Source: Luteithermobacter gelatinilyticus (GTDB lineage Bacteria > Pseudomonadota > Alphaproteobacteria > Sphingomonadales > Emcibacteraceae). Taken from it: a stretch of DNA of 64,000 nucleotides. The number at the start of each line of letters is the position of its first letter. Within the stretch, counting starts at the first letter, position 1. The position numbers and the translations under genes were made by a program. The stretch covers positions 2,672,501 to 2,736,500 of the forward strand of contig NZ_CP040517.1 in NCBI RefSeq assembly GCF_005849285.1. The letters run 5' to 3'. Positions 1 through 64,000 of the stretch are shown here, in pieces. Below the pieces are notes generated by a model. It did no database searches, was not told where the DNA came from, and saw nothing but the letters and a program-made list of their open reading frames with translations.

Positions 1-176
1 AGGTCTGCACCGAATATGAAGGCATCATCCCAGCCCTGGAAAGCGCGCACGCCATTGCCTTTGTGCTCAAAAAAGCTCCGACACTGCCCCGGGATCATCT
101 GATGGTGATGAATCTGTCCGGACGGGGGGATAAGGATATTTTCACCGTTGCCGAAGCGTTGGGTGCCGAGATCTGA
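1..176 (+). CDS. trpB: Tryptophan synthase beta chain, 3' end only (partial)
   Basis: The window opens inside this gene; the reading frame starting at base 3 runs to a TGA at 174-176. The translated tail contains [12 protein letters not shown] and [10 protein letters not shown], which is the C-terminal end of TrpB, the PLP enzyme that joins indole and serine to make tryptophan. It lies 12 bases upstream of trpA in the same direction, the usual trpB-trpA pairing of the alpha2beta2 synthase. Only about 58 residues are visible, so catalytic residues cannot be checked. Confidence 0.93.
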
Positions 177-188
177 GGAAAAGAGAGT

Positions 189-1028
189 ATGGGTGTAGAA
201 CGTATTGAGCGGAAGTTTGCGGACCTGAAAGCCCAGGGACGGGCGGGGCTGGTGACCTTCACCACTGCTGGTGACCCAACTTATGACCGCTCGCTCCGGC
301 TGCTCAAGGGACTGCCCAAGGCCGGGGCCGACATTATCGAACTGGGAATGCCGTTTTCCGATCCGATGGCTGATGGGCCCGCCATTCAGGCCGCAAGTCT
401 CCGGGCGCTCCAGGCTGGCATGACGGTGCATAAATATCTTGATATGGTGCGGGCCTTTCGCGAAGGGGACCAGGACACGCCGCTTATTCTGATGGGCTAT
501 TACAACCCCATTTATGTTTATGGGGTTAATACCTTTCTCAAAGATGCGCTTGAGGCCGGCGTGGATGGCCTGATTATCGTGGACCTGCCGCCGGAGGAAG
601 ACGCCGAACTGGCCGTGCCCGCGCGTAAGGCCGGTATGGGGTTCATTCACCTGGCCACGCCGACCACCGATGCGGCGCGGCTCAAAAAAATTACCGCACA
701 TGGTTCAGGATTTCTGTATTATGTATCCATTGCCGGCATTACCGGCACACGCACGCCGGATTTGGCCTCCGTTAAACGGGCGCTGGAGAGTTTCCGGGGA
801 AAAACCGATCTGCCGCTGGCGGTAGGCTTTGGTATTAAAACCCCGGCCCATGCGGCGGCTTTTGCGGAATTTGCCGATGCAGTGGTGGTGGGATCGGCCA
901 TTGTCGACCTAATGGCCGAGCTTGTCGCCGGTGAGGAAAATCTTGCAAATTCCGAGGCAGAGGCTAAAGTCCTCTCTTTCGTCAAGGAGCTTGCCACGGG
1001 AGTCCGCAGGGCCCGGCAGAAGGCCTGA
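189..1028 (+). CDS. trpA: Tryptophan synthase alpha chain
   Basis: Cleaves indole-3-glycerol phosphate to indole and glyceraldehyde 3-phosphate; the indole is channelled to TrpB. At 279 residues it has the normal TrpA length. Visible family signatures are the loop [14 protein letters not shown] (residues about 51-64, with the catalytic Glu and Asp) and the phosphate-binding [10 protein letters not shown] and VVVGSAIVD segments near the C-terminus. The start ATG follows a GAGGAAAAGAGAG ribosome-binding stretch that overlaps the end of trpB, so translation is probably coupled. accD follows about 70 bases downstream on the same strand. Confidence 0.96.
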
Positions 1029-1095
1029 AACCGGCCCCTGGAACCGGCCCTTGATATCGGCAAGCGTTATCAGGGATTATGGAAGAAGGTAGAAG

Positions 1096-1977
1096 ATGAA
1101 CTGGCTGACCAATTATGTACGTCCCAAAATCCGGGCGGTCCTGAAACAGAAGAAAGAAACCCCGGACAATCTTTGGCATAAATGTAAAAATTGCGGACAG
1201 CTCCTCTATATCAAGGACCTGGAAGCCAATCTTCACGTCTGCCCCCATTGCGATTATCATGAGCGGATTGGGCCCCGTCAGCGTTTTGACAACCTGTTCA
1301 ACGGTGGGGAATACACCCTGATCGATCTGCCCAAACCCAAGGAAGATCCGCTGAAATTCAAGGACCAGAAAAAATATACCGACCGCCTCAAGGCGGCTCG
1401 GGCCCGGTCCGAATTTGATGATGCCATTGCCGTGGCCTATGGCAAGATTGGCAATGTGAATACCGTTGTGGCAGTTCAGAATTTCCTGTTCATGGGCGGT
1501 TCCATGGGTATGGCCGTCGGCGAAGGGATCATTGCCGCCGCCCAGCATGCCGTGGAGAAAAAAGCCCCGCTGGTGATTTTTTCCGCCGCTGGCGGCGCGC
1601 GCATGCAGGAGGGCATCCTGTCGCTGATGCAGATGCCGCGCACCACTGTGGCCATTGAAATGGTCAAGGATGCGAAACTACCCTATATTGTAGTGCTGAC
1701 CGATCCCACCACCGGCGGGGTGACGGCATCTTACGCCATGCTGGGCGACGTGCATATTGCCGAACCCAATGCGCTGATCTGTTTTGCCGGCCCCCGGGTC
1801 ATCAAGGATACCATCCGCGAAGAACTACCCGAAGGATTCCAAAGATCCGAATATCTTCTGGAACACGGGATGCTGGACATGATCGTGCACCGCAAGGACA
1901 TGCGCAACAAGCTGGAACAGCTGCTCTCGCTGCTGATGAAGCAGCCTGGCACCCTTGCCCTTACTCATGACACCTAA
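1096..1977 (+). CDS. accD: Acetyl-CoA carboxylase carboxyltransferase subunit beta
   Basis: Beta half of the carboxyltransferase that moves CO2 from biotin-BCCP to acetyl-CoA, the first committed step of fatty-acid synthesis. The 293-residue protein carries the expected N-terminal four-cysteine zinc finger (CKNCG about residue 30 and CPHCD about residue 49). It then has the crotonase-like core with [14 protein letters not shown] and the oxyanion-hole segment [11 protein letters not shown]. The partner accA is not in the window, as is usual. It sits between trpA and folC in an order widespread in alphaproteobacteria, and an AGAAGGTAGAAG ribosome-binding region precedes the ATG. Confidence 0.96.
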
Positions 1978-1997
1978 GTTTGTCCATAAGTTTGCCC

Positions 1998-3305
1998 ATG
2001 ACAATACAGTCCGCCGGTCGGCCCGATGACAAGATCAGTGACAAGATCCTTGAGCGGCTTTACCGGCTGCACCCCAAAAAAATCGACCTGTCATTGGGAC
2101 GTATGGAACGGATCCTTGCCGCGCTGGATCACCCCGAACGCCGCTTGCCGCCCGTCATCCATGTTGCCGGAACCAACGGCAAAGGCTCCACCACCGCTTA
2201 TCTGCGCGCCATGCTGGAGGCGGCAGGGCTTAGGGTGCATGTCTATACCTCGCCCCATCTGGTAAAATTCGCCGAACGGATCCGACTGGCGGGCCAGCTC
2301 ATTCACGAAGAACATCTGGCCAGAGTTCTGGAAGAGTGTGAAAAAGCCAATGGCGGGGCGCCGATCACCTATTTTGAAATCACCACCGCCGCCGCTTTCA
2401 AGGCCTTTTCTGAGACGCCCGCGGATGTGGTGGTGCTGGAAGTGGGATTGGGCGGACGTCTTGACGCCACCAATGTCATCGACCGCCCCCTGTCCACGGT
2501 GATTACCCCCGTCTCACTGGACCATGAACAGTTTCTAGGCAATGAGGTTGCCGGAATCGCCCGGGAGAAGGCCGGAATCGCCAAACCGGGCGTGCCGCTG
2601 GTCATTGCCCCACAAGTCCCGGAAGCGGCGGCCGCCATCGCTGAGGAAGCCGCACGCCGGGGCGCCATCACCCTGCCCTGTGGCGTGGCCTGGCGGGTGC
2701 AACGCACAGGGAAAGGTTTTGTTTATGAAGACGAAGGGGACCGGCTAACCCTGCCCCGTCCCAATCTGCATGGAGCGCACCAGATCGACAATGCCGCCCT
2801 TGCCCTTGCCGCACTCCGTCATCAGGACCATTTTACCCTGACCCACGAACAGATATGCCGGGGACTCACCTCGGCCGTGTGGCCCGCCCGCCTTCAGGAT
2901 CTGTCGCGGACGGCCCTCGCCGCGCCTTTGCCGAAAGGCAGTGAATTATGGTTAGACGGCGGTCACAACCCGGCGGCGGGGGACATCATTGCCGCGGCCT
3001 TTCGCGACAGGACGGATCTGCCGCTATATCTCGTTTGCGGCATGATGGCCAACAAGGATACACGCGGGTTCCTGAAACCATTGGCCCCGCTTGTCCAGGA
3101 AGTGTTTGGCCTGAAAGTGGAAGGCGAAGACAGCCATTCAGCCGAAGACATCGCCGCCATGGCCCGGGACGTGGGGCTCAATACCCGGGCCGTCACAGGT
3201 TTGGATCAGGCCCTGCACCAGATTGCCGCCCGGTCTGCACCGGCGCGGGTGCTGATCTGCGGCTCGTTATATTTGGCGGGGCAGGTACTGGCACGACTGG
3301 AATAA
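1998..3305 (+). CDS. folC: Bifunctional folylpolyglutamate synthase / dihydrofolate synthase
   Basis: Adds glutamate to dihydropteroate and to folates (Mur-ligase superfamily). The ATP-binding loop GTNGKGSTTAYL lies about residue 60, DATN and the SLDHEQFLG segment follow, and the C-terminal domain has LDGGHNP. The frame is open from a TTG at 1980, three bases after the accD stop. I chose the ATG at 1998 because the first six residues from the TTG add nothing conserved; neither start has a strong ribosome-binding site. The gene ends the trpBA-accD-folC run and faces trxA across a strong terminator. Confidence 0.93.
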   Translation: MTIQSAGRPDDKISDKILERLYRLHPKKIDLSLGRMERILAALDHPERRLPPVIHVAGTNGKGSTTAYLRAMLEAAGLRVHVYTSPHLVKFAERIRLAGQLIHEEHLARVLEECEKANGGAPITYFEITTAAAFKAFSETPADVVVLEVGLGGRLDATNVIDRPLSTVITPVSLDHEQFLGNEVAGIAREKAGIAKPGVPLVIAPQVPEAAAAIAEEAARRGAITLPCGVAWRVQRTGKGFVYEDEGDRLTLPRPNLHGAHQIDNAALALAALRHQDHFTLTHEQICRGLTSAVWPARLQDLSRTALAAPLPKGSELWLDGGHNPAAGDIIAAAFRDRTDLPLYLVCGMMANKDTRGFLKPLAPLVQEVFGLKVEGEDSHSAEDIAAMARDVGLNTRAVTGLDQALHQIAARSAPARVLICGSLYLAGQVLARLE

Positions 3306-3453
3306 CCTGTCCCATGAATTGCCGCGATAAATTGCCGCACCGGCCCAGAAAAATCTGGTACTTACTCGCAATCACAGGAAACAGGAAACTGCCATCGCAA
3401 CCTCCCGGAAAGGCTTCAGAAAGATAAGGTCTCAGAAAAATCACAGAATCAGA

Positions 3454-3482
3454 AAAGGCGCCGGTCTCCCGGCGCCTTTCCC
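3454..3482. terminator. Bidirectional rho-independent terminator between folC and trxA
   Basis: AAAGGCGCCGG, a four-base loop, then CCGGCGCCTTT forms an 11-bp perfect stem flanked by A and T runs, so it can terminate from both sides. It lies between the convergent genes folC (ends 3305) and trxA (ends 3508). Confidence 0.85.
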
Positions 3483-3507
3483 GCTCTAAGCTTCTGGGGG
3501 GTGAAGC

Positions 3508-3828
3508 TTAAAGATTTTCGTTCAGCCAGTTGGCCAGATCCGTTTTGGAGGTGGACCCGATCTTCATGGCCGCTACCTCGCCGTTTTTGAACAGCAGCAT
3601 GGTAGGAATGCTGCGCACGCCGTAACGAGTAGGGGCTTCCGGGTTTTCATCAATATTCACTTTGGCGATGGTCAGCTTATCGGCCATGTCCCCGGACAAT
3701 TCTTCCAGCACCGGACCAAGCTGTTTACACGGACCGCACCATTCCGCCCAGAAATCCACAAGAACCGGTTTGTCTGATTTTAAAACCTCATTTTCAAAAC
3801 CGGCATCCGTTACTGCAATCGTGCTCAT
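3508..3828 (-). CDS. trxA: Thioredoxin
   Basis: Small cytoplasmic disulfide reductase of 106 residues, the canonical thioredoxin length. It has the redox-active WCGPC motif (about residues 31-35), the preceding VDFWAEW strand and the cis-proline segment [13 protein letters not shown]. It is the last gene of the minus-strand run that starts at the sensor kinase, and it is transcribed toward folC with a shared hairpin terminator. A GGAAAGAATA stretch upstream of the ATG can act as the ribosome-binding site. The 108-base gap to addA leaves room for its own promoter. Confidence 0.97.
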
Positions 3829-3936
3829 TATTCTTTCCTTAGATTTGTTATTTAAACAATTGCGTCAAATGTAAGAAGCCACCCCTGCAACGTCAAGGGG
3901 AGAAACACCTCAAACAAATGTGAACGGCAAATGTGA

Positions 3937-6900
3937 TCATAACTTTATGCTCGCCAGCCGTTCTTCCGGCAATTCCATCAGCCGGGCCTCATCGGTCCAT
4001 AGCAGGGCACACCGCACACGCCTGTCGGGATAAAGATCGGCAAGAATGCGGCGATAAGCGGCCATCTGTTTCAGATACACCATCGGTACCTGCGTTACAT
4101 CGGCCGGCGGCGGACGGTTGGTTTTGTAATCCACAATCATGATGTCCCGTTCGGTAATCACCAGCCGGTCCACCTGGCCGGAGACCGGCGTGGTACCGAT
4201 CACCCCCACTAGGGGCACCTCTGCCCGGCTGCCCGGGCCATAAAGCGGGGCGAACTCCTTGTGCTCCAGGATAGTCCGAACCTCATTCAGGATGCGGTCC
4301 TGTTCTTCGGGCGGAAGGTCATGCGCCGGTTGAGAGAGAAAACGCCGCGCTGCCGCCATCCGTTTGTCCGCAGCGAGTTCCGGTAAAATTTCCAGCAGGC
4401 GATGCAGCAACCGCCCTCGATGGAAACGACGCTGGTCCTGTTCCCGACGCGCCGCCGCCCGCAACGGGCTTTGCACGGCGGGCTCCTCCTCATCGGGGCG
4501 GGACGGGCTGAGCGGACGGGGGGGTACCGGTTCCGCCCGGGGCGGGGTACGGGCCCAGACCGGCAACGGCTCAACCGGCCGCTCCTGGGCGGCGGCCGGA
4601 GGCGGCGGCGTTTCTGCCTTGGTCTGGGCGCATTCATATCGCCGCAACGGCTGATCATTCCAGCCTTCTGTCTCCACAACGCCCTCAAGGGTTTGCATAG
4701 CCCCCTCGATCAGACTGTACCAGCAGCCAGCCTCGCGCCCGTTGCGGCCTTCCCAGCCGGTTACATACAAGCGGTCTTCGGCCCGGGTCAACGCCACATA
4801 CAACAACCGCAAATATTCCTCGTCCCGAACCTGATTGATCCTGTCCCGGGCGGTTCTCGCAGGTCCCAGCTCATTTTTCGCCCCCCCCGGCCACAGCATC
4901 ATCGGGCCGTCTGCAGTTTCCACCCACAGAATTTTCGACCCTTTTTTGGGCCGCTGACAGGTATCGGGCAGAATCACCACCGGCGCCTGTAATCCCTTGG
5001 CCCCATGAACGGTCATGATCCGTACCTCGCCCTTACCCTGCTCCATGTCCCGTTTGATTTCCAGCCGGCCGCTTTCCAGCCAACTTAGAAAACCTTGCAA
5101 CGCGGGAATATTGTTTTGTTCATAGGACATGGCGAGGGTCAGAAATTCATCCATCGGATCAATGGCCTCTTCCCCAAGGCGCGCCAGAAGCCTCTCCCGC
5201 CCGTCAAGCGGCCCCAGAAGATAGGAATAAAACTCGAATGGCGGCGCAAAATCCGCCGCATTGGTCAGTTGCACAAGCCAGGCGGCGGCATCGGCAAAGA
5301 CCGGTTTTTCCTCCCGCCGGCGCAACAGGGACGCCCACAGGCTTTCCCCCGGCGCTTTACCTCGACACAAAGCATACAGATCATCTTCGGAAAACCCCAC
5401 AAACGGGCTTTTAAGCACCACAGCCAGGGTCAAATCATCCTCGGGCAGCAGCACGAAATTCCCCACCGCCATCAAGTCCATCACCGCCAGTTGCTCCAGC
5501 AGTTTCATTTTATCCTGCCCGGCTACCGGAATGCCGCGCAGCTTCAATGCCCGGATCAGATAATCGTCAAACTTAGAACGGTGCCGCACCAGAATCAGAA
5601 TATCGCCGGGGGTAATGGGGCGGTTCCTGGCCTCAAGTATTTCCCCGGTGTCCAACCAGTCCTGAATTTTATCGGCAATCCGCGTTGCCAAGCGCATTTC
5701 CGCACTCAGGGACGGTTCCTGTATCACCGGCGGGGCCCAGTCTTCCGGGGCCGACACCTCGCGGGGCTGCTCCGTGGGCCATAACTCCACCAGCCCCGCC
5801 TCCCCTGTGCGGTGGGCGATATGGGCGATTTCGGCTTCACTAAAGGCCAGCGCCAAGCGTCGCTCAGACGCCCTGAACACTTCATCAACTACCGTCAGAA
5901 CGGCTTGGGTGGATCGGAAGGACAGGTCAAGGCTCACCTCATGAAACCCCAACCGTGCCGCCGCGGCCCGTTCTGCGAAATGCTGACGGCTGGCCACAAA
6001 TTCCCGCGGCTCGGCCCGCTGAAAGCTATAGATGGACTGCTTGACATCGCCCACAGCAAAAATGGTGCGCGGAATATCCCGCGCCCCTTCCCCAACAAAA
6101 AATTCATTGGCAAGGGTACGGATCACCTGCCACTGTTCCGGGTTGGTGTCCTGGGCCTCGTCAATCAGAATATGATCAATGCCGCCGTCCAGTTTAAACA
6201 ACACCCAGTCCGCCACATCAGCCCGCCCCAGAAGCCGGGTCACCGTGAGGATCAGGTCATCATAATCCAGCACCGCATGACGCCTTTTACTGTCCCGGTA
6301 GGCCCCGATAAAGGCCGCCCCAATGGTCAGCAGCGCCTCGCTGTTTTCCAGCATCTCCACAAGCCTCAATTTCTGGGAGAGCAACCGCAACCTCTCGGCC
6401 TCGGCCTCAAGAATAGTCTCTGCCTGGGGAAAGGCTTCAGCCGGTTTTTTGGTGATCAGGCGAGCCAGTATTTCCCCATCCTGCTTCAGGAATTGCCCCA
6501 TATAGGTGACAAGAAAATCCGGCCGGCCTTTCGGGTCTGAAAGCCAGCGGGCGATGGCCTCGCCACGGGCCCGGTCGGTTTTCGTGCCCTCAAGCAGTGC
6601 CGCCATAACCAATCGCAGGCCCACTTCGTTAAAGGCCAGGTTGTCACAGGCCGCCGCAATAATATCCTTGCGGCTTTCCGTGGGGGAAAGTCCCAGAAAC
6701 CGGCGCAGCACCAGAATCGCCCGATTGACGGTCCTGAAACGCCCCATCAGCCGCTCCAGCCGGCCGCGCTCCCCCACCAGCTCCCCAATCAGTTCGGCAA
6801 AGGTCTGTTCTGTCATGCGCCGGGAAATATGCCCGAGCGCCTCTGCCAGTTCCGGATTGGCTTCGGCTCGGGCCTCCCCCAGCACGACATCACGGGCCTG

Positions 6901-7359
6901 TTTGAGATAATCCCGCGCCGTCAGTTCATCAATCACCTCGAAATGAGGAGCGATACGGGCTTCCAGGGGGAACCGTCCCAGCATGGACTGGCAAAAAGAA
7001 TGAATGGTCTGGATTTTGAGCCCGCCCGGCACATCCAGCACCTCGGCAAACAGTTTGCGCGCCTTGGCGCAGGTCTGTTCATCGGGCAGGCCACCCAGAA
7101 GGTCTGCAAGCTGGTGCAGTAACAGAGCCTCGTCACACACCGCCCATTCAGCCAGGCGGTCATTAAGACGGTTGGCCATTTCCGCCGCCGCCGCCTTGGT
7201 GAAGGTCAGACACAACAGCCTTTCCGGCGGCGTGCCCGACAACATCAGCCGCAACACCCGGTTGGTCAGGACAAAGGTTTTGCCAGTGCCCGCCGAGGCC
7301 CCCACCCAGGCAGACGCGTTAGGATCCGCGGCGCGGGTCTGTTCCGGTGTCTGGCTCAT
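3937..7359 (-). CDS. addA: Double-strand break repair helicase/nuclease AddA
   Basis: UvrD-like SF1 helicase plus RecB-type nuclease, 1140 residues. With AddB it resects DNA ends for RecA loading, the alphaproteobacterial counterpart of RecBCD. Helicase motifs are clear: Walker A GASAGTGKTF (about residues 20-29), Walker B LIDEAQDTNPEQW, VGDVKQSIYSFQRAEP, and VHGAKGLQAPVVILPDT for later motifs. The C-terminal nuclease has IMIVDYKTNRP, the QDYKT-type catalytic core. A Pro/Arg-rich linker near residue 900-960 separates helicase and nuclease. The start overlaps the end of addB by 4 bases, so the two subunits are probably co-translated. Confidence 0.96.
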   Translation of the reverse strand: MSQTPEQTRAADPNASAWVGASAGTGKTFVLTNRVLRLMLSGTPPERLLCLTFTKAAAAEMANRLNDRLAEWAVCDEALLLHQLADLLGGLPDEQTCAKARKLFAEVLDVPGGLKIQTIHSFCQSMLGRFPLEARIAPHFEVIDELTARDYLKQARDVVLGEARAEANPELAEALGHISRRMTEQTFAELIGELVGERGRLERLMGRFRTVNRAILVLRRFLGLSPTESRKDIIAAACDNLAFNEVGLRLVMAALLEGTKTDRARGEAIARWLSDPKGRPDFLVTYMGQFLKQDGEILARLITKKPAEAFPQAETILEAEAERLRLLSQKLRLVEMLENSEALLTIGAAFIGAYRDSKRRHAVLDYDDLILTVTRLLGRADVADWVLFKLDGGIDHILIDEAQDTNPEQWQVIRTLANEFFVGEGARDIPRTIFAVGDVKQSIYSFQRAEPREFVASRQHFAERAAAARLGFHEVSLDLSFRSTQAVLTVVDEVFRASERRLALAFSEAEIAHIAHRTGEAGLVELWPTEQPREVSAPEDWAPPVIQEPSLSAEMRLATRIADKIQDWLDTGEILEARNRPITPGDILILVRHRSKFDDYLIRALKLRGIPVAGQDKMKLLEQLAVMDLMAVGNFVLLPEDDLTLAVVLKSPFVGFSEDDLYALCRGKAPGESLWASLLRRREEKPVFADAAAWLVQLTNAADFAPPFEFYSYLLGPLDGRERLLARLGEEAIDPMDEFLTLAMSYEQNNIPALQGFLSWLESGRLEIKRDMEQGKGEVRIMTVHGAKGLQAPVVILPDTCQRPKKGSKILWVETADGPMMLWPGGAKNELGPARTARDRINQVRDEEYLRLLYVALTRAEDRLYVTGWEGRNGREAGCWYSLIEGAMQTLEGVVETEGWNDQPLRRYECAQTKAETPPPPAAAQERPVEPLPVWARTPPRAEPVPPRPLSPSRPDEEEPAVQSPLRAAARREQDQRRFHRGRLLHRLLEILPELAADKRMAAARRFLSQPAHDLPPEEQDRILNEVRTILEHKEFAPLYGPGSRAEVPLVGVIGTTPVSGQVDRLVITERDIMIVDYKTNRPPPADVTQVPMVYLKQMAAYRRILADLYPDRRVRCALLWTDEARLMELPEERLASIKL

Positions 7360-10300
7360 GTCCTTTCTCCCCGGTCTTTAGTGTTGGTGTTATGATTCGT
7401 GTCTTTGGGAGGTATATCTTTCAGACGCCCCTGCCATTCCTTGACCCGGGCCAGGTGGTCATATTCCCCGTACCCCAGCACGTCGGGGCGGGGGGTACTG
7501 AGATAAGGCGTTTCACGCTGGTCAAAGCTGGCAATCAGCTGAACAAGCCCCGCGCGGGATTTGTCGATCAACTCGGACACATTAATCTTGGCCTGACGGA
7601 TGCCGGCTTCATGGAAACTGGTGATCTTTGCCGGCTCATCCCCGCCTTTCAACTGCCAGTAACTCAGCTCCCCGACCACTCCTGACAGCCCCTTGAAACC
7701 GCCAGCCTGCAATATGACGCCTTCCAGCGGCAATTGTGGGGCATATCCGGCATGAAGCTGGCGGGGCGTGGCGCTCTGCCCGGTCTTATAATCAATAATG
7801 CTGTAACTGCCATCTGCACGCCGGTCGATCCGGTCGGCCTGGGCTGTCAGGCAGAACACGCCCCCGGGCGCGTCAAGCTCAAGCCTGCCGGAGATTTCCG
7901 TCGCGACCGTGGTAAGCCCCTCGGCCCGGCGGCGACGTTCATTATCCACAAACCATTCGGCAATCTGGACAAACCGCGGCCACCAGAATGCCCAGACCGT
8001 CGGCCGGTCCAGCACATGCGTAAATTCCTCCCGCCCCATCTCGATCAACCGGTCGTGGGCGTCTTCGGGCAGGTGATCAGCATATTCCCGCATGAACCAG
8101 TCCAGTGCCGCATGAATGATGATCCCTTTGTCCGCAGCACCGGGGTCTGCATCCAGCGGGTCAAGCGGCTTGAGATTCAGAATATACCGGGCATAGAGGC
8201 TGTAGGGATCACGCATCCAGGTCTGTATGGCCGTGACCGACAACTGTCGTGGCCGGTCCTCCACGGGCGGAGTCGGACGCGGCGGGTGGATTTCGACCGG
8301 CTGGGCGGGCTGATCCAGTAACCGGTACCAGTCGGCCCAGCACGCCGTCTTGGGGTGCAGATAGCCGGGCGGCACAATCGCCTCCATACGGGCGAGCCAC
8401 CGGGACTTAACTGTTGGCGTGCCATCCTGTTTTTCTGCCCGGGTCAGAACCACGTTCGGGGCGGAGGCGGCCTGAATAAAATCATGGGCGCTCAGGCCGA
8501 TTTTCTGTTCCAAGGATGGCAGACCAAACTTTTCCCGCATGGGCCGGCTCATCCACGGATCGATGGTGGCCTCTGGCGGCCAACTGCCTTCGTTCAGACC
8601 GGCGAGAATGACTAGATCCGCATGTTGCAGCCGTGCTTCCAGCGGCCCCCAGATATTGAGCCGTGGATGCTGTCCATAACGCGGCCGGACCGTCACCTCG
8701 CGCATAAAAACTTCCAGAAGGGCGGGATATTGCTCGGGCGGCAGGGATGGCAGGCTGTCCGCCGCCAGCTGTAATTCCTCCACCAGCCGGGCGGCCTGTT
8801 CTCCGGCGTCGCCTTTCCAGAGGCGCGCTTCCCCGACTTCCTCATCCGTCGCCGCCAGCGCTTCGGCCATGGTGATATGGGCCTTGAGCAGGGCCCCAAA
8901 AGAGGCCGCCTTACGGTTCAGAAGTGTCTCCATCGGCGCCAGATGGGCCGCCACGCCGCTCCACCATTCCTCCAGCGCCTGAAGCGGGCCGGTCTCGGGG
9001 CCTTTTTCCTCAATCGCGGCCATGAGCGCCGCACGGATGCCCTTCAGTCCCCCACCCGGACGAGGGCCTCGCAACAGGTTTTTTTCAAGCTGGCGTACCC
9101 GCTTGCGGAAAATGCCCGGGTCCTGCCCGGCGCACATGAACGGGTGTTTTAGGGCGCTCAGCAAAGGCACCGGCGCAAATTGCTCGGCCACCATGCGGGC
9201 CGTCAGCCGCAGATACACGCCCGGCGGCGTGTTAAACAGGGGGGTACCGGCGCTGTCGTCAATGACAATATCCCAGCGGCGCAATTCCCCCGCCACTCGA
9301 CGGGCCAACTGGCGGTCCGGGGTAATGAGGGCGGCAGTCCGTCCTTCCTCCTCCAGCGCCCGACGCAGCATGAGCGCAATCACACCAGCCTCCTCCCGAG
9401 GGCCGGGCAGGTCAAGGCGGATCAGCCCCTTTGTTGCCGCCTCCAGATCCACATCCATCTCCCGCCAGCGGTCCGTGGTTGCCGCCGGGCGCATGATTTC
9501 CGTCAGCAACCGTTCCCGTGCCGGCGGACTTTGTGACAGGGCGGCGCTGACGCCGGCGCAAAAATGCGACAGCCAGTCCCGCACCTCGATACGTTCGGCA
9601 CCTATCTTTTGCAGCAACTGTTTCATGGTATATTGCGGATGGGTCGGCTCCAGGGCCTGCCAGCTTTCTTCATCCATATTTACATCCATGCCGGGCAGAA
9701 CCACCATTCCCCGGGGCAAACGGGCAATCACCTCCAGCAGATCAGCCGTCGCCGGAATCGACCCGGTAGACCCCGCCGCAATCACGGGATGGGTCGGCGG
9801 ATTTTGCAGCCACTGTTGTCTAAGTCCTTCCAGTAACCGGTTGCGCCGGGCCGCCGCATCCATATGCCCTGTGGCCGCAAGCACACCGGGCCAGTTCTGG
9901 GTCAGAATTTTCAGAAACTCCAGGGTTTCCTGCCAGTGGACGGCATAATCTTCCGGCACCAGCTCCTTCAGGTCATCAAACGACAGCCGCTCCGTCTGCA
10001 CCTGGTCAAGAAACCGCCCCAGCGCCCCTGCCAGAATGGCCGACTGGGCCACTTCGGGCGGATCTTCCCCCCGGCGTTTGTACCAGCGGGTAATAACCTC
10101 CATCAGTAGCATTTGTCGCTGATATGGGGAAATCGGCGGCGGCAGGTCCGGCGTGTCGATGCCCTGTGGCAGCGCCGCCGCACCTAGCAGCATTTCGTCC
10201 TCCTCCACGTCGCCAATGGGCTGCAAACGCGGCAACAGGATGGACTTTCCTCCGCTTAGGCGCAGAAAAGCCTCCCTGAGGGAGCGGACCCCCCGCCGGT

Positions 10301-10442
10301 TGGGCAGCAGGATCAGCACATCGCTTAACGATAGCGGGTCCTGACCGAAACGCGTCATCACCCCCTGGGCCAGCGCATCCACAAAAGAATAGCGGGCCGG
10401 GATGGTATAAAGTTCCGGTGCCTTGCCCAGTTGTCGCGCCAT
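7356..10442 (-). CDS. addB: Double-strand break repair protein AddB
   Basis: Partner of AddA, 1028 residues, of the alphaproteobacterial AddB type. It contains the family segments LPNRRGVRSLREAF near the N-terminus, the central AGLNEGSWPPEA and DPWMSRPMREKFGLP, and a C-terminal RecB-family nuclease core IIDYKTGQ. The N-terminus lacks a clear Walker A, as in other AddB proteins where the helicase fold is degenerate. It is sandwiched with minimal spacing between the AmgK-MurU fusion (ends at the same base where addB starts) and addA (4-base overlap), which indicates one transcript. Confidence 0.95.
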   Translation of the reverse strand: MARQLGKAPELYTIPARYSFVDALAQGVMTRFGQDPLSLSDVLILLPNRRGVRSLREAFLRLSGGKSILLPRLQPIGDVEEDEMLLGAAALPQGIDTPDLPPPISPYQRQMLLMEVITRWYKRRGEDPPEVAQSAILAGALGRFLDQVQTERLSFDDLKELVPEDYAVHWQETLEFLKILTQNWPGVLAATGHMDAAARRNRLLEGLRQQWLQNPPTHPVIAAGSTGSIPATADLLEVIARLPRGMVVLPGMDVNMDEESWQALEPTHPQYTMKQLLQKIGAERIEVRDWLSHFCAGVSAALSQSPPARERLLTEIMRPAATTDRWREMDVDLEAATKGLIRLDLPGPREEAGVIALMLRRALEEEGRTAALITPDRQLARRVAGELRRWDIVIDDSAGTPLFNTPPGVYLRLTARMVAEQFAPVPLLSALKHPFMCAGQDPGIFRKRVRQLEKNLLRGPRPGGGLKGIRAALMAAIEEKGPETGPLQALEEWWSGVAAHLAPMETLLNRKAASFGALLKAHITMAEALAATDEEVGEARLWKGDAGEQAARLVEELQLAADSLPSLPPEQYPALLEVFMREVTVRPRYGQHPRLNIWGPLEARLQHADLVILAGLNEGSWPPEATIDPWMSRPMREKFGLPSLEQKIGLSAHDFIQAASAPNVVLTRAEKQDGTPTVKSRWLARMEAIVPPGYLHPKTACWADWYRLLDQPAQPVEIHPPRPTPPVEDRPRQLSVTAIQTWMRDPYSLYARYILNLKPLDPLDADPGAADKGIIIHAALDWFMREYADHLPEDAHDRLIEMGREEFTHVLDRPTVWAFWWPRFVQIAEWFVDNERRRRAEGLTTVATEISGRLELDAPGGVFCLTAQADRIDRRADGSYSIIDYKTGQSATPRQLHAGYAPQLPLEGVILQAGGFKGLSGVVGELSYWQLKGGDEPAKITSFHEAGIRQAKINVSELIDKSRAGLVQLIASFDQRETPYLSTPRPDVLGYGEYDHLARVKEWQGRLKDIPPKDTNHNTNTKDRGERT

Positions 10443-12220
10443 CAGTTAGTCTCCCCCCCTGTCGTCAGAAGCTGTTCAATACGGGCCAGCGCCGCCGGTG
10501 TGCCCACGTGATACCAGCCGCCTTCATGCACCTGCCCATACAGACGGCCCCGCCGGGCGGCCGCCTGAAATATGTCCCGCAGGGAAAAAGGTCCCTCTGG
10601 CGTTTGCTGAAAAAGCGTCGGGCTCATGATCATCACGCCGGCATACATATAATCTGCCCCGGCATCTTCCTCATTCCCCCTTTTGCGCGGCGTGAGCCGA
10701 CCATCGCCGGCCAGATGGAAGTCTCCCGGCCCGTCATATCCCACCGCCTTCGTTGTGGGCATCAGCAGCATCAGGATGTCCATTTTATCCGCATCCCAGC
10801 CGGCCGCCAGACGATGCAACATCAGTTCCGGCGCGGTCGTGTCCGCCTCTGTCCAGATCAGATCGCTGTTCAGGACATAAAAAGCCGCCCCGCCAAGATG
10901 AGGCAACGCCTTTTTCACCCCGCCGCCGCTATCCAGCAATCGGTCCCGTTCATCGGACAGAATAATCTTCGGCCGCGGATCCGGGCGTTGAGCAAGGGCC
11001 TGTTCGATCTGGTCGGCGCGGTAATGCACATTGATGACCGCCTGACTTACCCCGGCGGCGGCAAGACCGTCGAGAATCCGGCTCAACATGTCCCGACCCG
11101 CAACCGGAATCAGGGGTTTGGGCACATGATCAGTAAGCGGGCGCATACGAGTCCCAAGCCCCGCCGCTAGCACCATAGCCCTGTCGGGCATGGATGGTTT
11201 AAGACGGGGGGGCGTCTCCCGGCATTCAGCCGGTACCGCCGACGTCATCCACTGTCTGATTTCGGCTAACGCCGGATGCCGCAGGTCCCGTTCCAGAAGC
11301 CCCCAGACCCGGGGAATGAGAGACAGATATTTATGTTTGCTGTCGCGGTGGGCCAGTCGGGCAAAAATGCCTATGATCTTAGTGTTGCGCTGGGCCCCAA
11401 GCAGGGCGTAATCCCTTAAGAAACTCCCCCGCGACAATCCCGATTTTTCCAGATAATAATCCAGCAGCCGCTCTTCCAGTTCCGCCGGCACATCCCGCCG
11501 CGCATCCTGCAACAGGCTGACCAGGTCATAGGCCCGATGTCCCACCAGCGCATCCTGAAAGTCCAGAAGCCCCGTCGCGGCCACCCCTTTTCGGTCGTCA
11601 AGAGCAATCAGGTTTTCGGCATGATAGTCCCTGAGCACCAGACAATCGCGACTGTCCTTCACCGGGGCGAGGGCAACAGCCCAAAGATCAAGGAATGTTC
11701 GGCGTTCGTCAGAAGACAGCCGTTTTCCCCGCAGCGCCGGCAGATACCAGTCCACAAACAGGGCCACCTCGCGCAACAGGGCCGCCGCGTCATACGGCGG
11801 CACGGTCCAGAACGCCTTGTCGGCGACAAACAGGGTCCCGGGCGGCGGCTGGTTATGCAAATGAAGTAACAGGTCCACCGCTTGGCGATACAGGGCGCGT
11901 TCTCGGCCGGGGTGTGTGGCGATGACCCGGGCAAACAGATCGTCCCCCAGATCTTCCAACAGCAACAGGCCCGCCGCCTGATCCGCCGCTAGAATCGCTG
12001 GCGCGGACAGGGAGAGATCCCGCAAATGCCGGGCTATGGCCATAAAGGGGACTACATCCTCAAAGGCCGGCGGGGCATCCATGAGAATGGCCGTCAGCCC
12101 TGCCTTTTCCAGCCGCTCATAGCGCCGGAAAGAGGCGTCTCCGGCCACGGGACGGCGCCGGGCATCCGCCCATCCTTTGCGGGCGAGAAAAGCGGTGATG
12201 ATTTCCCCCCGTTCAGTCAT
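10442..12220 (-). CDS. Fused AmgK sugar kinase / MurU nucleotidyltransferase
   Basis: One continuous reading frame encodes two enzymes that are usually separate neighbours. The N-terminal part (about residues 1-325) is an aminoglycoside-phosphotransferase-like kinase with GDASFRRYERL, LLLLEDLGDDLF, the catalytic loop VLRDYHAENLI and the metal-binding LLDFQDALVGH; this matches AmgK, which phosphorylates MurNAc/GlcNAc at C1. From about residue 343 it becomes a sugar-1-phosphate nucleotidyltransferase with LAAGLGTRMRPLTD and VPKPLIPVAGRDML, matching MurU. The expected product of the pair is UDP-MurNAc, from peptidoglycan recycling. The frame is open from 12265, but the ATG at 12220 overlaps the tsaE stop by 8 bases and begins at the conserved MTERGE, so I use it. 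The function is inferred by family. Confidence 0.88.
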   Translation of the reverse strand: MTERGEIITAFLARKGWADARRRPVAGDASFRRYERLEKAGLTAILMDAPPAFEDVVPFMAIARHLRDLSLSAPAILAADQAAGLLLLEDLGDDLFARVIATHPGRERALYRQAVDLLLHLHNQPPPGTLFVADKAFWTVPPYDAAALLREVALFVDWYLPALRGKRLSSDERRTFLDLWAVALAPVKDSRDCLVLRDYHAENLIALDDRKGVAATGLLDFQDALVGHRAYDLVSLLQDARRDVPAELEERLLDYYLEKSGLSRGSFLRDYALLGAQRNTKIIGIFARLAHRDSKHKYLSLIPRVWGLLERDLRHPALAEIRQWMTSAVPAECRETPPRLKPSMPDRAMVLAAGLGTRMRPLTDHVPKPLIPVAGRDMLSRILDGLAAAGVSQAVINVHYRADQIEQALAQRPDPRPKIILSDERDRLLDSGGGVKKALPHLGGAAFYVLNSDLIWTEADTTAPELMLHRLAAGWDADKMDILMLLMPTTKAVGYDGPGDFHLAGDGRLTPRKRGNEEDAGADYMYAGVMIMSPTLFQQTPEGPFSLRDIFQAAARRGRLYGQVHEGGWYHVGTPAALARIEQLLTTGGETN

Positions 12221-12731
12221 TGCCGGTCCCGGTTGTCCCTGTCTCTGTCTGTTCCAGTCCGGCAAGCCGCCCCTTCCAGTGCGCCGGCCCTTCCAGGGTC
12301 AGAAGACGCTGTTGTGCCGAGGGCAGGATTTCCAGCCTAAGCCGCAAATGATCCCGTGGCAGCATCCCGCCCATACGATCCGGCCATTCAATCAGGCTCA
12401 CAGCCCCTTCAAACGCCTCCTCAATGCCCAGTTCATACACCTCCTGCGGCTCTTCCAGGCGATACAGGTCAAAGTGCCAAACGGCGGGGGTTTCCAGGTC
12501 CTCTGCCGGTGGTTCATAGATTTGCACCAGGGTGAAGGTAGGACTGGGAACTTCCTCGTCATAGCCGAGAGCCTGGATAACCGCCCGGCAAAAGGCCGTT
12601 TTTCCCGCCCCCAGATCGCCTTCCAGCGCGATAATGTCTCCCGGCTGCAACCGTCGTGCAAATGCCGCCGCGAATGTTTCCGTGTCCGACAGGCCGCCGA
12701 GTTTTTTCTGAAAAATAATGTTTTTTGTCAC
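12213..12731 (-). CDS. tsaE: tRNA threonylcarbamoyladenosine biosynthesis ATPase TsaE
   Basis: ATPase that cycles the TsaB-TsaD complex making t6A37 in ANN-decoding tRNAs. Of 172 residues, the N-terminal half has the Walker A GDLGAGKTAFCRA (about residues 39-51), and VPSPTFTLVQIYE and WHFDLYRLEEPQE follow, which are TsaE signatures; SLIEWPDR is the C-terminal family motif. The C-terminus is slightly longer than the minimal family. It overlaps the AmgK-MurU start by 8 bases. The other t6A genes are not in the window. Confidence 0.95.
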   Translation of the reverse strand: MTKNIIFQKKLGGLSDTETFAAAFARRLQPGDIIALEGDLGAGKTAFCRAVIQALGYDEEVPSPTFTLVQIYEPPAEDLETPAVWHFDLYRLEEPQEVYELGIEEAFEGAVSLIEWPDRMGGMLPRDHLRLRLEILPSAQQRLLTLEGPAHWKGRLAGLEQTETGTTGTGND

Positions 12732-12835
12732 CGTTTCCTGTCACAGTTTCATATCATGGAGATTACCCATGAGTGTTTGGTCTGGGATGTTGTCATAAGG
12801 GAATTATTGGCGCGGTTCGACCGGAATGGCAAGTC

Positions 12836-15382
12836 TCATTCCCCAACCATACGCAGATGGGGAGCCACCGGCACTTCCTTGGGCAGATAACAGGTGACGG
12901 TCGTGCCGATGTCAGGCTGCGAGTCCACTTCAACCCGGCCGCCATGCATTTCCATGAAACTCTTGACTAGAGACAGGCCCAGTCCGACCCCCTGGCCATT
13001 GGACACGTTGCTGCCAGTATAGAATTTCTCAAAAATCCGGTTCTGTTCCTCAGGCAGGATACCAATCCCGCTGTCCTTGACAAATATGCGGTACTGGGTC
13101 TCTTCCTCTCGTACCCCGATGGTGACAAATCCTGGCGCGGGGGTGAATTTCACCGCATTGCTAAGCAGATTCAAGATACAATGCTGTAGTCTCTTGCTGT
13201 CACCGCAGACCATGCCCAGATCATCCGGACAATCCAGCTCCACCTCCAGCCCCTTGGCGCGGATTGCTTCCGTCATCTCGTTCATGGCAGCCGCCAACAT
13301 GTCCTTGAGCCGGAAACGGGACACCTCCAGGGTCATGCCGCCCGCCTCGATCACGGCCAGATCAAGAATATCGTTAATCAGGCCCAACAGGCGGTCGGAG
13401 GCCTGGAGAATATGCCGCATATAGGCATGCTGGTCATCGTTGAGCGGCCCCTGATATTCTTTGGCCAGAAGCTCCGCAAAACCAATAATGCTGTTAAGCG
13501 GGGTTCTGAGCTCATAGGACATATGCGCCAGGAATTCGGTTTTGATTCTGTCGGTTTCCTCCAGCGCCTGATTGCGTTCCCGCAGCGCCTGTTCAATGCG
13601 GAAACTGTCGGTGACGTCGATATAGGTGGTCAACACGCCGCCATCCGGCAGGGAAACCGCAAAAAAGTCCACCACTGTCTCGTCACTGCGCCGCAGCCGC
13701 CGGGAGGTGCCTTCGGTTTTAACCACGTCGCCAACCACAACCCCGCGGATTTCCTCACTCTGGTCCGGGCTGGTGAAATACCCGTCACAGGCGGCCATTA
13801 CATCGGAAACATGCGGCCCTTCATTCAGAAATTCACGATCAAGCGCCCACATCTCGGCAAACCCCGGATTATACAGCTGTAACCGTCCATCCACCCCGAA
13901 CACAGCCACCCCTTCGTGAAGATTGTTCAGCGTCTCCTGCTGCACAGCGAACAGTGTATTATAGGAGCGTTCCAGCGCCAGATGATCGGTCACATCCTCA
14001 TAAAAAATCAGCAACCCTCCCTGGGGATGGGGCTGCGTCACTACTCTGAGCGTGGTTTCGTCCGGCAGATGCCACATTTCCTCTACCGGTTCCAGAAGCT
14101 GGGTATAGGCCTCAAGCTGCTTGCGTTTCCATTCCAGGAAGTTAGCCTGTTCCGGCAGCTTTCGGGCTTCACGCATGGCTTCCAACACCTCTCCATGATG
14201 CGGGTGGCTGAACAAAATTTCTTCGGGAATTTGCCACAGCCGGGCAAAGGCACTGTTGTAATACTCCAAGCGCTTGTCAATGCCGAAAATTGCCACCGCC
14301 GTCGAGAGTTTATTCAGGGTTTCCGAATGGGACTCCGTATGATGGATCAATTCGCCGCGGGCCTCTTCCAGCTCGGTAATATCCACGGCATAGCCCGCAA
14401 AGGCGCACAACCCCGTTTCGTCATAAAGCGGGATATTGTGAATATCCATGGCGCGGCGTTCCCCGCGGATCACTACAAAATGTTTGTCCCGCTGCACCTC
14501 CCCGGTTTTTTCTGCCATCAACGCCATGTCGCGGGCGCTTTTGCCAAGACTGGTGGTCACCAGCTCCTGATTGTCCCGCAACACCTGCTGGCGACTTTCC
14601 CCCTCCACCGCGTTCACATAGGCCTGATTGACCCAGGTTAGATTCAGGTCCTTGTCACGAACCCAGAACGGCAGCGCGACCTGATCAGCAATCATTTTAT
14701 AGAACTGCTGCTGCTGGCGCAGGCGGACATATTCCTGCTGCTGGTGCAGGGCGATACTTTCTTCCCTGCTTAACCCCCTGAACCAAATGACGCTCTCGCT
14801 GCCTTCACTGACGCGGCGCGGATCCTTTAGTGGCAGACCCTGCACCGCAATCCAGCGTTCCCCCTGTTTGAGGCGAAGATGCAGAGAAAATTCCCTGGCC
14901 TCTTCCACCAGACGGTCACAACAGTCGCGGAACCGGTGAAATTCTGAGAGCGAGCTTTGGGCAACCCCCTTTTTCAGATTGTCAAGAGAACGCACCACGC
15001 CATCCACACCGAACCATTCCTCGAACCCGTTACTGACCTTAAGATGGCCCCGGCCGCTAATGGTCAGGTACACTTCATCGCGTGAGGATAGAAGTCGCTT
15101 GAGCGTGTCGTAACGCTGTTCAACAGTGTTCAGACGACGGTTAAGGCGGGTCCGGTGATACAGCATCAGCCCCAGAAGGACAAAGGCCAGCAGGCAGAAA
15201 ATCGCAAAAGCCACCAGCAAGGTCTGATCCCCCGCCCCCCCTATCCCCGCCGGGACCTCAATCGCACAAAGGGCAGGAGACGGCAACAGCATGGCCGCCA
15301 TCATCATTGCTCCGGTCCACACGCTTGCAAAAACTGTCGCCACCGGAATCCTTGTGTTTTTTTTGTCAGAAGACCCTGTCAT
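12836..15382 (-). CDS. Membrane multi-PAS sensor histidine kinase
   Basis: Of 848 residues, two hydrophobic segments lie at the N-terminus (about residues 15-40 and 52-75), so a short extracytoplasmic loop is likely. Several PAS-like segments fill residues about 100-590 (for example LTWVNQAYVNAV, LEYYNSAFARLW and LQLYNPGFAEMW). A coiled stretch follows, then the HisKA box with HMSYELRTPLNSIIGF (His about residue 620). The ATPase has LLSNAVKFTP (N box), KDSGIGI (G1) and GVGLGLSLVK (G2). No receiver domain or cognate regulator gene lies beside it. A kinase of this kind between tsaE and ahcY is conserved in alphaproteobacteria; its signal cannot be read from the sequence. Confidence 0.9.
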   Translation of the reverse strand: MTGSSDKKNTRIPVATVFASVWTGAMMMAAMLLPSPALCAIEVPAGIGGAGDQTLLVAFAIFCLLAFVLLGLMLYHRTRLNRRLNTVEQRYDTLKRLLSSRDEVYLTISGRGHLKVSNGFEEWFGVDGVVRSLDNLKKGVAQSSLSEFHRFRDCCDRLVEEAREFSLHLRLKQGERWIAVQGLPLKDPRRVSEGSESVIWFRGLSREESIALHQQQEYVRLRQQQQFYKMIADQVALPFWVRDKDLNLTWVNQAYVNAVEGESRQQVLRDNQELVTTSLGKSARDMALMAEKTGEVQRDKHFVVIRGERRAMDIHNIPLYDETGLCAFAGYAVDITELEEARGELIHHTESHSETLNKLSTAVAIFGIDKRLEYYNSAFARLWQIPEEILFSHPHHGEVLEAMREARKLPEQANFLEWKRKQLEAYTQLLEPVEEMWHLPDETTLRVVTQPHPQGGLLIFYEDVTDHLALERSYNTLFAVQQETLNNLHEGVAVFGVDGRLQLYNPGFAEMWALDREFLNEGPHVSDVMAACDGYFTSPDQSEEIRGVVVGDVVKTEGTSRRLRRSDETVVDFFAVSLPDGGVLTTYIDVTDSFRIEQALRERNQALEETDRIKTEFLAHMSYELRTPLNSIIGFAELLAKEYQGPLNDDQHAYMRHILQASDRLLGLINDILDLAVIEAGGMTLEVSRFRLKDMLAAAMNEMTEAIRAKGLEVELDCPDDLGMVCGDSKRLQHCILNLLSNAVKFTPAPGFVTIGVREEETQYRIFVKDSGIGILPEEQNRIFEKFYTGSNVSNGQGVGLGLSLVKSFMEMHGGRVEVDSQPDIGTTVTCYLPKEVPVAPHLRMVGE

Positions 15383-15439
15383 TTACGGTGTGATGTCATA
15401 AGTGCCAAAAACCCTCGTTCCTAAGTTAGCCCGTCGCCC

Positions 15440-15486
15440 GGCAAAAGAAAAGCCCGTTTATGGGTAAGATCTATCCATAAACGGGC
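15440..15486 (-). terminator. Rho-independent terminator after ahcY
   Basis: On the minus strand, GCCCGTTTATGG and CCATAAACGGGC form a 12-bp stem around a 12-base loop, followed by TTTTCTTTT. It ends ahcY transcription about 60 bases past the stop and separates it from the sensor-kinase operon. Confidence 0.88.
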
Positions 15487-15546
15487 CGTAAAATTGCTTT
15501 TTTCGAGGGGCGCCCCCCTATTTACCCTTATTTAGAAACCATCCAA

Positions 15547-16842
15547 TTAATACCGGTAATGTTCCGGCTTAAAGGGACCGTTCACAGGCACATCAATATA
15601 CTGGGCCTGCTTTTCGGTCAGTTTGGTCAGTTTTACGCCAAGACGCGGCAGGTGCAGGGCGGCCACTTTTTCATCGAGATGCTTGGGCAGCACATGGACC
15701 TTGTTGTCATATTTGTCAGCATTGTTCCAGAGTTCGATCTGTGCCATCACCTGATTGGTGAAAGATGCACTCATAACAAAGCTGGGATGCCCCGTGGCGC
15801 ATCCCAGATTGACAAGCCGGCCCTTGGCCAGCACGATCAGGCGCTTTCCATCCGGGAAGATCACTTCATCCACCTGCGGTTTGACTTCTTCCCATTTATA
15901 ATTTTCCAGCGCGGAAATCTGGATTTCGGAATCGAAATGCCCAATGTTGCAGACGATCGCGCGGTCTTTCATTTCCCGCATGTGATCCAGCGTGATCACA
16001 TCCACATTGCCGGTACAGGTCACAAAGATGTCCCCGATTTTAGCGGCTTCTTCCATGGTGGTGACTTCATACCCTTCCATGGCCGCCTGCAGGGCACAGA
16101 TGGGATCAATTTCGGTGACCAACACCCGGGCTCCCTGCCCGCGCAGGCTGGCCGCAGAGCCCTTGCCCACATCACCATAACCGGCAACAACCGCGACCTT
16201 ACCGGCCAGCATCACATCCGTGGCCCGTTTGATGCCGTCCACCAGGCTTTCGCGGCAGCCATAGAGGTTGTCAAATTTGGATTTGGTCACGCTGTCATTC
16301 ACATTAATGGCGGGCACGGTCAGACGGCCTTCCTTGGCCATCTGGTAAAGCCGCAACACCCCGGTTGTGGTTTCTTCGGAAATGCCGCGCACATCGTCCA
16401 ACAATTCCGGAAATTCATCATACATCATGGCCGTGAGGTCGCCGCCATCATCCAGGATCATATTGGGACGCCAGCCGTCAGGTCCCAGGATCGTCTGGCG
16501 AATGCACCACAAAAATTCCTCTTCCGTTTCCCCCTTCCAGGCGAAAACCGGAATGCCCCGTGCGGCAATGGCGGCAGCGGCATGATCCTGGGTCGAGAAA
16601 ATATTGCAGGAAGACCAGCGCACCTCGGCCCCCAGCTCGATCAGGGTTTCGATCAGCACCGCGGTCTGAATGGTCATGTGCAGGCAACCGGCAATACGCG
16701 CACCTTTCAGCGGCTTTGACGCGCCATATTCCTCCCGCAGCGCCATCAACCCCGGCATTTCCGTTTCCGCAATGGCAATTTCGCGCCGCCCCCAGTCCGC
16801 CTGGGCAATATCGGCGACTTTATAATCAGTAAATTCGGTCAT
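15547..16842 (-). CDS. ahcY: Adenosylhomocysteinase (SAH hydrolase)
   Basis: Reversibly splits S-adenosylhomocysteine into homocysteine and adenosine, relieving product inhibition of methyltransferases. The 431 residues start with [17 protein letters not shown]. They include the substrate-site segments [14 protein letters not shown] and [13 protein letters not shown], the NAD-binding [10 protein letters not shown], and the C-terminal NAD-closing tail PFKPEHYRY. The ATG is preceded by GAAAGGAAAGGCGAGGT. A perfect 16-bp palindrome 69 bases upstream probably controls it (separate entry). Confidence 0.97.
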
Positions 16843-16904
16843 ACCTCGCCTTTCCTTTCAGAAATCATATGCGGCTTATACCAAGATCGCCCCCCTGCCA
16901 CAAG

Positions 16905-16950
16905 ACATAAATAAAGAAATCTTTATATCTATATACATATAATCAAGAGA
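16905..16950 (-). promoter_or_regulatory. ahcY promoter with SahR-like palindromic operator
   Basis: Bases 16911-16926 read ATAAAGAAATCTTTAT, a perfect 7-2-7 inverted repeat. On the minus strand it overlaps a possible TTGATT / TATAAA promoter reading toward ahcY. As I recall it, the motif described for SahR, the ArsR-type regulator of SAH-hydrolase genes in proteobacteria, resembles ATAAAGATATCTTTAT. The palindrome is seen directly; the SahR link is inference, and no SahR gene with a methyltransferase-like domain lies in the window. Confidence 0.6.
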
Positions 16951-17091
16951 CCCCCGTAAATGGCATTTATGTCCTGGCACAAATGACGTCTTCAGGGGGA
17001 CAGTTGAACGGGCTTTGACCATATTCTGGACATCCCCAGACGTGGTTGCCATAATGGACCAATACACCAGATATAAACAATACTGAAACCA

Positions 17092-17520
17092 ATGGGCGTA
17101 AAATCAACCAAAAAGGAAATTTACAGGGTGGCGAAGGGACTCCCCATTTCCGTCAAGGGGATTATTCTCAAGGGAGACGGCGCGCTGTTGCTACAGGAAC
17201 CGGATGGGGAATGGGAATTGCCGGGCGGCAAACTGGAAGACGGCGAGGATCTGGAAAAAACCCTGATCCGGGAAATTTATGAAGAAACCGGCCTTAATGT
17301 CAGATCGGTCAGATTTCTTGAATATCATATTCGCACCCGGGACCGAGGCCGGTCAGATCTGTGTGTGGCAATATATTGCTGTGAGGCGAATTTTTCCTCT
17401 CTCAAGGACATTCGCCTGTCCAGGGAGCATATCCACGCCGGCCTGTTTGCTGTCTACGAACTGGATGATCTTTATCTGCTTGATATTTACCGGCAGAGCC
17501 TTAAAAAAGCGCTTTCCTGA
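17092..17520 (+). CDS. NUDIX hydrolase
   Basis: A 142-residue protein with a perfect Nudix box at about residues 46-68 (G-x5-E-x7-RE-x2-EE-x-G-L, visible as the segments GKLEDGE and REIYEETGL). These enzymes hydrolyse nucleoside-diphosphate-linked compounds, with Mg2+ held by the Glu residues. The substrate cannot be told: no extra domain or signature is present, and the sequence around the box (LPISVKGIIL, PDGEWELPG) is generic. It is followed by a CYTH protein, which acts on similar phosphorylated substrates, 57 bases downstream. Confidence 0.88.
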   Translation: MGVKSTKKEIYRVAKGLPISVKGIILKGDGALLLQEPDGEWELPGGKLEDGEDLEKTLIREIYEETGLNVRSVRFLEYHIRTRDRGRSDLCVAIYCCEANFSSLKDIRLSREHIHAGLFAVYELDDLYLLDIYRQSLKKALS

Positions 17521-17531
17521 CCCGTACCGCC

Positions 17532-17571
17532 CTGTCCCAGCATAAGGATCACTGTCCCGATATAAGGATCT
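17532..17571 (+). repeat. Two 20-bp direct repeats before the CYTH gene
   Basis: CTGTCCCAGCATAAGGATCA and CTGTCCCGATATAAGGATCT follow each other with four differences, and a third CTGTC leads into the ATG. The AAGGA of the second copy is the likely ribosome-binding site of the CYTH gene at 17578. Confidence 0.7.
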
Positions 17572-17577
17572 CTGTCA

Positions 17578-18087
17578 ATGATACCCCCTTCCGATCACAT
17601 GGAAATCGAACGCAAGTTTTTGGTCCGCAAACTGCCTAAGGAAGCGCCGGTCAAACAGCAGAATATTCGCCAAGGATATATTGCCCGTGAAAATGGCAAT
17701 ACAGTCCGCATTCGCCAGAAAGATCAAAATTATATCCTCAGCATCAAGGCCGCCCGCAGCGCAACTGTCCGTTATGAACTGGAATATGACGTGAGCGAAC
17801 GGGACGCCAGGCTTTTGTTCGAGATCTGCACCGGACCGGTAATTGAAAAAACCCGGAAAATCTATCATCATAGGGGGCATGTCTGGGAGGTGGATATCTT
17901 TCACGGCCGTAATGCTGGGCTGGTCATTGCCGAGGTTGAGCTGAAAAGCGCCGAGGAGGGGGTGAAGGTGCCGGACTGGATCGGCCGGGAAGTAAGCACC
18001 GATGAACGGTTTTTTAACGCCTATCTGTTTTCTCGGCCGTTTCAGGACTGGGGGCTGAGTTATGAGGACCTCCTGGATGGCAAATAG
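17578..18087 (+). CDS. CYTH-domain protein (triphosphate tunnel metalloenzyme family)
   Basis: The 169-residue protein begins its domain with EIERKFLV, the ExExK signature that gives CYTH enzymes a metal/triphosphate site. RQGYIA, TVRIRQK and YELEYDV, then IAEVELKS near the C-terminal side, supply the alternating charged strands of the tunnel. Members hydrolyse inorganic triphosphate or similar substrates; the exact one here is unknown. ATG 17578 is used, though MEIERKF at 17599 could also serve. The TAG stop (18085-18087) is the first triplet of an interspersed palindromic repeat, so the C-terminus has been fixed by that insertion. A CHAD protein is encoded convergently. Confidence 0.85.
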   Translation: MIPPSDHMEIERKFLVRKLPKEAPVKQQNIRQGYIARENGNTVRIRQKDQNYILSIKAARSATVRYELEYDVSERDARLLFEICTGPVIEKTRKIYHHRGHVWEVDIFHGRNAGLVIAEVELKSAEEGVKVPDWIGREVSTDERFFNAYLFSRPFQDWGLSYEDLLDGK

Positions 18088-18133
18088 AGTGAATTGTGAA
18101 TAGGTTGACCCATTCTGCCGGTCAGCTCTGGCC
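18085..18133 (+). repeat. TAGAGTGAATTG-family repeat, single long end
   Basis: Begins TAGAGTGAATTGTGAATAGG and continues TTGACCCATTCTGCCGGTCA, matching the right end (reverse strand) of the 270-bp element at 53830-54099. It supplies the stop codon of the CYTH gene, then loses similarity. Confidence 0.85.
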
Positions 18134-18166
18134 CCAAGACATCCCGGGAGGGGGGGAAGGTTTTTT

Positions 18167-19783
18167 TTATTGACGAGTAAGCCCCGACCCAAAAAGCGTC
18201 TGAAAACGATTATAGATGTCTTTTGTATCAAAAGCCGTAAAACGGGCGGCAAATTCCTCCCGGGCGGCCTGCTGCCCCTTCAGAAGATGGGAACACAGAA
18301 TGCCCATGGCCATAAAAGTCTGGGCCGTCCCCATGCCACGCGCCTGCATAGCCTGGGAAAACCCGGAAATGGAATGCGCCTGCACTTCGTAATCCTGAAA
18401 ATCACCAAGATTATCCTGAAGGTTTTTCAACGTCTTGATCAAACCCCGTATGGCGCCGGCCGGATACAGCGACTGAAAAAACTCCAGCAGATAACGCAAC
18501 TTCTTCCCGGTTTTGCGTAATTCGTGCAGATCTTCGGCCGGACTGTCCGCCGTGATCGCGCGCCCTTCGGCAATAATCCGGACAAACATTTTCCAGATAC
18601 GCTTGTCGGCCACCTGCTTGATGGGCCGGAGTGCGTCTGATGCCGCCTCATCCCCGCGCGCTTCCCTCCTCAGGAAGGTTTTATAACGCCTGATCAGGTC
18701 CCGGTATTTTTTGCTTCTGAGGGCGCGGACCAGCTTTTTCTGCTCCTCGCACTGGCGGATCAAAAGAAATTTTCTCAACTCCGCCAGCGTCTCCCGATAT
18801 TCTGGAGGCAGCAGGGCAAGATATGCATCGAATTTCAGCACATAGACATCCAGGTCGCGTTTGGGGCCGGTAATCTGCCCCAGCCAGGAGAACTGCTCTT
18901 TCCAGAAAGCCGCCTCCGGCCCTGGGAACACATTCTTGATCTGACTGAACGCCGAACGGGTGCGACGCACCGCCACCCGAAAATCATGCAGGAACTCACT
19001 GTCCAGATCGGCAATAAGGCCCTCTTCATTGGCGCGCAGGGTATCAAACAGGGTGTTCAGAATCTGTTTGGTGGCCGTCCCTGCCGGGGCTTGCGGATCC
19101 AGGGCAAGAGACAGTTTCGAGGAATATCCCCCCGGCGTGATCTCACACCGGCGGAGCAGATGTGACAGATAAGGAATATCACGCGTTTCAAATCCCATAT
19201 CCTGTTGTAGCCGCTGCGCGAGCTTTGCAGCGTCCTGTTCATACCCCCTTACCGGCAGCAACCGCATGATCCAGCCATCCTCGATGGTGATGTCCTGCCC
19301 AGCGGGGTTGACCCGGCTATATTCCAGAAACACCGTAGCGATTTTTTTTCGGTCCCGCCCAAGCAAATGATATTCGCGGCGTGTCGTTTTCAGATCCAGA
19401 AGAGGCAGCAGACGCCGCATGTCCAGGACTTTTTCCAGACGCCGGCGAACCGGACTGGACGGCAAATCCCACACAAAAGCCGGTTTGGCGGATACCGTCC
19501 TCACAAGATCCTGTTTGCGGTCCGACAACACAACCCGGCCCAAAAGCCGGTCATCCTTGAGGCTGCGCCAGATCATCTGACGCCCCGCTTTATCCTCTTC
19601 AAACAGCAGATACCCGCCGGCGTTAAACAGCCGTCCGTCAAAAGTATCCAAAAACTGCTGGTAACAGTCTCCTTCATGGACCTGCACCAAACCGGTTTTC
19701 CGACAAAGATCGGAGGAAAAATGTTCAGGGCTCAGGGTTTCTGGACCATAAAAATACATGACCAGTCTTTTTTGCTTGGGCAA
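18167..19783 (-). CDS. CHAD-domain protein with degenerate CYTH-like N-terminus
   Basis: 538 residues. The C-terminal half (from about residue 230) is a helical CHAD domain with the conserved basic/His segments FLHDFRVAVRRTRSAF, GPKRDLDVYV and LHELRKTGKKLRYLLEFF. CHAD domains bind polyphosphate and occur on polyP granules. The N-terminal 230 residues resemble a CYTH barrel (FLDTFDGRLFNAGGYLLFEE, TTRREYHL, ATVFLEYSRV) but lack an intact ExExK, so catalytic activity is doubtful. It is convergent with a separate CYTH protein and near a Nudix hydrolase, which hints at a polyphosphate/nucleotide role. Confidence 0.82.
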   Translation of the reverse strand: MPKQKRLVMYFYGPETLSPEHFSSDLCRKTGLVQVHEGDCYQQFLDTFDGRLFNAGGYLLFEEDKAGRQMIWRSLKDDRLLGRVVLSDRKQDLVRTVSAKPAFVWDLPSSPVRRRLEKVLDMRRLLPLLDLKTTRREYHLLGRDRKKIATVFLEYSRVNPAGQDITIEDGWIMRLLPVRGYEQDAAKLAQRLQQDMGFETRDIPYLSHLLRRCEITPGGYSSKLSLALDPQAPAGTATKQILNTLFDTLRANEEGLIADLDSEFLHDFRVAVRRTRSAFSQIKNVFPGPEAAFWKEQFSWLGQITGPKRDLDVYVLKFDAYLALLPPEYRETLAELRKFLLIRQCEEQKKLVRALRSKKYRDLIRRYKTFLRREARGDEAASDALRPIKQVADKRIWKMFVRIIAEGRAITADSPAEDLHELRKTGKKLRYLLEFFQSLYPAGAIRGLIKTLKNLQDNLGDFQDYEVQAHSISGFSQAMQARGMGTAQTFMAMGILCSHLLKGQQAAREEFAARFTAFDTKDIYNRFQTLFGSGLTRQ

Positions 19784-19911
19784 GCCCGCACCGCAGGGGC
19801 TTGCACAACTGTGGCATGACGAAAATATAACAAAACCATAAGAACCGCCCTATGATAACACAGCGCCGCACGCGTCCCAGACCTTATCCGGGTTAATTTT
19901 ACCCTGAATTG

Positions 19912-20409
19912 TCATTTTACGCTGAGAATATCATAAGCGGCGGTGACCTGCTGAAATTTCCGCGCCGCCTCCTTATCGCCGGGATTAGTATCCGGGTGAT
20001 ATTTTTTCACCAGGCGGCGAAAAGCCGCCTTGATTTCTTTCTGACTGGCCGTCTCTTCCAGATCAAGCACGGCAAAAGCCGCCGCTCGCCGTTCCCCCGC
20101 GCCATAACTCTCTGCCCCGTTGTCATAGGCGCCGCTGTGGGTATACCCGGCGCTGGTGCGGGCTTCTTCCTGCGCCCGTCGGAAGGCTTCCGCCTTGTTA
20201 CGGCCGGCAAAATAATTCCAGTTACGGTTATATTCCGTTACATGCTGCTGACAGAAATACCATTTTTCCGGGGAATCCGGTGCCTTGGGAGCGGGAAAGT
20301 TACCGGGCTGATCACATCCGTCATAATCACACAGCCGGACGGAAACCGGCTCGCGGTCCACATTATAGCCGTCCCACCTCGGGAATCCCCAGCTTTTTGA
20401 ACGCGGCAT
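19912..20409 (-). CDS. J-domain protein with N-terminal Cys/His motif (paralogue 1)
   Basis: Starting at MPRSKSWGF (the frame is open 20 codons further upstream), the protein has 165 residues. An N-terminal module holds C27-x4-C32, APK, then YFC53-x2-H56 and EYNRNWNYFAG, a possible CCCH zinc site. The last 65 residues form a J-domain (AAFAVLDLEETASQ, helix II KAAFRRLVKKY, the HPD triad, then ARKFQQVTAAYDIL), which would stimulate DnaK ATPase. A second gene with the same two-part design lies at 43263. No Gly/Phe or DnaJ zinc-finger region is present, so it is a specialised J-protein; its client is unknown. Confidence 0.87.
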   Translation of the reverse strand: MPRSKSWGFPRWDGYNVDREPVSVRLCDYDGCDQPGNFPAPKAPDSPEKWYFCQQHVTEYNRNWNYFAGRNKAEAFRRAQEEARTSAGYTHSGAYDNGAESYGAGERRAAAFAVLDLEETASQKEIKAAFRRLVKKYHPDTNPGDKEAARKFQQVTAAYDILSVK

Positions 20410-20830
20410 GATCAGGCACCCTCCATATACACACTGTTTTGATGTAGCGTCCTTCGTCCCATCTTTCAAGCACCTGTCGCAATCATATCATTTTTTGCGG
20501 ACGGACAGTCCGTTTTCTGTTTTCCGGCACCAGGCCTCCCTGTATTGAGGATGTATTGAGGATGTATTGAGGATGTATTGAGGATTTATTGAGGTTGTAT
20601 TAAAACCGCCATCTCTCTCGGCTCCCGATCCACTGAGCGGCCCCCGTCTTGTAGCCGTAATTTAGCCATGAAGTTGAGGGTATAAGGTTTTTCTGTCGTT
20701 TCGGGGAAAATTCATGATAGTGTAGAGGCCAGGCCCTGGCGACAAAATTATAAGCCACTGCCTCTTGCAAATACAAGCTGGGGGACAGGGGTCCAGCTAA
20801 GGATAACCAGAACAAGGACGACGGAAATTT
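20410..20830. other. Intergenic region between divergent J-domain and chvI genes
   Basis: Contains, from left to right, a 13-bp perfect palindrome ACGGACAGTCCGT (20501-20513) followed by TTTTCTGTTTT, an 11-bp tandem repeat array (separate entry), and about 220 bases with no gene that I can support up to the chvI ribosome-binding site. A long reading frame on the minus strand across 20600-21439 is a shadow of chvI. Confidence 0.6.
20541..20601 (+). repeat. Five-and-a-half 11-bp direct repeats upstream of chvI
   Basis: TGTATTGAGGA is repeated four times without change, followed by one copy with two changes (TTTATTGAGGT) and a half copy TGTATT. The 11-bp period places each copy on nearly the same face of the helix. 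It lies 230-290 bases before the chvI start. Confidence 0.9.
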
Positions 20831-21535
20831 ATGGCGACAACGATTGCACTTGTAGATGATGACCAGAATATTCTGACATCCGTAAGCATGGCGCTGGAAG
20901 CGGAAGGATTTGCCGTCAAAACCTATACCGACGGCGCCAGTGCCCTTCAGGGGATGAATGAAAATCCCGTGGATATGGCGGTACTGGACATCAAAATGCC
21001 GCGCATGGACGGCATGGAACTGCTGCGCCGGTTGCGGGAGAAACACAATTTCCCGGTCATTTTCCTCACCTCCAAAGATGATGAAATAGACGAAATGCTG
21101 GGTCTGAAAATGGGCGCGGATGATTACATCAAAAAACCCTTTTCCCAGCGGCTGCTGATTGAACGCATCAAAACCGTCCTGCGCCGGGTGGAAGCGGTGA
21201 AAAAGAGCACCCAGGCAGAGGAAGACGATGATGGCGTCATGGTCCGCGGACGACTGCGCCTGGATCCGGTGCGCCATCTGTGTCAATGGGATGGCCAGGA
21301 TGTGAAACTGACGGTGACAGAGTTTCTTATTTTGCAGGCCCTGGCTTATCGGCCCGGGCATGTGAAAAGCCGGGACCAGCTGATGGATGTGGCCTATAAT
21401 GATGATGTTTATGTGGATGACCGCACCATTGATAGCCACATCAAACGCCTGAGAAAAAAATTCCGGATGGTGGATTCGGACTTTGACGGCATTGAAACCC
21501 TGTACGGCGTTGGGTACCGTTACAGCGAAAGCTGA
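20831..21535 (+). CDS. chvI: Response regulator ChvI (OmpR/PhoB family)
   Basis: DNA-binding response regulator of 234 residues. The receiver domain has the acidic pocket VDDD (about residues 8-11), the phospho-acceptor D53 in [13 protein letters not shown] and the Lys of KKPF. The C-terminal winged helix is of the OmpR type ([43 protein letters not shown]). The neighbouring chvG kinase and the hprK-rapZ-PTS block identify it as ChvI, which governs envelope, acid-stress and host-interaction genes in alphaproteobacteria. The RBS region AAGGACGACGG precedes the ATG. Confidence 0.95.
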
Positions 21536-21561
21536 AAACGATCCAGACCCGATACCGAAAC

Positions 21562-23211
21562 ATGACTCTTGACACCCACGGGGACCAAACCAGAAAAACT
21601 TTCCGCACCCGCCCGAAGCGCCGCATCTCGCCGCTGACCTTTCGCATCATGCTGGTGAATGTCATGGCACTGGTCTTTCTGGGCGGCGGCATTCTTTATG
21701 TGGACCAGATGCAGGAAAGCCTGATGGAGGCCCGCATCGAGGACCTGTTGAAAGATGCCAAAATCATGGCGGCCTCCATTGGGGAAGCTGCCACCCGGGG
21801 ACCGGAAACCACGGAAATCGAATTGCTTCCGGCGCAGCAAATTATTATCCGTTTGGTAGAGGTTACCGACATTCGCTCGCGTCTGTTCGACGTTTCAGGA
21901 ACCAAGCTGATCGACAGCCGGGATTTGGCTGTGGAACACGCCATCATCGTTGACGAATTGCCGCCCGAAGGGGGCATCGCCAGTTTCTGGGAGCGGTTCG
22001 GCTGGGAAGTCTCTCACCTTCTCGACCGGCTGCACCGGCGATATGCGCTGGAAGAATACCACGAAATTGCCGGGGAAACGGCCGCCAATTATCCCGAGGT
22101 CCAGCAAGCCCTGGAAGGGGAAGACAGTTATCGGGTCCGGGTACTCACGGACCGCTTTGACATTATCACGGTGGCCGTACCGGTCCAGAGATTCCGCCGG
22201 GTGCTCGGGGCGCTTATGCTATCGGCCGATACCCGGGATATCCGGGAAGCCGTCCAGAACGCCCGCATGACTATCCTGGAGCTGTTTGGCGCGGCGCTGC
22301 TATTGACCCTGACCCTGTCGGCGTTTCTGGCACGGACCATCGTCTCGCCGATTCTCCGGCTGGCCCGGGCGGCAGACCGCATCCGCATGGCCACCAATGC
22401 CGAACACCGCATCCCGGATTATTCCGCCCGCAATGACGAAATCGGGGATCTGAGCCGTTCGCTCAGGGAAATGACCGATACGCTGGCCCGCCAGATTGAT
22501 GCCATAGCCGCCTTTGCGGCGGATGTGGCGCATGAACTGAAAAATCCGCTCACTTCACTGCGCAGCGCCATTGAAACCCTGGAACTGGCCAAGACCGATG
22601 CCAACAAGAAAAAGCTGCTGGGCATCATCCAGCATGACGTCAAACGTCTGGACCGGCTGATTTCCGATATTTCGGATGCTTCGCGCCTCGATGCAGAACT
22701 GGCCCGCAGCCGCATGGAGCGGGTCAATATGACGGCGCTGCTGGAAACGCTGGTGGATATATACACCACGACCCAGCGCGACCGGCTGCCCCAAATTATC
22801 CTTGAAGTCGGTTCCCGGCGGCGTCCCCCCGAGGCGGGACGTCCGGCCTGTTATGTGATGGGACTGGAAGGCCAGCTGGGCCAGGTGGTGCGCAACCTGA
22901 TCGACAATGCCATTTCCTTTTCCCGGCCGGAGGGCCATATCTGGGTCAGGCTGCGCCAGAACAAGGGCATGATCGAACTTGTGGTGGAAGACGAAGGGGT
23001 CGGCATCCCGGAAAACAAACTGGAAGATATCTTTAAGAGATTTTATTCCGAACGCCCGAAAGGCGAGGCATTCGGCAAACATTCCGGGCTGGGGTTGAGC
23101 ATCTGCAAACAGATTGTGGAATCACACGGTGGCAGCATCCGGGCGGAAAACCGCCCGGACGGTCCGGGGGCTCGCTTTACGGTCCTGCTACCCGCCGCAC
23201 CGAAGTCCTGA
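21562..23211 (+). CDS. chvG: Sensor histidine kinase ChvG
   Basis: 549-residue inner-membrane kinase, 26 bases after chvI. TM1 lies about residues 30-48 and TM2 about 237-257, and the region between forms a roughly 190-residue periplasmic sensor. A HAMP domain follows (SPILRLARAADRIR). The HisKA box is DVAHELKNPLTSLRSA with His about residue 324, and the ATPase has NLIDNAISFS (N), VEDEGVGIP (G1) and HSGLGLSICKQI (G2). The periplasmic part is the ChvG/ExoS type inhibited by ExoR in rhizobia; no exoR is in this window. Confidence 0.94.
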   Translation: MTLDTHGDQTRKTFRTRPKRRISPLTFRIMLVNVMALVFLGGGILYVDQMQESLMEARIEDLLKDAKIMAASIGEAATRGPETTEIELLPAQQIIIRLVEVTDIRSRLFDVSGTKLIDSRDLAVEHAIIVDELPPEGGIASFWERFGWEVSHLLDRLHRRYALEEYHEIAGETAANYPEVQQALEGEDSYRVRVLTDRFDIITVAVPVQRFRRVLGALMLSADTRDIREAVQNARMTILELFGAALLLTLTLSAFLARTIVSPILRLARAADRIRMATNAEHRIPDYSARNDEIGDLSRSLREMTDTLARQIDAIAAFAADVAHELKNPLTSLRSAIETLELAKTDANKKKLLGIIQHDVKRLDRLISDISDASRLDAELARSRMERVNMTALLETLVDIYTTTQRDRLPQIILEVGSRRRPPEAGRPACYVMGLEGQLGQVVRNLIDNAISFSRPEGHIWVRLRQNKGMIELVVEDEGVGIPENKLEDIFKRFYSERPKGEAFGKHSGLGLSICKQIVESHGGSIRAENRPDGPGARFTVLLPAAPKS

Positions 23212-23303
23212 GATCAAATTATAAAATTCAGGTTGTAAAGTCCCCATAAATTTCGGATCTTGGGACACAGCTCCCAGAAAGAACGGCAATCAGGGTGAAC
23301 GGT

Positions 23304-23723
23304 ATGGAACTCTTACATGCAACAGTGGTGGAATGGCAGGGAAAAGGCATCATGATCATGGGGCCACCCGGCGCTGGCAAATCCGATCTGGCATTGCGTC
23401 TGATTGATGCGGGGGGGATTCTGGTGGGGGATGATTATGTCAATATCAGCAAGGAAAAGGACCGGCTTATCGCGCGGCCGGCGGAAAATATTGCCGGACT
23501 GATGGAGGTGCGCGGGGTGGGGCTGGTACATATGGCTTATAAAAAACAGGCCGGCCTTGACCTGGTGCTGGATCTGAAAGCCGAGCGCAGCGCCATCGAA
23601 CGCTTGCCCGAAGCGGCATATTTTGAACGGCTAGGCGTACGTCTGCCCCGACTGGAGTTTTACGCTTTCGAGGTCTCGGCGGTGGCGAAGCTGCGCTGTG
23701 CGATCGATTTTTTCAATCTCTGA
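23304..23723 (+). CDS. hprK: HPr kinase/phosphorylase, short alphaproteobacterial form
   Basis: Phosphorylates HPr on the regulatory serine. Only the C-terminal kinase domain is present (139 residues), as in other alphaproteobacterial HprK; the N-terminal regulatory domain of Firmicutes is missing. The Walker A GPPGAGKSDLALRL lies about residues 20-33 and the signature MEVRGVGLVHM about 73. A GTG at 23295 is also in frame; I use ATG 23304 because MELLHATVVEW matches the usual beginning. The gene lies between chvG and rapZ, linking envelope sensing to the nitrogen-type PTS. Confidence 0.92.
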   Translation: MELLHATVVEWQGKGIMIMGPPGAGKSDLALRLIDAGGILVGDDYVNISKEKDRLIARPAENIAGLMEVRGVGLVHMAYKKQAGLDLVLDLKAERSAIERLPEAAYFERLGVRLPRLEFYAFEVSAVAKLRCAIDFFNL

Positions 23724-23769
23724 CTTTTCACACAGCGGGGATTGACTCAACTGGCGGAATAGCCCTTAC

Positions 23770-23806
23770 TAGAGTGAATTGTGATGAGATTGACTCTAGA
23801 GTGAAA
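23770..23806 (+). repeat. TAGAGTGAATTG-family repeat between hprK and rapZ
   Basis: TAGAGTGAATTGTGATGAG and ATTGACTC are followed directly by a second TAGAGTGAA in the same orientation, so two left ends are adjacent. It lies 46 bases after hprK and 24 bases before the rapZ start. Confidence 0.75.
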
Positions 23807-23829
23807 GTTGAACAAGGTGTTTCCCGAAG

Positions 23830-24747
23830 ATGTCACAGGCCGTTCCACAAGACGCTGCTGAAGAGGCCGGCAAAAAGCTGAAGCTGTTGTTGATCACGGG
23901 GTTGTCCGGGGCCGGAAAATCCACAGCACTCAAGGCGCTGGAAGACATCGGATATGAGGCCATCGACAATCTGCCACTCAGCCTGCTGCCCAATCTGATT
24001 GATCTGGCCCGGGGCGATGACCCCGATCACGCCAATCCTGCCTTTGCCATTGGCATTGACGCCCGGACCCGCAACTTCAATCCGCAAAAAATTACCAGCC
24101 AGCTGCGCAAACTCAAGGCGCGGGCCGATGTGGACATCCGTGTTCTGTTTTTCGACTGTAACAATAACATTATTGCCAAACGGTTCACGGAAACCCGGCG
24201 GCGTCATCCGCTGGCCATTGACCGTCCTATGGCCGACGGCATTGTCCGTGAGCGCCAGATGATGGAGGTGCTCCGCGCTGAAGCGGATTATGTTTTCGAT
24301 ACGACGGATCTTGGCGTACACGAGTTAAAGCGTCTTTTAAGCCAACGGTTTGAACGTTCCATCGGCGGCGACATGACCATCTCTATCTGCTCGTTCAGCT
24401 ATCCCAAGGGGTTGCCCCGGGATGCGGATCTTGTCCTGGATGTACGTTTTCTCAGAAATCCGCATTATGTGGAAAATCTGAAACCGTTGAGCGGCCTTGA
24501 CCCCGAGGTTTGCGCCTATGTGGAGGGAGACCCGGACTATCAGACGTTCTGGGACAGAATTGCCAGCTTGATTTTATGGCTTCTCCCTGAGTATAAGAAG
24601 GAAGGAAAAGCCTATCTGACCATTGCCTTCGGCTGCACGGGCGGTCGTCACAGGTCGGTGTGTGTGGCTGAAAAAATGGCTGGATTTTTGCGTCAGAAAG
24701 GATTTCTGGTGACGCTTCATCATCGTGAACTTCCGTCTGCGGACTAG
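23830..24747 (+). CDS. rapZ: RNase adapter / nucleotide-binding protein RapZ
   Basis: A 305-residue P-loop protein. The N-terminal kinase-like domain has GLSGAGKST (about residues 24-32) and EDIGYEAIDNLP. The C-terminal domain has the family hallmark FGCTGGRHRSVCVAEK, the region that in E. coli RapZ binds GlmZ/GlmY RNA and senses glucosamine-6-phosphate. In alphaproteobacteria the RNA partners are not established, so the regulatory role is by analogy. It is set in the hprK-EIIA-HPr group as usual. Confidence 0.94.
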   Translation: MSQAVPQDAAEEAGKKLKLLLITGLSGAGKSTALKALEDIGYEAIDNLPLSLLPNLIDLARGDDPDHANPAFAIGIDARTRNFNPQKITSQLRKLKARADVDIRVLFFDCNNNIIAKRFTETRRRHPLAIDRPMADGIVRERQMMEVLRAEADYVFDTTDLGVHELKRLLSQRFERSIGGDMTISICSFSYPKGLPRDADLVLDVRFLRNPHYVENLKPLSGLDPEVCAYVEGDPDYQTFWDRIASLILWLLPEYKKEGKAYLTIAFGCTGGRHRSVCVAEKMAGFLRQKGFLVTLHHRELPSAD

Positions 24748-24779
24748 GCGGAGGACCTCACACAACACAGGATGTGTAT

Positions 24780-25184
24780 ATGATTGGTATGGTTGTTGTA
24801 ACGCATGGCAGACTGGCGGAAGAGTTTGTATCCGCCATGGAACATGTGGTTGGGCCGCAAAAGGCCGTCAGGTCCATCTGTATTGGCCCCGATGATGATA
24901 TGGAACAGCGACGGCAGGATATTTTCGATGCCGTCAAGGATGTGGACGAAGGGGACGGCGTCATTCTTCTCACCGACATGTTTGGCGGCACCCCGTCCAA
25001 TCTGGCCATCTCCATCATGGACAACGCCAATGTGGAAGTGATTGCCGGTATCAACCTGCCCATGCTGATCAAGCTGGCCAGTGTGCGGGTGGCTTCCTCC
25101 ATGGAAGATGCTATCAAAGCCGCCCAGGACGCCGGCAAGAAATATATCAACGTGGCTTCCCATGTGCTGTCCGGAGAAGCCTGA
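24780..25184 (+). CDS. PTS EIIA component, mannose family
   Basis: A 134-residue EIIA of the fructose/mannose superfamily (often called ManX or PtsM). The active-site His is in VVVTHGRLAEEF (about residue 9); LLTDMFGGTPSNLA and GINLPMLIKL are family hallmarks. No EIIB, EIIC or EIID genes accompany it, so with HPr it is probably regulatory rather than a transporter. The ATG at 24780 is preceded by AGGA at 7 bases; its stop overlaps the proposed start of ptsH by one base. Confidence 0.93.
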   Translation: MIGMVVVTHGRLAEEFVSAMEHVVGPQKAVRSICIGPDDDMEQRRQDIFDAVKDVDEGDGVILLTDMFGGTPSNLAISIMDNANVEVIAGINLPMLIKLASVRVASSMEDAIKAAQDAGKKYINVASHVLSGEA

Positions 25185-25507
25185 TGACCACCGCCTCCCG
25201 TAATTTGACCCAGGAGAGGGCCGCCGACATGGCCCAGGAACCGCAACGCCGGACCGTCACAATCGTCAACCGGCGCGGGCTTCACGCCCGGGCGTCGGCA
25301 AAATTCGTCTCCGTGGCAGAACGTTATCAGGCGGATATCGAAGTTTCCAAAGACGGAACCACCGTCAGCGGCACCTCGATCATGGGGCTGATGATGTTGG
25401 CAGCGGCCCCGGGGGACCAGATCACGCTCAGCGGCAGCGGCCCCGATGTGGGCGCCGCCCTCGACGACCTGCAACAGATGATCGAAAACAAATTCGGTGA
25501 AGAATAA
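25184..25507 (+). CDS. ptsH: Phosphocarrier protein HPr
   Basis: Phosphate relay protein of the nitrogen-related PTS. It has the His site NRRGLHARASAKF and the HprK-target serine region VSGTSIMGLMML. The ATG at 25184 sits in an ATGA overlap with the EIIA stop and gives 107 residues; a second ATG at 25229 with AGGAGAGG nine bases before it would give a more typical 92-residue HPr, and which is used cannot be decided here. It is the last gene of the chvI-to-HPr run. Confidence 0.93.
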   Translation: MTTASRNLTQERAADMAQEPQRRTVTIVNRRGLHARASAKFVSVAERYQADIEVSKDGTTVSGTSIMGLMMLAAAPGDQITLSGSGPDVGAALDDLQQMIENKFGEE

Positions 25508-25899
25508 CGCCTTTTGACGTCATCGCTATGCCCCTGCTCAAAAATATATGACAGAGCAATATATGACAGGGCGCGCGATGACAGCTTTTCTTTCATCATC
25601 CTTGCCGCAAAGGCGGCAATCCAGCCCCTCACCAAAGACATTCCGCCCAGCTTGTTCGGGAGGGCTTTGTTTGAAAGAGAACTGGAAAAGAGCTCTTATA
25701 ATTAGGACTCTTATAATTAGGACACTGGTAATAAGGACTCTGGGCTCCCGCCTGTGCGGGAGCGACGGAAGGAGTCTTCGGCAGTCGCGATAACATTTTC
25801 GGCGATAGCCTCCAACACCCCTGAAAACATTGAAAAAGCGCTCCCACACCTGTGTCAGCAGCTCATGAACTGTGCGATCCTTTCCCATTACGCATAAAT
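25508..25899. other. Gene-poor region with short tandem repeats and a hairpin
   Basis: No convincing gene. It holds two AATATATGACAG repeats (about 25542-25571), three 15-bp units CTCTTATAATTAGGA (two identical, one diverged, 25693-25737) and an 8-bp perfect hairpin GCTCCCGC-CTGT-GCGGGAGC (25744-25763). The hairpin resembles dispersed inverted repeats common in proteobacterial genomes. Translated frames here only mirror the repeats (for example LIIRVLIIRAL on the minus strand). Confidence 0.65.
25693..25763. repeat. 15-bp tandem repeats plus palindromic hairpin
   Basis: CTCTTATAATTAGGA occurs twice, then CACTGGTAATAAGGA, then CTCTGG leading into a stem of GCTCCCGC and GCGGGAGC around CTGT. 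It lies between HPr and the lysis cassette and could insulate them. Confidence 0.7.
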
Positions 25900-25931
25900 G
25901 TTCTTGATTTGTTCTTATTTGTCCCTATAAT
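25900..25931 (+). promoter_or_regulatory. LexA (SOS) box overlapping a sigma-70 promoter
   Basis: Bases 25900-25914 read GTTCTTGATTTGTTC, an exact match to the alphaproteobacterial LexA operator GTTC-N7-GTTC. Inside it, TTGATT (25904-25909) is a -35 element, with TATAAT at 25926-25931 after a 16-base spacer. LexA bound there would block the promoter. The first start codon downstream is at 26005, followed by the endolysin and holin genes. Confidence 0.85.
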
Positions 25932-26004
25932 AGTCTTATTGATGTGATTCTTGCCTATCACACAACACAACATAGGACTGTTATTCAGCCTCTGGGGGAC
26001 ATTC

Positions 26005-26691
26005 ATGAACACCATCAAACGCAACCCATCCGACACAGATCCCGAAATTCGGACAGGGCACCCCGTGCACTCCCGCGATGCCCCGGGGCGGCCCAAACCG
26101 CCGGTCTCCTCCTTTCGCAAAGCCCGCGCCACCCGGCGGCGCAAACGGGCGGAACAAGGATTGGCCGCCAGCCTGTCCCCACAGGGCGCAACCGGCGCCA
26201 GGTCCGCCCGACGGCCCTGTCCGATCACCTCCCCCGTCCCGGCCCCGGTGGGTCCCACCCGGGAGACGGCGGCCAAATTGCGCCCTGACCCGCTGCTGCG
26301 TTTGGCAGAAACCGGCAGTCTTGACGCCCGTCATGTGTGGGCGGCCCATCAGATTCGTCGATGTTTCCAGCTGATCACTGCCGAAGCCGGGGTGAGGGTC
26401 ACCCGCTATTCGGATGTGGTGGTCCACAGCGGCCCGCGACCGGCGCCCGTAGAACGGGACACGGAGATCCGCCTCAAAGAACGTTATCTCGACTGGGTCG
26501 AGGCCATGACGACCGCCCGTCTTCAGCTCGGGCCGGTCCTTGATGTGGTGATTGATGAACACTCGCTGAGCATGACAGACCGGAAATGGCAGCGGCGCAA
26601 GGGATGGGCCCGCGATCATCTGCGCCACAGCCTTGATCTGTACCTGACGGTGACCACCCAAAAACGGCGTGGGGGCAACCATGAAGCTTAG
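26005..26691 (+). CDS. Unknown protein, first gene of the SOS lysis cassette
   Basis: 228 residues. The N-terminal 80 residues are rich in Arg, Pro and Ser, basic and probably disordered (FRKARATRRRKRAE). The C-terminal 140 look helical and folded (LLRLAETGSLDARHVWAAHQI, YLDWVEAM, LGPVLDVVIDEHSLSM, DHLRHSLDLYL). I do not recognise the family with certainty; the basic tail suggests nucleic-acid binding, and a phage- or GTA-type late regulator is a guess. ATG 26005 is preceded by CTGGGGGACATTC; a TTG at 25951 is also in frame but lacks a ribosome-binding site. The stop overlaps the endolysin start by 11 bases. Confidence 0.72.
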   Translation: MNTIKRNPSDTDPEIRTGHPVHSRDAPGRPKPPVSSFRKARATRRRKRAEQGLAASLSPQGATGARSARRPCPITSPVPAPVGPTRETAAKLRPDPLLRLAETGSLDARHVWAAHQIRRCFQLITAEAGVRVTRYSDVVVHSGPRPAPVERDTEIRLKERYLDWVEAMTTARLQLGPVLDVVIDEHSLSMTDRKWQRRKGWARDHLRHSLDLYLTVTTQKRRGGNHEA

Positions 26692-27127
26692 CGCCCACTT
26701 TAGCCTGGACGAACTGGTTCGGTCGGAAACCGCCCTGCGCCGGGGTCTGGACAACACGCCGCCACCCCCGGTTATTGAAAAACTTGCCCTTCTGGTCCGC
26801 CATATTCTGGAACCGGTCCGCACGGCCTTCTCCCTGCCCTTTTCGCCCAGCAGTGGCTATCGCTGCCCGGCCCTGAACCGACTTCTGGGGTCCCGGGAGA
26901 CGTCTCAGCATATCCGCGGCGAAGCCGTGGACTTCCGCCTTCCAGGTATCCCGTTGATCGAGGTGGCCCACTGGATCCGGGACCATCTGGACTATGACCA
27001 GCTTATTCTCGAATTTTATGATCCGCTGTCGCCGGGGCGGGGCTGGCTCCATTGTTCCTGGGTTGGCACCGAACGGAATCGTCACGATGCCCTGATTTTC
27101 GACGGCCATATGTATCGGAGGTTTTGA
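26681..27127 (+). CDS. Peptidase M15-family endolysin
   Basis: 148 residues of the Peptidase_M15_3 type, zinc enzymes that cut peptidoglycan peptide bridges. Zinc ligands are visible as SQHIRGEAVD (H77, D84) and WLHCSWV (H124), with the substrate-site SSGYRCPALN before them. There is no signal peptide, so it would need the holin encoded next to reach the wall, as in phage lysis modules. It overlaps the upstream gene by 11 bases, and the holin starts two bases after its stop. This fits phage or gene-transfer-agent endolysins better than a housekeeping carboxypeptidase. Confidence 0.9.
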   Translation: MKLSAHFSLDELVRSETALRRGLDNTPPPPVIEKLALLVRHILEPVRTAFSLPFSPSSGYRCPALNRLLGSRETSQHIRGEAVDFRLPGIPLIEVAHWIRDHLDYDQLILEFYDPLSPGRGWLHCSWVGTERNRHDALIFDGHMYRRF

Positions 27128-27128
27128 C

Positions 27129-27539
27129 ATGTCTTTTCTGGGAAAACTGTTTGGCGGGCCGGCAGTGGATGCGGTTTCCGCCCTTGGCAATGTGTTTGAT
27201 AAGTTGTTCACCAGTGATGAGGAAAAAGCCCGGGCCCGGGCGGTGCTTGAAAAAATTCGCCAGCAACCGCACCTGCTTCAGGCGGAAATCAACCGGGTGG
27301 AAGCCGCGCACCGGTCCGTTTTTGTGGCCGGTTGGCGGCCATTCATCGGCTGGGTCTGCGGACTGGGGTTTCTGTGGGCTTTTTTGTTGCATCCGCTGGT
27401 GGAATGGCTGGTAGCGGTGCAAGAACTGGATATTGTCCCTCCGGAAATCAGAACGGATCATATGATGGAACTGGTGCTGGCGCTTCTCGGTCTCGGGGCC
27501 CTGCGCAGTGCCGAGAAAATGACGGGTCGCAGCAAATAA
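27129..27539 (+). CDS. Holin, 3TM gene-transfer-agent type
   Basis: 136-residue membrane protein. A charged N-terminal 60 residues (SDEEKARARAVLEKIRQQP) is followed by VFVAGWRPFIGWVCGLGFLW and a second and third hydrophobic stretch ending ALLGLGALRSAEK. The RPFIGW...G pattern and size match the family named holin of 3TMs for gene-transfer release (PF11351). It would form the inner-membrane hole that lets the endolysin out. A GGAGG ribosome-binding site lies inside the end of the endolysin gene. No capsid, tail or terminase genes are nearby. Confidence 0.85.
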   Translation: MSFLGKLFGGPAVDAVSALGNVFDKLFTSDEEKARARAVLEKIRQQPHLLQAEINRVEAAHRSVFVAGWRPFIGWVCGLGFLWAFLLHPLVEWLVAVQELDIVPPEIRTDHMMELVLALLGLGALRSAEKMTGRSK

Positions 27540-27650
27540 GTCTCTCTCAAATCTTGCTTTTTGCCCGAGGATCAGGGACACTTACCCACAGTCTCATGAA
27601 ACAAACCCAAGAGATTGACGGACCAAAAAAAACCATTGAGGGGAAGGCCG

Positions 27651-28349
27651 ATGAAAAAAGCTCTGTTTGCCGTTCTTATAATCCTGGCTCTAATCATTGG
27701 CGCGCTGGTGTATATCGCCTCGCAGGCCGGGGCGCTGATTCAGAAAGCGACACTGGATTATGGCCCGGAAGTCACCGGCGCGGCCATTGAACTGGATGGG
27801 GTGGACGTGTCCTTTCTCGGCGGGCAGGCCCGCCTCAACGGGCTGGTGGTTCACAATCCGGAAGGGTTCAAATCCTCTCATGCCTTCAAAGTGGATGAGG
27901 TTGCCGTCAGGCTGGACGTGATGTCAGTGATGGACGATGTGATCCGTATTCAGGAAATCCGCATCCAGGGCGCCGATCTGGTCTATGAACTGGGCAGCAA
28001 AGGCAACAATATCCACCAGTTGCAGAAAAATGTGGAAAACTACATCGCCCGCTTTGGGGCCCGTGAGGACAGCGAAAGCGTCAAAAAATTCATCATTGAC
28101 GATATTTATGTCAACGGCACCAAAGTGCAGCTGGCCACTGACCTGATGGGCGGCAAAAGCGCTGGCCTGACCCTGCCGGATATCCATCTGGAAAATGTGG
28201 GTAATGAAAACAAGGCGGCCACCGGCGCCGAGGTGCTGAAAAAAGTCCTGAGTGCGGTCAATACCAGCCTTGGCAAGGTGGTGACCAAGGACATGATCAA
28301 AGACGCGCTGGGCGAAGCGGAAAATATACTCAAGGATATTTTCAAATAA
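27651..28349 (+). CDS. AsmA-like membrane-anchored protein
   Basis: 232 residues starting at MKKALFAVLII, which gives an N-terminal membrane anchor (about residues 4-24); the frame is open 12 codons upstream, but the GGGGAAGG site fits this ATG. The rest is mostly beta and resembles the AsmA N-terminal repeat (GAAIELDGVDVSFLGGQARL, IQEIRIQGADLVYEL, KFIIDDIYVNGTKVQL). AsmA-like proteins work at the inner face of the envelope, some in lipid transport. A helical C-terminus follows. It lies 111 bases after the holin and 43 before lemA; no link to lysis can be inferred. Confidence 0.75.
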   Translation: MKKALFAVLIILALIIGALVYIASQAGALIQKATLDYGPEVTGAAIELDGVDVSFLGGQARLNGLVVHNPEGFKSSHAFKVDEVAVRLDVMSVMDDVIRIQEIRIQGADLVYELGSKGNNIHQLQKNVENYIARFGAREDSESVKKFIIDDIYVNGTKVQLATDLMGGKSAGLTLPDIHLENVGNENKAATGAEVLKKVLSAVNTSLGKVVTKDMIKDALGEAENILKDIFK

Positions 28350-28392
28350 GGCGCTGGCATCCGTTTAAACCCAGCCCACAGGAGAACAACAG

Positions 28393-28953
28393 ATGATATG
28401 GATCATTCTGATCGCCGTTCTGATCGGCCTTTACCTGTTATATTACGCGCTGATCTCGCGCCGGAACAAGGTCCTGGAAGCGTTGTCGGGCATTGATGTG
28501 CAATTAAAAAAACGTCATGATCTTCTGCCCAACGTCCTGAGCATTGCCAAAAAATATATGGAGCATGAACGAGATGTGCTGAATCGGGTGACGGAAATGC
28601 GCAGCCGCGCCGACCAGTCCTATGACCGCCGCAAGCCGGAGGAAGTCGAACGCCACCTGGAGGCGGAAAAGGGGCTGCAAGCTGCCATGATGCAGCTTTT
28701 TGCGGTGGCCGAAAACTATCCCGACCTCAAGGCGCACCAAACCATGATTCAGGCCCAGCAGAGCTTTGAAGAGGTGGAAGGCCACATTGCCGCCGCCCGG
28801 CGGTTCTATAACAGCGCAGTGACGGATCTGAACAATCTGGTACAGATTTTCCCCACCAGCGTCATTGCCGGCCTCATCGGTATCAAAAGCATGCCTTATC
28901 TGGAAGCGGACGACACCGAACGCAAGCCGGTTGTGGCTACAGATTATTTGTAA
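28393..28953 (+). CDS. lemA: LemA family protein
   Basis: 186 residues: an N-terminal membrane helix (WIILIAVLIGLYLLYYA), then a long helical bundle with the LemA signature YYALISRRNKVLEALSGIDV, LKKRHDLLPNVLSIAKKYM and ARRFYNSAVTDLNNLVQIFP. The family is widespread, membrane-bound and of uncertain function. It is paired with a DUF3137 protein 58 bases downstream, a recurring two-gene unit. Confidence 0.93.
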   Translation: MIWIILIAVLIGLYLLYYALISRRNKVLEALSGIDVQLKKRHDLLPNVLSIAKKYMEHERDVLNRVTEMRSRADQSYDRRKPEEVERHLEAEKGLQAAMMQLFAVAENYPDLKAHQTMIQAQQSFEEVEGHIAAARRFYNSAVTDLNNLVQIFPTSVIAGLIGIKSMPYLEADDTERKPVVATDYL

Positions 28954-29011
28954 CCCCCTTACGCTTTCCCAATGAATCATAACACCATGATCAGCGCCCA
29001 GGGGGAGTAAG

Positions 29012-29959
29012 ATGAACTGGTCAGGCATTTTGCCGGAACTGGAAGGGTTTGAAGCCTATGTGCAGCAGGACCTGCGCCCGCAGCTGGAGGCGTTGCAGGC
29101 CGAGCGCCCGCGCGCCATAAAAAGCCTTGTCCTTGGCGTGGCCCTGGCCCTTCTTGTGTTTAGCGCGCTGGCTGTCTTCATCTGGCTACAGGAGCAGGAC
29201 CTCCGGCTTCTGTTGCTTGCCGCTTTTGCGGCTGGTGGCATCGGGTGGCTGGGATCCCGCCCCCTCTTGCGGCTTCATAAAAAGGCCAAAGTCAGGATCA
29301 TGGACAGCCTGTGCGGGTATCTGGGCCTTAACTATCGCCTGAAACCGCAAAACTGTTCCGTTAGCAGATTCAGAAAACTCGCCCTGGTGCCGGGCCATGA
29401 CGAACGCAAAACCGAAGACCAGATTTATGGCCGGATCGGCGAGGTGGATTTTAATCTGTTTGAGGCCAAACTGGTGCGCATTTCCCGGGACAGCAAGGGA
29501 CGGCGCCGCCGCACCACTGTGTTTCGGGGACTTCTGGCCGAATTTGACTTTCACAAAAACTTCTCCGGCACCACCATCATCCGCAAGGACCAGACTTTTT
29601 TGGGAAACATCCTTGACGGGCTGGGCCGGGGAGACCGGGTGAAGCTGGAAGATCCGGTTTTCGAAAAATATTTCGAGGTTTATGCCAGCGATCAGGTGGA
29701 GGCCCGGTATCTGCTCACTCCCGCCTTTATGGAACGCATTCTCAATCTGGGACGGATCGTGGGCGAAGGCAATTTGCAGATGGCCTTTGATCGGGGCGCT
29801 TTATCCCTGGCGATCCGCAAATCCAAAAACAGTTTTGAAGGCGGCGGGATCTTCATGGATTTCACGGACCCCGCGCGGCTAGTGGAAGCAGCACGGGAAC
29901 TGGCCCTTATTTATGGCATTGTGGAGACCTTGCGCCTGGAACTCAAAACCAGGATCTGA
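29012..29959 (+). CDS. DUF3137 domain-containing membrane protein
   Basis: 315 residues with two close membrane helices (about residues 35-72, SLVLGVALALLVFSALAVF and LLLLAAFAAGGIGWLG). A cytoplasmic domain with the DUF3137 pattern follows (YGRIGEVDFNLFEAKL, FRGLLAEFDFHKNFSG, LEDPVFEKYFEVYASDQVEARYLL). DUF3137 proteins commonly accompany LemA, as here; their role is unknown. GGGGGAG precedes the ATG. Confidence 0.88.
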   Translation: MNWSGILPELEGFEAYVQQDLRPQLEALQAERPRAIKSLVLGVALALLVFSALAVFIWLQEQDLRLLLLAAFAAGGIGWLGSRPLLRLHKKAKVRIMDSLCGYLGLNYRLKPQNCSVSRFRKLALVPGHDERKTEDQIYGRIGEVDFNLFEAKLVRISRDSKGRRRRTTVFRGLLAEFDFHKNFSGTTIIRKDQTFLGNILDGLGRGDRVKLEDPVFEKYFEVYASDQVEARYLLTPAFMERILNLGRIVGEGNLQMAFDRGALSLAIRKSKNSFEGGGIFMDFTDPARLVEAARELALIYGIVETLRLELKTRI

Positions 29960-30044
29960 GCCTGCCCGGATCACGATCAAAGCTTGCTGATTGGGTCTTT
30001 TTTGATTACTCTTGTAAGAACCATAAAAAATTGGGGGAATGGGG

Positions 30045-32000
30045 ATGTACCGTATAGCCGTTCTGGCGTTTCTTTGTATCGTTTATATTCTTCCTGTCCA
30101 CGCCACGGATGAGCCCAGAAGTGTTGCCGCCAAAATTTTCGGCCGTCTGCCCATGGTCAAGAGCCTCAAGCTGTCACCAGACGGCACCCGACTGGCCATC
30201 CTGCAACGGATGGGGGGACGCACCGGGATGCTAACCATGAGCCTGAGGCCCGAAGAAAAAGGCAAAAAGTTTCTCATCGGCTTCAAGGATGGGGAATTCA
30301 ACTGGGTACGCTGGCTGACCAATGAGCGTCTCGCGGTGAGTATACGTTTTCCTGCAAAACGTTTTGGCACGGAAACCATCGAAACCCGGCTTCTTGCCAT
30401 GGACTGGACCAAACAGAACCAGATCAACCTGGTTCAGAAACAGAAACATAAGGCCAACGGATCTACAACCAGCTCCATGACCTGGGCTACCCAGTTCCAG
30501 GATGCCGTGGTCAGTTTCCTGCCCGATGATCCGGATCATATTCTGCTCGCGCTCGATACCTATGACACGATGAATCATCCCGATGTGTACAAGGTCAATA
30601 TTCACACTGCGGATCGGAAAAAAATAGTGCGCAGCAGGAGCACCATTATGAACTGGCACGCGGACCAGAAGGGGGTTGTGCGTCTGGGCACCGGGTTAAG
30701 CAAGGACAGAAGATACAAGGTCCTTTACCGCAAAAGTGAAAACCACAGGTGGACATATATCGCCGACTATGACCTGATCGACGCCAACGCCCCCTTTGAA
30801 TTTGTGGAATTCAGCACCGAGCCCGAAATGATTTTTGTCTCCCGCCTGGATGAAGCAGGCCGCAAAGCATTTTACAAATACAATACCGAAACGGGGGAAT
30901 TCGTCGAAAAAATCGCCGGCAGCCAGAAGGTGGATATTGAAACCATTGACGTGGATGAGGATGGCAATCTGCGCAGCTATGTCTACCCCGATGAAAATCC
31001 GCAAATCGTACATCTGGATAAAAAGCGTAAGGCGATACAGGGGTTTCTCGACAAACAGTTCCCCGGCGAAGAAGCCCGTATTGTCTCCGCCAGCAAAGAT
31101 CAGAAAAGTTTCATCATTTATGTAACCTCCCCGCAAAATCCAGGCGACTATTATTATCTGAACCTGGACAGCCGACGCATGGACTGGATCGGAGAAAACT
31201 ATCCGGGACTGGATCGCAGCCGGCTATCGGACATGACGCCTCTCACCTATACGGCCCGCGACGGCCTAGAAATTCCCGCTTATCTATCCCTGCCGAAAGG
31301 AAAAGAAGCCAAAAACCTGCCCACCGTGATTTTACCCCATGGCGGGCCAGCCAGCCGGGATTACTGGGGTTTTAATTATTGGGTGCAGTTGCTCACCACC
31401 CGGGGGTATGCGGTGTTGCAAATGAATTACCGGGGGTCCACCGGCTATGGCGCGCAGTATGAAAGCCTGGGCGATCATGAGTTTGGCGGCAAGATGCTGG
31501 AAGACATCATTGATGGGGCCCGGTGGGTGGCCGCGCAAGGCATCGCCGACCGGGATCGCCTGTGTATCATGGGCGGCAGTTACGGGGGCTATGCCGCATT
31601 ACAAACCGTGGTGAGGGAGCCGGACCTGTTTCAATGTGCGGTGGCCTTTGCTCCCATCACAGATGTCCGCAAGATGGTTTCCGATATGAAAAAGTATGTC
31701 GGCAGCAAAGTGAGGCGCGACTATGTGCGCCATGATGACCTGTCCTATGGCGACATTTCCCCTTACCTTCATGTGGACAAGATCAATATTCCTGTACTTC
31801 TGGCCCATGGTACCAAGGACCGGCGTGTCCGTTATCTTCAGGGGGAAAAGTTCGCCAGGAAAATGAAAAATAAAGGCAAGGATATTCTTTTCCTGAAATT
31901 TGAGGACGGCAACCATCACTTAAGCCGCGAACAACACCGCATCAGATTTATGGTCGAGGTGGAAAAATTTCTCAAAAAACATCTGGAATACCCCGAATAA
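30045..32000 (+). CDS. S9 family serine peptidase (prolyl-oligopeptidase type), exported
   Basis: 651 residues with a signal peptide (MYRIAVLAFLCIVYILPVHA). An N-terminal beta-propeller covers about residues 30-390, and an alpha/beta-hydrolase domain has the nucleophile elbow GGSYGGYAAL, the Asp in GTKDRRV and the catalytic His in EDGNHHLS. ILPHGGPASRDYWGF and the RGSTGYG segment are typical of S9C acyl-aminoacyl peptidases. It probably trims peptides in the periplasm. The first ATG (30039) lies too close to the GGGGGA ribosome-binding site; the ATG at 30045 has a six-base spacing. Confidence 0.9.
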   Translation: MYRIAVLAFLCIVYILPVHATDEPRSVAAKIFGRLPMVKSLKLSPDGTRLAILQRMGGRTGMLTMSLRPEEKGKKFLIGFKDGEFNWVRWLTNERLAVSIRFPAKRFGTETIETRLLAMDWTKQNQINLVQKQKHKANGSTTSSMTWATQFQDAVVSFLPDDPDHILLALDTYDTMNHPDVYKVNIHTADRKKIVRSRSTIMNWHADQKGVVRLGTGLSKDRRYKVLYRKSENHRWTYIADYDLIDANAPFEFVEFSTEPEMIFVSRLDEAGRKAFYKYNTETGEFVEKIAGSQKVDIETIDVDEDGNLRSYVYPDENPQIVHLDKKRKAIQGFLDKQFPGEEARIVSASKDQKSFIIYVTSPQNPGDYYYLNLDSRRMDWIGENYPGLDRSRLSDMTPLTYTARDGLEIPAYLSLPKGKEAKNLPTVILPHGGPASRDYWGFNYWVQLLTTRGYAVLQMNYRGSTGYGAQYESLGDHEFGGKMLEDIIDGARWVAAQGIADRDRLCIMGGSYGGYAALQTVVREPDLFQCAVAFAPITDVRKMVSDMKKYVGSKVRRDYVRHDDLSYGDISPYLHVDKINIPVLLAHGTKDRRVRYLQGEKFARKMKNKGKDILFLKFEDGNHHLSREQHRIRFMVEVEKFLKKHLEYPE

Positions 32001-32135
32001 GGCCTGTTCCCAAAACGTCTTGCGGCTTTTCCTGGGAACGACGCAAGGCGCAGCGATGAATGCCCCTTGACGTCCGGCGACGTTTGTCGGAATAATCCCG
32101 TTTTCTGGACCGGAACCCGGTCCGGGGTCGTGCTC

Positions 32136-32173
32136 TAGAGTGAATTAGGTCAATCTATTCACAATTCACGCTA
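32136..32173. repeat. 38-bp short palindromic form of the TAGAGTGAATTG family
   Basis: Starts TAGAGTGAATT and ends AATTCACGCTA, nearly an 11-bp inverted repeat; on the reverse strand it reads GTGAATTGTGAATAG. It sits between the S9 peptidase and the PerM-type permease, immediately before the latter's ribosome-binding site. Confidence 0.85.
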
Positions 32174-32198
32174 AATGAAAACAACTGAAGGGAAATCC

Positions 32199-33287
32199 AT
32201 GCGCATCTTGACTTTTGCCGGGGGACTGGGGCTGATTACCCTGATTGTTTTCATTATGGTCATTGGCCGGGATCTGCTTGTGCCGTTTATGATTGCAGTG
32301 GTGATCTGGTATCTGATTCATACCCTGTCCGACTATTTTCAGAAAATCCGCCTGGCCGGCAGGAGCTTGCCGCCCAAGCTGAGTTTCGCGCTGGCGTTGC
32401 TGACCATGATGATGGCGCTGGTGCTACTGTTTGACATGATCAGCAACAACATCACCGACGTGAAAACCGCCGCCCCCCACTACCAGGAAAATTTTCGTTC
32501 CCTTACAGGGCGGTTTTTTGCCCTGATCGGTCTTGACGACCAGGTCAATCTCAACCAGTTTTTAAGCCAGATCAGCCTGGCGCCGTTTATCACCAATATT
32601 GCCTCGACCATGGCGGCGCTCGCGGGCAATGCCAGTCTGATCCTCATTTATCTGCTGTTTCTGATCCTGGAAGAGAAGTTTTTTCCGCAGAAGCTGGACG
32701 CCCTGCTGAAAAATTCCCGTTATGATGAAACGGTGCGCACCATTCTAACCCATGTGGCGCAGGATATCGAAAAATACGTGGCGATCAAAACCTTTGTCAG
32801 TCTGCTGACGGGGCTGGCCTGTTATGTGGTGCTGATCCTGGTGGGCGTGGATTATGCAGAATTCTGGGCGTTTATTATTTTTCTTCTGAACTATATCCCC
32901 ACCATTGGTTCGCTGCTGGCAGTGATATTTCCGGCCCTGCTGTCTCTGGTGCAGTTTGACACCTTTACACCTTTTGTGGTGGTGCTCGTCACGCTGGGGA
33001 CGATTCAGTTCAGTGTGGGCAACATTCTGGAACCCAAACTGATGGGCAATTCTTTGAATCTAAGCCCGTTGGTGGTGATGTTGTCGCTGGCTTTGTGGGG
33101 CAGTATCTGGGGTATTGCCGGCATGTTTTTAAGCGTGCCGTTCACGGTCATCCTGATGATTGTGTTTTCCCAGTTTCCAGCCACCCGACCGGTGGCCATC
33201 CTGTTGTCCCAGGACGGTTATATCAAGGCACGGAAAGTGGTCAAAAATTCCGGATCACCACAGCAAGAAGAGGCGGCCGGCGTCTGA
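32199..33287 (+). CDS. AI-2E family (PerM-type) membrane permease
   Basis: 362 residues with about eight membrane helices. The first pair (LTFAGGLGLITLIVFIMVIG, LLVPFMIAVVIWYLIHTL) is followed by a large soluble loop, then LLTGLACYVVLILVGVDYAEFWAF and NYIPTIGSLLAVIFPALLSL, a signature of the AI-2E/PerM family. It then has GNILEPKLMGNSLNLSPLVV. Members export or exchange small molecules; the substrate is not predictable. An in-frame ATG at 32175 overlaps the repeat edge; ATG 32199 with GAAGGGA eight bases upstream is preferred. Confidence 0.9.
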   Translation: MRILTFAGGLGLITLIVFIMVIGRDLLVPFMIAVVIWYLIHTLSDYFQKIRLAGRSLPPKLSFALALLTMMMALVLLFDMISNNITDVKTAAPHYQENFRSLTGRFFALIGLDDQVNLNQFLSQISLAPFITNIASTMAALAGNASLILIYLLFLILEEKFFPQKLDALLKNSRYDETVRTILTHVAQDIEKYVAIKTFVSLLTGLACYVVLILVGVDYAEFWAFIIFLLNYIPTIGSLLAVIFPALLSLVQFDTFTPFVVVLVTLGTIQFSVGNILEPKLMGNSLNLSPLVVMLSLALWGSIWGIAGMFLSVPFTVILMIVFSQFPATRPVAILLSQDGYIKARKVVKNSGSPQQEEAAGV

Positions 33288-33326
33288 TACCGAACCCGCA
33301 AGAAATCAGGTAAACAAACGATCAGC

Positions 33327-33671
33327 TCACGCGCTGGCGGCGACCTGCTGTTCTATTTCTTCCTCACAGAACAGCTTATAGGTCAGCAACAAGATCTCTT
33401 CCACCCGTTTGTCTTTGATGCGATAAAAAATCTGCTGGCTTTCCCGTCGCGTCGCGACCAGCCCTTCCGCCCGCATTCGACTCAAATGCTGGGACAGCGC
33501 CGATTGGGATATATTCAGATTTTTTTCGAGGTCCCCCACACACATCTCTTCGTCAAGAAGACGAGACAAAATAACTAACCGGTTGGGGTTTGCCAGAGTT
33601 TTCAGGAAATCCGCGGCCTGCAACGCATTCTCCTGAAGTTTCTCAGTATCAATCCGTTTTGTATGCTTCAT
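33327..33671 (-). CDS. ArsR/SmtB-family regulator with two cysteines (BigR/SqrR-like)
   Basis: A 114-residue winged-helix repressor: LKTLANPNRLVILSRLLDEE, recognition region ISQSALSQHLSRMRAEGLV and wing TRRESQQIFYRI. It lacks the ArsR CVC metal motif but has single cysteines at positions 44 (EEMCVGDL) and 102 (YKLFCEEE), close to the pair that senses persulfide in BigR/SqrR. That role is inference: no sulfide-oxidation gene is adjacent. It faces the permease convergently and could act elsewhere. Confidence 0.82.
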   Translation of the reverse strand: MKHTKRIDTEKLQENALQAADFLKTLANPNRLVILSRLLDEEMCVGDLEKNLNISQSALSQHLSRMRAEGLVATRRESQQIFYRIKDKRVEEILLLTYKLFCEEEIEQQVAASA

Positions 33672-33884
33672 TATCTTTTTGCCTGTAACGCTTCATCCGC
33701 CTGTAGATTAATCGGGAATCATTTCTGAACGAGTTGATCACCCCGCTCTGTTTTTAGCTTTTGTGTAAATAACTATATCCCAATTCCCGGAAAGCGCTAA
33801 CAAAAAAATATTTTCCACAAGGTACGGGACCAGAACCCACAAAGGGGCCCTAGTCCCGGCACACCATATGGTTGAATTTTATAT

Positions 33885-35051
33885 TCAGGCCGTCTCCCCG
33901 AACAGCTCCCGCCCAATCAGCATACGACGGATTTCGCTGGTGCCAGCGCCAATTTCATAAAGTTTAGCGTCCCGGAGCAGCCGACCGGTAGGATATTCAT
34001 TGATATAGCCATTGCCACCCAAAGCCTGGATCGCCTGCAATGCCATCTGGGTCGCCCGTTCGGCGGAATAGAGGATGCAGCCGGCGGCATCCTTGCGGGT
34101 TGTCTCACCCCGATCACAGGCGGCGGCAACCGCATAGACATAAGCCCGGCAGGCATTGAGTTCAGTATACATGTCCGCGATCTTGCCCTGCATCAGTTGA
34201 AATTCGCCGATGGGCTGACCGAACTGCTTGCGTTCATGGATATAGGGCAATACCACATCCAGACAGGCCTGCATGATGCCAAGCGGTCCACCGGACAGCA
34301 CCACCCGTTCATAATCCAGACCACTCATCAGCACCCGCACCCCGGCGTTTTCCTGTCCCAGAACATTTTCTTCCGGCACTTCGCAGTCTTCAAACACCAG
34401 TTCACAGGTATTGGAGCCACGCATGCCCAACTTGTCCAGCTTCTGCGCCGTGGAAAACCCTTTCATGCCTTTCTCAATCAGAAAAGCGGTGATGCCGCGG
34501 GGGCCGGCGTCAAGATCAGTTTTGGCATACACCACCAAAGTGTCCGCATCGGGACCGTTGGTGATCCACATCTTATTCCCGTTGAGCACATACCGGTCGC
34601 CTTTTTTATCGGCCCGAAGCCGCATGCCCACCACGTCAGAGCCCGCCCCCGGTTCGCTCATGGCCAGCGCCCCCACATGTTCCCCGCTGATCAGCTTGGG
34701 CAGATATTTGCGTTTCTGCTCTTCCGAACCGTTGCGATAAATCTGGTTGACGCAAAGGTTAGAATGGGCACCGTAGGAAAGACCCACGCTGGCTGAGGCA
34801 CGGGAGATTTCCTCCATGATCACACAATGGGCCAGATACCCCATATCGACCCCACCATATTCTTCGCTCACGGTCACCCCCAAAAGACCCAGATCCCCCA
34901 TCTTGCGCCACATGTCGGCGGGGAACTCGTTTTTGGCGTCAATTTCCGCCGCACGCGGAGCCAGCTCCTTGTCTGCAAAAGACTTTACCGTCTCGCGCAG
35001 CATGTCAATCTCATCGCCCAGATTAAAATTCAGAGAAGGATAAGAAACCAT
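33885..35051 (-). CDS. Isovaleryl-CoA dehydrogenase
   Basis: FAD enzyme (388 residues) that converts isovaleryl-CoA to 3-methylcrotonyl-CoA in leucine breakdown. [20 protein letters not shown] is the stretch that sets IVD apart from other acyl-CoA dehydrogenases; [13 protein letters not shown] and [17 protein letters not shown] bind FAD, and the C-terminal [13 protein letters not shown] carries the family end. It is the last gene of the minus-strand leucine operon, 124 bases after the HMG-CoA lyase, which leaves room for a separate promoter or processing site. Confidence 0.94.
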
Positions 35052-35124
35052 CTATTGGTCCTTTCTTGGTTCATAAAATTATTTTGTCTAAGGTGTTCCA
35101 TAAATTGATAAATGCGACATCACG

Positions 35125-35154
35125 ATCCCCTAAAAAGGGTGCGGCGATCCATAA
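35125..35154. repeat. Dispersed 26-bp motif, copy 1
   Basis: CCCCTAAAAAGGGTGCGGCG followed by ATCCATA is almost the same as a stretch at 46853-46879. It lies in the gap between the HMG-CoA lyase and IVD genes. The CCC/GGG arms can form a small hairpin. Confidence 0.65.
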
Positions 35155-35175
35155 CTTTTTTGTGTGCCAAAGAAA

Positions 35176-36072
35176 TTATTTTCCCATTGCCACCGCCACC
35201 TTGGAAGTCGGCGGACGGCCCAGGAAGTCGGCAATATACCAGGCGGCTTCGACCAGTTTGTCGAGATCCACGCCGGTCTCTAGTCCCAAGCCCTTCAGCA
35301 GATACAACACATCTTCCGTCGCCACATTGCCGGATGCGCCTTTGGCATAGGGACAACCGCCAAGCCCCGCAACAGAGCTGTCGATGACGCTAATGCCCCG
35401 TTCAAGCCCGGTCAGGATATTGACCAATGCCTGACCATAGGTGTCGTGGCAATGAAGGGCAAGCCGCTCAACCGGTGCCACGGCCAGCACCGCATCCAGC
35501 ATGGCATTGAGGCTTCTGGGCGTGCCAACACCAATGGTATCGCCGAGCGAGATTTCATAACAGCCCATTTGCAAAAGCGCCTGTGTTATCTCCGCCACAG
35601 CCCTTGGCGCAATCTCGCCTTCATAGGGGCAGCCCACGACGCAGGAAATATAACCGCGCACGGACACACCTTCGGCCCGCGCCTTTTCCGCCACCGGCCG
35701 GAACCGGTCCAGGCTTTCGGCGATACCACAGTTGATATTCTTGCGGCTGAAACTTTCCGAAGCAGCCCCGAAAATGGCCACTTCCCGTGCTCCCGCGGCC
35801 AAGGCCGCATCCAGCCCCTTCATATTCGGGGTAAGCACCGGATAAACCACTCCTTCCCGCGCGGGCAATGCCGCCATGACGTCAGCATTATCCGCCATTT
35901 GCGGCACCCATTTGGGAGAGACGAAACTGGTAGCCTCGATCTTTGTAAGGCCCGCATCAGCAAGAAGCCCAATCAGCTTCACCTTCACCTCAGTCGGCAC
36001 CACCGTCTTTTCATTCTGCAACCCGTCGCGGGGTCCCACTTCATAAAGGCGAACCGTGGCCGGCATAGTCAT
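35176..36072 (-). CDS. mvaB: Hydroxymethylglutaryl-CoA lyase
   Basis: 298-residue TIM-barrel metal enzyme of the DRE-TIM family splitting HMG-CoA into acetyl-CoA and acetoacetate, the last step of leucine degradation. [12 protein letters not shown] (residues about 10-21) gives the metal and catalytic Arg/Asp; [26 protein letters not shown] (metal His) and [20 protein letters not shown], with the mobile-loop Cys, complete the site. Its start overlaps the MCC alpha stop by 4 bases, so the two are translationally coupled. Confidence 0.96.
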
Positions 36073-38054
36073 GCTTCATCCTCCGTAATCTTTACCAGAA
36101 GCTGGCCGTCCGTCACCTGCTCCCCTTCCTGGGCCGCCACTTGTTCCACCGTGCCCGCCAACGGCGCCTTCAGGGTATGTTCCATCTTCATGGCTTCGAG
36201 GACCAGGAGCGGCTGGCCCGCCTCCACCCGGTCGCCCTCCGCCACCATCAGCCGACTGAGGCGGCCGGGCATGGGGGTGATAATTACGCCGCTACCGGTC
36301 ATATCCTCACCCGCTTCTGCGCCCGGCAGATAATGATGCAGGTAAAACACCCTGCCGTCCTGGAATATGGTGTACTCCTGCCCGTCACGGATGACCTTGG
36401 CCTGGACCTTGTGGCCGTCAAACAGAATGGTGAAATCCTCCCCGCGTCGCTCCGCCACACAGGCTTCATGTTCGCGGCCATCAATCAACAGACGAAAGCC
36501 ATTTTCCTCATAGGTCACCTCAATGTCGCGCTTGCCTTGCTGGTCCACAAAAGTGAGGGTGCTGGTCAACGCCATATTCATACGCCAGCCATCGGTCCAG
36601 TCCCACACGTCGGCAGAAGACCGGTCAGGCACCAGTTCATTCAACACGGCCAGGGCCAGAATTTCCGGCCAGGCCGGCCCTGGCTGCGGGATAAGGTCCT
36701 GTTCAAAGCGGGAAATGAACCCCGTGTCCACATCCCCTTTGGCAAAGGCGTCATGATCGAAAATCCGGCCCAGAAACTCCAGATTGGTCTTCAGGCCCGC
36801 CACCGCTGTCTCGCGTAGCACCCGGCGCATCTGCCTGAGCGCACCGGGCCGATCCCGGTCCCAAACAATCAGCTTGGCAATCATGGGATCATAATGGATA
36901 CTGACCTCGTCGCCTTCCTCCACCCCGCTGTCAAGACGAAAATGCTGGTCCTGCGGCGGGGTTGAAAAATGATGCAACCGGCCGGTCTGCGGCAGGAACC
37001 CGCTGGTCGGGTCCTCGGCATAAAGCCGCACTTCAAAAGCATGCCCATCAAGCGGAATCTGGTCCTGGGTCAGCGGCAACCGCTCTCCTGCCGCAATGCG
37101 CAGCTGCCAGTCCACCAGATCAAGGCCGGTAATCAGTTCCGTCACCGGATGCTCCACCTGAAGACGGGTGTTCATTTCCATGAAATAGAAACTGTCCTTA
37201 TGAAGGCCTTTGCTGCTGTCTACAATAAATTCGATGGTGCCCGCCCCGCAATAGCCAATGGCCTTGGCCGCCTTCACCGCCGCTTGTCCCATGGCCCGGC
37301 GCATGTCTTCCGGCATGCCCGGCGCGGGCGCTTCTTCCACCACCTTTTGGTGGCGGCGTTGCAGGGAACAGTCCCGTTCATAAAGATAAACCGCCTCGCC
37401 GTGACTGTCGGCGAAGACCTGCACTTCGATATGGCGGGGTTTGGCGAGGAATTTTTCAACCAGAACATGGGCATTGCCAAATGCGGCTTCGGCCTCGCGT
37501 TGGCAGCTTTCCAGCGCGCTCAGAAATTCCTCCGCCTTTTCCACCAGCCGCATGCCCTTGCCGCCGCCGCCGGCCACCGCCTTGATCAACACGGGATAGC
37601 CGATGCGGTCCGCCTCTGCTTTCAACACATTCGGGGTCTGATCCGCCCCCTGATAGCCTGGCACCACCGGCACCCCGGCCCGGGCCATCAGCTCCTTGGC
37701 CCTATCCTTTAATCCCATGGCCCGGATGCTTTCCGGGCCGGGGCCGATGAAAACCACCCCCGCTTTTTCACAGGCTTCCGCAAATTCGGCATTTTCCGAC
37801 AGAAACCCATATCCCGGATGAATGGCCTGAGCCCCGGTGCGTTGCGCCACCTCGATCAGTTTTTCTGCACACAGATAACTCTCGCGTGCCGCCGCGCCGC
37901 CGATCAGGTGCGCCTCATCGGCAAGCCGCACATGCCGGGCGGCACTATCGGCTTCGGAATAGACAGCCACCGTAGCAATCCCGCTTCTACGGGCGGTTTC
38001 GATAATACGGCAGGCAATTTCCCCGCGATTGGCAATCAGGATCTTGTCAAACAT
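36069..38054 (-). CDS. Methylcrotonyl-CoA carboxylase, biotin-containing alpha subunit
   Basis: 661 residues carrying biotin carboxylase and biotinyl domains: [16 protein letters not shown] at the start, the ATP-grasp loop [12 protein letters not shown] and [13 protein letters not shown]. The C-terminal BCCP has [13 protein letters not shown] with the biotinylated Lys. With the beta subunit it carboxylates 3-methylcrotonyl-CoA. The acyl-CoA specificity is taken from the surrounding leucine genes (IVD, hydratase, HMG-CoA lyase). Confidence 0.95.
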
Positions 38055-38060
38055 GCGCCC

Positions 38061-38867
38061 TCACCCTTCCTTGTTGTCTTTCACCCAAGCTGCCGGCCGT
38101 TTCTCAAAAAAGGCGGTGATCCCCTCACGGGCTTCGGCGCCGGCCCGGGTGGCGGCAATGCGGTTCGCTGTCTCTTCGATAATCTCCAGATCCAAGGGGC
38201 GCCCGGCAAAATCCAGCACCAGACGTTTTGAAGCCGCCATGGCCCGGGGGCCTGCCAGACGCACTTCCTTGAGAATCTTCTCCAACACCAACTCAAGGCT
38301 TTGTTCATCTTCCGCCAGCTCGTGCACCAAACCGATCTCTTTGGCCTTGTCCCCGAAAAACGCTTCACCGGTCTGGAAGAACCGCCGCGCCTGACGGGCG
38401 CCGATAGCTGTCATCACATAAGGCGAAATGGTCGCCGGAATAAGCCCCAGCTTCACTTCCGACAGAGCAAACCGCGTATCCCGCACGGCAATCACCACGT
38501 CGCAGCAGGCCACCAGACCCAGCCCGCCGCCCATCGCCGCCCCCTGCACGCAGGCAATGGTCAGCTTGGGCATTTCATACAAAGCCTTGAGCATGGCGGC
38601 GAGCGCATCAGCATCCGCCTTGTTCTGTTCGTGGCTGTAGCTTGCTGCCCGCTTCATCCAGTCGAGATCCGCCCCGGCGGAAAAACTCTTGCCCCGGCCG
38701 GAAAGAATCACCGCCTTGACCGTCTCGTCCTGCCCCAGCGTACGAAAGGTTTCCGACAGCTCGCGGATCATATGTTCGTTAAAAGCATTGCGCACCTCAG
38801 GCCGGTTCAACGTGACCCGGGCCAGGCCGTCCTTGTCTTTTTCTATTACAACAGTGTCGGTGGTCAT
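38061..38867 (-). CDS. Enoyl-CoA hydratase family, probable methylglutaconyl-CoA hydratase
   Basis: 268-residue crotonase-fold enzyme. The oxyanion-hole segments are GKSFSAGADLDWMKR (about residues 60-74) and GAAMGGGLGLVACCDVV; the catalytic loop FALSEVKLGLIPATISPYV has the Glu region. The SAGADLDWM...A.S pattern is usual in 3-methylglutaconyl-CoA hydratase, and its place between the MCC subunits supports that step. It is 6 bases from the MCC alpha start and 3 from the MCC beta stop, in one operon. Confidence 0.92.
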   Translation of the reverse strand: MTTDTVVIEKDKDGLARVTLNRPEVRNAFNEHMIRELSETFRTLGQDETVKAVILSGRGKSFSAGADLDWMKRAASYSHEQNKADADALAAMLKALYEMPKLTIACVQGAAMGGGLGLVACCDVVIAVRDTRFALSEVKLGLIPATISPYVMTAIGARQARRFFQTGEAFFGDKAKEIGLVHELAEDEQSLELVLEKILKEVRLAGPRAMAASKRLVLDFAGRPLDLEIIEETANRIAATRAGAEAREGITAFFEKRPAAWVKDNKEG

Positions 38868-38870
38868 GCG

Positions 38871-40478
38871 TTACATCCTGAATATGCCAAAGGTGGTTTT
38901 TTCGATAGGCGCATTGAGGCTGGCGCTAAGGCCCAGCCCCAGGACCCGGCGGGTATCCCGGGGGTCAATCACCCCGTCATCCCACAACCGGGCCGAGGCA
39001 TAATAGGGATGCCCCTGACGCTCATACTGTTCCATGATGGGGGTGCGAAAGGCGGCTTCCTCTTCTTCGGACCATGTCTTGCCGGCCCGCTCCAGCCCGT
39101 CACGTTTGACGGTGGCAAGAACGCCGGCGGCCTGTTCTCCGCCCATCACGGAAATCCGCGCATTGGGCCACATCCACAAAAAGCGCGGATTATAGGCCCG
39201 TCCGCACATGCCATAATTACCGGCCCCGAAGGATCCGCCGATAATGACGGTGAATTTGGGCACTTGGGCACAGGAGACGGCCGTCACCATCTTGGCGCCA
39301 TCGCGGGCAATGCCGCCGGATTCATATTTACGCCCGACCATAAACCCAGTGATATTCTGTAAAAAGACCAGCGGAATGCCCCGTTGGCAGCACAGTTCCA
39401 CAAAATGCGCGCCTTTGAGGGCGGATTCCGAAAACAGCACCCCATTATTGGCAATGATCCCCACCGGCATGCCGTAAATATGGGCAAAACCACAGACCAG
39501 CGTGGTGCCGTAGCGTTTCTTGAATTCATCAAATTCACTGCCGTCCACAATGCGGGCGATGACCTCGCGCACATCATAGGGCTTTTTCAAATCCGCCGGA
39601 ATTACGCCATACAGCTCTTCGGGGTCATATAACGGTTCCCGCGGAGGACGCCGGGTCAACTGCCCCGGTTTTTGACGATTGAGGGTACCGACAATGCGCC
39701 GGGCCATTTCCAGTGCATGATTGTCGTCATGGGCCAGATGATCAGCCACCCCGGAAATACGGGTATGCACATCACCGCCACCCAGTTCCTCGGCACTGAC
39801 CACCTCCCCTGTTGCAGCCTTCACCAGAGGCGGCCCGGCGAGGAAAATGGTGCCCTGCTCCTTGACGATGATACTTTCATCGCTCATGGCCGGAACATAA
39901 GCACCACCGGCCGTGCAGGAGCCCATGACCACAGCAATCTGGGGGATGCCCTTGGCGGACATATTGGCCTGATTGTAAAAAATACGGCCAAAATGATTCT
40001 TGTCCGGGAACACCTCGTCCTGATTGGGCAGGTTGGCCCCGCCGCTGTCAACCAGATAAATACAGGGCAGGCGGTTCTGTTCGGCAATTTCTTGGGCGCG
40101 CAGATGCTTTTTCACCGTCATCGGATAATAGGTGCCGCCTTTGACGGTGGCGTCATTACACACGATCATGCATTCCTGTCCACCAACCCGGCCAATGCCG
40201 GTGATGATCCCGGCGGCGGGAATCTCCGCATCATACATATCATAAGCCGCCAACTGGGACAGCTCCAGAAAGGGAGAACCTTTATCCAGCAATCGGTTGA
40301 TCCGATCGCGTGGCAACAGTTTACCCCGGCTGAGATGGCGCGCGCGAGCCTTTTCCCCACCCCCCTGTTCGATTTTTGCAATTTTGGCTCTCAGATCGCG
40401 CACCAGCGTGCGCATGGCCGCAGCATTTTCGGCGAATTCCGCCCCTGTCACATCCAGTTCCGTGTGCAACTCGGTCAT
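38871..40478 (-). CDS. Methylcrotonyl-CoA carboxylase beta (carboxyltransferase) subunit
   Basis: 535 residues of the acyl-CoA carboxyltransferase family, first gene of the leucine operon. It contains [22 protein letters not shown] near the N-terminus. The acyl-CoA site is [19 protein letters not shown] and the second oxyanion region [31 protein letters not shown] and FGRIFYNQA are usual for MCC rather than propionyl-CoA carboxylase. A LysR gene is divergent, 211 bases away, and probably controls the operon. Confidence 0.95.
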
Positions 40479-40578
40479 GTCATGATCTCTTTTAGTTGGT
40501 CTCGCAACAGACGGTTTTTGTGGAGATTGTGGGCCTGTTACGGCGTTTACCCGTGCCGATCAGCATAGCAAAAATTAG

Positions 40579-40627
40579 ATCATAGAAAAAATCATTAATA
40601 TTTATTCAAATCATAGAATGTTTCTAT
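40579..40627. promoter_or_regulatory. Probable LysR operator between the leucine operon and its divergent regulator
   Basis: ATAGAATGTTTCTAT at 40613-40627 is a perfect 6-3-6 dyad with the T-N11-A spacing typical of LysR sites. A second ATCATAGAA occurs at 40579-40587, 32 bases (three helical turns) from its copy at 40611-40619. The segment is AT-rich and shared by the divergent promoters. Confidence 0.6.
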
Positions 40628-40658
40628 TATTCTGCCTAACATCGACAAACAAGACCTC

Positions 40659-40677
40659 TAGAGTGAATTGTGATGAG
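40659..40677 (+). repeat. Fragment of a TAGAGTGAATTG-family repeat upstream of the LysR gene
   Basis: TAGAGTGAATTGTGATGAG, one left end only, the same variant as at 23770. It lies 12 bases before the regulator's ATG, inside the 5' untranslated region. Confidence 0.7.
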
Positions 40678-40689
40678 GGGTGGAGTATC

Positions 40690-41592
40690 ATGTTTGAACT
40701 GTATCAGTTGCGCTATTTCCTGGCGGTCGTGGAAACCGGAAGTTTCACCAAGGCCGCAGACCGGGTGTTTGTCACCCAGCCCACCTTGTCCGCAGGGATT
40801 CACAAACTTGAACAGGCGCTGGGCGTGCGGCTTTTCGACCGCTCCAGCAAACGGGTTTTCCTGACCGAAAGCGGCAGCCGTTTTGTGGACCGCGCCAAGG
40901 CCATTTTGCATCAGGTCAGTCTGGCGGAAGCGGAGATGCGCGCGGCCGAAAGCCCGAAAATCCTGAGACTCGGGGTTTTGATGACCATTCCCGGCGCAGT
41001 GGTTCACCACCTTCTTCATCCGTTCCGACGTGAAGAACCCGGCCTGGTGATCGAACTTTTTGAAGGCACCGAGCAGGAAATCCAGAACCGCCTGGATTCC
41101 GGGCGTATTGATATTGCCCTGACGATCCTCAGGCCTGGTTACAAATCCGGTCTGAAATCCCGGACCTTGTCTCTATACAGGGACCGTTATTCCGTGGCCA
41201 TCGCCAGTCATCATCCGCTGGCCGCCAAACGCAGCCTGCATCCCCGGGATCTGGCGGATGAGCCAACCATTGTGCGCAGCCGCTGTGAAATTCTCAGTGA
41301 AACCAGCCGATTTTTCACCGATCACAATGTGCGCCCGCGCCTGGTTTACCGCACGACCCAGGATGAGCGGGCCTTGATGATGGTGGCGGCCGGCATCGGC
41401 TTTACCACCATGCCCAACCAGTACCGGATGGAAGGGGTTGCGCGCCTGCCGCTCGAAGGGTATGACTTTGACCGCATTCTGGGCCTTGTTTGGACCTCGA
41501 CCCCCCTGAGCGCGGAACGCGAGAACCTGCTCACCCGTTTTGGAGATTTTGCCGGAACCCTCCTGCCTGCCCTGACCTATGAGACAACCTGA
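40690..41592 (+). CDS. LysR-family transcriptional regulator
   Basis: 300 residues from the ATG at 40690 (the open frame reaches 40618 but begins inside the promoter dyad). The N-terminal winged helix is typical: LRYFLAVVETGSFTKAADRV, QPTLSAGIHKLEQALGVRLF. The C-terminal effector-binding domain follows. It is divergent from the leucine-degradation operon and overlaps the AEC transporter start by one base, so it may sense a branched-chain or CoA-derived metabolite; the ligand is unknown. Confidence 0.9.
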   Translation: MFELYQLRYFLAVVETGSFTKAADRVFVTQPTLSAGIHKLEQALGVRLFDRSSKRVFLTESGSRFVDRAKAILHQVSLAEAEMRAAESPKILRLGVLMTIPGAVVHHLLHPFRREEPGLVIELFEGTEQEIQNRLDSGRIDIALTILRPGYKSGLKSRTLSLYRDRYSVAIASHHPLAAKRSLHPRDLADEPTIVRSRCEILSETSRFFTDHNVRPRLVYRTTQDERALMMVAAGIGFTTMPNQYRMEGVARLPLEGYDFDRILGLVWTSTPLSAERENLLTRFGDFAGTLLPALTYETT

Positions 41593-42467
41593 TGTTTTCT
41601 GAACTTTTCGCCATCATCGCCCCGGTTTTTCTGATCGCCTTGATCGGATATGTTCTGGTCAGACAGGGCATGGAATTCCCGTCGGATTTCATCACCAGAA
41701 TGAACATGAATATCGGCGCCCCCGCACTGGTTTTTAACGGCATCATGGGCATGGGCGACAAAATTTTCGCGGCCAGCGACTTTTTTATTGCCGCCTTCAT
41801 CGCCATTATGGGGTTATTGCTGGTCAGTCTGGCAGTCACAACATTCGCCGGCCTGCCCCGGCGGGGATATGTGATCGCCCTTTATTCGACCAATTCCGGT
41901 AATATGGGGTTGCCGCTGTGCCTGTTTGCCTTTGGCGAACAAGGATTCGGCCTCGGGGTGGCGTTTTTCGCCGTCAGCGTGATTTTCCAGTTCACCCTGG
42001 CCCTGTTCATCGCCCACGGCAATCTCACGGCCGCCAGCCTGACCCGGGTAACCCTGCTATGGGGGATTGCGCTGGCCTTTGCCTTTATCCTGACCGACAC
42101 CACACCCCCGGCCTGGTTCAGTAACACCACACAACTTCTGGGGGGCCTGACCATCCCGCTCATGTTGCTGACCCTGGGGGCGTCTCTCGCCCGACTCAAG
42201 GTGGACAAGTCCGGCGAATTGATCCTGCTGTCGTTTTTCAAGATCCTGATTGGTGTGGGCATTGGTTACTTCACAGCCGTCCTGTTCGGTTTTACAGGCA
42301 TTGAGAGAAATGTGCTGATCCTGCAAAGCTCCATGCCGGTCGCCATTTTCAGTTACCTTCTCGCCAGTCAATATAACCGCAATCCGCAAGACGTGGCCGC
42401 CATGGTGCTGATCAGCACTCTGATGTCCACCATCAGCATCCCCGTCCTTCTGACCTGGATGCTTTAG
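41592..42467 (+). CDS. AEC-family transporter (auxin efflux carrier type)
   Basis: 291 residues with about ten hydrophobic helices and the internal repeat of AEC permeases (FAIIAPVFLIALIGYVLVRQ; YSTNSGNMGLPLCLFAFGE; QSSMPVAIFSYLLASQYN). Bacterial members move carboxylates such as malate or malonate. It is co-transcribed with the LysR gene (the ATG overlaps the LysR TGA) and so may import or export an acid linked to leucine catabolism. Its stop codon TAG (42465-42467) is the first triplet of a palindromic repeat. Confidence 0.88.
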   Translation: MFSELFAIIAPVFLIALIGYVLVRQGMEFPSDFITRMNMNIGAPALVFNGIMGMGDKIFAASDFFIAAFIAIMGLLLVSLAVTTFAGLPRRGYVIALYSTNSGNMGLPLCLFAFGEQGFGLGVAFFAVSVIFQFTLALFIAHGNLTAASLTRVTLLWGIALAFAFILTDTTPPAWFSNTTQLLGGLTIPLMLLTLGASLARLKVDKSGELILLSFFKILIGVGIGYFTAVLFGFTGIERNVLILQSSMPVAIFSYLLASQYNRNPQDVAAMVLISTLMSTISIPVLLTWML

Positions 42468-42503
42468 AGTGAATTGTGAACAGGTAGACTCGATTCACTC
42501 TTA
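42465..42503. repeat. 39-bp short palindromic form of the TAGAGTGAATTG family
   Basis: Begins TAGAGTGAATTGTGAACAGG and ends GATTCACTCTTA; the two ends pair as a 10-bp inverted repeat. It supplies the stop codon of the AEC gene and can act as a hairpin at the 3' end of the mRNA. Confidence 0.87.
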
Positions 42504-42859
42504 AAAGGGAAAATACGCCTCAGGAAAGAGGAGCGCCATGGAAAAGAAGCCGAACTCCCAAACAGGCCGTGGAAAGAGAAAATCATGGAAAGAGAAAAAT
42601 GGGGACGGGGCTTTTATGATTATTATCATAAAGTACCACACAGACCTGTTACCACACAGGAACAATCCGCATCTGCGCCGGGCCTGCCTACAATTTCTGC
42701 TCCAGCCCCGCACCCCTATACTTCAGCGCTGCTTCCGGCGCTGCGAGATTGTATAAAATCCTTTTATCACTCCGGGGCGATAAAAACAAGATTTATATCT
42801 AAGGGATATAAAGGCGTGGTCGGCACAGGGGACGCTGACTCTTTGGCCGGCGTCCCGTT
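42504..42859. other. Intergenic stretch without a firm gene
   Basis: An ATG at 42538 has a good GAGGAG site and opens a 72-codon frame (MEKKPNSQTGRGKR); a second ATG at 42585 opens a 103-codon frame running into bolA on the other strand. The two frames overlap, neither resembles a known family, and base composition falls after 42620. I do not support either as a gene. Confidence 0.4.
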
Positions 42860-43123
42860 TTACTCTGGTGCGTCAAGGCTGAGCGAAAGCGCATGAACCG
42901 GCCCGGCCAGTTCGTCGGCAAGGATTTTATAGACCAGGCGCTGCCGGGCGACCCGGTTCAGCCCGGCAAAGGCGCGGGCGGTAATTTTCAGATGGAAATG
43001 GCTTTCCCCTTCGGGCCGGGCGCCGGTATGCCCGGCATGTTTGGCGGACTCGTCAATAACCTCAAGGTGTTCCGGGGACAATTCCCGGCGGATTTTTTCT
43101 TCGATAATTCTGGCAACGCGCAT
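42860..43123 (-). CDS. BolA family protein
   Basis: 87 residues, the normal BolA size: RIIEEKIRRELSPEHLEVIDES, HFHLKITARAFAGLNRVARQR (with the conserved Phe-His pair), LVYKILADEL and a C-terminal VHALSLSL. BolA proteins bind [2Fe-2S] clusters with monothiol glutaredoxins and influence morphology and iron regulation; no glutaredoxin gene is nearby. It is divergent from the J-domain gene that precedes cobS, an arrangement seen in many alphaproteobacteria. Confidence 0.93.
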   Translation of the reverse strand: MRVARIIEEKIRRELSPEHLEVIDESAKHAGHTGARPEGESHFHLKITARAFAGLNRVARQRLVYKILADELAGPVHALSLSLDAPE

Positions 43124-43262
43124 ATTATTTCCTTGGGCTCTGGTTTCTTGTTCGGTTATTTTTTAGGCTTCTTCTGATATTCGGGCTTACACACCCTATA
43201 TGTATATAGTCACAAATGACGCAAATAAAGCAGCACAGGATAATATCCCCCGGGAAAAGATC

Positions 43263-43868
43263 ATGAGCGCAGAATCCCGTAAACCCCGCCGGAAAAGCCC
43301 CCACCCCGCCCTTGACCTGAACCAGGGCCGGTATATGCGCCATTGCGACCGGGAAGGCTGCCCAGAGGAAGGGGTGTGCAAGGCCCCCAAATCCCGCGAG
43401 AACTTAAGGGAGTATTATTGGTTCTGCAAAGCTCATGCCCGGGAGTATAACGCCCGTTGGGACTTTTTCGCTGACATGACTCAGGATGAAATTTACGCTT
43501 TTGAACGGGATAGCCGCACCTGGCACCGGCCTACCTGGAAAATAGGCACCATCTTCCAGGGCGAGGCTAACCTTGAGGACAGGATGGGTATTTTTGATGA
43601 CCTGGACGGGTTCGGTCCCCGCTTTACTCACCCGGGCGCCCCCACCCCCGGCCACAGCGCCTATTCCGCTGAAGATATGCAACAGCTTGGGATTCTGGGA
43701 CTTGACGAAACCGCACGGATGGACGACATAAGAAGAGCGTACAAAAAGCTGGTTAAAAAATATCATCCTGATGTGAATGGCGGTGGCAAGGAGACCGAAG
43801 AAATCTTCAAAAGGATCATCAATGCCTATCACCATTTCACCAGCAAACAGACAGGGAAACAAGCATGA
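43263..43868 (+). CDS. J-domain protein with N-terminal Cys/His motif (paralogue 2)
   Basis: 201 residues from the ATG at 43263 (the open frame extends upstream to 43200, in the promoter). The N-terminal module has C28-x4-C33, APK, YWFC55-x2-H58 and [10 protein letters not shown], matching the protein at 19912-20409. The C-terminal J-domain has [20 protein letters not shown] and the HPD triad. The linker is longer than in paralogue 1. It overlaps cobS by 4 bases, so it may act as a co-chaperone for the AAA+ CobS/CobT complex; that is inference. Confidence 0.88.
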
Positions 43869-44872
43869 CATCAACAGGCCCAGCCCCCAGCCCTGCCGAC
43901 ACCCCGGACATCAAGGTAAATGTCCGGCAGGTGTTCGGCATTGACAGCGATATCGAGGTTCCGGCCTTTTCCGACAGCAGCGATCATGTGCCGGACCTGG
44001 ACGAAACCTATATTTTCGATCACGATACCACGCTCGCCATTCTGGCCGGTTTTGCCTATAACCGGCGGGTGATGATTCAAGGCTATCACGGCACCGGGAA
44101 ATCCACCCATATTGAACAGGTGGCCGCACGCCTCAACTGGCCCTGCGTCCGCATCAATCTGGACAGTCATATCAGCCGGATTGACCTGGTGGGCAAGGAC
44201 GCCATTGTGTTGCGGGACGGCAAGCAGGTGACGGAATTTCAGGAAGGCATTCTGCCCTGGGCACTGCAAAACCCCACGGCGTTGGTATTTGACGAATATG
44301 ACGCCGGGCGGCCAGATGTGATGTTTGTGATACAGCGGGTCCTAGAAGTTTCCGGCAAACTCACTCTGCTGGACCAGAACAAGGTCATTCGCCCGCATCC
44401 CGCCTTCCGCCTGTTTGCCACGGCCAACACCATCGGCCTGGGCGACACATCGGGGCTGTATCACGGCACCCAGCAGATCAACCAAGGACAGATGGACCGC
44501 TGGAGCATCGTGACCACCCTGAATTACCTGCCTCATGAAATGGAAGAAAACATTATTGTCGCCAAGCTGCCGAATCTGAATAACGACGCCGGCCGCAAAC
44601 TGATCAAGCAGATGGTGCAGGTGGCCGACCTCAGCCGCACCGGCTTTATCAACGGGGATATTTCCACGGTCATGTCGCCCCGAACCGTGCTGACCTGGGC
44701 GGAAAACACGGCCATTTTCCATGATGCCGGATTTGCCTTTCGGGTCACCTTCCTCAATAAATGCGACGAAATGGAACGCCCCATTGTGGCGGAATATTAT
44801 CAGCGCTGTTTTGGTGAAGAACTGCCCGAAGTGACCGCGCCGGGACTGAACCCCGTCGTCACCGGACATTAA
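43865..44872 (+). CDS. cobS: Cobaltochelatase ATPase subunit CobS
   Basis: 335-residue AAA+ ATPase of the aerobic cobaltochelatase (CobN-S-T). An N-terminal segment ([20 protein letters not shown]) precedes the Walker [16 protein letters not shown], the Walker [17 protein letters not shown] and the sensor region [14 protein letters not shown]. The DEYDAGR and [19 protein letters not shown] segments are CobS hallmarks. It forms rings with CobT that drive cobalt insertion into hydrogenobyrinic acid diamide. CobN is not in the window. Confidence 0.96.
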
Positions 44873-44941
44873 TTCTACGGCCCGTCATGTCGAAGCACTG
44901 ACCTTGAACCACTGACCGGCCCGTTGCAGGCAGGAGCAAAT

Positions 44942-46843
44942 GTGAGAAAAAATACCACACGCCGGATCGAGCAATACAAACAGGCGCTCACCTCCACCAT
45001 CCGGGCCATCGCCCGGGACAGGGAGGTGGAGGTAAGCTTCACCCCGACGCCGGAACCGGGGCGGGGGCTTAACCTATCCGGCGGTGCAGGCCGCACCAGT
45101 AGCGCTAAACAAGCTGCCCTGCCTGTGCTCAGCCATGACCTGCCGCCGGAAGAAATCACCCGGACCCGCGCACTCGGGGACCTTTACGCCCTGAAGCGGC
45201 GCTATCACAATACTGCACTGCACTACAGCAATAGCCCCGACTCCCCGTTGGCAAAAACCGTTTATGATGCCTTGGAAGAAGCCCGGATCGAAGCCCTAGG
45301 CAGTCGCCGCCTGAGGGGAGTTGCTGCCAATATCACCGCCCTGACCGAACAATATTACCAGGACCATCGCATGGATGTGGCGGACACGCTGGATAAAGCC
45401 CAGCTTGGGGACGTGCTCAAACTTCTGGTGCGGGAACGGCTCACCCACCAGCCGCCGCCTGCTGTCGCGCGCGATGCGGTTAACGCGCTTCGCCCGCTGA
45501 TTGAGGAAAAGGCCGCTATTCATCTGGGCGAACTTCAGGAGGCGATCGCCGATCAGGATCGTTTCAGCCGCCTTGCCCGAAAGATTATCGCCGACCTTGA
45601 TCTGGCCGAAGACTTAAATCCGGACGAACAACCCGAAGACGGCGATTCCCGCAAGGAGGACCAGCAGCCCCAGCCCGAGACAGAGAACAGCCAGGACGAA
45701 GGCAGCGACCAGGCGGCCGAGTCCCGGTCGGATATGTCCGAGGGACTGGAGGGAGAGGAAGACAACGCCGCCACCGACATGGCCGCGGAGCTGGCGCCAC
45801 AGACCCTGGACGACCTGATGAATGAGGACGCCGTGGAACAGATGGCCGAAGTGCCCTGGAACCACCTGCCCAATAATCTGCATCAGGGCCCCCTGGTGGA
45901 GTATCGGGTCTTTACTACAGAATTTGACGAAATTGTCACCGCCGAGGACCTCTGCGATCCGGATGAACTCCTTTATCTGCGCAAGTCTCTGGACCAGCAG
46001 CTCAGCCACCTTCAGGGCATGGTCACCAAACTGGCCAACCGACTGCAACGTATGCTGATGGCGCAACAGATGCGGTCCTGGGAATTTGACCTGGAGGAAG
46101 GTCTTCTGGATACGGCGCGTCTCACGCGGGTGGTCACCAATCCGCTGCACCCCCTGTCCTTCAAGATGGAACACGAAACCGATTTCAAAGATACGGTGGT
46201 GACCCTGCTGATCGACAATTCCGGTTCCATGCGCGGACGTCCCATCACCATTGCCGCCATGTGTGCCGACATCCTCGCGCGCACGTTGGAGCGTTGCGGG
46301 GTTAAGGTGGAAATCCTGGGTTTTACCACCCGCGCCTGGAAAGGCGGCAAGTCCCGCGCCCAATGGCTGGACGCGCACAAACCCAAAAATCCCGGCCGGC
46401 TCAATGACCTGCGCCACATCATCTATAAAACCGCGGACACCCCCTGGCGACGCGCCAATGTTAATCTGGGACTGATGTTGAGAGAGGGCCTGCTGAAGGA
46501 AAATATTGACGGGGAATCCCTGTTGTGGGCCCATAGCCGGCTGGTGGTCCGCCCCGAAGAACGTCGCATCATGATGGTCATTTCGGACGGCGCGCCGGTG
46601 GACGACAGCACCCTGTCCGCCAACAGCGCCAATTATCTGGAAGACCATTTGCGCGCCGTCATTGACTGGATCGAGAAAAAATCGCCGGTGGAACTTTTGG
46701 CCATTGGCATCGGCCATGACGTCACCCGCTATTACCAGAACGCTATCACGCTGATGGATGCGGAACAGCTTGGCGGGGCCATTACAGAACAACTCGCCAC
46801 CCTGTTTGATGAAGACAAAAGATCCCGCCGACGCGTGCTATGA
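44942..46843 (+). CDS. cobT: Cobaltochelatase subunit CobT
   Basis: 633 residues starting at GTG 44942, which has AGGAG five bases upstream; a TTG at 44924 opens the same frame but lacks a site. The N-terminal helical domain has [19 protein letters not shown]. Residues about 220-290 form a very acidic low-complexity linker. The C-terminal von Willebrand A domain has the [13 protein letters not shown] about residue 425 and [11 protein letters not shown]. It partners CobS, 69 bases upstream. Confidence 0.95.
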
Positions 46844-46852
46844 CCCTCCCTC

Positions 46853-46880
46853 ACCCCAAAAAGGGGGCGGCGATCCATAT
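46853..46880. repeat. Dispersed 26-bp motif, copy 2
   Basis: ACCCCAAAAAGGGGGCGGCG followed by ATCCATA; differs from 35125-35154 at only two or three positions. Its CCCC-AAAAA-GGGG arms form a short hairpin 10 bases after cobT. Confidence 0.65.
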
Positions 46881-46981
46881 ACGGCACAGACTTTCGCGCG
46901 CAATTCATTCTGGTTAACTATATGTAAACGCCTTATTTGTAATATCCTGCCGGGATAAGATTATGTTCCGGGAATAAGACA

Positions 46982-47995
46982 ATGGCAAAGGCGAGAAACA
47001 AGCCCAAGATCCCCCTGAAACTTCGTCTCAAAGCCTGGTGGGAGGGATATGATGTTGACGATCTCGCCAGGGTGGAAAACCGGGAGGTGAATACGACGGA
47101 CCATCAGGAAGGCTCCCCCGCGGCTGAAACCGCCGAGCCGCCTACAGTCACGCCCGCGCAACAGATGAGCGAAACAAACCGCCTGTCCGATAATATTGCC
47201 ATCCTGCCCTGGGACGACCGCCGGATCGGCGTGGCCCAGCTTGTGTGGGGAGAAGGATATTGTGGTCCCGGCGGGCCGGAACACATCAAATCCATGTCCA
47301 AACTTCTGGCCATGACACCGGAAATGAGTGCAGCGGTCATTGGCGCGGGGCTGGGCGGCCCTGCCCGGGTCATGGCCGATGAATTCGGTGTTTGGATTAC
47401 CGGATATGAGGAATCTCCGGAACTTGCCAAACGGGGCATGGAACTTTCAACAATGGCAGGGCTCGCTGCAAAAGCCGAAATCATCAATTACAATCCCCGT
47501 TCGGAACAGCCCTTCACCCGCCGGTTTGACCGTGCTTTCGCCAAGGAAACCCTGTATACTGTGGAAGACAAGTCAGGACTGGTGAGAAAGCTTCATGACA
47601 AACTGAAGGACGACGCCCTGTTCCTGGTGACGGATTACACCCTGGCCGGCCCTGAGGTACTGGAAGACGAAAATGTCCAGAAATGGCTGAAACAGGAAAC
47701 CGTGCGCCCCTATCCCGTTACCGCCGAAATGATGGCCGCCATTCTGGAAAAGGCCGGCTTCATGATTCGTGTGAATGAGGATGTGTCCGATCTGTATATC
47801 GAATTGATTGCCAAAAGTTGGGAAAACGCCGATAAAATCGCGGCCCAACTGGCCAGCGGCCATGGCGAAAACTGCCCGGAAATCAAGGTATTGATGAAAG
47901 AGGCGGCGTTCTGGTCACTGCGGGCGCGTCTCCTGAAGGAAAAATCCGTGCATGTCTGGCGCTTTCTGGCTTATAAACCCGGACCTACGGGCTGA
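46982..47995 (+). CDS. Putative SAM-dependent methyltransferase, tandem copy 1
   Basis: 337 residues. The N-terminal LKLRLKAWWEGYDV is shared with the next gene. A variable acidic linker follows, then VAQLVWGEGYCGPGGPE and a Rossmann-like segment AAVIGAGLGGPARVMADEFG (loop GAGLGG), with the acidic GYEESPELA after the next strand as expected for SAM binding. The C-terminal half is helical. The GEGYCGPGG motif recalls the GEGF..PGG loop of amine and lipid N-methyltransferases, but the substrate is unknown. 14 bases separate it from its paralogue. Confidence 0.78.
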   Translation: MAKARNKPKIPLKLRLKAWWEGYDVDDLARVENREVNTTDHQEGSPAAETAEPPTVTPAQQMSETNRLSDNIAILPWDDRRIGVAQLVWGEGYCGPGGPEHIKSMSKLLAMTPEMSAAVIGAGLGGPARVMADEFGVWITGYEESPELAKRGMELSTMAGLAAKAEIINYNPRSEQPFTRRFDRAFAKETLYTVEDKSGLVRKLHDKLKDDALFLVTDYTLAGPEVLEDENVQKWLKQETVRPYPVTAEMMAAILEKAGFMIRVNEDVSDLYIELIAKSWENADKIAAQLASGHGENCPEIKVLMKEAAFWSLRARLLKEKSVHVWRFLAYKPGPTG

Positions 47996-48009
47996 CGGAA
48001 ATTTGTATT

Positions 48010-48984
48010 ATGGCAAACATGGATGCAAATCACAAAAAGATCAAGGTTCCCTGGCGGTGGCGTCTCAAAGCCTGGTGGGAGGGATATGATGTGGCCGATA
48101 TGGAAGCCCGGCTCCGGGCCCGGGGCGGCAAGGCCAGTTACAAGGAACTGACTCAGAAGGAACCGGAACCACCTGCAGAACCGGTGGAAAAGGTCAACTG
48201 GGACGCGCTCAGAATTGAAGTTTCCCAGTTGATCTGGGGAGATGGGTATTGTGGGCCCGGGGGCCCCGAAAATGTGGTTGCCATGTCCAAACTTCTGGCG
48301 CTCTCTCCCAAACACAGCGCCATGGTGATCGGCGCCGGGCTCGGGGGGCCGGCCCGGGTTCTGGCCCAGGAATTCGGCGTCTGGATCAACGGCTATGAAT
48401 CCTCCGCCAAACTGGCCGCCGCCGGCATGGAAATGTCGAAAAAGGCCGGGCTGGAGAAAAAAGCGCCCATCTATCACCAGGATCTGGAGAACATCGAAGC
48501 CTTTGAGCGAAACTTTGACCGGGCTCTGGCCAAAGAGGCCCTCTTCACGGTGCGGCGGAAGGACAATCTACTCAAGGTCGTCCATACCCATTTGAAAGAC
48601 GACAGCCTGTTCCTGATCACTGATTACGTGATCCGGGACATGGACAGCCTGCAACATCCCGATGTTCAACAATGGTTGAGCCAGGAACCCCATGACCCGC
48701 ATCCGGTTACCTCAGACATGATGGTCCAGTCCCTGGAAAAGGCGGGGTTCCGAATCCGGGTTAACGAAGACATCACGGAACATTATCTGGACATGATTGC
48801 CGAAGCCTGGGCCACTGCGGACCAGGTTGTCAAATTGTTGTCCCGCCAGGGCCCCGAAGCGTCCGACAGCCTCAATGCCATTATGCGGGAAGCACAATTC
48901 TGGAACCGGCGCACCAAAATCATGCGCAGCGGCGAATTGAAAGTCTGCCGGTATTTGGCGCATAAACCAGCGGTCATCCGGTAA
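48010..48984 (+). CDS. Putative SAM-dependent methyltransferase, tandem copy 2
   Basis: 324 residues, clearly a paralogue of the previous gene along its whole length: WRLKAWWEGYDV, VSQLIWGDGYCGPGGPE, MVIGAGLGGPARVLAQEFGV, FDRALAKEALFTV and AGFRIRVNEDI. It differs mainly in the linker (about residues 28-65). The two could form a heterodimer or methylate two successive substrates. Although lepA is the next gene downstream, it is probably in a separate unit. Confidence 0.78.
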   Translation: MANMDANHKKIKVPWRWRLKAWWEGYDVADMEARLRARGGKASYKELTQKEPEPPAEPVEKVNWDALRIEVSQLIWGDGYCGPGGPENVVAMSKLLALSPKHSAMVIGAGLGGPARVLAQEFGVWINGYESSAKLAAAGMEMSKKAGLEKKAPIYHQDLENIEAFERNFDRALAKEALFTVRRKDNLLKVVHTHLKDDSLFLITDYVIRDMDSLQHPDVQQWLSQEPHDPHPVTSDMMVQSLEKAGFRIRVNEDITEHYLDMIAEAWATADQVVKLLSRQGPEASDSLNAIMREAQFWNRRTKIMRSGELKVCRYLAHKPAVIR

Positions 48985-49056
48985 AATAGATCAATTCATC
49001 TTTTGGCCTCACATCGTGCTTGCCCCCGGGGCATAAGGAGTGATAAAAGCGCCGTC

Positions 49057-50862
49057 ATGACCGATATCAGTAATATCAGAAACTTTGCGATTATCGCCCA
49101 TATTGACCACGGCAAGTCCACGCTTGCCGACCGGCTGATTCAGCATTGCGGCGGATTGAGCGACCGCGAAATGAAGGAACAGGTGCTCGATAATATGGAG
49201 ATCGAGCGCGAACGCGGCATCACCATCAAGGCCCAGACCGTGCGTCTGGAATACAAGGCCCGGGACGGCGAAACCTATCTCCTCAACCTGATGGACACGC
49301 CCGGCCATGTGGACTTTGCCTATGAGGTAAGCCGATGCCTATATGCCTGCGAAGGATCGCTTCTGGTGGTGGACGCCAGCCAGGGCGTCGAGGCTCAGAC
49401 TCTCGCCAATGTTTATCAGGCCATCGACAATGACCATGAAATTGTCCCCGTACTGAACAAGATCGACCTGCCGGCGGCAGAACCCGACCGGGTACGCGAA
49501 CAGATTGAAGACGTGATCGGCATTGATGCTTCGGAAGCTATTGAAGCCTCTGCCAAGACCGGCCAGGGCATTGAAGAGGTTCTGGAAACCCTGATCAAAA
49601 CCCTGCCTCCGCCAAAGGGCGAGGCGGACAAGCCGCTTAAGGCGCTGTTGGTGGACAGCTGGTATGACACCTATCTTGGCGTCATGGTGCTGGTCCGCAT
49701 TATCGACGGCAAACTGAAAAAAGGCCAGCGCATCAAAATGATGAACGCCGGCACGGAACACCAGGTGGACCGGGTGGGCATCTTCACCCCCAAGCAGGTG
49801 AGTGTTGATGAATTGGGTCCGGGCGAAGTAGGCTTTTTCACCGCCTCCATTAAGGAAGTGGCCCATACCCATGTGGGGGATACCATCACCGATGCCAAAA
49901 CCCCGTGTGAAACGCCACTGCCTGGCTTCAAACCGGTGCAGAGTGTGGTATTCTGCGGTCTGTTTCCGGCAGATGCCGCCGATTTTGAAACCTTGCGCGA
50001 AAGCATGCACAAGCTGCGGCTCAATGACGCCAGTTTCGAGTTTGAAACCGAAACCTCCGCGGCCCTGGGATACGGCTTCCGCTGCGGTTTTCTGGGCATG
50101 TTGCATCTGGAGATCATCCAGGAACGCCTGATGCGTGAATTCGACCTGGATATCATCACCACCTCGCCCAGCGTGGTCTACAAGGTTCATTTGACCGATG
50201 GTAGCATGATTGAGCTGCACAATCCGGCCGACATGCCTGACCCGGTAAAAATCAAGGAAATCGAAGAACCCTGGATCAAGGCGACCATTCTGGTGCCGGA
50301 CGATTATCTGGGCCCGGTGCTGACCCTGTGTCAGGAAAAACGCGGCGAGCAGCTGGATCTGACTTATGCCGGCAACCGCGCCATGCTGGTGTACCGGCTG
50401 CCGCTCAACGAAGTGGTGTATGATTTTTATGACCGCCTGAAATCCATTTCCCGCGGCTATGCCAGCTTTGATTACCAGATGGATGACTACCGCGTCGGGG
50501 ATCTTGTCAAAATGACCATATTGGTGAATGGGGAACCCGTTGATGCCCTCAGCACCATGGTGCACCGCAGCCAGGCGGAATATCGCGGCCGGGCGCTGTG
50601 CGAGCGGCTCAAGGATCTCATTCCGCGCCAGTTGTTCAAGATCCCGATCCAAGCGGCCATTGGCGGCAAGATCATCGCCCGCGAAACCATTTCCGCCATG
50701 CGCAAGGATGTGACCGCCAAATGTTACGGCGGCGACATCACCCGCAAACGCAAGCTGCTGGAAAAACAGAAAAAGGGCAAAAAGAAAATGCGTATGTACG
50801 GCAAGGTGGAAATTCCCCACGAAGCCTTCATCGCCGCCCTCAAGATGGGCGACGACAAATAA
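49057..50862 (+). CDS. lepA: Elongation factor 4 (LepA)
   Basis: Ribosomal back-translocating GTPase. From ATG 49057 it has 601 residues, the usual length; the frame is open to 49003, but [20 protein letters not shown] is the standard beginning. G-domain motifs are [37 protein letters not shown] and SAKTGQG. The C-terminal LepA-specific domain ends ALKMGDDK. An AAGGAG lies about 16 bases before the ATG, a rather long spacing. Confidence 0.96.
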
Positions 50863-50892
50863 CATTTTTCCCTCATGGACCCGGAAAAGTTT

Positions 50893-50968
50893 TAGAGTAA
50901 ATTGTGAATAGGTTGACCCATTCTGCCGGTCAGGTCTGATTCAGGAGCCAGGGGGTTTGGCGCAGGCC
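50893..50968 (+). repeat. TAGAGTGAATTG-family repeat, 76-bp right-end copy
   Basis: TAGAGTAAATTGTGAATAGG, then CCATTCTGCCGGTCAGGTCT and CAGGAGCCAGGGGGTTTGG, which matches the reverse complement of the right end of the element at 53830-54099 as far as GGCGCAGGCC. Similarity then stops, so it is truncated. Confidence 0.88.
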
Positions 50969-51307
50969 GGAGCCCAGAGGCCTTTCATCCCTTTCCTTTC
51001 AAAAAAGTCCTTTCCGGACGGCCGGACGGGATCCGTTTATTTTATGGGCTGGATTACCACCTTCGCGGCAATGACGCAGAAGAAGCGGCAAGGAGGAGGG
51101 CTATGATGCGTCCATCTTCTCATCACTCCCCCCGCCCCGGGGTTGCAAAAATGCCACACCCTGCCCCTTTATAAAAAAAATCCGGCGAAACATTCCCAAA
51201 AGTCCCGCGTCATTTGTCTTGGGGAGTAGGCCCGAAATAGGACAATCCTGTTTTCGTGCCTTGTCAATAAGCGGAATAATCATGCCGCATAACTATCTAT
51301 AGCAATC

Positions 51308-51340
51308 TGTCAATTTGATGATTGGGCATCAATTTTGACA
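51308..51340 (+). promoter_or_regulatory. Dyad in the leader of the TonB receptor gene
   Basis: TGTCAATTTGATG and CATCAATTTTGACA form an imperfect inverted repeat around six bases, 19 bases before the ATG. It could be an operator or an RNA hairpin near the GGGAG ribosome-binding site. It does not resemble a Fur box. Confidence 0.5.
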
Positions 51341-51359
51341 AACTGGGAGTGAAATCACA

Positions 51360-53765
51360 ATGAAACATAAAAATCTGTTACGTCATGTCTCCATGGTGGC
51401 GCTGATGAGCGCGGCGGGGTTTAGCATGGCGCAGACCACATTTGCCGCCGAAGAGGAGGAAGAAGAGCTGCTTCTTGAAGAAATTGTGGTCACCGCGACA
51501 AAACGCGCCGCCCTGATCAAAGACGTGCCGTTTTCCATTAACGCCCAGACCCAACAGGACATTCGTCGTTCCGGGGCGAAAACCCTTGAAGATCTGTCCC
51601 GGAATGTGGCCGGCCTGATGATCCAGAACCTTGGCCCGGGGCAAAGTCAGGTTGCCATCCGCGGCGTCTCCGCGGGTCAGATCGTGCGCGACCAGCCCGG
51701 GGTTAAGGAGCAGGTCGGGGTCTATCTGGATGAATCCGTTATTTCCCTGTCCCTGTTCACGCCGGATCTGGACCTGTTTGACCTGAACCGCGTGGAAACC
51801 CTGCGCGGCCCCCAAGGGACCCTGTTCGGCTCCGGGTCCATTGGCGGAACGATCCGTTATATTACCAACCAGCCGGCGCTGGATCAGTTTGAGGGCGCCG
51901 TGGAAGGCGAGATCAATACCATTGATGGGGGTGGCACGGGCGGCCATCTCAAGGGCATGCTGAATATCCCGGTCGTAGAAGAAAAAGCCGCCATCCGTGC
52001 CGTGGGATATTATACGGAATATGGCGGTTTCATTGACGCTTTGCGTGAAGGCGGCAGCATTGATGAAGACGTCAACAGCGGCTATCGCGCCGGGGGACGG
52101 ATCGCCATTAAATTCCAGCCGTCCGAAACGGTTTCCATCACCCCGCGTCTGATTTATCAGAAAGTGGACACCGATGGCTTTAACCGTCAGGAAGTTTTCA
52201 ACCTGTTTGCCAACCCCTTCACCACCACGCGCCCGCCTGTGACTTTTGAGGAGCGTCAGCAGTTCCTGCTGCTGGATGAAGGGTTTGAAGACGAAACCCT
52301 GATTGCGGACGCGGTCATTGAAGTCAATTTCGAAGGGGTCGACCTGACGTCTGTCACCAGTTACACAGACCGCGATATTCTGGTCAGCCGCGACGCTAGC
52401 GCGCTCACCGGCAGTGTTTCTGTTGACCTCGGATTCCCGGACGAAGCCGTGCTGCTGCCGTCCAACCTGCTGGATACCACGCAGGTTGAACAATTTACCC
52501 AGGAACTTCGCCTGAGCTCAAGCGGTGACGGCCCATTCCAGTGGATCGTCGGCGGATTTTATTCCGACACCGACCGTTTCTATAACCAGTTCTTGCCCAC
52601 ACCGGGCTATGACGCCTTTATCGACGCAACATTCGGCCCGGGTACAGCCGAAGCCGCCGGCATGGGCGTGGCCCCGCCAGATTCACCTTTCTTCTCCCTG
52701 CTGCCCTACAGCCTGGAGCAGGTGGCGATCTTCGGGGAAGCAACCTATGACGTGACTGAACGACTGCATCTGACCGTCGGGGGACGTTATTATGATTACA
52801 ACGAAACCCGGACCGTGACCCAGGTCGGGCTGTTTGGAAATGGTGTCGTGGACCAGATGGATGAAACCTCCTCAAACGGGTTCACGCCGCGTTTCCTTGC
52901 CAGCTATGATGTCAATGATACGGTAACGGTGAATGCCCAAGTTTCCAAGGGATTCCGCCTGGGCGGGGTGAACGACCCGCTGAACACCGCGTTGTGTAAC
53001 CCGATCGATCTGGAAATTTTCGGCGGCTTCCAGAGCTACGATGATGAAACATTGTGGAACTATGAAGCCGGGGTCAAGGTGAACACCAACAATGTCTCCG
53101 TCAATGCCGCCGTCTTCTATACGGATATTTCCAACCTCCAGGTCACACTGGACGCCGGGTCCTGTTCTTCGCGGATTTCATTTAACGTGCCCGAAGCCCA
53201 TACCCAGGGCGTGGAATTTGAAGTAAAGGCCCAGCCGGCAGAAGGACTCGATCTGTCACTCGCCATGAGCTATGTGGAAGCCGAGTTTGATTCCACGGTT
53301 ATCGACAGTACTGGCGCCGTGCTCGGTGGGGTGCGCAAGGGCAACCGCCTGCCCTCCGTGCCCGAATTCAGCATGGGGGCCACGGCCACCTATACCTTCC
53401 CGCTTGAAATAGTCGGCAACGGCGTCGAAGGGTACGTGTCCGCCACGTTCCAGCACCGGGGCAGCGTCTTTACCCAGCCGTCCGACCAGGAACCGGGCGC
53501 GGGGGATTTTGTCTCCGGCCTGCCTTTTGGCGGGGCCAGCGGGAACGACGTCACCTCGCTTGATCTGGAGCTTGACGGCTATGAGACCCTCAATCTCAGC
53601 GCCGGCATTCTGAAGGACAACTGGGAAGTGACCATCTATGTCAACAATGTCACGGATGAAAACGCCAACCTGTCCTTCGACCGTGAACGCGGCGGCCGGG
53701 CCCGCCTCGGCTTCCGGACCAACCAGCCGCGGACCTTTGGCCTGATGGCGCGGACAACCTTCTAA
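51360..53765 (+). CDS. TonB-dependent outer-membrane receptor
   Basis: 801 residues. The signal peptide (about residues 1-30, VSMVALMSAAGFSMAQTTFA) is followed by an acidic stretch and the TonB box EEIVVTATKR. The plug domain has VAIRGVSAGQIVRDQPGVKEQ and VETLRGPQGTLFGSGSIGGT, and a 22-strand barrel ends in a C-terminal aromatic RTFGLMARTTF. It belongs to the large substrate-diverse group of such receptors in oligotrophic alphaproteobacteria, and its ligand is unknown. It stands alone without adjacent regulator or enzymes. Confidence 0.94.
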   Translation: MKHKNLLRHVSMVALMSAAGFSMAQTTFAAEEEEEELLLEEIVVTATKRAALIKDVPFSINAQTQQDIRRSGAKTLEDLSRNVAGLMIQNLGPGQSQVAIRGVSAGQIVRDQPGVKEQVGVYLDESVISLSLFTPDLDLFDLNRVETLRGPQGTLFGSGSIGGTIRYITNQPALDQFEGAVEGEINTIDGGGTGGHLKGMLNIPVVEEKAAIRAVGYYTEYGGFIDALREGGSIDEDVNSGYRAGGRIAIKFQPSETVSITPRLIYQKVDTDGFNRQEVFNLFANPFTTTRPPVTFEERQQFLLLDEGFEDETLIADAVIEVNFEGVDLTSVTSYTDRDILVSRDASALTGSVSVDLGFPDEAVLLPSNLLDTTQVEQFTQELRLSSSGDGPFQWIVGGFYSDTDRFYNQFLPTPGYDAFIDATFGPGTAEAAGMGVAPPDSPFFSLLPYSLEQVAIFGEATYDVTERLHLTVGGRYYDYNETRTVTQVGLFGNGVVDQMDETSSNGFTPRFLASYDVNDTVTVNAQVSKGFRLGGVNDPLNTALCNPIDLEIFGGFQSYDDETLWNYEAGVKVNTNNVSVNAAVFYTDISNLQVTLDAGSCSSRISFNVPEAHTQGVEFEVKAQPAEGLDLSLAMSYVEAEFDSTVIDSTGAVLGGVRKGNRLPSVPEFSMGATATYTFPLEIVGNGVEGYVSATFQHRGSVFTQPSDQEPGAGDFVSGLPFGGASGNDVTSLDLELDGYETLNLSAGILKDNWEVTIYVNNVTDENANLSFDRERGGRARLGFRTNQPRTFGLMARTTF

Positions 53766-53811
53766 ATCCGTATCACGGGAAGGGGCCTTGCGGTCCCTTC
53801 TCCTTACCGCC

Positions 53812-53831
53812 CCTATGCACAATTCACTCTA
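53812..53831 (-). repeat. Right-end remnant of the TAGAGTGAATTG family
   Basis: CCTATGCACAATTCACTCTA is the reverse complement of an element end and joins head-to-head with the full element. The junction CACAATTCACTCT and AGAGTGAATTGTG at 53818-53843 is a perfect 26-bp palindrome centred on CTAG. Confidence 0.85.
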
Positions 53832-54099
53832 GAGTGAATTGTGAATAGGTTGGCTCAATTCTGTTGACGGATTGCGGCCCGCCTCACGCAGAAGACGGCG
53901 CCGGGCGATGCGGGACATCGGGCCAGGCGTCTGACAACGTGAGCGGCCCCAAGCCGCCAACCCGAAGGGCCGGGCCGATCTGGTCCAGTTCCGGCGGGGT
54001 TTGGCTTGGCCGTACCGCCAGTATGGCCTGCGCCAAACCCCTGGCTCCTGAACCAGACCTGACCGGCAGAATGGGTCAACCTATGCACAATTCACTCTG
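53830..54099. mobile_element. MITE-like element with terminal inverted repeats (longest copy)
   Basis: About 270 bp. The left end is TAGAGTGAATTGTGAATAGG and the right end, reversed, GAGTGAATTGTGCATAGG followed by TTGACCCATTCTG; the ends pair for about 24 of 27 bases. The interior is GC-rich with internal dyads and has no transposase or other gene. The left edge is TA, the usual target duplication of IS630/Tc1-type elements; the right edge has become GG. Eight other loci in the window carry short or partial copies. Confidence 0.8.
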
Positions 54100-54362
54100 G
54101 GCCGTGTTCTCTCGACTTTTGGCAGGCGACTTTTTTGGCAAGCGACTTTTCGGGCAAAACTGTCATATTTTTTTACAGAAAGATCACCAACTGTCCTATT
54201 TTAAAACAGTTCTCAAAGTGAAATTTTTATCAGGGGCCAAAAAACAGCCAGACCGGAAATGCCGGGCATAATCTTGCAATACAGGAAAATTTGGGAAATA
54301 GCTGGCCATACGCCAGTTTGCCGCAGGATGCGACAGCCACCAAAAAAACAGGATTAACAGGG

Positions 54363-54527
54363 TTACTGCATCGTCCGTTCTTTTCTTATCTTTCTGATTT
54401 CATTGGCAATTCCCATCCACTGGCTGTCCTTGCAGTAGGCTAGCGCAGCAGTCATGCCCATACATTTGATCAGACGGATCGCGGTTTCCCGGGTATGAGA
54501 CAGTTTAGCGGTCTGTTCGTTTCTCAT
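54363..54527 (-). CDS. Small unknown protein, 54 residues
   Basis: The frame starts at MRNEQTAKLSHTRETA, with GGAG eight bases upstream, and is rich in Lys/Arg and Met with one helix-like IRLIKCMGMTAALAYC and a basic tail ANEIRKIRKER. I do not recognise a family. A longer start at 54575 is possible but includes no ribosome-binding site. The good ribosome-binding site supports it; the short length argues for caution. Confidence 0.5.
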   Translation of the reverse strand: MRNEQTAKLSHTRETAIRLIKCMGMTAALAYCKDSQWMGIANEIRKIRKERTMQ

Positions 54528-54684
54528 CCTTTTTACTCCATCTACCCTGAAAGGGCACAGGCCAAAGCCCGTCACTCCTTCATCTCAAGCATAAATCATG
54601 CCATATAGAAATGGCGGATTTCGGACCGGAATATGTCAAGAATGCGGTATAAAAGTAAGAGAAGCCTTAACCGAAAGATAAAAT

Positions 54685-55278
54685 ATGGCCAAAACATTAC
54701 AGCCCTCTTCCCCTTTTCTTCGCACTCGGCTTGCTGAAGTGCACGACTTCTGGTTTCATCAACTGACGCCGGACGACTGGTTTAGCGTCGATGAACGCCT
54801 GGACCAAACCATTCGTCAGAATTTTTCCGCATTTTATGAGCAACTGCGCCAGAGCCCGCCGGCCACAGAGAGTCTGTCCGCGCGAGAGATGCTGGCGCTG
54901 ATCCTGCTGTTTGACCAGTTTCCCCGCAACATGTTTCGCGGATCGGCCCGCGCCTTTGAAAGCGACCCTCTGGCCCGGCGGCTGACCCGCAAAGCCTTGG
55001 AAAGGAAGCTGGACGAGGAGCTCAGCGAAAATGAACGCGCCTTTATCTATATGCCTTTGGAACACAGTGAAAATCTTGACGATCAGGAACTTTGTGTCCG
55101 TCTTTTTGAGGAAAAGACCCGGCTTGAGGAACAACAGCGCTATGCAGTCTGGCACCGGGACATCATCCGGCAGTTCGGCAGATTCCCCCACCGCAACGCC
55201 TTGCTGGGACGGCCGTCCACGGCCAAGGAACAGGACTATCTCCAAAAAGGAGGGCCGGCCTTCGGCACCCGCAAATAA
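54685..55278 (+). CDS. DUF924 family protein
   Basis: 197 residues matching the DUF924 (COG3803) family of helical, TPR-like proteins: EVHDFWFHQLTPDDWFSVDE at the start, LALILLFDQFPRNMFRGSA, the core ENERAFIYMPLEHSENLDDQ, and FPHRNALLGRPST near the end. The conserved His, Glu and Arg of these motifs are all present. No enzymatic activity is established for the family. It lies 109 bases from the small minus-strand gene's longest frame and 102 bases before a YHS protein. Confidence 0.9.
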   Translation: MAKTLQPSSPFLRTRLAEVHDFWFHQLTPDDWFSVDERLDQTIRQNFSAFYEQLRQSPPATESLSAREMLALILLFDQFPRNMFRGSARAFESDPLARRLTRKALERKLDEELSENERAFIYMPLEHSENLDDQELCVRLFEEKTRLEEQQRYAVWHRDIIRQFGRFPHRNALLGRPSTAKEQDYLQKGGPAFGTRK

Positions 55279-55380
55279 TCTCTTGCCGCCACCGGCGTCT
55301 TTTGCGATACGATAAGATAACAAAGAAGATCAAAAAGAAAATGCCTTTGAGCCCGGCTTTATTGCCCTGAAGAGGATCCA

Positions 55381-55887
55381 ATGACCAATATTACCAAATA
55401 TCTGCTGATCATATCCGCCCTTGTTGTCGCCATTGGCGGAGGGTTGTCATTCTATTATGCCAGCCAGAGTTATTATGCAGAGAGCCTGGTTTATGGCAAT
55501 GATCAGGGGATTGCCCTGAACGGTTACGACCCGGTGGCCTATTTCACCGAAAAATATCCCATCCGCGGCAAGGCGGATTATGAGGTTCAGTGGGCGGGAT
55601 CGACCTGGCGTTTCTATACACCGTCCCACCGGGACGCCTTTGCCGCCGCCCCCAATAATTATGCCCCTCAATATGGTGGATATGACCCGCTATCGGTGGC
55701 CAAGGGCTATACCACGCCTACCGATCCGGAAGTCTGGCTGGTGGAGGCCGGCAAGCTGTATCTGTTTTATTCCGAGGAACGCAAAAAATACTGGCAGGAA
55801 AACCGGCATAATACGCTGTTGCAGGCCAACGCCAACTGGGAACGTTTAAGAAGCCAACTCCAGTACCGCCAGTCCCAGAAAGACTAG
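55381..55887 (+). CDS. YHS-domain membrane-anchored protein
   Basis: 168 residues. An N-terminal uncleaved membrane segment (YLLIISALVVAIGGGLSFYY) precedes a YHS domain (ALNGYDPVAYFTEK, YEVQWAGSTWRFYTPSHRDAF, YGGYDPLSVAKGYTTPTDPE). YHS domains are linked to metal handling, but the Cys residues found in some metal-binding members are missing here. The C-terminus is Gln/Asn-rich. The TAG stop is the edge of a 38-bp repeat, so the end of the protein may have been set by that insertion. Confidence 0.88.
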   Translation: MTNITKYLLIISALVVAIGGGLSFYYASQSYYAESLVYGNDQGIALNGYDPVAYFTEKYPIRGKADYEVQWAGSTWRFYTPSHRDAFAAAPNNYAPQYGGYDPLSVAKGYTTPTDPEVWLVEAGKLYLFYSEERKKYWQENRHNTLLQANANWERLRSQLQYRQSQKD

Positions 55888-55922
55888 AGTGAATTGAGCC
55901 GACTTATTCACAATTCATTCTA
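55885..55922. repeat. 38-bp short palindromic form of the TAGAGTGAATTG family
   Basis: TAGAGTGAATTG at one end and CAATTCATTCTA at the other pair as an 11-12-bp inverted repeat. It provides the stop codon of the YHS gene. Beyond it TCATTCTAACGCA is tandemly repeated (55928-55953), duplicating the element's right edge. Confidence 0.88.
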
Positions 55923-56037
55923 ACACATCATTCTAACGCATCATTCTAACGCAGGCCCGTGGATTGTTTCGTCGCTGTCACGCCTTGCCATGACAAGCCC
56001 CGTTCATAACAGCTCTCTCAGAACCTGTCCCGGACAT

Positions 56038-56075
56038 CAAAAACGGCCCCGCCGGATGAGGTCGGGGCCGTTCCT
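56038..56075 (-). terminator. Rho-independent terminator of the M13 peptidase gene
   Basis: AACGGCCCCG and CGGGGCCGTT make a 10-bp stem with an 11-base loop, followed on the minus strand by TTTTT; it lies 21 bases past the peptidase stop. Confidence 0.9.
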
Positions 56076-56095
56076 TATTGTTATGTATGGAAACC

Positions 56096-58156
56096 TTACC
56101 AGATTTTTACCCGTTTTTCCGGAGGCAGGTAAAGGTCGTCTTCTTCGGTCACGTTAAAGGCGTCATAAAAAGCCGGCACATTACGCACCACCCCGTTCAC
56201 CCGGAAACGCGCCGGTGAATGCGGGTCCGTATTGATACGCTGGCGCAGCGCCTCGTCACGGTATTTGCCCTGAAACGCCTGGGCCCAGCCGATAAAGAAA
56301 CGCTGTTCCCCGGTAAAGCCATCAATCACCGGGGCTTCCTTGCCCCCAAGCGACATCTGATAGGCTTTGTAAGCAATGCTTAGCCCCCCCAGATCCCCGA
56401 TATTTTCCCCGAGGGTAAAGGTGCCGTTCACATGCAGGTCGTCAAACACATAATAGCCGTCATACTGCGCCACCAGGGCCTTGGTGCGTTTTTCAAATTC
56501 CGCCCGGTCCTGATCTGTCCACCAGTTGACCAACGCCCCGGTCCCGTCAAAGGTGCTGCCCTTGTCGTCAAAGCCATGCCCGATTTCATGGCCGATCACC
56601 CCGCCAATGGCCCCGTAATTGACCGCATCGTCGGCATTCATGTCGAAGAAGGGCGGTTGCAAAATGGCCGCTGGGAACACAATCTCGTTCATGGTCGGAT
56701 TGTAATAGGCATTGACCGTCTGCGGAGTCATGAACCACTCATGCCGCTGGATCGGCCCGCCCAGTTTAGCCAGTTCCCGCTCATGCTCGACCAGAGCCGC
56801 CCGTTTCATGTTGCCGAAATAATCATCGGCGCGGATGTCCAGCTTGGAATAATCTTTCCATTTGTCGGGATAACCGATTTTCGGGGTAAAGGCGTGCAGT
56901 TTTTCCAGGGCTTTCTGTTTGGTTTCTTCCCCCATCCAGTCCAGTTCCTTGATGCTCACCTCATAGGCCCGAATCAGGTTCTGCACCAGTTCCTCCATAC
57001 GCGCCTTAGCTTCGGGTTTGAAATGCTTGGCCACATAAACCTGGCCGACCACTTCACCCAAGGTGCTGTTGACCGCCTGAACCGCACGACGCCACAACGG
57101 ACGCTGCTCCTCGACACCGTACAACACCTTGCTGTAGAAATCGAAATTCGCCTGGTCGAATTCTTCGGTCAGTCGGCTGGCCGTGGCATTGACCACCCCC
57201 CATTTGAGATAGGTTTTCCAGGTCTCAAGATCGGTTTCCGCCAGAATGGCATCAAAACCTTCCAGATAGCTGGGCTGGCTGATCACAATCTCGTCCAACC
57301 CTTCCAGGCCGCTGGCCGCCAGATATCGCCTCCAGTCAAAACCGGGGGTCAAATCCGCAAGTTCTTCCATCGTAAACTTATTGTAGCGCTTGACAGAGTC
57401 CCGGTTGTCTTCCTTGAGCCAGTGCTTTTCCGCCAGGCGGGTTTCCAGATCCATGATGGTTCTGGCTTTATCCGCCGCCCCGTCAATGCCGGCAAGGGTC
57501 AGCATCCGTTCAATATGCGCCACATATTTTTCCCGGATCATGACGGACTTTTCATCTGTCTTGAAATAATATTCCCGATCCGGCAGCCCCAGGCCGGTCT
57601 GCCAGCTATAAACCGCATAACGATCCGGCTGTTTGGCATCCACATCAATATAGAGCGCGAACGGCGCCTCAAATCCCACTTTGCCCGCATAGGCAAAATA
57701 TTCCAGCAGATCAGCCTTGCTGTTGATCGCGTCAATGGTCTCAAACTCCGGTATGAGCGGCTCGATCCCGCGCGCATTGCGGGTTTCCAGATCCATATAA
57801 CTGTTAAAAAAGTCACCGACCTTCTGTTCGTTACTGCCCGGCTCGTGATGGCCGCTGGCCGCCTCGTCAATAATGGCTTTGACATCCTCTTCGGCCTTGT
57901 CGCGCAGATAATAGAAGGTGCCGATGCTGGCCCGGTCCGCCGGAATTTCCGTATTCTCCAACCAAGTGCCATTCACATATTCAAAAAAGTCATCACCAGG
58001 GTCGATTTCCTGGTTCATATGTTCCAGATATACCCCCGAGGCGAGCATCGCCCCAGCACCGGTTTTATCTTCTTCATCGGCCGGCCCACAACCCGCCAGA
58101 AACGTTGTCGCCGCCATGAGCGCGGCATATCCCGTCTGTTTCAGATACTTTTTCAT
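56096..58156 (-). CDS. M13-family zinc metallopeptidase, lipoprotein
   Basis: 686 residues from the ATG at 58156 (an in-frame start at 58186 lacks the lipoprotein context). The N-terminus is a lipobox signal, ATTFLAGCGPADEE, so it is probably anchored by a lipid on Cys. The neprilysin/PepO-like domain has NAYYNPTMNEIVFPA, zinc motif GVIGHEIGHGFDDKG and ENIGDLGGLSIAY with the third zinc ligand. It degrades small peptides in the periplasm. An AAAGGGA site lies about 12 bases before the start. Confidence 0.93.
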   Translation of the reverse strand: MKKYLKQTGYAALMAATTFLAGCGPADEEDKTGAGAMLASGVYLEHMNQEIDPGDDFFEYVNGTWLENTEIPADRASIGTFYYLRDKAEEDVKAIIDEAASGHHEPGSNEQKVGDFFNSYMDLETRNARGIEPLIPEFETIDAINSKADLLEYFAYAGKVGFEAPFALYIDVDAKQPDRYAVYSWQTGLGLPDREYYFKTDEKSVMIREKYVAHIERMLTLAGIDGAADKARTIMDLETRLAEKHWLKEDNRDSVKRYNKFTMEELADLTPGFDWRRYLAASGLEGLDEIVISQPSYLEGFDAILAETDLETWKTYLKWGVVNATASRLTEEFDQANFDFYSKVLYGVEEQRPLWRRAVQAVNSTLGEVVGQVYVAKHFKPEAKARMEELVQNLIRAYEVSIKELDWMGEETKQKALEKLHAFTPKIGYPDKWKDYSKLDIRADDYFGNMKRAALVEHERELAKLGGPIQRHEWFMTPQTVNAYYNPTMNEIVFPAAILQPPFFDMNADDAVNYGAIGGVIGHEIGHGFDDKGSTFDGTGALVNWWTDQDRAEFEKRTKALVAQYDGYYVFDDLHVNGTFTLGENIGDLGGLSIAYKAYQMSLGGKEAPVIDGFTGEQRFFIGWAQAFQGKYRDEALRQRINTDPHSPARFRVNGVVRNVPAFYDAFNVTEEDDLYLPPEKRVKIW

Positions 58157-58211
58157 TATTTTATTTTCCCTTTGATATTTTGCCATTAATCATAATTGTG
58201 GTGAAGGGGGG

Positions 58212-58835
58212 TTATTTTTTCTGCAGTTCCTTCAGTTGTTCCTGCATGGCGGCCAGTTGTTCCTGCAGTTTGGCAAGTCTGTCTTCCTCCTCTTCTTTCG
58301 CCTTAGGGCGTTTGCTGCCCGCCCCTTTATTCTGACCTGTATTCTGGGGCGGCATGCCGTGAAATGGCGAGAACATCTGCATGGCGTTTTCAAATGCCGC
58401 CATATTCTGTCGGGCCATATCCTCGAAAGGTTTCAGAGATTTGAAGGAAAACGGCGTGCCTGAAGCAAAGTTTTCTTCCACAAAATGGCGAAACCTTTCC
58501 TGATTTTCCGCAAACAAGCTCATGCTGGCTTCCAGGTAATCCGGCACGATCTGCTGCAATCCGCCGCCGTAAAAGCTGATCAGCTGCCGCAGGAAATTGA
58601 TTGGCAACAGGGTTTCCCCTTTGCTTTCTTCTTCAAAAATGATCTGTGTGAGCACAGACCGGGTAATGTCTTCCCCGCTTTTGGCATCCCGGACAACAAA
58701 ATTCTTGCCCTCCCGAACCATCTTCGCAAGATCGTCGAGGGTGACGTAACTGCTGCTGTCTGTGTTATACAAACGCCGGTTGGCGTATTTTTTGATGACA
58801 ATCTGGTCGTTGTCTGCTGTGTTTTTTTTTGCCAC
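58212..58835 (-). CDS. phaR: Polyhydroxyalkanoate synthesis repressor PhaR
   Basis: 207 residues from the GTG at 58835, read as MAKKNTADNDQ. The PHB_acc_N domain IVIKKYANRRLYNTDSSSYV and the following KMVREGKNFVVRDAKSGEDI bind DNA and PHB. A second domain (LLPINFLRQLISFYGGGL, QENQERF-like) follows, then a Gln/Glu-rich coiled C-terminus KEEEEDRLAKLQEQLAAMQE. The frame extends to 58940, but those codons are unlike PhaR and lie in the operator region. It represses PHB genes until polymer titrates it. A CTGC-N3-GCAG operator lies 62 bases upstream. Confidence 0.95.
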   Translation of the reverse strand: MAKKNTADNDQIVIKKYANRRLYNTDSSSYVTLDDLAKMVREGKNFVVRDAKSGEDITRSVLTQIIFEEESKGETLLPINFLRQLISFYGGGLQQIVPDYLEASMSLFAENQERFRHFVEENFASGTPFSFKSLKPFEDMARQNMAAFENAMQMFSPFHGMPPQNTGQNKGAGSKRPKAKEEEEDRLAKLQEQLAAMQEQLKELQKK

Positions 58836-58896
58836 GTCCCAAAACCTTAAAAGCTGTTGATGAGTGTTATGTTTCACCTGCCCCGAAAATCGCTGA

Positions 58897-58955
58897 CTGC
58901 CCGGCAGCGTATCATGCGGCATAAATGCTGCAAAGCGCAAGAAAAATGCTGCGCA
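58897..58955. promoter_or_regulatory. PhaR operator region upstream of phaR
   Basis: CTGCCCGGCAG at 58897-58907 fits CTGC-N3-GCAG, described for PhaR targets in Paracoccus. It is followed by the TGC-rich repeats AAATGCTGCAAAGCGCA and AAATGCTGCGCA (58922-58954). The region serves both phaR and the divergent small gene, so autoregulation is likely. Confidence 0.65.
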
Positions 58956-59103
58956 ACAAAATATACCATTTTATATCCACGAGTCCAAAAAAGCTTCCCG
59001 GTATTCTATGTCGCATGATAAGATTTCGTCTAACTCGCTTTGGGTAATCTTCGGGCGATCATTGAGACCACAATTTATAGGACCAACGGCTATATGGTGC
59101 GTG

Positions 59104-59301
59104 ATGGTGCGTGACAAGACATCCCCCTCCTCTTCAGAAGAGCTCGACCAACTGGCCGAACAATATCTCGACTTCTGGCAGGAAAACCTGGCCAACTGGG
59201 CCACAGATCCCCAAGCCCTGGAAAAATGGGTGGAGGCGTTGTCGTCCCTATCCCCCTCGTCTTCCCGGAAACCTTCCCAGGAATCACCGGATAAGACATA
59301 A
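59104..59301 (+). CDS. Small unknown protein divergent from phaR
   Basis: 65 residues. The core EELDQLAEQYLDFWQENLANW and ALEKWVEALSSL are amphipathic, and the C-terminus is Ser/Pro-rich. The start is uncertain: the frame is open back to 59008, but the sequence there looks like the promoter, so I use the ATG at 59104. No family is recognised; the YLDFWQENLANWATDP stretch recalls N-terminal segments of PHB synthases, and its position beside phaR suggests a PHB granule role. Both points are inference. Confidence 0.6.
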   Translation: MVRDKTSPSSSEELDQLAEQYLDFWQENLANWATDPQALEKWVEALSSLSPSSSRKPSQESPDKT

Positions 59302-59619
59302 CCCGCCACGTCAATCCCGTTAAAGTGCCCTGTGATGAAATTGACTTAGAGTGAATTGTGCATAGGTTGCCCCATTCTGCCGGTCAGGTCTGGCCATACC
59401 CTGGACAAAAAAAGATGTATGTATTTGAATCTTCATAAAAAGTTTTGGGCAACATTCGGGACAAGACGATCTCAGAAAAGCGCAGCCCTGTGGACGCCCT
59501 GTCCTGATCCGCCACGAAAATACCGTTTTTGTAAAGAATCTGACAGATAAATTCAGTTTTGAGTTGGAAAACGCAACTTAATCCAATATACATACTTCCC
59601 AGCAGAAAGGGAGTAATAC
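59302..59619. other. Intergenic region before exbD with a repeat end
   Basis: Contains a single end of the TAGAGTGAATTG family (59347-59394), then about 220 bases with no supported gene, ending in an AAAGGGAG site seven bases before the exbD ATG. Confidence 0.6.
59347..59394 (+). repeat. TAGAGTGAATTG-family repeat, single 48-bp end
   Basis: TAGAGTGAATTGTGCATAGG continued by CCCATTCTGCCGGTCAGGTC, matching the right end of the full element in reverse orientation. Truncated after TCTGGCC. Confidence 0.85.
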
Positions 59620-60030
59620 ATGCGCCATAAACATAGATCAACTGAAGGGGATGAAGCCGAAATCGACATGACTCCGATGCTTGACATCGTGTTTATCATG
59701 TTGATCTTCTTCATCGTGACCGCCTCCTTCCTGAAAGAATCAGGAGTGGAAATCAATCGTCCGGATTCCTCCCAGAAATCCGAGAATCAGGAAGCCGAGA
59801 GCATCTTTATTGACGTAACAGCCCGCGACGAGGTCTGGATCAACAAACGCCGCGTTGACGTGCGCGCCGTACGGGCCAATGTGGAACGTCTGAAAGCCAA
59901 GATGGAAAAACCCTCCGTGGTTATCAAAGCTGACCGGGATTCCTCTTCCGGCAGAGTGATCGAAGTGGTGGAAGGCGTGCGCACCGCCGGTGTTTATAAC
60001 TATGTCGTTGCAACACCGAAAAAGAATTAG
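59620..60030 (+). CDS. ExbD/TolR-family biopolymer transport protein
   Basis: 136 residues: a short cytoplasmic start DEAEIDMTPMLDIVFIMLIFF with the essential membrane Asp (D22 in MLDIVF), one membrane helix about residues 21-42, then a periplasmic domain (VTARDEVWINKRRVDVRAV, VVIKADRDSSSGRVIEVV). It couples proton flow to TonB-like energisation. No exbB or tonB gene is beside it, so it works with partners elsewhere. AAAGGGAG precedes the ATG. Confidence 0.92.
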   Translation: MRHKHRSTEGDEAEIDMTPMLDIVFIMLIFFIVTASFLKESGVEINRPDSSQKSENQEAESIFIDVTARDEVWINKRRVDVRAVRANVERLKAKMEKPSVVIKADRDSSSGRVIEVVEGVRTAGVYNYVVATPKKN

Positions 60031-60073
60031 GGCTTTAAAAGGGTGTCTCTGACGGCCCCTTTCCTTTGAGATC

Positions 60074-60110
60074 ATGCCCCCCGCCAAATACCTTGGCGGG
60101 GGTTTTCTTT
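60074..60110 (+). terminator. Rho-independent terminator of exbD
   Basis: CCCCCGCCAA and TTGGCGGGGG pair (10 bp, loop ATACC), followed by TTTTCTTT. It ends exbD 45 bases after its stop and isolates it from the phaC-like gene. Confidence 0.92.
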
Positions 60111-60120
60111 ATCGTACTGT

Positions 60121-60180
60121 CTGTCCTGATCCTGTCCTGATCTGTATTTTGCCCCTGATTATATTTTGCAAGCTCAGGGG
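60121..60180 (+). promoter_or_regulatory. Repeats and dyad upstream of the phaC-like gene
   Basis: CTGTCCTGATC occurs twice in tandem (60121-60142). CCCCTGA and TCAGGGG pair around 15 bases at 60152-60180, just before the start. They may be a promoter-proximal operator; no known motif is recognised. Confidence 0.45.
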
Positions 60181-60198
60181 ATACGCTATACTGCGGGC

Positions 60199-61485
60199 AT
60201 GAACAAGACGCCTCCCCCTGCTTCTGAAACAACCGCCCCCCCGCGTCGCTGCGGCCCGCGGCCCCTGCCATTGCATATCGCCAACGCCACTTCCCACTGG
60301 ATGAGCGCCGCCGCATCGCTGCCGCTGTTCCTGATGGATGGCCTGCACTGCCACCCGGACAAACGCTCTGCTGCGGCCAACTTGCGCGCCAAAATGGGCC
60401 GCCAGAACATGATGGCCCTGCAACAGGCCGTGGCCGTCCGCGCCCAGAAGCGGCTTGTGGACATGATGACCGGAATCAGGGCGTATCAGAAACATCCCTA
60501 TCGCCGCACCGTCACCCCACCCGCCACCGCCTTGCAAAGCGGTACCACCAGACTATTGGGCTACGCCCCGGAAACAGCCTCAGGCGTCGCGGATCGCGAC
60601 AAGCCGGTCATGATCGCCGTGCCGTCCCTGATCAACCCCTCTTATGTGCTTGACCTGATGGAAGATCACAGCCTGATGCGCTACCTTGCGACAGACGGAT
60701 TTGCCCCGTATCTGGTGGATTGGAGCCATCCCGGCCCGCTGGAACAGCATTTCGGCCTGGACGACTATATTGTCCAGCGCCTTATCCCCTTCATTGAAGA
60801 AATCAGCCGGCGGCATCAACGCCCTGTACATCTTCTGGGGTATTGTATGGGCGGCAACCTGGCGCTGGCCGCCGCACAACTGATACAGGAGAAGGGCGTG
60901 CTGCAAAGCCTGACCCTAATCGCCACACCTTGGGATTTCCATGTCGACAAAAATGTACAGTTAAAAAGCTTTCTGGGGCAGATGGAGAAATCCCAGCAGC
61001 TTTTTGCCGAACTTGGTCTGGTGCCCATGGACATTATGCAGCTGTTTTTTTTCAGTCTGGACCCCACGTTATCGGACCGCAAGTTCCGGCGGTTTGCCCA
61101 GATGGACCCCGAAGACCCCAAAACGAAAATCTTTGTCGCCATTGAAGATTGGGCCAATGACGGCCCGCCACTGGCGCTGAATCTGGCCTATGACTGCCTG
61201 ATCCAGTGGTATCGGGACAACCTGCCGGTCCAGGGCAAATGGCAGGTGGCGGGACAAACCATTCTGCCGGCGAACCTTAAACTGCCCTGCCATGTCATCA
61301 CCCCGAAACGGGACCGTATTGTTCCTCCTGCTTCCGCCAAAGCCATTCTGGCAGACTTGCCCGCAGTGCAACATACAGAGGCCGCCCGCGGACATGTGAA
61401 TATGATTGCCGGCGCCGGCGCCGAAACAATTTTATGGCCCAAAATCACAAATTATATAAAAGAAAATTTCAAAAAAATATTATAG
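60199..61485 (+). CDS. PhaC-like polyhydroxyalkanoate synthase family protein, short form
   Basis: 428 residues from the ATG at 60199. The alpha/beta-hydrolase core has the lipase-like box LGYCMGGNLA with the nucleophile C216, Asp D372 in KRDRIVPP and His H399 in RGHVNMIAG, the triad of PHA synthases. It is much shorter than a class I PhaC (about 600) and lacks the long N-terminal domain; the first 100 residues are Pro/Arg-rich. Together with phaR, phaA and phaB it suggests polymer synthesis, but a depolymerase or thioesterase relative is also possible. Confidence 0.78.
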   Translation: MNKTPPPASETTAPPRRCGPRPLPLHIANATSHWMSAAASLPLFLMDGLHCHPDKRSAAANLRAKMGRQNMMALQQAVAVRAQKRLVDMMTGIRAYQKHPYRRTVTPPATALQSGTTRLLGYAPETASGVADRDKPVMIAVPSLINPSYVLDLMEDHSLMRYLATDGFAPYLVDWSHPGPLEQHFGLDDYIVQRLIPFIEEISRRHQRPVHLLGYCMGGNLALAAAQLIQEKGVLQSLTLIATPWDFHVDKNVQLKSFLGQMEKSQQLFAELGLVPMDIMQLFFFSLDPTLSDRKFRRFAQMDPEDPKTKIFVAIEDWANDGPPLALNLAYDCLIQWYRDNLPVQGKWQVAGQTILPANLKLPCHVITPKRDRIVPPASAKAILADLPAVQHTEAARGHVNMIAGAGAETILWPKITNYIKENFKKIL

Positions 61486-61754
61486 AAAGTAATAATTGAA
61501 CATTGCGCAAGAATCATATATGAGTTGGCCGCAATGATACTTCGACAGATACGTCACAAATATTTTAACAGACGGCGATTGCCTAACCATGCTGCGCTGC
61601 AGTATAAAGAGGGAACGGCCATAACCATAATAATGAATCATAACAACGAACCATAACAACAATGGCCATAACAACATTGAAAAGGGCCCGGGCCTGAACG
61701 CCGCCCCATTTCAAATGGCCCTTTAAGGACTGAAACAAACCAAGGAAACATATC
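61486..61754. promoter_or_regulatory. phaA upstream region with PhaR site and tandem CATAACAAC
   Basis: CTGCGCTGCAG at 61592-61602 fits CTGC-N3-GCAG. CATAACAAC is repeated three times (starts 61639, 61652, 61667), and AAAGGGCC with GGCCCTTT (about 61681-61728) can form a hairpin just before the ribosome-binding site AAGGAA. Confidence 0.6.
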
Positions 61755-62930
61755 ATGACAGACGTAGCCATTGTCGCCGCCAAACGCACCCCCATCGGAT
61801 CTTTCAACGGTTCTCTCAGCAGCGTACCGGCCCATTATCTCGGGGCAACCGTCATTCAGGCCCTCCTGGAAGAAACCGGCGTAGCGCCCGGTGACATCGA
61901 CGAAGTGATTCTGGGACAGATCCTGACGGCCGCCGCCGGGCAGAACCCGGCCCGCCAGGCCGCTATCAATGCCGGTCTGCCCAAGGAAACCACCGCCTGG
62001 GGCATGAATCAGGTGTGCGGGTCAGGACTGCGTGCCGTCGCACTTGCCTATCAGGCCCTTAAATGCGGCGACGCGGAAATCATGATCGCCGGCGGCCAGG
62101 AAAGCATGAGCCAGGCCCCCCATGCGGCACAGTTGCGCGGCGGAGTCAAGATGGGCCCGGCCACCTTTGAAGACACCATGATCAAGGACGGACTGACCGA
62201 TGCCTTCGGAGTCATGCATATGGGTATTACAGCCGAAAACATCGCCGAGCGCTGGCAAATCACCCGCGAAGAACAGGACACCTTCGCCGTCGCCTCCCAG
62301 AACAAGGCGGAAGCCGCCCAGGCCGCCGGTCGCTTCAAGGACGAAATCACGCCCGTCATCATCAAAACCCGCAAGGGCGAGACCGTGGTGGAAGAAGACG
62401 AATATATCCGCAAGGGCGTCACCTTTGAGAGCATTTCCGGTGTACGACCGGCCTTCAAGAAGGATGGCACCGTCACAGCCGCCAACGCCAGCGGCATCAA
62501 TGACGGCGCCGCCGCCACGTTGCTGATGCGCGTGGAAGAGGCCGAAAAACGCGGCCTTGAACCGTTGGCCCTCATCAAATCCTGGGCCACGGCCGGGGTG
62601 GATCCGGAGATCATGGGCATCGGCCCGGTTCCGGCCAGCCGTCGGGCCCTGGAAAAAGCCGGCTGGGGGGTGGATGACCTGGATCTGATTGAGGCCAACG
62701 AAGCCTTTGCCGTGCAGGCCTGTGCCGTGAACAGGGACATGGGCTGGGATCCGGAAAAAGTGAATGTAAATGGCGGCGCTATCGCCATCGGACATCCTAT
62801 CGGGGCCAGTGGAGCACGGATCCTAACTACCCTGCTGCATGAAATGAAACGTCGTGAGGCGAAAAAGGGCCTGGCCACCCTGTGTATTGGCGGCGGCATG
62901 GGCGTTGCGCTGTGTGTGGAGCGCCCGTAA
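61755..62930 (+). CDS. phaA: Acetyl-CoA acetyltransferase (beta-ketothiolase)
   Basis: 391-residue thiolase. The active-site nucleophile Cys is in [17 protein letters not shown] (about residue 88), the His is in [17 protein letters not shown] and the second Cys in [15 protein letters not shown]. It condenses two acetyl-CoA into acetoacetyl-CoA, feeding PhaB. The start at [14 protein letters not shown] follows an AAGGAAAC site. It probably also serves the final thiolysis of leucine-derived acetoacetyl-CoA. Confidence 0.94.
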
Positions 62931-62943
62931 CGGCCTAATCCTC

Positions 62944-62976
62944 GCTGGGGGCGCGTGTGGAAGAGAGCCCCCCAGC
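62944..62976 (+). terminator. GC-rich hairpin after phaA
   Basis: GCTGGGGG and CCCCCAGC pair around 17 bases, 14 bases after the phaA stop. There is no T run, so it may only slow or protect the transcript rather than terminate it. Confidence 0.6.
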
Positions 62977-63192
62977 AAGAAAGCGCCGCAGCCCGCTGTG
63001 TCCCTCCGGGGGCACATTGTCACGGCGCTGTAACCGGAACACCTTAAAAAAAAGCCAGGTGGGACAGACAGTAACAGGCACAGCATAAACAGACCTAAAA
63101 TGTCATCCCCCTTTTCGAATAATAAAACAACAAACCCATAAACCCAGCAACCCTGAAACTTTAAAAACAGACTTTGAGGTGAGGAGAAGAAA

Positions 63193-63915
63193 ATGACTAA
63201 AGTTGCCATTGTTACAGGAGGCACCCGGGGAATCGGGGCCGCCATTTCCATTGGCCTAAAAGAAGCGGGATATACCGTTGCCGCCAATTATGCCGGCAAT
63301 GACGAAGCCGCCACCCGTTTCAAGGAAGAAACCGGCATTGCCGTCTATAAATGGAATGTGGGGGATTATGACGCCTGCCAGGCCAGCGTGGCAAAAATTA
63401 CCGCGGATCTTGGGCCGGTGGACATTCTGGTCAATAATGCCGGGATCACCCGGGACACCACACTCAGCAAAATGACCAAGGAAATGTGGGATGCGGTGAT
63501 TGAAACAAATCTCACCTCCAATTTCAACATGACCAAGGCGGTCTGGGACGGCATGAAGGAACGCCGTTATGGCCGCGTCATCTGTATCAGTTCCATCAAC
63601 GGCCAGAAAGGCCAGGTGGGACAGACCAATTATTCCGCCGCCAAGGCGGGCGCGATCGGTTTCATCAAGGCTCTAGCCCAGGAAGGCGCACGATATAACA
63701 TCACCGCCAACGCCATTGCGCCGGGTTATGTAGGCACCGATATGGTGCGGGCCGTACCAGAAAAGGTTCTGGAAAAAATTGTCGGTCAGATCCCCGTTGG
63801 ACGGCTGGGCGAGCCGGAAGAAATTGCCCGTGCAGTGGTCTTTCTAGCCGCAGAGGAAGCCGGTTTCGTCACCGGATCCACCCTGACCATTAATGGCGGG
63901 CAATACATTACCTGA
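63193..63915 (+). CDS. phaB: Acetoacetyl-CoA reductase
   Basis: 240-residue short-chain dehydrogenase: NADPH-binding TGGTRGIGAAI, NNAGITRDTTL and the catalytic Ser-Tyr-Lys in SSINGQKGQVGQTNYSAAKAG, all matching PhaB. It reduces acetoacetyl-CoA to (R)-3-hydroxybutyryl-CoA for PHB. FabG is the nearest alternative; the QKGQVGQTNYSAAKAG stretch and neighbouring phaA favour PhaB. A GAGGTGAGGAG site precedes the ATG. The remaining 85 bases of the window hold no recognised feature. Confidence 0.93.
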   Translation: MTKVAIVTGGTRGIGAAISIGLKEAGYTVAANYAGNDEAATRFKEETGIAVYKWNVGDYDACQASVAKITADLGPVDILVNNAGITRDTTLSKMTKEMWDAVIETNLTSNFNMTKAVWDGMKERRYGRVICISSINGQKGQVGQTNYSAAKAGAIGFIKALAQEGARYNITANAIAPGYVGTDMVRAVPEKVLEKIVGQIPVGRLGEPEEIARAVVFLAAEEAGFVTGSTLTINGGQYIT

Positions 63916-64000
63916 AGATCGGATAACGCCTGAAGAACTAGCGCCAAATGCCGCTGGCCGTTGGTTTTGCGTCTTTAAAGCTTTCCGGTTTGCGGTTAAG

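Follow-up and report, generated by a model that had tools for sequence, protein, structure and literature searches.

Putative IS630-dependent miniature elements in Luteithermobacter gelatinilyticus: a 270-bp form with relatives in other Alphaproteobacteria and an exact 38-bp short form

Palindromic repeats in the window and in the genome

The window, that is, the whole stretch of 64,000 nucleotides that was analysed, is part of the single 3,145,891-bp contig of Luteithermobacter gelatinilyticus and contains a long repeat element, several short palindromes and a number of solitary ends (Table 1). The 20-nt end TAGAGTGAATTGTGAATAGG common to these features has 11 matches in the window at up to three mismatches, compared with a mean of 0.01 and a maximum of 1 in dinucleotide shuffles, and every one of the roughly nine loci listed in the original prediction was recovered. 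Over the entire contig, the same threshold returns 295 ends (147 forward and 148 reverse) and 0 for the reversed control; the copies are thus not confined to the window. The one element of about 270 bp carries both ends, as had been proposed, and with respect to a transposase its description as gene-free is borne out: the 38-296 bp forms contain no transposase gene, and the only two DDE_3 matches of the genome (E ≤ 0.001) lie elsewhere, in elements of 1,058 bp. The mechanical ORF 53864-54271 extends beyond the long element, whose predicted RNA fold has a z-score of -7.8. The remaining copies in the window are short or single-end forms, again as proposed: three are 38 bp long (32136, 42465 and 55885), and six have one 20-nt end. 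The end at 40659 was seen by eye to lie just upstream of the start of an apparent LysR-type gene and may touch its leader.

Table 1. Repeat features of the window (positions refer to the 64,000-nt stretch).
Positions	Strand	Feature	Remarks
53830-54099		Full-length long-form MITE, 270 bp	End A (53830, +) TAGAGTGAATTGTGAATAGGTTGGCTCAATTCTG; end B (54080-54099, -) CAGAGTGAATTGTGCATAGGTTGACCCATTCTG
53936-54075	+	Interior core matched in other Alphaproteobacteria (model R1)	Covariance model
53812-53831	-	Solo end	Adjoins the long element; TA common to both
18085-18104	+	Single end, truncated end-B type	TAG is the stop codon of ORF 17599-18087 (CYTH domain)
23770-23789	+	Single diverged end	3 mismatches
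40659-40678	+	Single end	Overlaps a script-predicted gene start
50893-50912	+	Single end, truncated end-B type	
59347-59366	+	Single end, truncated end-B type	
32136-32173	-	38-bp short form	1 bp upstream of the next predicted gene
42465-42502	+	38-bp short form	Its first TAG serves as stop codon for ORF 41592-42467 (Mem_trans transporter)
55885-55922	-	38-bp short form	TAG at its edge serves as stop codon for ORF 55381-55887 (YHS-domain protein)

A census was taken over 864 kb, comprising the window and 40 stretches of 20 kb placed every 60 kb over the first 2.36 Mb. It yielded 67 copies: 37 short, 8 long (one a 163-bp deletion form) and 22 single ends; one 293-bp pairing, which joins a short copy and a single end, was left out of the long class. 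Long copies measure 270, 283 or 296 bp; the 13-bp increments come from an internal repeat, whose tandem unit (CCCAGGCGTCTGA or near) is present in one to three copies per element (L005, L023, L129 and L135). Deletion forms of 163 and 143 bp occur, and nine 270-bp copies share a mean identity of 97%. The short class is sharply defined, as 37 of the 38 arm pairs with a middle of 10-18 nt in the sample are exactly 38 bp long. Its consensus, TAGAGTGAATTGTGAATAGGTTGGCTCAATTCACTCTA, consists of 12-bp arms around a 14-nt middle, and 98 copies are found genome-wide at up to three mismatches with position 15 left free (46 and 52 on the two strands; control 0). When all arm pairs 24-320 bp apart were collected (at most two mismatches per arm), 34 had a length of 38, the lengths 29, 33, 44 and 45 occurred once each, and those between 52 and 94 were accounted for by one tandem array (52, 66, 80 and 94) and a chance pair. 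The 44-bp (L131:17587-17630) and 45-bp (L152:6954-6998) palindromes are other tiny forms built from the same end. At L143:14217-14310, a short copy adjoins a 14-bp tandem array (CAGACTGAATTGGC) that resembles the edge of the element itself. The original prediction was right that short forms exist, and missed their exact 38-bp length, their landing at stop codons and the combination of private ends with a shared interior.

Outside this genome the 20-nt end was not found: 0 of 59 other genomes of the family and order contain it at up to two mismatches, 0 of 395 other genomes of the order at up to one, and no viral contig carries its exact pattern. Rfam returned no match at the gathering score in the window and in nine relatives, and its two matches at a relaxed threshold were both at chance level. 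No name for such repeats appears among the matches listed in the open-access literature (titles and abstract beginnings), in keeping with the earlier statement that no named family was recognised, and one may exist in ISfinder or in subscription papers.

A resident IS630 with matching ends and insertion at TA

The two DDE_3 matches of the genome (PF13358, E 7e-37 and 1e-36) both fall within elements of 1,058 bp, whose left boundary is TAGAGTGAATTGTGAAAAGG and whose right boundary, in inward reading, is TAGAGTCTTTTGTTAATAGG. These elements combine a DDE_3 catalytic domain, TA-edged ends and a length of about 1 kb, and on these grounds belong to the IS630 family. Each has two overlapping reading frames, and the location of the overlap at a run of eight A suggests frameshifting. 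The left end agrees with the repeat end at 19 of 20 positions, the right end less well (16 of 20). The original prediction had taken the TA edges of the repeats as a sign of an IS630/Tc1-like transposase elsewhere; such an element with matching terminal repeats is indeed present twice, and the TA edges stand in a YTAR context. The repeats are multi-copy, have paired terminal inverted repeats and match at their ends an IS630 of the same genome, as expected of an IS630-dependent MITE. Of 80 related IS630 loci, 45 were scanned for ends: 33 have TAGA at both best-scoring ends, most with lengths near 1,050 bp, and the remaining 12 gave no such pair in the scan. Derivation of the MITE interior from an IS630 was considered and rejected, since the 80 loci gave only short, weak matches (24-49 bp, E 0.002).

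TA is present at both edges in 36 of the 45 short or long copies, and the joined context is YTAR in 32 of these 36 and CTAG in 12; the background frequency of YTAR among intergenic and stop-codon TA sites is 17.5%. A preference of IS630 for CTAG has been published (Tenzen and Ohtsubo, 1991, cited in PMC2170065).

Landing at stop codons

The TAG stop codon of a predicted gene is supplied by 19 of the 67 sampled copies, three of them in the window, with the genes taken from a simple codon-usage script (682 genes) whose prediction is approximate. When the target context is allowed for, 12 of 34 landings are at stop codons, against 4.1 expected (P 0.0004), and 10 of these 12 lie between convergent genes. 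Part of the excess could be slight truncations. One 38-mer (L130) ends a protein of 1,467 residues, for which 9 of 31 genomes gave a match, its own included; leaving out those that were partial or at contig ends (L196-L199), five full-length orthologues remain. They belong to three other genera and end at that same residue, with TAG, TGA, TAA, TAA and TAA as stop codons and in genomes without the 20-nt end. The landing of this copy therefore left the protein unchanged. The element starts with TAG when the target TA is counted, so insertion into a TAA or TAG stop codon would leave the encoded protein as it was; such landings would survive selection and accumulate, and selection is presumably the cause of their excess. 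TAG tips together with TA insertion would explain in a simple way why an element can land safely on stop codons, as observed in this genome and in Rhizobium.

Relatives across the Alphaproteobacteria

A BLAST search of plasmids with the long element returned 39 records from Rhizobium, Sinorhizobium and their allies; these matches are at about 70% and span at most half of the element. The matched stretches are themselves MITEs, and their 32-bp inverted repeats begin with AGAGCCTTTCCGGGTTAGATTGA. The Rhizobium form in turn was matched at 439 places distributed over 202 plasmid records, 131 of them with at least 80% of the query covered at one place. Two-piece matches such as L206 (Rhizobium phaseoli) indicate Rhizobium copies some 80 bp longer, perhaps with an insert inside the element. 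Three filled Rhizobium loci have empty relatives, with a single TA in four empty records, flanks that are 94-97% identical and the junctions CATGCTC-TA-GGAGCG, TTCAGGAC-TA-GCGCGG and CCACAGC-TA-ATTGCC; a fifth record (L260), for which the script resolved no junction, is not among the four. Empty TA sites in relatives, as anticipated by the original prediction, are thus documented for the Rhizobium branch (three loci, four records), while for the present genome only orthologues ending at the same residue are available. Both states are annotated at two of the Rhizobium loci, and the gene end is unchanged (a fucosidase and a glycosyltransferase). Eight annotated Rhizobium copies were picked for gene overlap, so that their proportions give no rate: by coordinates, seven provide the stop of the gene through their own TAG (confirmed in the sequence letters of three), and in the eighth the overlap is 19 nt.

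A covariance model of the interior core matched 13 of 385 genomes of the class at E ≤ 0.001, the own genome included (12 other); this is probably a lower bound, the model having been built on nine sequences from two sources and applied with strict filters. It also matches the opposite strand, both in the window (53969-54067) and in relatives, and the core is itself partly palindromic. From the 30 loci returned, 27 lie in other genomes, and at 11 of these the TAG-type ends are paired, with agreement at 20 or more of 26 positions; these 11 come from eight genomes (G493, G537, G597, G621, G640, G659, G778 and G779). Fifteen gave no paired ends in the scan, several being at contig ends; G416 showed one TAG-type end, G495 none, and G491 was not anchorable. 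The last of the 27, L219 of G524, has TATCCC-type instead of TAG-type ends; this core match (L219:1501-1644; 47% GC) stands between TATCCCAGTAATATT inverted repeats, not TAGAG, and may be a body with another end or a chance match. By sequence, then, this genome has ends of its own, while parts of the interior are common across the class.

Ten aligned paired-end relatives are 268-272 bp long. For nine lineages, each represented by one row of the 13 aligned, pairwise identity averages 0.91 and 0.83 in the tips, 0.70 and 0.71 in the two subterminal blocks and 0.72 in the 23-bp centre; the other interior parts tested average 0.49 and 0.53, and both address blocks (6-22 and 249-265) average 0.40. 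Since the two ends agree with each other within each aligned relative and address identity between lineages is low, the addresses change together, while the tips, the length and several inner blocks stay. Correspondence of the address to the ends of a resident IS630, which holds in the present genome, was not supported in other lineages: 2 of the 12 genomes have an IS630 relative at E ≤ 1e-20, with no nearby TAGAG site above 16 of 24, and eight Rhizobiaceae IS630 loci gave a best match of 18 of 24. This failure could reflect lost partners, draft assemblies that drop IS copies or more distant transposases, or the idea could be wrong outside this genome. Tiny forms with TAGAGY.TGATC arms (this arm only, 0 mismatches) were absent from 20 genomes carrying related IS630s.

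Interpretation and alternatives

Taken together, the repeats are very probably MITEs of the IS630/Tc1-mariner type that are moved by the resident IS630 and insert at TA in a YTAR context, with stop-codon landings tolerated and with the 270-bp form belonging to an Alphaproteobacteria-wide lineage whose address changes. Under this explanation, one or both of the IS630-family elements of about 1,058 bp elsewhere in the genome would produce a transposase that recognises ends like TAGAGTGAATTGTGAANAGGTTGG, acts in trans on the copies and inserts them at TA, preferably within CTAG or YTAR. The 270-bp form would be one member of a lineage spread over the Alphaproteobacteria in which length, tips, subterminal blocks and centre are kept, and in which an address block of about 17 nt varies from lineage to lineage, presumably as a fit to different IS630 transposases; the changes of address would follow the transposase. 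Movement of REP/BIME-type repeats by a Y1 (RAYT) transposase instead of an IS630 would also yield short intergenic palindromes in hundreds of copies, and is nevertheless barely credible here, given the TA edges and YTAR target, the match of the ends to the resident IS630, the long full elements and the empty TA sites in relatives.

How the 38-bp form spread is a separate question. Rather than by movement, the palindrome could have been kept by selection as a functional site, such as a protein-binding site, an mRNA hairpin or a terminator at gene ends; its arms vary less than its middle, a 12-bp stem is predicted to fold at -14 kcal/mol (z -4), the flanking genes are convergent at most of the stop-codon landings, and two stem pairs show matched changes in one diverged copy (L153:18540-18577) that is not among the 98. 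Within the 98 copies, however, stem changes comprise 61 one-sided and 0 double, and the YTAR context of the TA edges, the absence from the other genomes of the order and the ends in common with an insertion sequence also speak against such a site, which we regard as improbable. Far more serious is the proposal, to which we would assign somewhat less than an even chance, that the 38-bp copies are collapsed long copies: the long element, which forms a hairpin, has direct CAATTC repeats at 27-32 and 259-264, and replication slippage between them would leave exactly 38 bp. The 38-mer is the exact product of deleting everything between the two CAATTC copies, and among 13 direct-repeat pairs of at least 6 bp only CAATTC leaves the outermost nucleotides of one end fused to the opposite end. 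The identity of the 38-mer with the CAATTC-bounded deletion suggests slippage at a hairpin as the way in which the form would have arisen. Moreover, the transposase of ISY100, a relative, protects about 24 bp per end and probably needs 24 bp at each end (PMC2170065), which is more than 38 bp can hold twice; arm divergence is alike in short (2.4%) and long (2.1%) copies; and 14 Rhizobiaceae records contained no tiny form with exact arms.

Against collapse, length 38 outnumbers every other short length. Against recent collapse of today's long copies in particular, 33 of the 98 short copies carry variants seen in 0 of 16 long ones (P 0.005), a weak comparison because the choice of variants was made after inspection and because many of the long copies came from loci selected for near-perfect ends. 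G17 occurs in 7 of 16 long and 8 of 98 short copies (P 0.001), with the long sample again biased towards near-perfect ends. The arms of the 38-mers vary less than the middle (61/2352 versus 90/1274, P 5e-10), although shared variants account for much of this difference and P is 0.04 once the shared-variant sites are removed. A column-shuffle test for shared haplotypes among the 98 short copies gave 2 pairs versus 1.6 expected, and 46 versus 97 for all identical pairs, and thus no excess. On balance, independent movement of the 38-mer is very slightly ahead of collapse. The most far-reaching version of the preferred, IS630-dependent reading is a single ancient, non-coding IS630 parasite that persists across the Alphaproteobacteria, keeps a body of about 270 bp and has both addresses of about 17 nt rewritten time and again to the resident IS630, together with a 38-bp form that is shorter than two binding sites and has nonetheless spread to about a hundred places; in this full form it is a tentative and rather doubtful proposal. 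If this is true, with one body common to many families and concerted rewriting of both ends, a MITE would be a long-lived lineage that switches helpers, and the evolution of end recognition by transposases could be read from nature. The 38-bp form raises the question of the smallest movable IS630 element.

Comparison with known systems

To our knowledge, bacterial MITEs tend to be described species by species, as by-products of one insertion sequence. The IS630 family, including ISRel6 and ISRm2011-2, resembles the present repeats in its TAGAG tips and, with members of about 1.05 kb, is the presumed source of the transposase; its elements are autonomous, unlike a MITE. The ERIC sequences of enterobacteria are palindromic, intergenic, MITE-like repeats inserted at TA, and by this description they are similar to the elements reported here, with a different host. 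Correia elements (NEMIS) of Neisseria were likened to these repeats from the outset and are similar in concept, being described as short inverted-repeat elements in over a hundred copies (PMC10969869), and differ by description in having 26-bp repeats around up to 156 bp (PMC3049150). The main text of a 2024 review of prokaryotic MITEs contains no occurrence of IS630, rhizob- or alphaproteobact- (PMC10969869). Landing at stop codons is known in kind from the BOX elements of Streptococcus pneumoniae, which are described as supplying the stop codon of 36 CDS with no clear truncation; these are modular (boxA, boxB and boxC), with ends likened to ISSpn2 (PMC3049150). The nearest system in its working, as far as the published descriptions go, is RUP of S. 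pneumoniae together with IS630-Spn1, in which a non-coding element of 107 bp is present in about a hundred copies, has ends like those of the resident IS630-Spn1 and targets TA (PMC2229807, PMC3049150). Compared with RUP by description, the present repeats have another host and size, fall into two size classes, one of them 38 bp, and possess an interior with class-wide relatives.
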